Shown here piece after piece: positions 1-33,041 of a stretch of DNA of 33,041 nucleotides. The stretch is from contig NZ_CACWVY010000026.1 in the NCBI RefSeq assembly GCF_902764455.1, forward strand, positions 1-33,041, given 5' to 3'. Source of the DNA: an uncultured Methanobrevibacter sp. GTDB lineage: Archaea > Methanobacteriota > Methanobacteria > Methanobacteriales > Methanobacteriaceae. Position numbers and translations under genes: made by a program. Position 1 is the first letter of the stretch; the number at the start of each line of letters is the position of its first letter. The notes under the pieces were generated by a model. That model was not told the origin of the DNA. It saw only the letters and a program-made list of their open reading frames with translations, and searched no databases.

Positions 1-1
1 A

Positions 2-76
2 ACTAAAGAAGGAATTCTGACATTTTTAGACTTCCAAATGCAAAATTGGACTCAAAATCACATAAAAATTAAATAA
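2..76 (+). CDS. Possible 3' end of a gene entering from the left
   Basis: One forward frame is open from the window edge to a TAA at 74-76, giving about 24 residues that include GILTFLDFQMQNW and end in a lysine-rich tail. The other two forward frames hit stops within the first 20 bases. An eight-T run at 100-107 follows the stop and would suit an archaeal terminator. The fragment is too short to assign a family. It could equally be chance open sequence. Confidence 0.3.
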   Translation, partial: TKEGILTFLDFQMQNWTQNHIKIK

Positions 77-170
77 GCCTATAAAATTTTACAGACTCAT
101 TTTTTTTAATTTTAGGTGAAGTATAACTTGATTTGTGTGTTTTGTTTATATTTTAGTTTCCAGGTTTACT

Positions 171-194
171 AATTAATTAACCAGTTAATTAATT
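171..194. repeat. 24-base palindrome, 11-bp arms
   Basis: AATTAATTAAC at 171-181 and GTTAATTAATT at 184-194 are exact reverse complements around a two-base CA centre, followed by a T-rich stretch. It may be a terminator or a protein-binding palindrome. Because the arms are almost pure AT, chance is possible. Confidence 0.45.
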
Positions 195-310
195 TTTTAA
201 CCTCAATTTGGGCTTTTTTAAGAAAACTTCATGTATGTTTTTCAAAAAAAATTATTCCGGTAGAAAATATGCTTATTTTTATTTTATAATTATTCTACTA
301 AATCAATTTA

Positions 311-379
311 AAAGGAGGGGAAAATACGAAGTTCAAAAGGCTAATCATTATTTTAACAATTATATTTTTCTTTCCTTGA
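311..379 (+). pseudogene. Possible dead start of a secreted-protein gene
   Basis: A near-perfect ribosome binding site (AAAGGAGGGG, 311-320) is followed five bases later by ACG at 326-328, where a start codon would be expected. Continuing in that frame gives KFKRLIIILTIIFFFP and then TGA at 377-379. A basic N-end followed by a hydrophobic run is what a signal peptide looks like. Read as an ATG-to-ACG mutation, this would be the remnant of a secreted or adhesin-like protein gene. No downstream coding remnant was recognised, so this rests only on the Shine-Dalgarno sequence and 16 residues. Confidence 0.25.
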
Positions 380-459
380 TTTTTTAAATTCCCTGTACTT
401 GATGTCAAAAATTTATTATAAAAATTCTTTTTTGAAAAGAGGGCATTTTTGTAAAACTT

Positions 460-480
460 TTTATATAATTTGTTATATAA
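460..480 (+). promoter_or_regulatory. TATA boxes for the DUF92 gene
   Basis: TTTATATAA at 460-468 and TTATATAA at 473-480 lie 34-42 and 22-29 bases upstream of the GTG at 502. The first is at the right distance to start transcription just upstream of the Shine-Dalgarno GGAG at 491-494. Confidence 0.5.
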
Positions 481-501
481 ATTAATAAAAGGAGAAAGTT
501 A

Positions 502-1209
502 GTGGGTATTATGGTTGAAGCTGTAATGATTAATTGGGTATATGTGGTCCTTTTATTTATTTTAGGATTCATTACATATTATAGAAAATCTCTGGATTTG
601 TTCGGATCAGCTGTAATGATTATAATGGGTATTGTAATCATCTTCTCGGCAGGGACAAATTGGCTTTTATTAATTGTTTTATTCCTTGTAATGTCTCTTC
701 TTGCAACAAAATTTTCTAAAAAATATAAGATGTCATTGGGTGAGTTTGAAGGAAGAAGAACTTCCAAAAATGTTATTTCCAATGGTGTGGTTGCTTGTTT
801 TATGGCGGCATTTGGAGGATATTATTCACCCTTAGTTGGAGGTTTTGTAGGTGCCATTGCAACAGCAACATCAGATACGCTGGCTTCCGAGATTGGAGTG
901 CTTGACCAGCACCCTCGTTTGATATCAACTTTTCAAAAGGTGGACCCTGGAACCAATGGTGCGGTATCTGTTTTAGGAACTGCTGTCGGAATTGTCGGTG
1001 CGGCAATTATTGGTATTGCAGCATATCTCCTGGGTATCATGCCCAATCCATTAGTTGCAATTATGGTTTCTATAATTTCAGGTACTGTAGGATGTTTTGC
1101 AGACAGTTTATTGGGCGCATTTTTGGAAAACAGGCACATAATTACAAATGAGCATGTAAACCTGATTGCAACAATAGTTGGTGCAATTGTAGGTATTTTA
1201 CTGATGTAA
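502..1209 (+). CDS. DUF92 family membrane protein (VTE6-like)
   Basis: A 235-residue polytopic membrane protein of the DUF92/TIGR00297 family. Hydrophobic segments cover most of the chain, including residues about 10-30, 40-68, 150-178 and 182-210. The family signature is visible in the middle: ATATSDTLASEIGVL, then HPRLISTFQKV and GTNGAVSVLGT. Plant and cyanobacterial DUF92 proteins (VTE6) are phytyl-phosphate kinases, so a role with isoprenoid phosphates in the archaeal membrane is a reasonable inference but is not shown here. The GTG start at 502 is supported by GGAG at 491-494. Eight T residues directly after the stop (1210-1217) look like the terminator. It stands alone, separated from the next gene by about 100 bases. 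Confidence 0.85.
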   Translation: MGIMVEAVMINWVYVVLLFILGFITYYRKSLDLFGSAVMIIMGIVIIFSAGTNWLLLIVLFLVMSLLATKFSKKYKMSLGEFEGRRTSKNVISNGVVACFMAAFGGYYSPLVGGFVGAIATATSDTLASEIGVLDQHPRLISTFQKVDPGTNGAVSVLGTAVGIVGAAIIGIAAYLLGIMPNPLVAIMVSIISGTVGCFADSLLGAFLENRHIITNEHVNLIATIVGAIVGILLM

Positions 1210-1217
1210 TTTTTTTT
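1210..1217 (+). terminator. T8 terminator after DUF92 gene
   Basis: Eight consecutive T residues begin immediately after the TAA at 1207-1209 and are followed by further T-rich sequence, the usual form of an archaeal intrinsic terminator. Confidence 0.5.
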
Positions 1218-1311
1218 CTAAATTCAATTTTAACTTTTTAAACTACTTTTTAAACAAATTATTTTAACTATTAAAAATAAAAATTATATTATTATAATTT
1301 AGGTGATATTT

Positions 1312-2550
1312 ATGAAAGGTCTTATTTTAATTATGGATGGTATGGGAGACCGTCCGATTAAAGAATTAGGAAATAAAACTCCTCTTGAAGCTGCATACAC
1401 TCCTAATATGGATAAAATGGCTGAAGAAGGAATTACTGGTATTATGGATTCAATTGCTCCGGGAATTATTCCTGGAAGTGATACTGCACACCTGTCTATT
1501 TTAGGATATAATCCTTATGAAGTATACACAGGAAGAGGTCCCTTTGAAGCAAATGGTGTGGGTGTTGAAGTTCTTCCGGGTGATATTGCATTCAGATGCA
1601 ACTTTTCAACAGTTGATGATGATTTAATCGTTACAGACAGACGTGCAGGAAGAATCAAGGAAGGTACCAAGGATATTGTTGACGTGTTAAACACAATGGT
1701 CCTTGAAGATTATCCTGATGTCAAAATCATATTCAAGGAATCTACCGGTCACAGAGCAGTTCTGGTTTTAAGAGGCGAAGGTCTTTCTGGTAAAGTCAGT
1801 GATGCAGACCCTAAAGTCGAAGGAAACAAACCTAAAGAAGTTAAAGCTTTAGATGATACTCCAGAAGCAGCAAAAACTGCAGATATATTAAATAAATTAG
1901 TTGTTAAAACATATGAAATGACCAAAGACCATCCGGTTAACCTTAAAAGAATTGAAGAAGGCAAACCTCCTGCAAATATTGTAATTCCTCGTGGTGCGGG
2001 AGAAGTTCCGGTTGTAGAATCATTAAATGACAAATATGAAGTTAATTCTGCTTGCATTGCTGAAACAGGACTTATTATGGGAATTGGAAGATTTGCCGGA
2101 ATGGACATTATTGAAATGGAAGATGTAACTGGCGGAATCGATACAAATCTTGACAATATTCGTGATACTATCATAGATCAGGTTAAAAATTCAGATCATG
2201 ACTTTTTCCTCATTAACATTGACGGCGCTGATGAAGCGGGCCATGACGGTCAGATAAAAGAGAAAAAAGAATTTATAGAAAAAGTCGATGAAGTGGTAAT
2301 GAGCGAAATTATCAAGCTTGAAGATGTCTATATTTACCTGACTGCTGATCATTCAACTCCTATTTCAGTCAAAAACCACTCCGGAGACCCAGTACCTGTA
2401 CTGATAAGGGGTCCTGAAGTAAGAACTGACGATGTTGTCGAATTCTCCGAAAGAGCATGTGCAAAAGGAGGACTTAACAGAATCAGAGGCTCAGACGTAA
2501 TGAACATCATGATGGACTTAATGAATTACGCACATAAGTTTGGAGCATAG
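1312..2550 (+). CDS. apgM: 2,3-bisphosphoglycerate-independent phosphoglycerate mutase, archaeal type
   Basis: This enzyme interconverts 3-phosphoglycerate and 2-phosphoglycerate in the cytosol and serves gluconeogenesis in a methanogen. The 412-residue protein has the alkaline-phosphatase-superfamily layout of the archaeal aPGAM family: LILIMDGMGDRP at the N-terminus with metal ligand Asp9, the catalytic Ser56 in GSDTAHLSILGYNP, YTGRGPFEANG near residue 75, and the C-terminal metal cluster NIDGADEAGHDG and TADHSTP. Length is normal. I chose ATG 1312 rather than the GTG at 1303 because GGTGAT at 1302-1307 is the ribosome binding site and the family starts at MKG. Only eight bases separate it from glmM, so the two are probably cotranscribed. 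Confidence 0.95.
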   Translation: MKGLILIMDGMGDRPIKELGNKTPLEAAYTPNMDKMAEEGITGIMDSIAPGIIPGSDTAHLSILGYNPYEVYTGRGPFEANGVGVEVLPGDIAFRCNFSTVDDDLIVTDRRAGRIKEGTKDIVDVLNTMVLEDYPDVKIIFKESTGHRAVLVLRGEGLSGKVSDADPKVEGNKPKEVKALDDTPEAAKTADILNKLVVKTYEMTKDHPVNLKRIEEGKPPANIVIPRGAGEVPVVESLNDKYEVNSACIAETGLIMGIGRFAGMDIIEMEDVTGGIDTNLDNIRDTIIDQVKNSDHDFFLINIDGADEAGHDGQIKEKKEFIEKVDEVVMSEIIKLEDVYIYLTADHSTPISVKNHSGDPVPVLIRGPEVRTDDVVEFSERACAKGGLNRIRGSDVMNIMMDLMNYAHKFGA

Positions 2551-2558
2551 GTGAGAAG

Positions 2559-3896
2559 ATGGTAGCTAAAAAACTCTTTGGAACATCTGGAATCAGAGGT
2601 TTGATAGGTTCTGAAGTAACATGTGAATTGGCATTGAATGTAGGAAAATCCCTGGCCTATTATTTGGGCAATGAAGGTACTGTTGTACTTGGTTATGATA
2701 CAAGAACTACAAATCAGATGCTTGACCAGGCAATTTGTGCCGGACTTTTGGAAAGCGGGGTAAATGTTGTTAAAATTGGAATGGTTCCAACTCCATTGGT
2801 TGGTTATGCTACCGAAAAATTGGATGCCGATGCAGGAATTATGCTTACAGCTTCACATAATCCGTCCCCATATAACGGGATAAAGTTATGGAACAAGAAC
2901 GGTATGGCATACACATCTGTTCAGGAATCAGAAATTGAAAAAATCTATTCCGAAAAAGCATATATCTCAGTTTCTTGGGATAAAATTGGTAAATTAAGTG
3001 TAAATGAACAAATCAAAGGCCAATACATTGATGATTTGGTTGATTTGGTGGACATTAAAGAAGGATTGAAAGTTGTTGTTGACTGCGCATCAGGTGCCGG
3101 AAGCGAAATATCACCTTTAGTATTTAGAAAGGCAGGATGTGAAGTTACAACTCTCAACTCACAGCCCGATGGATTTTTCCCCGGAAGAAACCCTGAACCG
3201 AATGCAGATAATCTCCAGAACCTGATGAAAACAGTTGTTGCCATTGGAGCAGACCTTGGAATAGCTCACGACGGTGATGCTGATAGAATGATTACTGTTG
3301 ATGAGAAAGGAAATATCTCACCATTTGACTCATTGCTTGCATTAATTTCAAAAGAGTTTGACGGTGATGTTGTAACAACTGTGGATGCAGGATTATGCAT
3401 GGACGAATCCGTAAAAGGCAAAGTATTCAGAACTCCTGTCGGTGATGTCAATGTGGCTGAAGTAATTATTGAAAAAAATGCGGCATTCGGCGGAGAGCCT
3501 TCAGGAACATGGCTCCACCCTGACTTCTGCATGTGTCCTGATGGAATTCTCTCAGGTTTAAGAATGGCGGAACTTGTTTCAAACAAAGGAAAATTATCCG
3601 ACCTGCTTGCTGAAATACCTTCATATCCAAACATCCGTGAAAAGATAACCTGCTCAAAAGAGGCAAAGCTTAAAGTAATGGAAAACATGGAAGACCTTTT
3701 AAAGGATGCATTTGATGATATTGCAGATATCAATTCCATTGATGGTGTAAGACTGACATTTGATGACGACAGCTGGGTTTTGGTAAGGCCGTCAGGAACT
3801 GAAGACTATGTAAGAATTACTCTTGAATCCCGTGATGCCGGAAGAGCTGAAGAGATTAAAGAAAAATGTGTAAAAATAATCAATGAAAACTTGTAA
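2559..3896 (+). CDS. glmM: Phosphoglucosamine mutase
   Basis: An alpha-D-phosphohexomutase of 445 residues that converts glucosamine-6-phosphate to glucosamine-1-phosphate, the step feeding UDP-GlcNAc synthesis. All four active-site loops are visible: phosphoserine loop TASHNPSPYNG with Ser99, metal loop DGDADRM near residue 245, sugar loop GGEPSGTW, and the C-terminal phosphate-binding loop RPSGTEDYVRI. GTGAG at 2551-2555 is the ribosome binding site for ATG 2559. It follows apgM by eight bases. A second phosphohexomutase at 9956-11320 carries a different sugar loop (GGEENGG), so this copy, with the SGT loop, is the better GlmM candidate. The exact substrate cannot be fixed from sequence alone. 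Confidence 0.9.
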   Translation: MVAKKLFGTSGIRGLIGSEVTCELALNVGKSLAYYLGNEGTVVLGYDTRTTNQMLDQAICAGLLESGVNVVKIGMVPTPLVGYATEKLDADAGIMLTASHNPSPYNGIKLWNKNGMAYTSVQESEIEKIYSEKAYISVSWDKIGKLSVNEQIKGQYIDDLVDLVDIKEGLKVVVDCASGAGSEISPLVFRKAGCEVTTLNSQPDGFFPGRNPEPNADNLQNLMKTVVAIGADLGIAHDGDADRMITVDEKGNISPFDSLLALISKEFDGDVVTTVDAGLCMDESVKGKVFRTPVGDVNVAEVIIEKNAAFGGEPSGTWLHPDFCMCPDGILSGLRMAELVSNKGKLSDLLAEIPSYPNIREKITCSKEAKLKVMENMEDLLKDAFDDIADINSIDGVRLTFDDDSWVLVRPSGTEDYVRITLESRDAGRAEEIKEKCVKIINENL

Positions 3897-3918
3897 AGAT
3901 GACTTTTTCATCTTTAAA

Positions 3919-3930
3919 CTTTTTTTTTAG
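3919..3930 (+). terminator. T-tract between glmM and nitroreductase gene
   Basis: A run of at least eight T residues (about 3921-3928) lies 22 bases after the glmM stop and just upstream of the next start codon. It may end or attenuate the apgM-glmM transcript. Confidence 0.35.
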
Positions 3931-3937
3931 GGATAGC

Positions 3938-4660
3938 ATGGATCTTAAAGAAACTATATACAAAAGACAATCAATCAGAAAATACGACAAGACTCCCCTT
4001 GATGAAGAAACTTTAAATGAGATAAGGCAGTTTATTGACAACGCCCGTGTTTTAAATCCTGATATTGAATGGAGCTATGACCTTGTCGGTGTGAAAAATT
4101 TCAGGCTTTTGCAGAGAATCAATGCGCCTCACGCATTGCTTTTGTTTTCACAGCCAAAGCAGAACTGCTTTCAAAATATAGGCTTTATTTTTCAGCAGGT
4201 TGATTTGTATCTGCAAAGTAGGGGAATAGGGTCCTGCTGGATTGGTGCGGGACGTCCGAGAAATTATGAAAACCCTCATCCTGACCATGAATTTGTTATC
4301 CTGATGGTATTGGGAAACCCTCAGGGTGAAATCTATCGTGAAAGAACTCAATTTCACAGAAAAATTGTATGTGACATTTCAGATGAACGTGACAGCAAAC
4401 TGAATCCTGCACGTTTTGCACCGTCAGCTGCAAATACTCAGCCATGGTATTTCACTCACAATGATGACGGAACATATAATGTATACCGAAATAAGCGCAA
4501 ATTTCGTTTAAATAAAAGAATGAACCTCTGGAACCAGGTCGACATAGGAATTGCACTGGCACACATGTATGTTGCAAACCCTGATACATTCAAATTCACT
4601 CTTGAGAAATCTCATGAAGAGCTGAAAAACAAGATTTTCGAAGGAAGTTTTGAAATTTAA
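3938..4660 (+). CDS. Nitroreductase-like protein, TM1586 type
   Basis: A 240-residue protein of the nitroreductase superfamily, closest in appearance to the putative TM1586-type nitroreductase domain. It opens with the FMN-binding motif KRQSIRKYDKTPLDEE at residues 8-23. It has RGIGSCWIGAGRP in the middle, typical of these flavoproteins, and RFAPSAANTQPWYF, a second FMN/dimer signature, near residues 158-171. These two halves resemble a pseudo-repeat of the half-size nitroreductase unit. Substrate and electron donor are unknown. I prefer ATG 3938 to ATG 3899: the 13 extra residues (TFSSLNFFFRDS region) are encoded by the T-tract and do not resemble the family. The ribosome binding site AGGGA is weak and close. 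Confidence 0.8.
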   Translation: MDLKETIYKRQSIRKYDKTPLDEETLNEIRQFIDNARVLNPDIEWSYDLVGVKNFRLLQRINAPHALLLFSQPKQNCFQNIGFIFQQVDLYLQSRGIGSCWIGAGRPRNYENPHPDHEFVILMVLGNPQGEIYRERTQFHRKIVCDISDERDSKLNPARFAPSAANTQPWYFTHNDDGTYNVYRNKRKFRLNKRMNLWNQVDIGIALAHMYVANPDTFKFTLEKSHEELKNKIFEGSFEI

Positions 4661-4695
4661 AATGGAAAAATTATAATTTAAAAAAAGTAAAAGTT

Positions 4696-4719
4696 GAAGA
4701 AGAAAATCTATTCTTCTTC
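4696..4719 (-). terminator. Hairpin terminator overlapping the rubredoxin stop codon
   Basis: GAAGAAGAA (4696-4704) and TTCTTCTTC (4711-4719) are perfect 9-bp arms with a six-base loop. Read on the minus strand, one arm is the last three Glu codons of rubredoxin, the loop contains the stop, and a T-rich run follows. This is a bacterial-style hairpin plus U-tract and may also serve the convergent nitroreductase gene. Confidence 0.55.
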
Positions 4720-4875
4720 TGCGATAAATGCTTCAATACCTAAAGCTGCGCATTCTGGGCAAACCCAATCTTCTGGCATATCTGCAGGAGTTGCTCCAGC
4801 AGGAATATTGTATGCAGGGTCACCTTTTTCTGTATCAAATCTGTATTCACAATGTAAACAAACATATACTGTCAT
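4708..4875 (-). CDS. Rubredoxin
   Basis: A 55-residue one-iron electron carrier. The two iron-binding knuckles are YVCLHCEY near the N-terminus and WVCPECAA near residue 40, with the typical GDPAYNIPAG and DMPEDWVCP between them; the tail is acidic (EAFIAEEE). In methanogens rubredoxins usually pass electrons to oxygen-detoxifying enzymes such as rubrerythrin or flavoprotein A; no such partner is in the window. ATG 4875 is chosen because AAAGGAGATT sits just upstream on the minus strand. The longer in-frame extension to 4911 adds 12 residues that do not belong to the family. It converges with the nitroreductase-like gene across a 47-base gap. Confidence 0.93.
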   Translation of the reverse strand: MTVYVCLHCEYRFDTEKGDPAYNIPAGATPADMPEDWVCPECAALGIEAFIAEEE

Positions 4876-5008
4876 TTTATTAATCTCCTTTTGTGTTTTT
4901 GCTATTAGCATAGCTAATATAATTTCTACTATATTTCACATATTATTTATAATTAGTTATTTGAATTAGAAAAATTAATTTATAGGTAATGAGTAAAACA
5001 TATAATAT

Positions 5009-5019
5009 TATTATATAAT
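5009..5019 (+). promoter_or_regulatory. TATA box for the glmU operon
   Basis: An AT-rich TATTATATAA-like box at about 5009-5018 lies 20-29 bases upstream of the GTG at 5038, followed by GGGGAT at 5026-5031 as ribosome binding site. The leader would be very short. Confidence 0.4.
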
Positions 5020-5037
5020 TTTTATGGGGATAGAAAA

Positions 5038-6321
5038 GTGAAAGCGATTATATTAAGTGCCGGTGAAGGTTCTAGAATGAGGCCATTAACACTTACAAAG
5101 CCTAAAACCATGTTGCCGGTAGCCGGAAAACCAATTATTCAGTATAATATTGAATCATTAAGAGACAATGGCATTAAGGATATTTTATTGGTTGTCCGTT
5201 ATAAAGAAGAAATGGTCAGATCATACTTTGGAGACGGCAGTGAATTTGGTGTAAACATTACTTATGAAACTCAGCAGGATTTCCTGGGTACTGCAAATGC
5301 TATTTCTTATGGAAAGAATTTTATTGATGACAGTCTTGTTGTTTTAAATGGAGATATCATTTTGGACAATGAAATCATCAATGAAATCATCAAAAAGTAC
5401 AATTATCTTAAACCTGACACACTGATGGTTTTGACTGAAGTGGAAGACCCTTCCGCTTTTGGTGTTGTTGAAATAGAGGACGGCAACATTAAAAAAATTG
5501 TTGAAAAGCCGAAAAAAGAAGAGGCACCGAGCAACCTTGTCAATGCAGGTATCTATATATTCAACAAAGACATTTTTGATAAAATTGATAAAACAGAAAT
5601 TTCCGAACGTGGAGAATATGAAATTACTGATTCAGTAACTTTACAGATTGCTGACGGCAAAAAGGTAATAGGACATAAAACCAACAAGGATTGGATTGAT
5701 GTTGGTAGGCCATGGGAGCTGATTGAAGTTAATGAAGAGCTTATCAGCAATTTAAAAACTGAAATAAAAGGTACAATTGAAGAAGGAGCACATATCCACG
5801 GCGAAGTCTTTTTGGATGAAGACAGCATAATCCGTGCGGGAGTATATATTGAAGGCAATGTCTATATCGGAAAACACTGTGATATAGGTCCTAACTCATA
5901 TATTCGTGGAAATTCATACTTCGGGGACAATGTTCAGGTGGGAAATGCTGTTGAAATCAAAAACTCAATTGTCATGGAAAATACCAATGTAAGTCACTTG
6001 AGTTATGTTGGAGACTCTGTAATAGGATCCAACTGTAATATTGCAGCAGGAACCAACATCGCAAACCTGCGTTTCGACAACAAACCTGTAAAAACAAAAA
6101 TCAAGGATGCGATGATTGACAGTGGAAGACGTAAACTCGGTTCCATCATTGGGGATTCAGTAAAAACAGGAATCAACTCCAGTTTTTCACCTGGTGTTAA
6201 AGTGGGTCACAATTCCACTATAGGTTCAGGGGTTTTGTTGTATGATGATGTACCCTCTGATACTCGTGTATTAGTAAAACAAAATCATATTATACAAGAT
6301 AAAAATAAGAAAAAAGAATAA
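5038..6321 (+). CDS. glmU: Bifunctional sugar-1-phosphate nucleotidylyltransferase/acetyltransferase (archaeal GlmU)
   Basis: This 427-residue protein would acetylate glucosamine-1-phosphate and couple it to UTP, giving UDP-GlcNAc. The N-terminal half (about 1-230) is a nucleotidyltransferase fold with LSAGEGSRMRPLT and the pyrimidine/metal-site Asp in VVLNGDIILD. The C-terminal half (about 245-420) is a left-handed beta-helix of hexapeptide repeats (IIRAGVYIEGNVYIG). His320 in NVSHLSYVGDSVIG matches the catalytic His region of bacterial GlmU, which supports the acetyltransferase activity. The GTG start has GGGGAT seven bases upstream. It is first in a five-gene operon and 11 bases from the next gene. 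It could accept other sugar phosphates, as archaeal relatives do. Confidence 0.88.
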   Translation: MKAIILSAGEGSRMRPLTLTKPKTMLPVAGKPIIQYNIESLRDNGIKDILLVVRYKEEMVRSYFGDGSEFGVNITYETQQDFLGTANAISYGKNFIDDSLVVLNGDIILDNEIINEIIKKYNYLKPDTLMVLTEVEDPSAFGVVEIEDGNIKKIVEKPKKEEAPSNLVNAGIYIFNKDIFDKIDKTEISERGEYEITDSVTLQIADGKKVIGHKTNKDWIDVGRPWELIEVNEELISNLKTEIKGTIEEGAHIHGEVFLDEDSIIRAGVYIEGNVYIGKHCDIGPNSYIRGNSYFGDNVQVGNAVEIKNSIVMENTNVSHLSYVGDSVIGSNCNIAAGTNIANLRFDNKPVKTKIKDAMIDSGRRKLGSIIGDSVKTGINSSFSPGVKVGHNSTIGSGVLLYDDVPSDTRVLVKQNHIIQDKNKKKE

Positions 6322-6332
6322 AAGGCGATATT

Positions 6333-6815
6333 ATGGAAAATAATAAAGACTCTATTGTAATATGCCCAGGCGCACAGGTAATAGGAAATGTTGAACTTGG
6401 AGAAGACGTATCTATATGGCACGGTGCTGTTTTAAGAGGAGATACTGACTCCATAACTGTTGGAAACAATTCAAATGTTCAGGACAACTGTGTAGTTCAC
6501 TGTACCAAAGGGTTTCCGGTAGTAATCGGTGATAACGTTTCTGTAGGTCATGGCGCTGTAGTTCATGGTTGTAAGCTGGATGACAATGTTCTGATTGGAA
6601 TGAATGCAACAGTTTTAAATGGTGCACATATTTCAAAAAATTCAATTGTAGGTGCAGGAGCTGTTGTCAGTGAAGGTAAGGAATTTCCAGAAGGCAGTTT
6701 GATTTTAGGAGTTCCCGCCCGTGCAGTTAAGGAACTCTCAGAAGAACAAATAGAACACATCCAAAAGAATGCTGACAATTATGTTAAACTTTCCAAACAG
6801 TATAAGGAAGATTAA
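6333..6815 (+). CDS. Gamma-carbonic-anhydrase-like hexapeptide protein
   Basis: A 160-residue left-handed beta-helix protein of the gamma carbonic anhydrase/YrdA/PaaY family. The three zinc-ligand histidines are present: His56 (NCVVHC), His73 and His78 ([10 protein letters not shown]), with the family spacing of five between the last two. [12 protein letters not shown] and a C-terminal helix close the protein. Many relatives bind metal without proven carbonic anhydrase activity, so CO2 hydration is only possible. The Cam-specific acidic loop is absent. The start is ATG 6333 with AAAGGCGAT upstream, 11 bases after glmU. Its stop overlaps the hisC start (TAATG). Adjacency to another hexapeptide enzyme hints that an acyltransferase-like role cannot be excluded. 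Confidence 0.82.
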
Positions 6816-7918
6816 TGATGAAAGCAAGAAAGATTGTAGATGAAATGGATTCATATGTTCCAGGCAGGTCTCAGGGAGAGATTGCCGAGGAATTTGGACT
6901 GAATAAGGATGAAATTATCAAATTGGGATCCAATGAAAATCCATGGGGTCCGTCTCCAAAAGCTATGGAAGCTATTAAAGATGAAATCAAATCAATTAAC
7001 AGATATCCTGAATCTCAGCTTAAGGAGCTTGTAGCTGAAATTGCAAAATATGCCGATGTTGAAGACAATCAGGTTATAATCGGCGGAGACGGTGCTGATG
7101 AAATCATTGACGTGCTTGCAAAAACATTCATTGATGAAGGAGATGAATTCATAGTTCCTCTGCCTTCCTATATGTACTATGAATACCTGCTCCAGCAGTA
7201 CGGAGCTCATCCTGTATATGCAAGATGGGATTTGGATAAAAACGAACTTGACGTGGATTCAATATTTGATGCAATAACTGACAAAACCAAAATGATTTTC
7301 CTGTGCAGTCCAAACAATCCGACAGGTACATTGATTGAAAAAGATATTCTGGCGGATATTGCAGCCAAAAATCCTGAAATACTGATTGTTGTTGATGAAG
7401 CTTACTTTGAATATTCCGAAACAACCAATAAGGATTTAATCAATGAATATGATAACATTTTCATCATCCGTACAATGTCCAAGGTTTTGGGTCTTGCAGG
7501 AATGAGAATAGGATATGGTCTTTCATGTGCTGAGATAATCGAATACATGCACAGAATCAAACCGGTATTTTCACTTACCCGATTGTCATTTGTAGCCGCT
7601 CTAAACACTTTTAGAGACACACAATACATTAAGGATTCAATCGAAAATGGAATTGAATCAAGACAATACCTCTATGATGAACTGTCAAAGATTGATTCAT
7701 TGAATGTATTTCCGTCAAAATCTAATTTTATGTTAATAGGTGTTAAAGACACTGGGTTTACAGCTAGTGAATTGGCATTAGAACTTATGAAAAAAGGTAT
7801 TATCGTAAGAGACTGCACCTCTTTTAAAGGGCTTGATGAATACTGGATAAGAATCAGTATCTGCACTTTAGAAGAGGATAAGAAATTTATAGAAATTATA
7901 AAAGAGGTTTTAAACTAA
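6815..7918 (+). CDS. hisC: Histidinol-phosphate aminotransferase
   Basis: A PLP-dependent class I/II aminotransferase of 367 residues that converts imidazole-acetol phosphate and glutamate to histidinol phosphate. The family motifs [10 protein letters not shown], the PLP-phosphate region [29 protein letters not shown] and the Schiff-base Lys223 in [17 protein letters not shown] are all present; the length is normal. Its ATG overlaps the previous stop (TAATG at 6813-6817), and its own TAA overlaps the next ATG in the same way, so translation is probably coupled. A second ATG at 6818 is an equally possible start. No other histidine genes are nearby. HisC-like enzymes can also transaminate aromatic amino acids. 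Confidence 0.92.
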
Positions 7919-8628
7919 TGTATGTTGGAGGATCTGTAATATCTTCTGTTGAATTTCATGGAAATATGTCCCTGGTTATCTTCATGTCAGGATGTCCTTT
8001 AACTTGCCGGTATTGCCATAATGTTGAACTGCTGGATGATTCAACTGAAAAATCATTTGATGAGATAAAAGGCGAAATTGAATCTTCAGCTGATTTTTTA
8101 GATGCAGTGGTGATTTCCGGAGGCGAACCGTTAATGCAAACTGATGCATTGATTGAAATATTCAGCTATGTTCGTGAAATTGGTCTTAAAACAAAATTGG
8201 ACACAAGCGGAATTTATCCCGATAAAATCAAACAGCTACTTGATTTGAATTTATTGGATTTTGTTTCACTTGATGTTAAAACAACATTTTCAAAATACAG
8301 AAAAATTACAGGTTCCAACGTTGGTTTTCAGGTTAAAAAATCAATGGAACTTATCAATGCGGATGAAAACGTTCATCTGGAAGTAAGAACTACCTATGTT
8401 CCAACATTACATACAAAAAAAGACATTATCAATTTAGTCGATGAAATTGAAGCCGACATTTACACTATTCAACAATTCAGAAATAAAAATGTCCTTGATC
8501 CTGCTTTGGAAAAAGTCGAAGTACCAAATCCACATGATTTAGCACAGCTGGCTCGTGAAGTCAAGCCATATTTCAAAGGCCAGGTTAAAGTCAAGTCAGC
8601 GGAATTCGGAGAACAAGTTATTGAATAA
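7918..8628 (+). CDS. nrdG: Radical SAM activase, anaerobic ribonucleotide reductase activating type
   Basis: A 236-residue radical SAM protein resembling the NrdG2/TIGR02495 group of anaerobic ribonucleoside-triphosphate reductase activating proteins. The cluster-binding motif CPLTCRYC uses Cys26, Cys30 and Cys33. VVISGGEPLMQ follows as the GGEP SAM-binding motif near residue 68, then LKTKLDTSGIYP. The partner reductase NrdD is not in the window, so the target is inferred from the family; a different glycyl-radical enzyme is possible. ATG 7918 overlaps the hisC stop. An unrelated-looking ASCH-TPR gene follows 19 bases later. Confidence 0.8.
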   Translation: MYVGGSVISSVEFHGNMSLVIFMSGCPLTCRYCHNVELLDDSTEKSFDEIKGEIESSADFLDAVVISGGEPLMQTDALIEIFSYVREIGLKTKLDTSGIYPDKIKQLLDLNLLDFVSLDVKTTFSKYRKITGSNVGFQVKKSMELINADENVHLEVRTTYVPTLHTKKDIINLVDEIEADIYTIQQFRNKNVLDPALEKVEVPNPHDLAQLAREVKPYFKGQVKVKSAEFGEQVIE

Positions 8629-8647
8629 ATTTTAAGGAGGAGTAAAA

Positions 8648-9784
8648 ATGCCGATTTTGTCATTTTCAAGTAATGATATAGATGTAATTACTGGTAAGAA
8701 AACAAGAACAATACGCAAAGCATGGAAAACTCCGCTTAAAGTTGGTGACAGACTTTACTGTTATTGGAATTTGGTTTCTAAAGAAAAAATGAAAATCTTT
8801 GAAGCTCTGGTAACTGATGTTGAAAACATTCCTTTTGAAGAGATTAAAGATAATGATGAATTGGCCAGAAAGGAAGGTTTTGAAGACTCTTATGACATGT
8901 TAAGGGAATTCAAAAAAATGTATGGTGGTCCGATTAAAGATTCTGAGGAATTTCAGATAATCTATTTTAAAAAACTTCACATTGACGAATGGAAAGGCGA
9001 TAAAATAGATGAAAAGGCAATGATTACCAAAAGGGCAGATATTCTTTTTGACAGCGGCAAGTTCGATAAGTCCACAATGTGCTATGATGCCGCATTAAGG
9101 CTTGACCCTGATGATGTTTATCTTCTTAACAAGCAGGGGGATAACCTCTCAAGGCTGGGAAAATTCGATGAAGCCATCGAATGTTATGACAAGGCTTTGG
9201 AGTTAGAACCTGATAACGAATATATTCTAAACAATAAAGCTATTGCACTTTTGAATGCCGGAAGAATTGATGAAGCATATAAGGCAAGTACCATTGCCTA
9301 CAATTACCGGCCGAGCAGTCCTATTGTTCTGTATTGGAGAGGATTTATTTTAGAAATGCTTGGAAGATATGATGCTGCATTGAGGGTTTATGACAAGCTC
9401 ATTGTAATCGATGGTGAAAATCCGGAAGTGTGGAATGCAAGAGGCAATCTGTTGACTGATATGGGGCATCTGGAAGAAGCTATTGAATCATTTGATAAGG
9501 CTGTTGAAGTATGTTTGGATGATTCGGAGATGGATGCAAGTGCAATCAATAGAATGGGTAATGCTTATATTGATTTGGGCAGATTTGATGATGCATTGGA
9601 ATGTTTTAATAAAGCAATATCATTGGAGCAATACAATATTGATTTTTTACTTAACAAAGGAGTTGTCCTGATGGAATTGGGCAAGTTTGAAGAGGCTGTT
9701 GATAGTTTCAACAAAGTATTGCTTAGAAATCCTGATAATGAGGATGCATTTTTCTTAAAAGAAGAGTGTTTGGAAAACTTTTAA
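8648..9784 (+). CDS. ASCH domain fused to seven TPR repeats
   Basis: A 378-residue protein with two parts. Residues about 1-115 look like an ASCH domain, a beta-barrel thought to bind RNA: ILSFSSNDIDVITGKKTRT, then PLKVGDRLYCYW and a FEALVTDV strand. Residues about 120-375 are seven consecutive 34-residue TPR repeats with the usual G-F-D/E-A-I/L-x-C/S-Y/F-D/N-K-A pattern, for example LGKFDEAIECYDKALELEP and LGRFDDALECFNKAISLEQ. No signal peptide or membrane segment is visible, so it is cytosolic. A strong AAGGAGG (8635-8641) precedes ATG 8648. It ends the glmU-nrdG operon. The function is unknown; an RNA- or nucleotide-sensing head on a protein-binding scaffold is inferred only from the domains. 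Confidence 0.8.
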   Translation: MPILSFSSNDIDVITGKKTRTIRKAWKTPLKVGDRLYCYWNLVSKEKMKIFEALVTDVENIPFEEIKDNDELARKEGFEDSYDMLREFKKMYGGPIKDSEEFQIIYFKKLHIDEWKGDKIDEKAMITKRADILFDSGKFDKSTMCYDAALRLDPDDVYLLNKQGDNLSRLGKFDEAIECYDKALELEPDNEYILNNKAIALLNAGRIDEAYKASTIAYNYRPSSPIVLYWRGFILEMLGRYDAALRVYDKLIVIDGENPEVWNARGNLLTDMGHLEEAIESFDKAVEVCLDDSEMDASAINRMGNAYIDLGRFDDALECFNKAISLEQYNIDFLLNKGVVLMELGKFEEAVDSFNKVLLRNPDNEDAFFLKEECLENF

Positions 9785-9893
9785 TTAATCTATTCTGACA
9801 TCTATCAGTACTTATTTTATTTTACTTATTTTCCAATAATCTTTTATTATTTTAAAAGTAGCTATTAATTTAATGGAAGTTTTTAATGTTGAA

Positions 9894-9934
9894 TTAGTTT
9901 TAATTATATCTGAATGTAATATAATTAAAACTAA
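9894..9934. terminator. 16-bp inverted repeat between convergent genes
   Basis: TTAGTTTTAATTATAT (9894-9909) and ATATAATTAAAACTAA (9919-9934) are perfect reverse complements around a nine-base loop. It lies between the ends of the ASCH-TPR gene and the minus-strand mutase gene, with T-rich sequence on the forward side after it. A shared bidirectional terminator is the likeliest role. Confidence 0.6.
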
Positions 9935-9955
9935 ATCGGTGATGGTTTTTTGTAA

Positions 9956-11320
9956 TTATTTTTTGTATTTTTTAATTAAACTGATTCCCCAATTGGTCAT
10001 CTCATCTGCTTTTTCCTGTGAATCTGACTCTGCAAAGCATCTGAAGATTGGTTCAGTTCCGGATGGTCTGACAATTACCCAGCCATCTTCCTTGAGGATT
10101 TTAACACCGTCTGTTAAGTCTAACTCAAAGTCAGTAGTGCTTTTGATTTCATCAGCAATACTGTTCATGACAAATTCCTTTTCATCGTCAGGACATTCTA
10201 TTTTCATTTTGCTTGAGTAATAAACAGGAAGCTCTGAAACCAGCTCTGATAAAGGCTTTTTCTCTTTAGCAACGATTTCCAGGATTTTAGCAACAGTCAT
10301 TACTGCATCTCTTCCATAGACAAAGTCCGGAAATATTAATCCTCCGTTTTCTTCTCCTCCAAAGAGCCCATCTTCATCTTTAAGTTTACGGGCAACAAGC
10401 AAATCTCCAACAGCAGTGGCAATTACTTCGCCGTTGTATTCTTCTGCAATATCATAAATGGCTTGGGAAGTTGCAACTGTTGTAACAACGATTCCTCCAT
10501 CGTTTTCTTTCAGCATTTGCTTTTCAACAAGTGTGAAAGTTTTGTCTCCTAAAACGAAATTTCCTTTCTCGTCAATACATATTGTTCTGTCTGCATCACC
10601 GTCGTGTGCAAGACCGATATCTGCACCCAATTCCTTAACGACACTGATTAACTCCTGAAGATTATCTTCAATTGGTTCAGGGTCACGACCTGGGAAAAAT
10701 CCGTCTGCCTGTGCATTTAAGGTAGTAACTTCACAACCGAGTTTTCTGATTAGATATGGTGCTGTAAAGCATCCTGCTCCGCTTCCGCAGTCAACAACAA
10801 CTTTAAGTTTAGCATCACGAATAGCTTCAGCATCTACCTTGGAGATTGCTTCGTCAACATATTCGTCGATAATCTTGTCGTTGTGGTAGATTTGACCTAT
10901 TTCGGACCAGTGTGCTCTTTTAGGTTCTTCATCAAAGTATAATTTTTCAATTGCAATGTCCATTTCATCAGGAATTCCAATACCAAATTCATCTAAAAAT
11001 TTAAGTCCGTTATATTTTGGAGGGTTGTGTGAAGCTGTAATCATTACTCCTCCATCATAATACTTGCGAACTGCATATTGGACGCCTGGTGTAGGTAAGA
11101 TTCCTAAATCCACTACGTCGCATCCGCTTGATAAAAGTCCAGCTTTAACTGCTTCTTTTAGCATTATTGTTGATGTTCTTGGGTCTCCTCCAACAGCTAC
11201 GGTTCCTTGAATCTGTGTACCATAACAGGCTGCGAGTCTTGATGCAAACTCAGGAGTTAAAACATCATTTGCAGTTCTCCTAACTCCGAAAGTTCCAAAT
11301 AATCGTTTTTTATCAGACAT
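9956..11320 (-). CDS. Second phosphohexomutase, GlmM/phosphomannomutase type
   Basis: A 454-residue alpha-D-phosphohexomutase paralogous to the protein at 2559-3896. The active-site loops are TASHNPPKYNGLKF with phosphoserine Ser97, DGDADRTICIDEKG for the metal, GGEENGGLIFPDF as the sugar loop, and RPSGTEPIFRC at the C-terminus. The sugar loop differs from the other copy, which suggests another substrate such as glucose, mannose or galactosamine phosphate. It is often annotated GlmM in methanogens. The ATG at 11320 has AGGAAAT upstream on the minus strand. It lies downstream of the OB-fold gene, 61 bases away. It may supply another UDP-sugar for wall polymers, but that is inference. Confidence 0.85.
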   Translation of the reverse strand: MSDKKRLFGTFGVRRTANDVLTPEFASRLAACYGTQIQGTVAVGGDPRTSTIMLKEAVKAGLLSSGCDVVDLGILPTPGVQYAVRKYYDGGVMITASHNPPKYNGLKFLDEFGIGIPDEMDIAIEKLYFDEEPKRAHWSEIGQIYHNDKIIDEYVDEAISKVDAEAIRDAKLKVVVDCGSGAGCFTAPYLIRKLGCEVTTLNAQADGFFPGRDPEPIEDNLQELISVVKELGADIGLAHDGDADRTICIDEKGNFVLGDKTFTLVEKQMLKENDGGIVVTTVATSQAIYDIAEEYNGEVIATAVGDLLVARKLKDEDGLFGGEENGGLIFPDFVYGRDAVMTVAKILEIVAKEKKPLSELVSELPVYYSSKMKIECPDDEKEFVMNSIADEIKSTTDFELDLTDGVKILKEDGWVIVRPSGTEPIFRCFAESDSQEKADEMTNWGISLIKKYKK

Positions 11321-11381
11321 GTTATTATTTCCTATACATTTTAATATCTTTATTTTTATTTTTCAATTAATAAAAAACTAT

Positions 11382-11783
11382 TCATTTATTAACAATTTTC
11401 AAGCTGTCTCCGCTCGACAATATCATCTCCAAATCAGAATTATATTCAGTAATCTTGCCTGTAACCTCTACTTTTTTGCCTTTAAAGTCGTTAATATCAA
11501 TATTATTCGATTGAATTTCTGCAAGCTGATTTTCAAATATTATCAGAGGCATTTGGCCGGTGCCGTCATTTATAGTTAAAAAATAGCTGCTTTTTGATTT
11601 TGAAGATGCGATGTCAGCCACCACACATTCAATATTGACTTCTTCATCTATCATTCCACGGTCTATGTCCTTAATTTTCACTTTTTTAACTTCAATTGTC
11701 GGAGTAAAGATTAGAAGACCGATAATTCCGATAAGTGAAGTTATCAAAGCTATTCTTAAAAGTTTGTCGTCTGTAATTTCCAT
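11382..11783 (-). CDS. Membrane-anchored OB-fold protein
   Basis: A 133-residue protein with an N-terminal membrane segment (residues about 9-27, ALITSLIGIIGLLIF) followed by an OB-fold of the nucleic-acid-binding tRNA_anti type at residues about 35-130. The recognisable strands are NIECVVADIASSKSKSSYF, FLTINDGTGQMPLIIFE, KKVEVTGKITEYNSDLEMIL. The short positive patch and the topology would put the OB domain either outside or inside the cell; the sequence does not settle this. No partner is evident, and a weak ribosome binding site precedes ATG 11783. Similar anchored OB domains in methanogens are uncharacterised. Confidence 0.7.
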   Translation of the reverse strand: MEITDDKLLRIALITSLIGIIGLLIFTPTIEVKKVKIKDIDRGMIDEEVNIECVVADIASSKSKSSYFLTINDGTGQMPLIIFENQLAEIQSNNIDINDFKGKKVEVTGKITEYNSDLEMILSSGDSLKIVNK

Positions 11784-11862
11784 ACATTTTCATTGTTTTT
11801 CATGTTAAAAATAGGCGATAGGATTTCAATTTGTAAAATTTATTTAATATTGGAAATATAAT

Positions 11863-12501
11863 ATGATTATGTTTGAAAATCTTTCAAAAACTGAATTGTA
11901 TGCAATGCTGTGCGGTGTTTTTACGGCATGTCTGATTATCTCAAACATCATTGCAGGTAAAACATTTGATTTTTTCTCGTTTACCTTGCCTTGCGGTGTT
12001 GTAATATTTCCAGTAATCTATATTGTTAATGACGTTTTGGCGGAAGTTTACGGCTATGAAAAAGCAAGAAAAGTAATTCTTTTAGGATTTTTAATGAATC
12101 TTGTAGCTGTAATCTGTTATAATATTACAATAATGCTTCCTGCTCCAGTATTTTTTGAAAATTCGGATGCATACAGTATTGTTCTTGGATCCACTTTCAG
12201 ATTATTGCTTGCCAGTTTTGCTGCTTATCTGGTGGGGTCTCTTGTAAATGCTAAGATGATGGTGATTTTGAAAAAGTGGAATGAAGAAAAGCTATTCGTA
12301 AGATGTATAGTTTCAACACTCTTCGGTGAAGGACTGGATGCAATAATATTTATTTTCATTGGATTTTTTGGAACAATGCCTCTGGAAGCATTGCTGGTGA
12401 TGATTTTGGTCCAGGCATTATTTAAAACAATATATGAAATTATTGTCTATCCATTAACTAAGATTGTTATAACTAAAGTTAAAGGATTGCCTGAAATTTA
12501 A
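11863..12501 (+). CDS. Queuosine precursor transporter, YhhQ/VUT family
   Basis: A 212-residue integral membrane protein of the YhhQ (DUF165, COG1738) family, which imports the 7-deazaguanine precursors preQ0/preQ1 in bacteria. About six hydrophobic segments are visible. The family signatures are ISNIIAGKTFDFF near residues 27-39, PVIYIVNDVLAEVYGYEKAR at 50-70, and STLFGEGLDAIIFIFIGFFG near 150. In an archaeon the imported base would feed archaeosine rather than queuosine. An ArcS-like gene at 27051-27959 makes that link plausible, though it is distant. ATG 11863 is preferred (TTGGAAA upstream), with ATG 11869 as alternative. Its stop overlaps the convergent ligase gene by four bases. Confidence 0.85.
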   Translation: MIMFENLSKTELYAMLCGVFTACLIISNIIAGKTFDFFSFTLPCGVVIFPVIYIVNDVLAEVYGYEKARKVILLGFLMNLVAVICYNITIMLPAPVFFENSDAYSIVLGSTFRLLLASFAAYLVGSLVNAKMMVILKKWNEEKLFVRCIVSTLFGEGLDAIIFIFIGFFGTMPLEALLVMILVQALFKTIYEIIVYPLTKIVITKVKGLPEI

Positions 12502-14156
12502 TTTCCTGTGTTGTACATGGAAATGAGTCTCTCGACAGTGTCTGCATCCATAGGACTTTTGTCCTTTCGTATATTTTTGACAACAGGGAATCTTAATGAG
12601 TAACCTGTTTCATACTCTGGAGATTCTACGATCTCTGAAAATGCAATCTCCAATACTATTTTTGGCTCTACTTTGATTTCACGGCCTTTGGTTGAAATTT
12701 CAAGCTCTTTCATTTTTCCTGTTAAGTATTCAAGGGTTGCATCATCAAGGCCTGTTGCGGCATAGGCGACACTTTTAAAATCATCATTTTCGTCTCTAAG
12801 AGCCACAAGATATGATCCTACAAAATCCCCTCTTTTTCCTATTCCGTATGTTCCTCCGATGATGACCATGTCCAGTGTTTCCGGTTCGGCCTTGTATTTA
12901 AGCATCTTTTTACCTCTAAGCCCTGGAATATATGGTTCCTTGCAGTCTTTAATCATGATTCCTTCATGTCCTCCTTCAATTGAGGATTCAAAGAGTTCCT
13001 GAAGCTCGTCAATGTTGTTTTCAGTTCCAATTTTCATTGTACTAAGGTTCATTTCATCGACAGATGTATCGACAATTTCTTCTAAAATTTCCCTTCTTCT
13101 GGATAGTGGTTCGTCAATCATTGGAACCTTGTAATATAAAACATCAAATAAGAATAATTTCAATGGAACATTTTCCATAGCTTCCTCCACATTGTGTTTT
13201 CTTCTAACGCGGTGCAGTATGTTCTGGAAAGGCAGAGGCTTTCCGTCACGTGTAGCTATTACTTCACCCTCTACGATATAGTCGTTGTGGGGTAAATACT
13301 CATTGAAGAGTTCAACGATTTCTGGAAGGGCATGAGTGATATTTTCCAGTCTTCGGGTGAATATGTTAATTTCATTGCCGTTTCTGTGGACCTGCAGTCT
13401 GATTCCATCGTATTTTGTCTCACAGATTGCACATCCCATCTCGGGAATAATTTCATCAAGGGGTGGAGCTAACTGTGCAAGCATTGGTTTGACGGGAGTT
13501 CCCGGTGTTAAATTAAGTTTTTCAAGACCTGCTGCACCTTCCTCTTTAGCTGTTCTTGCAACTACTGAAAAATCATTTGTAAGCATTTGTGCACGTTCGA
13601 CAACGGCCTTGTCAATGTTGAATGCCTGCGCTATTGCGTCACGAACGACTCCATCTCCAACACCGATTCTAAGCTCTTCAGTAATGGTTCTTGTAAGATA
13701 TTTTGCTTCGGTTGCGCTTGACTGACTTAAAAGCTCTAAAATAACTGCAATTTTACGGTTGGTTGATCTTGAACCGCTGATTTGTGACAGCTTACGTAAG
13801 CTATTGAAGACAAAATCAATTGTCAAGGGTTGTGAAAAAAATGTCATCTGTGATTTTTTGGCATATAGTTTTATGCATGCAAGCCCGATGTCTCCTTCGT
13901 CACGAACTGCATCTTCTACTGCAGCCTGTGTTGTTCCCACAGCTTCTGCAACAGCTCTTTCTACCAATTTTCCGCCAATTCCGATTTCTTCTGAACTCCA
14001 TGCCGGAAATACTACTCCTAAAATTAACAATCCGACTTTTTCAATAGTGTCTGAGTCAAGTTTCTTCAGATATTCAGCTATAATTTCTGTTTTCTCTAAC
14101 CGTTTGGTTGTTGCTTCAAGTGCTGAGTAAACGTCAACCAGTTCCTGATATTTCAT
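12498..14156 (-). CDS. lig: ATP-dependent DNA ligase
   Basis: This 552-residue enzyme seals nicks during replication and repair. The N-terminal DNA-binding domain spans about 1-210. The adenylation domain carries the nucleotidyl-accepting Lys248 in TKYDGIRLQ (motif I). Motif III (LKLFLFDVLYY), motif IV (EGIMIKD) and motif V (LKYKAEPETLDMVIIG) follow, and the C-terminal OB-fold ends with FPVVKNIRKDKSP. Length is typical of archaeal LigB-type enzymes. The ATG overlaps the thiC stop (TAATG read on the minus strand), and AAAGGTGAT inside the end of thiC is its ribosome binding site, so the two genes form an operon. Confidence 0.96.
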   Translation of the reverse strand: MKYQELVDVYSALEATTKRLEKTEIIAEYLKKLDSDTIEKVGLLILGVVFPAWSSEEIGIGGKLVERAVAEAVGTTQAAVEDAVRDEGDIGLACIKLYAKKSQMTFFSQPLTIDFVFNSLRKLSQISGSRSTNRKIAVILELLSQSSATEAKYLTRTITEELRIGVGDGVVRDAIAQAFNIDKAVVERAQMLTNDFSVVARTAKEEGAAGLEKLNLTPGTPVKPMLAQLAPPLDEIIPEMGCAICETKYDGIRLQVHRNGNEINIFTRRLENITHALPEIVELFNEYLPHNDYIVEGEVIATRDGKPLPFQNILHRVRRKHNVEEAMENVPLKLFLFDVLYYKVPMIDEPLSRRREILEEIVDTSVDEMNLSTMKIGTENNIDELQELFESSIEGGHEGIMIKDCKEPYIPGLRGKKMLKYKAEPETLDMVIIGGTYGIGKRGDFVGSYLVALRDENDDFKSVAYAATGLDDATLEYLTGKMKELEISTKGREIKVEPKIVLEIAFSEIVESPEYETGYSLRFPVVKNIRKDKSPMDADTVERLISMYNTGN

Positions 14157-15430
14157 TAAAAATCACCTTTGGCAATCTTGACGGCACAATATTCTCCACA
14201 CATTGCACACATCTCATCATCGTCAAGTTCACATTTGTCACGGTATTTTCTAGGCTTTGATTTATCCAAAGCAAGATCAAACTGTTTTTCCCAGTCAAAT
14301 TCTTTTCTTGCTTTTGCCATTGCTTTTTCCCGAGTCCATGCTGAGTCAAGACCTTTTGCAACATCTGCTGCTTCAGCAGCTATTTTTGATGCAACAACTC
14401 CTTCTTTAACATCTTCAAGACTTGGAAGTGACAAGTGCTCCGCAGGGGTTACATAACATAGGAAATTTGCACCTGATGCAGCTGCAATCGCTCCGCCGAT
14501 TGCCCCTGTAATATGGTCATAGCCTGGTGCAATATCAGTTACAAGAGGCCCCAATACGTAAAATGGGGCTCCGTGACAAATTGTTTTTTGAATTTCCATA
14601 TTTGCCTTAATCTGATTTAAAGGCATGTGGCCAGGTCCTTCAACCATTACCTGAACATTGGCATCCTGGGCTCTTTTTACAAGACCTCCAAGATTTACAA
14701 GCTCTTGAATTTGAGGGATATCGCTTGCATCGGCCAGACATCCGGGTCTTAGACCGTCACCTAATGATAATGTAATGTCATATTCATAGGATAATTCCAG
14801 AAGATAATCGTAATTTTCATATAACGGGTTTTCCAAATCATTATGGTTAATCCAGGAGGCCATGAAAGTTCCTCCACGACTTACAATTCCCATCATTCTG
14901 TTTGCATCCTTAAGCTTTTGAACAAGGTCTTTTGTAATTCCGCAATGGAGCGTCATGAAGTCCACTCCCTCTTTTGCCTGATTTTCAATGGCTTTAAAAA
15001 TGTCATCAGGATCCATGTCAATTATCTCTTTATTTTTTGCGAGTGTTACAACTCCCGCTTCGTAGATTGGAACAGTTCCAATACATAAATCAACGGCCTG
15101 CATGATTTTTTGTCTGAATAATTTCAAATCTGAACCTGTTGACAAGTCCATAAGTGCATCGGCACCATATTCCTGAGCCAGTTTTGCTTTGTTGATTTCA
15201 AGTTCTATATCATCAATCTTTGATGATGAACCGATATTTGCATTAATTTTTGTTTTAAGGCCTTCTCCAATTCCGCAAGGTTTTGAGTGACCATTGATAT
15301 TTTTAGGAATTACTACTAATCCCTTATCTATTAATCTAGCTAATTTATTTACATCAATATTTTCATATTCTGCAACAAACTCCATTTCAGGAGTGATGTT
15401 GCCTTTTTGTGCTTCACTTTTTTGAGTCAA
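14156..15430 (-). CDS. thiC: Phosphomethylpyrimidine synthase
   Basis: ThiC is a radical SAM enzyme that rearranges aminoimidazole ribotide to HMP-phosphate, the pyrimidine half of thiamine. The 424-residue protein has the short form seen in archaea: EYENIDVNKLARLIDKGLVV near the N-terminus, TLHCGI near residue 160, LSLGDGLRPGCLADA, MVEGPGHMPLNQI, and the C-terminal cluster motif MCAMCGEYCAVKI. The cysteine spacing here reads CX2CX3C. The start is a TTG at 15430 with GAGGGAT seven bases upstream; no ATG in frame lies close by. Methanobacteriales often carry two ThiC copies and this could be either. No THI-box riboswitch is visible in the 81-base upstream gap. Confidence 0.93.
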   Translation of the reverse strand: MTQKSEAQKGNITPEMEFVAEYENIDVNKLARLIDKGLVVIPKNINGHSKPCGIGEGLKTKINANIGSSSKIDDIELEINKAKLAQEYGADALMDLSTGSDLKLFRQKIMQAVDLCIGTVPIYEAGVVTLAKNKEIIDMDPDDIFKAIENQAKEGVDFMTLHCGITKDLVQKLKDANRMMGIVSRGGTFMASWINHNDLENPLYENYDYLLELSYEYDITLSLGDGLRPGCLADASDIPQIQELVNLGGLVKRAQDANVQVMVEGPGHMPLNQIKANMEIQKTICHGAPFYVLGPLVTDIAPGYDHITGAIGGAIAAASGANFLCYVTPAEHLSLPSLEDVKEGVVASKIAAEAADVAKGLDSAWTREKAMAKARKEFDWEKQFDLALDKSKPRKYRDKCELDDDEMCAMCGEYCAVKIAKGDF

Positions 15431-15511
15431 ATTTATCCCTCATGTTGACTAATCATAATTAATTATATAGTTTTAAGTATATAGAATTAATTAAAATTTT
15501 ATTCTTGGGGA

Positions 15512-16177
15512 GTGTTTAAGATAAAAGTAATATATTTTGATACCGAAACTACAGGTTTGAACTGTTTCAGCTGCAGAGTTATTGAACTTGCAATGCTTGT
15601 TTATGAAGACGGTGAAATTATTGAAGAATATGACCATTTCATTGACATTGGAGAAAAACTTGATTCTAAAATAACAAGATTGACAGGCATTACCGATGAC
15701 ATGCTGGATGAGGAAGGAATTTATGAAGATGTCATTGCCGATGATTTAAAAAAATGGCTGACTCCTGGAACTTTAATGGTTGCACACAATTGCCAGTTTG
15801 ATTTGTCTTTCATTTATAATCTGTTAAGAAGGCATTTTCCAGGTGAAGCAGACGGTATTGTTAAAAATGTGGACTGGCTTGATACGCTCACTGTTGTTAA
15901 GGACAGAAAGGAGTATCCTCACAAACTGATTGATGCAGTAGAATATTATGGGATTGAAAAGGTCAACTTCCACAGGGCAATAGATGATACCAAGGCATTA
16001 TACAATGTTACTCAGGCTTTAAAAAATGAACGTAATGATTTGGAAGAATACCTTAACATTTTTGGATACAATCCTAAATATGGGGTTAATGGTGTTAAAT
16101 TTGAGTTTATCGACTATAAACCCCAATATTATACCAAATTCATGGTTCCGGAAAATAAAATTTTACCTAAAAAATGA
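15512..16177 (+). CDS. DEDDh 3'-5' exonuclease (DnaQ-like)
   Basis: A 221-residue exonuclease of the DnaQ/RNase T superfamily. The catalytic residues are visible: Asp and Glu in FDTETTGL near residue 9, Asp in HNCQFDLSF near residue 95, and the DEDDh pair FHRAIDDTKAL near residue 155. It would trim DNA or RNA 3' ends. With no polymerase domain it is a stand-alone nuclease, so its substrate is open. The only usable start is GTG 15512, but a GGGG run ends one base before it, which is too close for a normal ribosome binding site; leaderless translation is possible. Its stop abuts the convergent marker 8 gene with no gap. Confidence 0.82.
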   Translation: MFKIKVIYFDTETTGLNCFSCRVIELAMLVYEDGEIIEEYDHFIDIGEKLDSKITRLTGITDDMLDEEGIYEDVIADDLKKWLTPGTLMVAHNCQFDLSFIYNLLRRHFPGEADGIVKNVDWLDTLTVVKDRKEYPHKLIDAVEYYGIEKVNFHRAIDDTKALYNVTQALKNERNDLEEYLNIFGYNPKYGVNGVKFEFIDYKPQYYTKFMVPENKILPKK

Positions 16178-17011
16178 TTAGATTAGAGGAGAAGGCAAAT
16201 CGGGATTGTCCTTTTTAGGTTTTTCCCCACCAATCTTTTCCAATCTCATTTCTAAAAATTTCTTTCCATTTTCGGTTCTTGCATAAATAGGTATTGACTG
16301 GCCTACAGTTCTAATGCTTTCGGCCTCTCCTATTTCTCTTATATTTTTGGATGCACATGCTGTTGCAACATCACAGACATCAAATAGTTCTCTTGCTTCT
16401 TCAGGAGTTCTTTTTGAAGTGTGAACTACAAATACGTAGATGTTAATGTCCGGATTTTCTCTCTGCAATTTTTTTATTTTTTCAGCATCACTTGCAAGAG
16501 CTATTGTTACTGCAATGTTTTTGAATCCTTTTGAGATTGCAAGTTTGATTCCTTCAACCTGGTCAATTTCTGCGGTGTCCGGATGGGCAATATTTTCAGA
16601 GCCTATTTTTTCTATTAATTCTGGTATTGGTGAGGTTTTAACAAGTCCTGAAACTCTTCCTCCAATGCCCTGAACAAGTTCTCCTTCGGTCACTATTATT
16701 GTTCCGCAACCCTCTAAAACCATTACTACGCAGTCAATAACATTTTCATCAAGTAATGTGCACATGATTTCTGAAATTCCAAAATTTAAAAAGTCTTTCA
16801 TTCTCAGCTGGCGATTTGCAGTACACATTCCAAAATCATCAATTCTAAATTGGATATTTTTAGCTATTACGTCTGTTGTGAGTTTTTTAATTCCGCGATG
16901 ATGATCAAAAAGAGGACAGTATTCTACTTCAGGTTCTGTTACATCAACTACTTTTCCATTTTTCACTGTAATCTGACTTTTCCCTAATGCTTCAATGATA
17001 TGTTCGCTCAT
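16178..17011 (-). CDS. Methanogenesis marker protein 8 (DUF2099)
   Basis: A 277-residue protein that I recognise as the methanogenesis marker 8/DUF2099 family, found nearly only in methanogens and of unknown biochemical role. Supporting stretches are EYCPLFDHHRGI near residue 30, FRIDDFGMCTANRQLRMKD near 55-74, a glycine-rich VLEGCGTIIVTEGELVQGIG near 98-117, and cysteine-containing FDVCDVATACASKNIRE. Cysteines at several conserved-looking positions could bind metal. The ATG at 17011 has no ribosome binding site; a TATA box at 17036-17043 would put transcription a few bases before it, so it is probably leaderless. Cdc48 lies upstream with three related hairpins in between. Confidence 0.82.
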   Translation of the reverse strand: MSEHIIEALGKSQITVKNGKVVDVTEPEVEYCPLFDHHRGIKKLTTDVIAKNIQFRIDDFGMCTANRQLRMKDFLNFGISEIMCTLLDENVIDCVVMVLEGCGTIIVTEGELVQGIGGRVSGLVKTSPIPELIEKIGSENIAHPDTAEIDQVEGIKLAISKGFKNIAVTIALASDAEKIKKLQRENPDINIYVFVVHTSKRTPEEARELFDVCDVATACASKNIREIGEAESIRTVGQSIPIYARTENGKKFLEMRLEKIGGEKPKKDNPDLPSPLI

Positions 17012-17033
17012 AATATAACTATTGTTAAAAAAA

Positions 17034-17046
17034 GTATTTAAATATT
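17034..17046 (-). promoter_or_regulatory. TATA box of the marker 8 gene
   Basis: AATATTTAAATA on the minus strand (17035-17046) is centred about 29 bases before the ATG at 17011. Initiation would fall within a few bases of the start codon, which agrees with the missing ribosome binding site. Confidence 0.5.
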
Positions 17047-17052
17047 AGATGT

Positions 17053-17079
17053 TTTGGGAAGATTCCTTATCTTCCCAAA
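17053..17079. repeat. GGGAAG hairpin 1
   Basis: TTTGGGAAGAT (17053-17063) and ATCTTCCCAAA (17069-17079) form a perfect 11-bp inverted repeat with a five-base loop. It ends just upstream of the marker 8 TATA box. Confidence 0.75.
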
Positions 17080-17110
17080 TCGGTAGAGAAATTGTTAATA
17101 TAATGGAGGT

Positions 17111-17138
17111 TTGGGAAAGATTTCTGTATCTTTCCCAG
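17111..17138. repeat. GGGAAAG hairpin 2
   Basis: TGGGAAAGAT (17112-17121) and ATCTTTCCCA (17128-17137) form a perfect 10-bp stem with a six-base loop, extendable by a G-T pair. The arms share the theme of hairpin 1. Confidence 0.72.
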
Positions 17139-17165
17139 CATAAATATGGTTAGAAAATAATTAAC

Positions 17166-17195
17166 GGGAGGGGGGGGAAGTTGGTTTTACTTCCC
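17166..17195. repeat. GGGAAGT hairpin 3 with G-tract
   Basis: GGGAAGT (17175-17181) and ACTTCCC (17189-17195) form a 7-bp stem. The right arm reaches the first base of the cdc48 stop codon. A GGGAGGGGGGGG run (17166-17177) flanks it, unusual in this AT-rich genome. It may act in cdc48 transcript ending or stability. Confidence 0.55.
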
Positions 17196-19396
17196 TACAT
17201 GTATTGAACTAACTGTTCGTCTTGGCCAGAGTTTCCTGGCTTCACTTTTTCAATTGCTTCTTTAAAGTATTTATATGGGATTTCTTTTGCTTCGAGGTTA
17301 TCTCTAAGGGTCAGCATTGCTGCTTCTCTACATACTGATTCGATATCTGCTCCAACATATCCTTCAGTATTTTTAGCAAGTTTTTTGAGATTTACATCAT
17401 CTTTTAGAGGCATGTCTTTTGTATGTACTTTAAAGATTGAAAGTCTTGCTTCTTCATCAGGTTCTTTAACTTGAATGTGTCTGTCGAATCTTCCAGGTCT
17501 CATCAATCCTGCATCCAGTATGTCAGGTCTGTTGGTAGCTGCAATGATTGCTACATCTTCAAGCTCTTCTAGACCGTCCATTTCAGTTAATAATTGGTTT
17601 ACAACTCTTTTTGTAACACCGCTGTCAGTATCATTTCCGCTACGTGCACTTGCTATTGCATCAATTTCATCGAAAAAGATTACAGTTGGTGAAGCCTGTT
17701 TAGCTTTTCTGAATACTTCACGAACACCTTTTTCAGATTCTCCGACCCATTTTGATAATAATTCAGGACCTTTGACTGAAATGAAGTTTGCTTCACTTTC
17801 GCTTGCAACAGCTTTTGCAAGTAAGGTTTTACCTGTTCCTGGAATACCGTAGAGGAGGGTTCCTTTTGGTGGTCTTATTCCTAAACGTTGGAATGTTTCA
17901 GGATGTTTTAAAGGCCATTCAACTGCTTCTTTTAATTCCTGTTTTACATCTTCAAGACCTCCGACATCGTCCCATTTGATGTCTGGAATTTGTACAAGAA
18001 CTTCCCTTAATGCAGAAGGTTGGATTTCTTTTTGTGCAGATTTGAAGTCATCACCTGTTACTACAATTTTTTCCATTACCTCTTTTGGAATCTCTTCATC
18101 ATTTTGGATTTCAGGTAAAATCCTTCTGACTACTCTCATTGCAGCTTCTTTACACAATGATTCGAGATCGGCTCCCACAAATCCGTGGGTTGTATTAGCA
18201 ATTTTGTCCAAATCGACGTCATCTGCAAGAGGCATGTTTCTGGTGTGAATTTCAAGCACTTCTTTACGTTCTTCTGAATCCGGTACTCCGATTTCTATTT
18301 CACGGTCAAATCTTCCAGGTCTTCTAAGAGCCGGATCAAGTGAATCCGGTCTGTTTGTTGCACCGATTACAACTACTTGTCCACGGGATTTAAGACCGTC
18401 CATTAAAGTTAGAAGTTGAGCAACGGTTCTTCTTTCAGTTTCTCCGTTGGTTTCTTCTCTTTTTGGTGCAATTGCATCGAGTTCATCTATAAATATGATT
18501 GAAGGAGAATTTTCTTCAGCTTCTTCGAAGTATTCCCTTAGGTTTTCTTCAGATCCTCCTACATATTTGCTCATGATTTCAGGCCCGTTTATTGCAATGA
18601 AATGGGCATCACTTTCACTTGCAACAGCTTTTGCAAGTAATGTTTTACCGGTACCTGGTGGGCCATGCATCAATACTCCTTTTGGTGGTGCAATTCCTAA
18701 TTTTTCGAAGAGTTCAGGTCTTTTAAGAGGTATTTCAATCATTTCTCTTACTTTTTTAACTTCTTCTTTTAAACCGCCAATGTCTTCATAGCTTACATCC
18801 ACGAGGTTTCCGACACCTTCGATTTTGCTTACGTCAACAGGGGATTCGTGAAGCTGTACCTCGGTGTTATGTCCGACAATCACGATATCTTTCGGACTGG
18901 TGGATATTACTGCGAACTTGATTTCTTTCATTGTTGGAGTGATGTCCATCAGCTCGTCGAATAAGCTGTTAAATCCTCCGCCAGTACTTGGTCTTGGGGC
19001 TCTGATTTGTGATCCGATAATGTCTCCTTGGACCATTACTTTTCCTGCAAATAAACCACGTACATCTCCTTGTACACGGATGTTATGTTCAATTGGTGCT
19101 AAAACAACTTTTTTAGCTTCTGTTGCTTTAGTTTTTTTAATGGTTACTTCCCCTCCGATTGTTGCACCGGAATTTTTACGGACTAATCCGTCAATTCTTA
19201 TTACTCCAAGTCCAATATCGGTTTGTGAAGGAAGTGCGATAGCTGCAGTTCTTCTGTCTCCAACAATTTCAATCAAATCTCTTTCACGGATTCCTAAATC
19301 ATCCATAACGTTTGGATCAAGTCTGGCTACTCCCTGACCAACGTCTTTTTGTGAAATTGCTTCTGCAACTTTTAATGTGATTTCATTTTTTGCCAT
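17195..19396 (-). CDS. Cdc48/VCP-like AAA ATPase
   Basis: A 733-residue type II AAA+ unfoldase, archaeal p97/VAT. It would extract or unfold proteins for the proteasome. Residues 1-190 form the N-domain (double-psi barrel, [13 protein letters not shown]). D1 has Walker A GPPGTGKT at 245-252, Walker [11 protein letters not shown] around 300-309 and [21 protein letters not shown]2 has Walker A GIPGTGKT at 517-524, Walker [10 protein letters not shown] around 572-580 and [20 protein letters not shown]. The C-terminus ends in the HbYX-like DEQLVQYM, matching proteasome-docking tails only loosely. The usual second proline in D2 Walker A is isoleucine here. GGAGATGAT precedes ATG 19396. A TATA box is at 19499-19506. 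Confidence 0.97.
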
Positions 19397-19507
19397 ATTA
19401 TCATCTCCATTTGGCTGTAATGTAATAATTGTAATGTGTCAAAATCTTTTTGTTACTTTTTGTAACTTTATTGACATACCTATCTGTGTATGTTTAACTA
19501 TATAAAT
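19397..19507 (-). promoter_or_regulatory. cdc48 promoter with two inverted repeats
   Basis: ATTTATATAG on the minus strand (19498-19507) is the TATA box, about 105 bases before the start codon, giving a leader near 80 bases. ACATAC/GTATGT (19474-19479, 19488-19493) spans the expected start of transcription, and GTTAC-N5-GTAAC (19452-19466) follows. The second has the spacing of the Archaeoglobus HSR1 heat-shock site (CTAAC-N5-GTTAG), which controls a cdc48 gene there; the bases differ, so the link is only suggestive. Confidence 0.4.
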
Positions 19508-19705
19508 GTTTCGGTTTTGACAATTTTTTAAAATTAATGGAAATCAATTTAATTATCCTAAAAATAGTTTTTATGGTTATTATATTTTTTTAAAATATTA
19601 AAAATAATTGAAATAAAAAACCAATAAATATAAGTCTCTTATATCCAAAATAAAAATTTAGTTACTTTTAGACAGTTTAATATTTGTTCGTATATTATAA
19701 AACAA
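19508..19705. other. Spacer between cdc48 promoter and tyrA end
   Basis: An AT-rich stretch with no coding frame. It holds the probable tyrA terminator hairpin at 19628-19644 and T/A runs. I see no other structure here. Confidence 0.6.
19628..19644 (-). terminator. tyrA terminator hairpin
   Basis: ATATAAG (19628-19634) and CTTATAT (19638-19644) form a 7-bp stem with a three-base loop. On the minus strand it is followed after about ten bases by a TTTTTT run, consistent with termination of the tyrA transcript. Confidence 0.5.
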
Positions 19706-21007
19706 TTATTTGAGAATTCCACCAAATCCTGTGAAAAGTTTTTTCACTTTCTCGATATCCTCTTTTGACATTGCGGTAACCTCAAAAGTTAAGTTTATGC
19801 AGTCATCAGAAACTTGGGAACCGCTATACTCATCAGTTAATTTAATGTCAATGATATTGCCGAGGTTGAGCACGGTTTTTTGTATGGTTTCAGTATTGAC
19901 ATTTTTGGAAAACATGCATGTGATTGACTTGATTGTCTTAGGGGTATTTTCAAGCTTCCACTGGTAAAGCTCATCATCAAGAAGAATTCTGATGTTGGCT
20001 ATACGGAATTCTTTGGTTTTTGTCCCGTTTTTCAAAACGGCGGTTTTTCCGTCTACTCTTTCAAGAATTCCTGTATGGATTTTTCCAGTATATATATCTT
20101 TCAATCCCATTTCTTTGCCGACGGATTCGAATAAAATGCTGTATTCATAATTCAAGGCACCTATTGCCTTGTCACTTCTACCCAATGCATTTGTAATGTC
20201 TCCCATATGTTTTGTTGCATTCATTGTAATTTCCATGAATTTCTCATCATCATTATTGTTGATAGCATCTTTTAGCTCAATTACCGCTTCTGCAAAGGTA
20301 TTTCTTACTTTTGGACCATTGCTGTTCTGGGCTTGTATGTTGTATGTTAGATACGGATTTTGTGAAACAATACGTGCAATCAGATCAATCATTAAATTAT
20401 AAATAGGGCTTTCATAATCTTCAGTTTCGGTCAGGTCCACTTTCAGCTTTTCAATTGCTGAAGCTGTTGAAATAAATGAGAAGTGAGTGAGAACCTGCAC
20501 GATGCTCATCATAAAATCATGATTTTTGGCTGTGGTTTCAATGATTCTCATATTTTTGCCTTTAAGGTATCTGTAAACCTTGTCGTACCATTTTCCTTTC
20601 TTGGTGGCGGTCAGTACAATAACCTGATTGTCTAGCCTTGTTGTTCTCGGACCGAAAATTGGGTGTGTTGGAATGTATTCGACGTTATCCGGCAATACTT
20701 CATCCATTGTTTTTGAAGGTTCCTCTTTAACAGATGTAACATCAATCATGAGAGAACCCTCTTTCATGAAAGGTGCAACTTCACGAATGACGTCGGAAGT
20801 ATGTTGAATTGGAACGGAAATTACTAAAATATCGCTGATGTTGGCTAACTCTGTATTGGATTCAATATAAATTGCATTCATTTCATCAGCAACTTTTTTT
20901 CCTTTTACATGATTTCTTCCACTAATGTATACGTCAAATTCGTCTCTAAAATAGTAAATGAGGGTTTTACCTAAACCGTCACTTCCTCCAATAATTCCAA
21001 CTTTCAT
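19706..21007 (-). CDS. tyrA: Prephenate dehydrogenase with C-terminal regulatory domain
   Basis: A 433-residue enzyme of tyrosine synthesis that oxidatively decarboxylates prephenate to 4-hydroxyphenylpyruvate. The N-terminal Rossmann fold shows KVGIIGGSDGLGKT and the NADP-type ISGRN strand end. The catalytic region carries DVTSVKEEPSK and PTHPIFGPRT with the active-site His. A helical dimerisation domain follows to about residue 280. The last 90 residues (SITCMFSKNVNTETIQKTVL onward) look like an ACT-type feedback domain. I chose ATG 21007 over the TTG at 21016. There is no ribosome binding site, and a TATA box at 21039-21046 would place initiation next to the ATG, so the mRNA is probably leaderless. 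Confidence 0.92.
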   Translation of the reverse strand: MKVGIIGGSDGLGKTLIYYFRDEFDVYISGRNHVKGKKVADEMNAIYIESNTELANISDILVISVPIQHTSDVIREVAPFMKEGSLMIDVTSVKEEPSKTMDEVLPDNVEYIPTHPIFGPRTTRLDNQVIVLTATKKGKWYDKVYRYLKGKNMRIIETTAKNHDFMMSIVQVLTHFSFISTASAIEKLKVDLTETEDYESPIYNLMIDLIARIVSQNPYLTYNIQAQNSNGPKVRNTFAEAVIELKDAINNNDDEKFMEITMNATKHMGDITNALGRSDKAIGALNYEYSILFESVGKEMGLKDIYTGKIHTGILERVDGKTAVLKNGTKTKEFRIANIRILLDDELYQWKLENTPKTIKSITCMFSKNVNTETIQKTVLNLGNIIDIKLTDEYSGSQVSDDCINLTFEVTAMSKEDIEKVKKLFTGFGGILK

Positions 21008-21038
21008 TTTAATCAATTAATTAATATTAATTAATAAG

Positions 21039-21046
21039 TATATAAA
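21039..21046 (-). promoter_or_regulatory. tyrA TATA box
   Basis: TTTATATA on the minus strand lies 32-39 bases upstream of the tyrA ATG. With the usual 25-base spacing the leader would be under ten bases. Confidence 0.45.
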
Positions 21047-21076
21047 TTATTAACTAGAAAAATTATTGTTGAAAAC

Positions 21077-22138
21077 ATGAAAATTATAAAACAAGATACT
21101 AAAGAAGGGATAATAGAAGTGGTCCCCGAAACATTGGATGATTTATGGCATTTGTCCCATATTGTGGAAGTTGGAGACAATGCCTCTTCAAAAACAACTC
21201 GCCGTATACAAGATAATACTGGAGATAAACTTAGAAGCGACAGAGGTGTTAAAAAAACATTTTATCTGGGTTTGGATATTGAAAACATTAGTTTTCATCT
21301 ATTCACAGGTAAACTAAGATTGACTGGTGTGATAACAAGGGGTCCTGAAGATTTGATACCTTTAGGTTCTCACCATACTCTGGAAGTAAAGCTCAACACT
21401 CCTCTTACAATCAAAAAAGAGAGATGGCCTAAATGGGCTATAAAAAGATTGAACCAGGCAATTGATGCTTCTAAAAAATTATCTGCAATAATAGTTGTTT
21501 TGGAAGACGATACTGCAACTCTCGGTCTGATGAGACAGTTCGGCATAGAATATTATGGTCCGATTAAGGGTCAGGTGTCCGGAAAAAGAATTGTCGATAA
21601 AAACAGACAGAAAAACATTATCAACTTTTATGAAAAGGTCATTGAATCAATTGTTAAATTCGATTCCATACAGAACATCATTTTGGCAGGACCGGGTTTT
21701 GTCAAAAACGATTTTTACGATTATCTAAAAGAAAAGCACAAAGATCTGGCAGGAATTTCTGTCATCGAACCGACCGGTTCTGGAGGACGCGTAGGAATTA
21801 GCGAAGTTCTAAAAAAAGGAACTGTCGAAAAATTAACCGCTGAAAATAGGGTAGCTATTGAAATGGGTGCCGTCAACAGGCTTTTAGAACAGATTGGAAA
21901 AAATTCATCAAAGATTGCATATGGTCAAAAACAGGTTAAAGATGCCATTAATATGGGTGCTGTTAGTGAACTTTTAATCCTTGACACGGAGGTTGCCAGT
22001 GAAAATATGGGTGATTTGATGGATATGGTTGAAAATATGAAAGGTACTGTAATGGTTATCAGCAGTGAGCATGAAGGCGGCAAACAATTGGAAAGTCTCG
22101 GAGGTATGGCTGCCATTTTAAGATATGAAATAACTTAA
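21077..22138 (+). CDS. pelA: Pelota (mRNA surveillance factor)
   Basis: A 353-residue archaeal Pelota/Dom34 homologue that rescues stalled ribosomes with aEF1A and ABCE1. Three domains are visible: an Sm-like N-terminal domain (1-130) beginning KIIKQDTKEGIIEVVPETLD, a central eRF1-like domain (about 135-255) with LAGPGFVKNDFYDYLKEK and TGSGGRVGISEVLKKG, and a C-terminal domain with AYGQKQVKDAINMGAVSELLI and SEHEGGKQLESLGGMAAILRY. No GGQ motif is present, as expected for Pelota. It starts the three-gene forward block and is 57 bases before the MraY-like gene. The start is ATG 21077. Confidence 0.97.
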   Translation: MKIIKQDTKEGIIEVVPETLDDLWHLSHIVEVGDNASSKTTRRIQDNTGDKLRSDRGVKKTFYLGLDIENISFHLFTGKLRLTGVITRGPEDLIPLGSHHTLEVKLNTPLTIKKERWPKWAIKRLNQAIDASKKLSAIIVVLEDDTATLGLMRQFGIEYYGPIKGQVSGKRIVDKNRQKNIINFYEKVIESIVKFDSIQNIILAGPGFVKNDFYDYLKEKHKDLAGISVIEPTGSGGRVGISEVLKKGTVEKLTAENRVAIEMGAVNRLLEQIGKNSSKIAYGQKQVKDAINMGAVSELLILDTEVASENMGDLMDMVENMKGTVMVISSEHEGGKQLESLGGMAAILRYEIT

Positions 22139-22195
22139 TTTTTATATAATATTAAATAAATATTTATTAATACTTAAATTGAATTGTGATTTATT

Positions 22196-23149
22196 ATGTA
22201 TACATCGATAATTTTAGCATTGATTTTTGTTTTTCTTTTATCCTTGATAGGAACACAGATTGTATCTGTTATTTTCAGGTTCCTGGGTGAAAGAGGCTAT
22301 TTGGGAAATCTATTTCCAAATGTTCGTGGTGGAATTCCAAGAGGAGTTGGTATAGTTCCATTCATTATATTGTCTCTTTATTTTTTGCCGGGATATAACA
22401 GTCTAATTTTGATTATTGGTGTATTCGCATTTATCGATGACCTTCTTGGAAGGAAAAAATCTCCTTTTGGAATTGAATGGGGCCAGCTTTCAAGAGGTAT
22501 AGGGATGGTTCTGGTAATAATCAACGGTTTTATGTTGGGATTGGGAGTTTCGTCTATATTCATAGCACTTCTTGTCCAGCCGCTAAATATCTCAGATATG
22601 CAGCCTGGATCTGCATGTATAGTAACAATGATTATGGCGGTTGTATCCATGACTCTGATGGTTATTATAGGATCTCCTGATGTGGCTGAACTTCCGGCAT
22701 TTTATACTCCTGTGCTGCTTTTAATTGTTGTTTTAGGTTACTGTCCGCTTGATTTTGCAGGTAAAATTATGCTTGGTGAAGTTGGAAATCATGTATTTGC
22801 AATTGCATTGGGCGTTTCATTTTATTTGGTTGGAGGATTATTGAGTTTAATCTTTTTGTTCCTGGTAACTACAGCATTAATCGCATTTGTAAGAAGAAAC
22901 ACGCTCAAAGTTTTCTTCAGACAAAATCTCATGCTTCTTGACCCGACATTCGGAGATTACTTCATGGACGTTCTAACCGGAGGAGGTTTGGGCGACATGT
23001 TTAGAAAATGGATTTTCAAACACAATCAGTATGAAGTGACCAATCCTCTCTTAATTAGCTTAGGATTTAGAAGATTGCTGTACAATCCTTATGCATATCA
23101 TTCCAAAAAGCATGTTTCATCTGATTTAAAACTAAGGTTGGGGGAATAA
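22196..23149 (+). CDS. MraY/WecA-like phospho-sugar transferase, probable pseudomurein lipid I enzyme
   Basis: A 317-residue polytopic membrane protein of the MraY/WecA family, which moves phospho-N-acetyl-sugar from a UDP-sugar onto polyprenyl phosphate. About nine hydrophobic segments are visible. Motifs fit loosely: VRGGIPRGVGIVPF near residue 44, the catalytic acidic FIDDLLGRK near 80-88, LNISDMQPGSA near 130-140 in place of NxxDGxDG, and IMLGEVGNHVFAIALG near 194-209 in place of the GDxGS motif. The altered motifs are like those of archaeal relatives. The MurG-like gene follows after three bases, so the pair would act in sequence on one lipid carrier. In Methanobacteriales such pairs are assigned to pseudomurein synthesis, which I infer here. 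Confidence 0.8.
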   Translation: MYTSIILALIFVFLLSLIGTQIVSVIFRFLGERGYLGNLFPNVRGGIPRGVGIVPFIILSLYFLPGYNSLILIIGVFAFIDDLLGRKKSPFGIEWGQLSRGIGMVLVIINGFMLGLGVSSIFIALLVQPLNISDMQPGSACIVTMIMAVVSMTLMVIIGSPDVAELPAFYTPVLLLIVVLGYCPLDFAGKIMLGEVGNHVFAIALGVSFYLVGGLLSLIFLFLVTTALIAFVRRNTLKVFFRQNLMLLDPTFGDYFMDVLTGGGLGDMFRKWIFKHNQYEVTNPLLISLGFRRLLYNPYAYHSKKHVSSDLKLRLGE

Positions 23150-23152
23150 GTC

Positions 23153-24202
23153 ATGAAAGCACTTTTGGTTGTTACTGGAAGAGGTTTGGGAGGAGATGCA
23201 GCTATTGCACTTAATATTATTAAGTCATTTGAAAAGAGAGGAGTGACCTGTGAAATAGCTCTTGACGAATCCGCTCCAGGTATCTTATTTAAAAAGAACG
23301 GCTATTCATGGCATAAAATATCCATTCCTCAGGCAGGAGGGCATGCGGCAACAAAATTGTCTGCCGTTAAAGGTGCTTTAAAATTGTTTGCAGCAACATT
23401 TAAAGCAAGAAAACTGATAAAAAAAGAAAATTTTGATTTTGTTGTTGGTGTTTTAGGCGGTGGTGCTATTGTAGCTGCTGTAGGTGCAAAACTTGCTCAT
23501 AAACCTTCATTTTCATTAATTTCAACACCTATTGATTCAAAGGTTTGCCCTAAATTAAATCAGTGTTATGTATTCCCTGAACTTGATAAGTTCAGATGGG
23601 AAACATTGCCTAAAAATATTAAAAAGTCATTTTACCCTTTAGCCGATAATATAGGTAAAGGTGATGCTGATATAGCGCTTCAAAAACTTAAAGAATTCCC
23701 TAATTTTGATGAAAACAAAAAGACAATAATGTTTTCTTCAGGTTCATCTATATTTAAGGGAATGATTGATGCGGCTAATCTTGTTTCCAAATGCAGCGAT
23801 GAATATAATCTTGTTTTAATGGGTTTACCTTTACATGATGAATATATGGATTCAATAGATAACGAAAAGATTATTTATGTGGGGTATATTGATTGGATTG
23901 GGCATCTGTTTAAATATGCAGACTTGGCAGTCCTGACTGATGACGGAGTATCTATTGGTGAAGCTATAGCTTCTGAAATCCCGATTATCACATTGACAAA
24001 AGTGAAATGGGGTAGATATCAGAACATGGCAGGCGTATATGAAGGAGCCATAATAGAATCTGAAGTTGAAGATGTATGCAAAAGCATAGATGAAGTCTTT
24101 AAAAATTATGATTCTCTGAAGGAAAATGCTTTGATTTATGCAGATAAATGCTTGTCTGCCGGCGATGATTTGGTAGATGATATATTAAAAAAATTAGAAT
24201 AG
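23153..24202 (+). CDS. MurG-like glycosyltransferase, GT28 family
   Basis: A 349-residue cytoplasmic-face glycosyltransferase with two Rossmann domains. The N-terminal half begins TGRGLGGDAAIALNIIKSF, taking the place of the GGTGGH loop of bacterial MurG, and includes VVGVLGGGAIVAAVGAKLA. The C-terminal half has FSSGSSIFKGM and the nucleotide-sugar region ADLAVLTDDGVSIGEAIASE, ending in a helix. It would add the second sugar to the lipid-linked intermediate made by the preceding enzyme. The gap of three bases with GGGGGAATAAGTC upstream argues for coupled translation. Its stop lies five bases from the convergent oxidoreductase gene, inside a hairpin. No murein-type polymerase lies nearby. Confidence 0.8.
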   Translation: MKALLVVTGRGLGGDAAIALNIIKSFEKRGVTCEIALDESAPGILFKKNGYSWHKISIPQAGGHAATKLSAVKGALKLFAATFKARKLIKKENFDFVVGVLGGGAIVAAVGAKLAHKPSFSLISTPIDSKVCPKLNQCYVFPELDKFRWETLPKNIKKSFYPLADNIGKGDADIALQKLKEFPNFDENKKTIMFSSGSSIFKGMIDAANLVSKCSDEYNLVLMGLPLHDEYMDSIDNEKIIYVGYIDWIGHLFKYADLAVLTDDGVSIGEAIASEIPIITLTKVKWGRYQNMAGVYEGAIIESEVEDVCKSIDEVFKNYDSLKENALIYADKCLSAGDDLVDDILKKLE

Positions 24203-24217
24203 TGGTATTATAACCAC
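24202..24217. terminator. Small hairpin over two convergent stop codons
   Basis: GTGGT (24202-24206) and ACCAC (24213-24217) pair around a six-base loop. The hairpin covers the end of the MurG-like stop TAG and the TAA of the minus-strand oxidoreductase. It may serve both transcripts, although no long T-tract follows. Confidence 0.35.
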
Positions 24218-25509
24218 ATATTTTTTATTATTTTGTAATTTGTATCTGTGGATGGATGTATTTCCAAGAAATTACCATAATCATCCAGATTATAATCCAT
24301 TCTCATCAGATATGACAGATATGCTACATCACTTACGGATGATGGGGATATTGAATTGATTTTATTGATTTTATTGTTTTTCTTATCGAATTCTATTTCA
24401 GCATAACCTGTATCTCCGGTCAATATATGCCAGAATGCATGAGGTCCTGCAATTGCAGGCATTGCGATTGTTGCTTTGTCTTCATCACAACATTGTGATT
24501 TTTCATTTTCAACAAAACTTACTTCAGTGTTCAGGCTTAATGATTGTGGAATACAGTTGTAGCTTATCTTATTCAGATATCCTGCCATATTTCTTGCAGC
24601 AGTGATACCTTCCATTCTTGCTACTGGTGTTAATTGATAACCTCCTATAACATCACCTGCAGCATATATGTTTTCAGCACTGGTTTTCATCATTTCATCG
24701 ACTTTAATGGTGTTGTCATTGTTTAATTCTACAATGTCTTTAGCTATTTCACTGTTAGGTGTCCTTCCGGTTGCAAAAAATGCTGTTCCTTCAAGTTCAT
24801 CACCATTATCTGTTAAAACCTTGTCTTTAGAGATTTCAGTAACATTAACATTTTCAACAACATTTACCTCAGGAATCATTTTTTTCAAAATATATTTTTT
24901 GGTTGTTTCATTGATTTCCTTTAAAAATGTGCTTCTTGCAAGAATGGTGACCTCGCTGCCTAATGTTGAGTAGATATTAGCTATTTCACAGGCGATTATT
25001 CCTCCGCCAATAATGTTTAGCTTTTCAGGAACCTCATCAAGCTTTAAAATGTCCTTGTTGGTCAGTCCGTATTCGCTGCCTTTAATGTCTGGAATGAACG
25101 GACGTGCACCTGTAGCTATTAGAAGATTGTCATACTCAAGGCTTTCTCCATTAACTCTAACATGGTCATTTTCAATGCTTGCTTCGCCATAAACCACATT
25201 ATTTCCCACACTTTCATTTTCCATCTGGTTTAATTCTCTAAGCATTTTTTGAGTTTCAACAATCTTTTCCACGATTTTTTCATAGGAAATCTCTATTTGG
25301 CTTTTGACAAATCCGTAATCGTTGAATCTTTTATTCAAATCTATATATTTTGTAATGTCTGTAAGTGCACAAACAACCATACATCCTTCATTTAAGCAGG
25401 TTCCTGCTATATGATTTTTTTCGATTAAAGTAACATCTTTTCCTAGTTTTCCAAGTTCTAAGGAAGCTAATCTTCCGGCAGGACCGGATCCTATTACAAT
25501 ATTTTCCAT
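24208..25509 (-). CDS. Dihydrolipoamide dehydrogenase-like flavoprotein
   Basis: A 433-residue member of the class I pyridine nucleotide-disulfide oxidoreductases. FAD binding is shown by VIGSGPAGRLASLELGKLG at residues 5-23 and AAGDVIGGYQLTPVA in the third quarter. NAD binding is shown by NIIGGGIIACEIA near residue 165. The redox disulfide is GTCLNEGC with Cys38 and Cys43; the following residues are MVVC rather than the usual IPSK, adding Cys47. The dimer domain carries EIHPSTDTN, so the His-Pro is kept but the following Glu of HPTxxE is not. Methanogens lack 2-oxoacid dehydrogenase complexes, so lipoamide is a doubtful substrate; another disulfide, CoA disulfide or metal reduction is possible. 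ATG 25509 is preceded by AAAAGGTGTTTT. Confidence 0.85.
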   Translation of the reverse strand: MENIVIGSGPAGRLASLELGKLGKDVTLIEKNHIAGTCLNEGCMVVCALTDITKYIDLNKRFNDYGFVKSQIEISYEKIVEKIVETQKMLRELNQMENESVGNNVVYGEASIENDHVRVNGESLEYDNLLIATGARPFIPDIKGSEYGLTNKDILKLDEVPEKLNIIGGGIIACEIANIYSTLGSEVTILARSTFLKEINETTKKYILKKMIPEVNVVENVNVTEISKDKVLTDNGDELEGTAFFATGRTPNSEIAKDIVELNNDNTIKVDEMMKTSAENIYAAGDVIGGYQLTPVARMEGITAARNMAGYLNKISYNCIPQSLSLNTEVSFVENEKSQCCDEDKATIAMPAIAGPHAFWHILTGDTGYAEIEFDKKNNKINKINSISPSSVSDVAYLSYLMRMDYNLDDYGNFLEIHPSTDTNYKIIKNMWL

Positions 25510-25588
25510 TAAAACACCTTTTTAGATAATTTTATATAATATCAATTTAGTAAATAATGTATATATTAAAATTTTGGAGATGGAAATT

Positions 25589-25864
25589 ATGTGTATTGCA
25601 GCACCTGCTCAAGTTGTTGAAATTAATAGAGAAGAAAATTGGCTTTATGCTGATTTTGGTGGAGCAAGACAACAAGCTAAATTAGACTTATTGCCTGAAG
25701 TGGAAATTGGTGATTATGTTTTAATCCATGCTGGTTTTGCAATTGAAAAATTATCCGAAGAAGCTGCTAAAGAATCTTTAGAAGCTTGGGAAGAACTTTT
25801 AGAAGTTCTTGAAGAAGAAGACAGAGAAATGGAAAAAGCAAGAATGGCTGATTTAAATCAATAG
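25589..25864 (+). CDS. hypC: Hydrogenase maturation chaperone HypC
   Basis: A 91-residue HypC/HupF-family protein that carries the Fe(CN)2CO unit to the large subunit of NiFe hydrogenases with HypD. The start [12 protein letters not shown] provides the essential Cys2 once Met is removed, and [30 protein letters not shown] is split here into the typical GGxxxxxxLxLL and [12 protein letters not shown] blocks. The family always begins MC, so ATG 25589 is chosen over a TTG further upstream; GGAGAT at 25576-25581 is its ribosome binding site. The C-terminal tail ([15 protein letters not shown]) is long and acidic. No other hyp genes are nearby. Confidence 0.95.
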
Positions 25865-25871
25865 ATTCAAA

Positions 25872-26375
25872 TCAGTATATTGACACTCTTGTTACTCCTT
25901 TTATTTTTAAAAATTCATTTATTAAGTCGCCCTGTACTGGCTTTTCAGTAATTATTGTTAATATTGGTGCTTTTTGAAGTGCAGTATCTTCAGCGTAAGC
26001 TTGCCTTATGCCAATTCCTTTTTGTGAAATCAGATTTGTTGTTGCAGCAAGTATTCCCTCGCTTTCAGATCCAACTTCTATTTCTATTACACCCAAATCA
26101 AGATTTTTTGCAATGTTTTTCAGTAATGTTCCTGCAGGAATAATATTTGAGAATATATTTTTTAATTCATTATCTTCTTTTATAACTTCAATTGTTGATT
26201 TAATTGCTCTTCTGTCAACTTCTGCTGCTGTTGCTAATGCTTTATCACTGATTTTCAAATTTCCGCAGTATATTTTTCCATCATCGTTAATGGAAAGGCC
26301 AAGTTCAATCATTTTTTCTGCAACTCTTATTCTTGCAGGATATTTTTTAAATTTTTCATTGACTTTTTCCCACAT
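25872..26375 (-). CDS. ACT-domain amino acid-binding regulator
   Basis: A 167-residue protein of the archaeal COG2150 group, predicted regulators of amino acid metabolism. The N-terminal region (about 1-75) is a small helix-turn-helix-like unit (YPARIRVAEKMIELGLSI, then DRRAIKSTIEVIKED). The C-terminal part (about 90-165) is an ACT-like ligand-binding domain: GVIEIEVGSESEGILAATTN and GIGIRQAYAEDTALQKAPIL, ending GVTRVSIY. The ligand is unknown. I chose the ATG giving MWEKVNEKF as the start because relatives begin there; ATGs at 26384 and 26387 are alternatives. It converges on hypC with a seven-base gap. It lies downstream of tRNA-Ile. Confidence 0.8.
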   Translation of the reverse strand: MWEKVNEKFKKYPARIRVAEKMIELGLSINDDGKIYCGNLKISDKALATAAEVDRRAIKSTIEVIKEDNELKNIFSNIIPAGTLLKNIAKNLDLGVIEIEVGSESEGILAATTNLISQKGIGIRQAYAEDTALQKAPILTIITEKPVQGDLINEFLKIKGVTRVSIY

Positions 26376-26510
26376 TTTAATCATCATTCCAACTTTTTGT
26401 ACATTTAAGTTAAAATATGTTCGAAATGGTATTTATAAATTTTGAAAATCTAAAAAAATTTCGATAAAATGGACAGGTATTATGAAAAATTCTTTAAAAA
26501 TAGTTAGAAG

Positions 26511-26585
26511 TAGGCTAGATGGGATTCGAACCCATGACCTCCCGGTTATCAGCCGAGCGCGCTAACCAAGCTGTGCCACTAGCCT
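26511..26585 (-). tRNA. tRNA-Ile (anticodon GAT)
   Basis: A complete 75-base tRNA folds on the minus strand. The acceptor pairs AGGCTAG (26585-26579) with CTAGCCT (26518-26512), with A at 26511 as discriminator; CCA is not encoded. The anticodon loop CTGATAA has GAT at 26550-26548, between CTCGG and CCGGG. The T-arm is ATGGG-TTCGAAT-CCCAT. The D-stem (GCAC/GCGC) has an A-C mismatch at positions 12-23, which I flag separately. No intron is present. A palindrome and a TATA box lie upstream. Confidence 0.95.
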
Positions 26586-26593
26586 ATATAATT

Positions 26594-26618
26594 AGTGTGA
26601 CAGTTAACTGTCAACACT
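26594..26618. repeat. Palindrome TGACAGTTAACTGTCA upstream of tRNA-Ile
   Basis: A perfect 16-bp palindrome at 26598-26613, extended by AGTG/CACT with one unpaired A. It lies 13 bases before the mature tRNA and about where transcription should start given a TATA box at 26635-26644. It could be an operator or a leader hairpin in the pre-tRNA. Confidence 0.65.
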
Positions 26619-26634
26619 TATACTTATATTTATT

Positions 26635-26644
26635 ACTATATATA
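26635..26644 (-). promoter_or_regulatory. TATA box for tRNA-Ile
   Basis: TTATATATAG on the minus strand, 50-60 bases upstream of the mature 5' end. Initiation about 25 bases downstream would fall near 26613, at the edge of the palindrome. Confidence 0.45.
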
Positions 26645-26686
26645 ACTCTTTCGGTTATTTATAGATTTTAGTTAATTTTTTAAAAA

Positions 26687-26971
26687 TTATCTGTTAATCA
26701 TTTCGTTAATGGAGTCAGCCATAGCGTGTCCTTCAACGATGATTTTCACATTTTCAATACCTTCAACGTTTTCAGCTCTTACCTTAGCATCAGCTGCAAT
26801 ACGGGTGATACTCATACAACCTGGATTGGTTGGTTTAAGGATAATTTCAGCTTGGTCTCCATCTACAGTAATGTTTTGTACAATTCCCATTTCTACAATA
26901 CTTATGCCCATGTGAGGGTCATTAATTACAGAAACAGCGTCTTTAATATCATTTGCTAAATCTTCTGACAT
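26687..26971 (-). CDS. MIP18/DUF59 family protein
   Basis: A 94-residue protein of the MIP18 (DUF59, SufT-like) family, linked in other organisms to iron-sulfur cluster delivery or maturation. The family marks are INDPHMGISIVEMGIVQNI at residues 16-34 and LKPTNPGCMSITRIAADAK with the conserved Cys52. The C-terminal part is VKIIVEGHAMADSINEMINR, which is at the usual length. TTAGGAGACTAA is a good ribosome binding site before ATG 26971. Suf or ApbC partners are not in the window. It is a short gene between tRNA-Ile and the ArcS-like operon, 79 bases from the latter. Confidence 0.9.
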   Translation of the reverse strand: MSEDLANDIKDAVSVINDPHMGISIVEMGIVQNITVDGDQAEIILKPTNPGCMSITRIAADAKVRAENVEGIENVKIIVEGHAMADSINEMINR

Positions 26972-27050
26972 GTAATTTAGTCTCCTATTTTTTGTATTAA
27001 TAAGTATTAATATTTCTCATATTTATATATGTTGTTATATTAACAAAAGG

Positions 27051-27959
27051 TTATTTAAATCTATGTTTGATTTTAACACCTATTCCGTTATCACATTCCT
27101 CCATCTCACGGCCGGTCATGATTGCCTTGCCGACTCCAATCACATCATTGTCTTTAACAACAACTACTTCGTCATTAGGAATGATGTTGTGGTCTGCTTT
27201 TTGGATTCCTGGTGCAAAAACAGTATTGGTTTCCAAATTGAAATCTATATTTACAATATTAATTCCCAATTCTTTTAATATTTCTCCACCTGGGAGATTT
27301 AATCTAAATAAACCATGATCTTTATTGAGTAATGCAAGCTGTTTGCCGTCTGATAAAATTCTTTTGTGGTACATTCCTTTGGTTTTCACATTGTCCGGAA
27401 TGAATTTGTCTCCATTTTCACCGAACTGGTATTTTGCTATTGACCTTAATTCATGCAGTGTCTTTTCTCTTCTGCTGATTTTTTGATGGTTTTTAAGTTC
27501 CATTCTTAAATTATAAAGGGATTCGGGGGATGTTGGTCTTTCATCCACACAAACATTGACAAAATCATCGCAATATGCTTCAAGGGATTGGAGGTATCCT
27601 CCTGCAAGATTTGCTACAATTTTTTTCCCTTTTGTGTATTTTTCAATCAGTTTCCCGCTTTCTTCAATTTCATCCACAGACCATTTGCCTGTGGTGCTGA
27701 CATCATAAGATTGAATGGGGAATGTATTTTCAAGTTCCCTTGGACAAATCCCAAAAGGGGAAGTTACAATCAGTTCCTGAAATGAACGTGTCAGTTTTCT
27801 AAATTTCTGATGGGATTTTGAATTGGAATAAGGTTTTTTCATACTGCAGGGCAACAATACAACGGTATCACCAAGAGGCTCCATCATTTCCATCCTTTGT
27901 CTCCATCTAACTGCCTCAGGGCGGTACAATGATTCTTCACTTGAGCATATTACTTTCAT
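27051..27959 (-). CDS. arcS: Short ArcS-like archaeosine synthase (core plus PUA)
   Basis: This 302-residue protein carries the ArcS signature PCSMKKPYSNSKSH (residues 37-50), an exact match to PC-X3-KPY-X2-S-X2-H. VTSPFGICPRELE (65-77) is the next conserved block, and the end (about 212-302) is a PUA domain with VVVKDNDVIGVGKA and GIGVKIKH. ArcS attaches lysine to preQ0 at position 15 of tRNA so that archaeosine can be formed. Known ArcS proteins are about 500-650 residues with a TGT-like N-terminal half, which is missing here and is not in the neighbouring sequence. Start is ATG 27959 with GAGGAAT upstream, one base after the HD gene stop. Gene fission or a separate subunit is possible. Confidence 0.85.
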   Translation of the reverse strand: MKVICSSEESLYRPEAVRWRQRMEMMEPLGDTVVLLPCSMKKPYSNSKSHQKFRKLTRSFQELIVTSPFGICPRELENTFPIQSYDVSTTGKWSVDEIEESGKLIEKYTKGKKIVANLAGGYLQSLEAYCDDFVNVCVDERPTSPESLYNLRMELKNHQKISRREKTLHELRSIAKYQFGENGDKFIPDNVKTKGMYHKRILSDGKQLALLNKDHGLFRLNLPGGEILKELGINIVNIDFNLETNTVFAPGIQKADHNIIPNDEVVVVKDNDVIGVGKAIMTGREMEECDNGIGVKIKHRFK

Positions 27960-27960
27960 G

Positions 27961-28458
27961 TTATTCCTCAAAAGGTTTAATCAATTCATTATCAAGTTCT
28001 ATCAGTCTTTCTATATTGTCTTCCGGATCTTTGATTCTGCGCTTCCATTTTACAATAACGAAATCAACATCCACTTCTTCACTTCCGCTAATCAGATTGT
28101 CTGCATGAGCTACAATTTTTTCTTCAAGAGTCTCTGGAACGTAAGATTTTTTAGGAAGACCGAGTTTCACGGCTTCACTTTCGGTAATGCCTGCGCCAAT
28201 GTGTCTTTCAATAATATTTAAAACGTCCTCATCGTAACCATATGTGCGGGCAATTTCAACGCCGGCAATAGCATGGTTTATGTCATGGGTTCTTGACCGT
28301 CCGATATCATGCAGAAGTGCACCTTCGCGGATTAACTCTAAATCTGCATCTTCAAAATTAGAAGCTATTTTCATAGCTTTTCTACAAACTGCCTTTGAAT
28401 GTTCAATAACATTTTCTGGAGTATTTTCTTTTTTAAGTAATTCTATTTCCATTTGCAT
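27961..28458 (-). CDS. HD-domain phosphohydrolase, TIGR00295-type
   Basis: A 165-residue HD-domain metal-dependent phosphohydrolase. The metal-binding residues are visible: His20, His50-Asp51 (ALLHDIGR), a histidine-rich stretch HDINHAIAG, ERHIGAG, and the C-terminal AHADNL. This fits the archaeal TIGR00295 group of unknown substrate. I prefer ATG 28458, four bases after the TFE stop, to the TTG at 28503, because relatives start shortly before the EL-LLKKE region and the longer form would overlap TFE by 41 bases. It sits between TFE and the ArcS-like gene with a one-base gap to the latter, so the three genes are probably cotranscribed. Substrate could be a nucleotide, but nothing here says which. 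Confidence 0.82.
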   Translation of the reverse strand: MQMEIELLKKENTPENVIEHSKAVCRKAMKIASNFEDADLELIREGALLHDIGRSRTHDINHAIAGVEIARTYGYDEDVLNIIERHIGAGITESEAVKLGLPKKSYVPETLEEKIVAHADNLISGSEEVDVDFVIVKWKRRIKDPEDNIERLIELDNELIKPFEE

Positions 28459-28462
28459 CGCT

Positions 28463-28981
28463 TTAACTATTTTTTTTATTAAAGGATTTAAAATTACTTT
28501 CAACCATTTTTATGTCTTCTTTGAGTTGTTTGATGTTGGCGGAATTGTCCTGGAATTCCAATTCTTCCATACATATCGGGCATAAAAATTCATAATCGGT
28601 AGCCGCATCAAAATCAAGTCTGACATGGCCTTGAGGACAGATGAAAAACATGTTGTTTTCTTCATGTTCCAGTTCATCATTAAGCATTTTCAAATATTGT
28701 TCTGAATCTCTATTAATGTGGTTAATGACTTCTTCTTTTTCAAATTTCCAGGAATATGTAAACCATTGGGTTTCAGGGTCTTTACTTCTTTTATAACTAG
28801 CTAATCCTAAATCGTAAAGTTTATAAAGTATTTTTCTAACAATATTTAATTTGATTCCAGTTTTTTTGGCGATTTCTTCATCAGTTTCCACACCGTCGAT
28901 TAATGCTTCAACAATAGGCAAATTACTTTCATCTTCAACAACGTTGGTTAATAATGTCTTTACTAATGGATCATCTATCAT
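28463..28981 (-). CDS. tfe: Transcription factor E, alpha subunit
   Basis: A 172-residue archaeal TFE (TFIIE-alpha homologue) that stabilises the open complex at TATA promoters. The N-terminal winged helix spans residues about 1-90 (EEIAKKTGIKLNIVRKILYK, then LYDLGLASYKRSKD). A zinc ribbon follows at 115-137: the first knuckle reads CPQGH (Cys115, His119) and the second CPIC (Cys134, Cys137), so one of the four usual cysteines is Gly. The acidic and lysine-rich tail is normal. It begins at ATG 28981 and leads the TFE-HD-ArcS-like minus-strand operon. Confidence 0.92.
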   Translation of the reverse strand: MIDDPLVKTLLTNVVEDESNLPIVEALIDGVETDEEIAKKTGIKLNIVRKILYKLYDLGLASYKRSKDPETQWFTYSWKFEKEEVINHINRDSEQYLKMLNDELEHEENNMFFICPQGHVRLDFDAATDYEFLCPICMEELEFQDNSANIKQLKEDIKMVESNFKSFNKKNS

Positions 28982-29068
28982 TTAATTTCCCCTAAAACAC
29001 TTTTTTCATTTTAGACTAAAATAAAAAATAATTTTAATATTATTGTTAAGTTTTGTTTTTTGTAATAT

Positions 29069-29923
29069 TTATTGTTTTCTAATTATCACTGCAGGGGTGT
29101 GGGTAATGGAGTCAAGTGCTTCAACAGTAACTTCATCGATTTCTGTTCCAAGCACTGCTTTGACACTATGGATGGTTTTCATTTCGGTTGCTAATGATTT
29201 TTGATAGTCTTCAGCAATGTTTGCTATTTTAAGTGCAGTTTCAACGTCTATTTCTTCACTGCATCCAAGGGGTGTTGATCCCATATTTTCAGACAGCTGC
29301 CCTTTGAAATATCCGAAAAATCCGTTGTCAGCATCGATTCCGTCAATTGCAATTGGCAGGCCTGTAAAGTATTTGCCGTTTTTCATATATGTTGCATCAG
29401 TATCAATAATCATGACACAGACGTCCTTTCCGATTTCCTCTTTAATCTCCTTTGCAACTTTTTCAGGATTTTCTGGAAGAAGGGATACAAATGTTCCCGG
29501 AGAATTACTCAAATCAATTCCAGCTTCTGAAGCAGGTTTTAAGGCATGTTTTAAACCGTACAATTGAAGTACTACTTCTTTGTGGGCTTTCGTTTCTTCG
29601 GGCAGTCTCCTTAAGTTTTTAATAGTCCTTTCCTTGATTCCTAAAGCGGGTCCCAGAACATATCCCCAAAGATATTTGCTCCATACTGTTGTTAAAAATT
29701 TTGCGGTTAGTGAAGGTGTGTATTCTGATTCATCCACCAGTCTGTTTTGTGAAACTGAAATTGGGGTCTCAGCTATTACCAGATAATCTCCCTCCCGCAT
29801 CAGTTCTTTTGCAGGTTCTATTATAGAATTTAAATTTTCATTCGGTTTAATGTAGCCTGTTTCAATAGGAATAACAATATATTCTCCATTAATTACATGT
29901 TTTATATTTTCTAAATCATTCAT
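29069..29923 (-). CDS. CofE-like F420 gamma-glutamyl ligase family protein
   Basis: A 284-residue protein of the CofE (F420-0:L-glutamate ligase) superfamily. The core markers are GDYLVIAETPISVSQNRLV near residues 45-63, AGIDLSNSPGTFVSLLPENP near 134-153, and VCVMIIDTDATYMK near 167-180. Genuine CofE adds glutamates to F420-0; however, the N-terminal loop (VIPIETGYIKP) and a long middle insert (SKYLWGYVLGPALG) differ from standard CofE, so I treat it as a paralogue of unknown substrate. Length is a little above the family norm of about 250. ATG 29923 is the start. It stands alone, divergent from the gene at 30001. Confidence 0.72.
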   Translation of the reverse strand: MNDLENIKHVINGEYIVIPIETGYIKPNENLNSIIEPAKELMREGDYLVIAETPISVSQNRLVDESEYTPSLTAKFLTTVWSKYLWGYVLGPALGIKERTIKNLRRLPEETKAHKEVVLQLYGLKHALKPASEAGIDLSNSPGTFVSLLPENPEKVAKEIKEEIGKDVCVMIIDTDATYMKNGKYFTGLPIAIDGIDADNGFFGYFKGQLSENMGSTPLGCSEEIDVETALKIANIAEDYQKSLATEMKTIHSVKAVLGTEIDEVTVEALDSITHTPAVIIRKQ

Positions 29924-30000
29924 AAAAATCTTAAATAAAATTTATTACTAATATATAATATAAAATAGATTATAATAAATTATCTATTGGGGTAAATATC

Positions 30001-30576
30001 ATGGCAAGAAAATTCATAACATATTTTGATAAACAAGGTGATGATTACACTGACGAATTGATTTTGGCTGTTAAAGACAAATTGGAAATTTGCGATAACA
30101 TCAAATATATTTTGATAGCTTCTTCATCCGGAAAATCAGCATTAAAATTAAGAGAAGCTATTGATGATGATAACATCACTATAATCAATGTTTCACATAA
30201 TGTAGGATTCAGCGGAGATAACGAATCAGACATTTCCGATGAAATGATTGAAAAATTAGAAAATGTTGGGGTAAAAACTTATCAGGGTTTGCATGCATTC
30301 AGCGGAGCTGCAAGAGGCGTCACTAATAAATACGGAGGTTATTCTCCATTGGATGTTGTGGCAGATACATTAAGAATGTTTTCTCATGGTGTAAAGGTTG
30401 CTGCTGAAATATCATTAATGGCTAGTGATGCGGGTCTTATTCCTGTAGGTGAAGAAATAATTGCTATTGGTGGAAGGGCTCATGGTGTCGACACTGCAGT
30501 TATTTTGACTCCGGTCAACTCAAAAAATTTATTTAACATGCAATTCCATGAAATTATTGCGATGCCAAGGGATTAA
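30001..30576 (+). CDS. Stand-alone pyruvate kinase C-terminal-domain-like protein
   Basis: A 191-residue protein resembling only the alpha/beta C-terminal domain of pyruvate kinase (COG1751-like). Supporting features are ILIASSSGKSALKLREA near residues 37-53, NVSHNVGFSGDNES near 60-73, and IAIGGRAHGVDTAVIL near 159-174. The pyruvate kinase active site is absent, so no kinase activity is implied; a small-molecule-binding role is possible. GGGGTAAAT precedes ATG 30001. It is 120 bases before ftsZ and a T-rich terminator-like stretch follows its stop. Confidence 0.75.
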   Translation: MARKFITYFDKQGDDYTDELILAVKDKLEICDNIKYILIASSSGKSALKLREAIDDDNITIINVSHNVGFSGDNESDISDEMIEKLENVGVKTYQGLHAFSGAARGVTNKYGGYSPLDVVADTLRMFSHGVKVAAEISLMASDAGLIPVGEEIIAIGGRAHGVDTAVILTPVNSKNLFNMQFHEIIAMPRD

Positions 30577-30612
30577 TTATTTTTTTAATTTTTTGCAAAA
30601 ATTTCGTAGTAG

Positions 30613-30643
30613 TTTAAATAATAGTTGCATTTAAATATTAGTT
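30613..30643 (+). promoter_or_regulatory. Tandem TATA-like repeats before ftsZ
   Basis: TTTAAATAATAGTT (30613-30626) and TTTAAATATTAGTT (30630-30643) are near-identical repeats 17 bases apart. Either could serve as TATA box; the second fits a start of transcription near 30660 and a leader of about 37 bases. Confidence 0.45.
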
Positions 30644-30696
30644 ACGATAGAAATATTTAACAATTATTTTAATAGCAGAGTATGTGGGGTTAGTTT

Positions 30697-31833
30697 GTGA
30701 AAATTATAGATGATGCAATCAAGGAATCCGAACAGAGAATGGAAGAGAAACAGCCAGAAAAAATCTCTTCTGACATAGATGAAGATTTAATTAATATTAT
30801 TCAAGGCGTAAAAACTAATATTTTTGTTGTTGGTGCTGGAGGAGCAGGAAACAACACTATTTCAAGATTAAACGAAATGGGTATTGAAGGTGCAACAACT
30901 ATCGCTGTCAATACCGATGCTCAAGATTTATTTTACTGTCAATCAAGTAAAAAGATCCTTTTAGGAAGACAAACTTCCAAAGGTTTAGGAGCAGGTGGAG
31001 AACCTTCCGTTGGTGAAGAATGCGCTGAAGAAAGTGAAGATGAAATTAGAGATGAATTAGAAGGCGCAGACATGGTATTTGTCACCTGTGGTCTTGGTGG
31101 AGGTACCGGTACAGGTTCCGCTCCGATTATTGCTAAAATTGCTAAAAAATTAGGAGCATTAACTGTTGCTGTTGCTACAATGCCATTTTCAGCTGAAGGA
31201 ATTAAAAGAAGAGAAAATGCAGAACAAGGTTTAGAAAAACTTCAAGAAGCTGCAGATACTGTTATTGTAATTCCAAATGATAAATTATTAGAAGTTGCCC
31301 CTAACTTGCCATTAAATAAAGCATTTATGGTTTCTGATGAAATCTTAGGAAGAGCAGTTAAAGGAATAACTGAATTAATCACTAAGAAAGGTCTTGTAAG
31401 TTTAGACTTTGCTGATATCAGAAGCATCATGAGTGGTTCCGGAATGGCTATGATTGGTATGGGCGAATCTGATTCTGGAGATAGAGCTTTAGAATCTGTA
31501 CATGAAGCTTTAAGCAGTCCATTATTAGATATCGACATTTCAAACGCAACTGGCGCTTTAGTTAACATATCTGGTAGTTCAGATTTAACATTACATGAAG
31601 CTGAAAAAATTGTCCAGGTTGTTGCAGACAAATTAGATCCTGAAGCAAATATTATTTGGGGTACTCAAATTGATGAAAGTCTCCAAAATATGGTTAGGAC
31701 TACTGTTGTTGTTTCAGGTATTAAAACTGGTTATGATTCTGATGATGAACCAAATATCGATTATTCAGATGATGTTCAAGAATCTGAACCAGCAAATGAT
31801 CAATTAGATGATTTCATTGATGGAATTTTCTAA
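30697..31833 (+). CDS. ftsZ: Cell division protein FtsZ
   Basis: A 378-residue tubulin-like GTPase forming the division ring. An N-terminal extension of about 40 residues precedes the GTP-binding fold with [15 protein letters not shown] at 44-58. The tubulin signature GGGTGTG is at 134-140, followed by [13 protein letters not shown]. The T7 loop reads [15 protein letters not shown] (233-247): the aspartates are present but the Asn that normally precedes (NxDxxD) is Ser236. The C-terminal tail is acidic and ends DDFIDGIF, likely the membrane-tether binding peptide. The GTG start has GTGGGGTTA upstream. SecE follows 135 bases later with an AAACATT/AATGTTT hairpin (31864-31881) between. Confidence 0.95.
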
Positions 31834-31968
31834 TTCCATTTCTTAATTTTTTTCATTAAATGCAAACATTTATTAATGTTTAAATTATAAATTATTTTAT
31901 TACTATTATTTTATTATAATTGATTAAATTATGATTATTTCATAGTTTTTTTATTTTGGGTTATTTAA

Positions 31969-32148
31969 ATGAATGTACAAGAAAGTTTTGATAAATTTAT
32001 AAAAGACAGTAAAAGAGTTTTAAAAGTATCAAGAAAGCCTGATGCAAAAGAATACCGTGAACTCGCTAAAGTAGTTTCTATTGGGATACTTATTATTGGT
32101 GTAATGGGTTATGTAATTGTTTTATTAGGTTCATTAATTGGTTTATAA
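31969..32148 (+). CDS. secE: Protein translocase subunit SecE
   Basis: A 59-residue small subunit of the archaeal Sec translocon (Sec61-gamma homologue). The cytosolic amphipathic part is ESFDKFIKDSKRVLKVSRKP with AKEYRELAKV, and one membrane span covers about residues 36-57 (SIGILIIGVMGYVIVLLGSL). The gene has TTGGGTTATTTAA before ATG 31969. Its place between FtsZ and Spt5 is the conserved archaeal order. It is too short to be found by usual length cut-offs but fits the family in both sequence and length. Confidence 0.95.
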   Translation: MNVQESFDKFIKDSKRVLKVSRKPDAKEYRELAKVVSIGILIIGVMGYVIVLLGSLIGL

Positions 32149-32537
32149 AACCAATTTTTTCATTTTTTGATCCCTTTTTTTATAATAAAATTTTTGTAAT
32201 TTTCTATTTTACTTAAAATATCTATTTTTTTAAAAACTTTTATATACTATAAAATGAATAGATATTCATATTATAGAATTCTAATTTTCAAGAATTTTTA
32301 TTATCTTGAATAATTAAGGCTTTTATAATAACTTTTAACTTAGTGTATGAATTAATCTTTTTGGATTAAATAAACTAATAATTTAAAATTGTTTATTAAT
32401 CAAATGGATAATTTTTTAAACCCTGTTGAAGAAGGGGGATAGCTTAGTAAATTTTCACATTATTGTGAATTACCTGAGAACCACATTTTTGTGGAACTTC
32501 ATTAACTTAGTCAAATATTAAAATAGGTGAATTTTTC
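32149..32537 (+). other. Long structured leader before Spt5/NusG
   Basis: The 389-base gap holds no gene. After the secE terminator a TATA box (TTTTATATAC, 32238-32247) predicts a start near 32268, leaving a leader of about 270 bases. Short hairpins are TTCAAGA/TCTTGAA (32287-32310), TTAATC/GATTAA (32352-32369), CCCT/AGGG (32421-32436), TTCACA/TGTGAA (32454-32469) and CCACA/TGTGG (32481-32494). TTAACTTAGT occurs at 32335-32344 and again at 32502-32511. It may regulate the spt5-L11 operon. A closer TATA-like box near 32376 would shorten the leader. Confidence 0.45.
32155..32181 (+). terminator. T-tract terminator after secE
   Basis: Three runs of six to seven T residues (32155-32160, 32163-32168, 32175-32181) follow the secE stop, which suggests that secE and spt5 are separately transcribed. 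Confidence 0.5.
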
Positions 32538-33008
32538 ATGGAAGAATCTAATAGTTCCATATATGCTCTTAAGACCTCTGCAGGTCAAGAAAGGAATGTA
32601 GCTAGACTTTTAGCTCGTAAAGCTAGAACCATAGATTGTGTAGGTATTTCCTCAATTCTTGTTCCGGAATCTTTAAAAGGGTATATTTTAGTTGAATCTT
32701 CAACAAAAATAGATCTTAGAAACCCTGACTTAAAAGTACAACATTTAAGAGGTGTTGTTGAAGGTAGTGTAGGTATTACTTTCGATGAAGCAAAAAGATT
32801 CTTGAAACCAGAGCCAATTATTTCCTCTATTCAAAAAGGAAGTATTGTCGAGCTTATCTCTGGACCGTTTAAAGGTGAAAGGGCGAAAGTGGTTCGTATT
32901 GATGAATCACGTGAAGAAGTCGTCCTTGAGTTAATAGAGGCAGCAGTACCTATTCCGGTTACTGTTAAAGCTGATCAAATTAGAATAATTCAAAAGGAGG
33001 CTGACTGA
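32538..33008 (+). CDS. spt5: Transcription elongation factor Spt5 (NusG)
   Basis: A 156-residue archaeal Spt5/NusG that binds RNA polymerase clamp together with Spt4 and raises processivity. The NGN domain covers residues about 8-90, with [20 protein letters not shown] and KGYILVESS. The KOW domain (about 98-150) contains [22 protein letters not shown] 32538 has AGGTGA upstream. TGATG at 33006-33010 overlaps its stop with the L11 start, and AAAAGGAGG inside its end is the L11 ribosome binding site, so translation is coupled. This is the usual start of the archaeal L11-L1-L10-L12 operon. Confidence 0.96.
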
Positions 33009-33041
33009 TGGCTAAAGATACAGTCGAAGTTCTTATCGAAG
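33008..33041 (+). CDS. rpl11: Ribosomal protein L11, N-terminal fragment
   Basis: Only the first eleven residues ([11 protein letters not shown]) are in the window; the gene runs off the right edge. The sequence fits the archaeal L11 N-terminus and the place after Spt5 is the conserved one. The start overlaps the Spt5 stop (TGATG) and has a full AAAAGGAGG ribosome binding site. Confidence 0.88.
   Translation, partial: MAKDTVEVLIE

Follow-up and report, generated by a model that had tools for sequence, protein, structure and literature searches.

A core ASCH-TPR fusion protein of Methanobacteriales encoded beside an NrdG2-type radical-SAM gene

The window, by which we mean the whole stretch of 33,041 nucleotides of Methanobrevibacter DNA that was analyzed (contig G000:C26, where G000 is the genome of the window), carries a gene for a protein that joins an ASCH domain to a TPR array. 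In this window the gene order is glmU-type, gamma-carbonic-anhydrase-like (gCA), hisC, NrdG2-type radical SAM and ASCH-TPR, followed by the convergent glmM (Table 1). Beside glmM lies a gene for a small, N-terminally hydrophobic OB-fold protein (11382-11783, minus strand), which diverges much faster than its neighbor (27-85% identity vs 68-96% for GlmM). Between this gene and a DNA ligase gene there is a predicted membrane protein, putatively transporter-like (11863-12501), which is present at this spot in some Methanobrevibacter and was undetected in others.

Table 1. Genes of the cluster and domains of the ASCH-TPR protein, in window coordinates.
Feature	Position	Strand	Remarks
Archaeal GlmU-type bifunctional sugar-1-phosphate nucleotidylyltransferase/acetyltransferase, cluster neighbor	5038..6321	+	TIGR03992
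Hexapeptide-repeat protein, gamma-carbonic-anhydrase-like (gCA), cluster neighbor	6333..6815	+	
hisC, histidinol-phosphate aminotransferase	6815..7918	+	TIGR01141; inverted in Methanosphaera
NrdG2-type radical-SAM activase	7918..8628	+	19 bp before ASCH-TPR start; TIGR02495
ASCH-TPR fusion gene	8648..9784	+	378 aa from an ATG start; AAGGAGGAG ribosome site shortly before it
ASCH (PUA-like) domain, residues 1-115	8648..8992	+	Pfam PF04266; Foldseek to YqfB/ZmASCH
Seven TPR helix pairs, residues 122-360	9011..9727	+	Pfam TPR families; AlphaFold2 helices
Conserved capping helix, residues 365-378, DAxxLxEECLENL-type end	9740..9781	+	Alignment; AlphaFold2
Archaeal GlmM, convergent downstream gene bounding the cluster	9956..11320	-	TIGR03990

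The sequence-only reading of this DNA had described the gene product as an ASCH domain fused to seven TPR repeats, and this is borne out by Pfam, AlphaFold2 and Foldseek. In the full protein the Pfam family PF04266 matches residues 12-109 with 32.1 bits and the isolated N-terminus scores 35.6 bits, against a curated cut-off of 21.2 bits; the same family is matched by 41/41 orthologs, and the TPR families reach up to 173 bits (TPR_1). The AlphaFold2 model of the full-length protein, built with 35 orthologs, has a mean pLDDT of 89.9 and shows a PUA-like β/α domain (residues 1-115), seven tandem helix pairs of the 34-residue TPR kind (122-152, 157-186, 191-220, 225-255, 259-287, 297-326 and 331-360) and a capping helix (365-377), while the ASCH domain modeled in isolation has a pLDDT of 83. 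The comparison of residues 1-120 with known ASCH folds, which the same reading had proposed, returned Escherichia coli YqfB as the best structural match in Foldseek (9KYF, E 2.5e-5, prob 1.00) and ZmASCH (5GUS) as the second, and the modeled N-terminus has the PUA-like ASCH fold of both. As a single sequence the ASCH domain gave no useful match in the PDB, and its best PDB profile match, again YqfB, is weak (E 0.036).

The same fusion is found in 145 of the 152 genomes of the class Methanobacteria, almost always in a single copy, and its ASCH domain in 133/139 genomes of the family; relatives with 94% identical ASCH domains come from Methanobrevibacter MAGs. The orthologs have an open frame of ~378-412 codons and a protein of 376-382 amino acids with the same seven repeats, which makes this a fixed architecture; shorter frames are few and mostly located where a contig ends. 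Since the open reading and its length are conserved in ~95 loci, the ORF is not a product of chance. ASCH-TPR is thus no one-off but a core gene that Methanobacteriales inherit vertically. This fusion of two known kinds of domain is real, old and lineage-specific, and it is undescribed in the open-access literature. There, with most subscription journals outside the scope of the search, we found no article in which ASCH and TPR are joined in methanogens and no described function for this architecture, as had been supposed.

Seven of the class genomes are without the gene. In three of them (G050, G133 and G137) hisC is missing too, so these absences are likely assembly gaps, and co-loss of ASCH-TPR together with the radical-SAM gene was rejected for the same reason; three others (G062, G104 and G131) are 68-84% complete. 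The absence from G139, a complete genome of 1,243,342 bp that we take to be Methanothermus-like and that keeps hisC and the NrdG2-type radical-SAM gene, looks real. Outside the class, profile searches gave no ASCH frame of fusion size in two other archaeal phyla, one searched in 99 genomes (weak matches of 182-256 aa) and the other in 121 (weak matches of 110-251 aa). In all, the 220 genomes from these two phyla, with ASCH frames of 110-256 aa, therefore show no fusion, and 11 genomes of other archaeal groups gave zero or weak ASCH matches in frames of ≤195 aa.

Several candidates were set aside. A viral origin was rejected, as profiles run against viral contigs brought up no relative. A 35-residue match in Sulfurimonas (L093, E 7e-4) is located inside an unrelated 142-aa ORF and is hence attributed to chance, and a role as a defence system was discarded because PADLOC matches only generic TPR and radical-SAM (viperin-like) entries. 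Other observations concern single genomes. At L129 (G149:C1:1451830-1452956), in a genome of 1,751,377 bp that is presumably Methanothermobacter, the gene is split over two frames near residue 30 while its relatives are intact, which is either a sequencing error or a real frameshift. Two similar copies of the cluster lie on different contigs of one genome bin (L159 and L160; G063:C47 and C91), reflecting mixed strains or a duplication. The only other ASCH protein in G000 (L197:5680-6009, on G000:C14) has 109 aa and a TIRK motif, and its provirus-looking neighbors are terminase-, PCNA- and methylase-like genes. A Methanobrevibacter genome of 1,853,160 bp also has a second ASCH frame, which stands alone and has 119 aa (G042:C1:1702699-1702953; L146 around 5700-5950).

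One question that is raised by the cluster is which of its genes belongs with ASCH-TPR. Where the gene is full-length, it shares its strand with the radical-SAM gene in 96/97 loci, with a median gap of 18 bp and a gap of ≤150 bp in 84/97, although these loci are not independent events because closely related species and some duplicates are included. Methanosphaera has hisC and gCA in inverted orientation and no glmU gene close by, yet radical SAM and ASCH-TPR are still adjacent there; in a few loci the two are 0.3-4.8 kb apart, and in G128 they are unlinked, on different contigs. The near-constant partner of ASCH-TPR is the upstream radical-SAM gene and not HisC. The operon with a radical-SAM activase and HisC that had been read from the sequence thus stands as a same-strand cluster, but HisC is no constant member of it. 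Among four cluster genes in 48 taxa, the partial distance correlation was highest for radical-SAM/ASCH-TPR (r 0.74); with six genes in 25 taxa it was 0.47, no better than the 0.53 of hisC, so the rate correlation gives this pairing weak support.

One possible explanation is that ASCH-TPR binds RNA and serves as an adaptor in translation or in RNA modification or decay, and that its linkage to the radical-SAM gene is only housekeeping co-transcription. Domains of the PUA/ASCH superfamily are generally RNA-associated (PMC7641849), the ASCH domain has invariant lysines and tryptophans, and the glmU, gCA and hisC genes make the cluster functionally mixed. Yet the radical-SAM linkage outlasts the rearrangement of the other neighbors, and the cluster neighbors tested include no RNA-modification gene, which leaves this explanation a doubtful, though serious, one.

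The radical-SAM protein scores 169.7 bits against TIGR02495 (NrdG2), above the cut-off of 131.15 bits, and C26, C30 and C33 of its CxxxCxxC cluster motif are invariant, so that it has both marks of the NrdG2 family. NrdD, found in 94/96 near-complete genomes, is the only visible glycyl-radical enzyme in G000, where no PF01228 protein was found; neither there nor in five other genomes examined does a radical-SAM gene lie beside NrdD. The other small radical-SAM candidate seen in G000 has an FQGEG motif, from which we take it to be QueE-like, and lies beside a QueD-like gene; nothing else that is NrdG-like and of activase size was seen in this genome. With the other candidates eliminated, in a genome-wide search that left out TIGR02491 and TIGR02826, the protein is likely the NrdD activase. 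Such an activase does not require ASCH-TPR, because the complete G139 keeps the one without the other. Another hypothesis is that the radical-SAM protein is an uncharacterised modification enzyme and that ASCH-TPR modulates this different target. The role in NrdD activation indeed comes from family assignment and elimination only, and ASCH-TPR is paired with the radical-SAM gene rather than with nrdD; still, the NrdG2 cut-off is passed and G000 offers neither a second activase-size candidate nor another glycyl-radical enzyme, and we consider this hypothesis improbable.

By mean column entropy the ASCH domain (1.09 bits) and the TPR array (1.16 bits) are about equally conserved, and the cap has 0.84 bits. 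The TPR groove positions 2, 5, 6, 9, 12 and 13 have 0.82 bits, vs 0.84 for structural positions and 1.50 for the others, a comparison made without a control TPR family and in which conservation is generally stronger in helix A. Among the groove residues that never vary are N161, D165, R169, N195, N196, Y229, W230, N305 and N336. For the ASCH pocket the reference is YqfB, the E. coli N4-acetylcytidine amidohydrolase, whose activity requires Lys21, Thr24 and Arg26 and owes much to Glu74: Lys21Ala is inactive and the turnover of Glu74Ala is strongly cut (PMC6972931). The equivalents of its Lys21, Thr24, Arg26, Glu74 and Tyr89 are all present in the window copy as K18, T21, R23, E76 and Y92 (by alignment, with E76 placed manually), and this copy could be active as a YqfB-type hydrolase. 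Across 35 orthologs T21 and R23 are invariant and Y92 is found in 34, but K18 is R in 9 and position 76 is E in 22, L in 7 and D in 6, so that the Lys/Thr/Glu triad plus Arg26 is not conserved as a set. Neither are the equivalents of His70 and Asp27, and the invariant family-specific residues W26, K27, W40, K45 and K49 lie outside the catalytic set. Because the pocket is retained and the triad is not, binding is favored over hydrolysis as the shared function. That ASCH-TPR is an amidohydrolase for N4-acetylcytidine salvage, with a TPR array only for oligomerisation or localisation, is quite improbable given these substitutions, even if YqfB is its best structural and PDB profile match and the window copy has the pocket residues.

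The mechanism that we prefer, at a probability of a little under 40%, is that ASCH-TPR is a core adaptor, with a ligand-binding ASCH domain on a TPR scaffold, that acts with NrdG2/NrdD. The N-terminal ASCH domain would bind RNA or a nucleoside or nucleotide, of which a cytidine-like ligand is the most plausible, and report its presence; YqfB-type hydrolysis would not be its conserved function. The concave groove of the seven-TPR superhelix may hold a conserved partner or peptide. The working partner would be the adjacent NrdG2-type radical-SAM protein, which we infer to activate NrdD, and through it this class III ribonucleotide reductase. By touching either of the two, ASCH-TPR may scaffold or modulate NrdD activation on a nucleotide- or RNA-linked signal. 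Against this adaptor role are the lack of ASCH-TPR in G139, the unlinked genes in G128 and operon neighbors that are otherwise metabolic. The broader proposal of a sensor or adaptor whose ligand is RNA or a nucleotide, made from the sequence before, is probably the best reading of the protein. Its most specific form is a long shot: a non-catalytic ASCH domain sensing cytidine nucleotide or RNA that controls, via the TPR scaffold, radical activation of the anaerobic ribonucleotide reductase lineage-wide. If the sensor reading is true, nucleotide or RNA status would be linked to DNA precursor supply in methanogens.

That nearly all Methanobacteriales keep ASCH-TPR with an unchanged architecture, and almost always as a single copy, indicates that it must do something valuable. 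It is kept in both gut and thermophilic methanogens, yet no function was found for it. To our knowledge very few functions of ASCH domains have been demonstrated, and the near-constant pairing with a radical-SAM activase is a direct, testable lead to an archaeal one.

Of the known systems, TIGR02495 (NrdG2, anaerobic ribonucleotide reductase activating protein) covers the neighboring gene product, assigned by profile alone, while ASCH-TPR lies outside the family definition. The ribonuclease ZmASCH of Zymomonas mobilis (PDB 5GUQ/5GUS) has a cleft with Tyr47, Lys53 and Ser128; it shares the ASCH fold but is a stand-alone protein with 13-14% identity to ASCH-TPR in the structural alignment. YqfB (PDB 1TE7 and 9KYF) is closer in fold, with a TM of 0.72 on the target and 22% identity, and has in common with ASCH-TPR a GKKTxTIR-like motif and the Thr/Arg/Tyr pocket residues. 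It is, however, a 103-aa stand-alone enzyme, whereas ASCH-TPR has the TPR array attached, the family-specific core WKxPL...GDRLYCYWN...SKE and a triad whose Lys and Glu are not conserved in the orthologs. The best Foldseek matches to the full model are consensus TPR proteins and O-GlcNAc transferase (8CHY and 1W3B), with which it shares the TPR superhelix; ASCH-TPR differs from the transferase in having no glycosyltransferase domain and in carrying an ASCH domain at its N-terminus.
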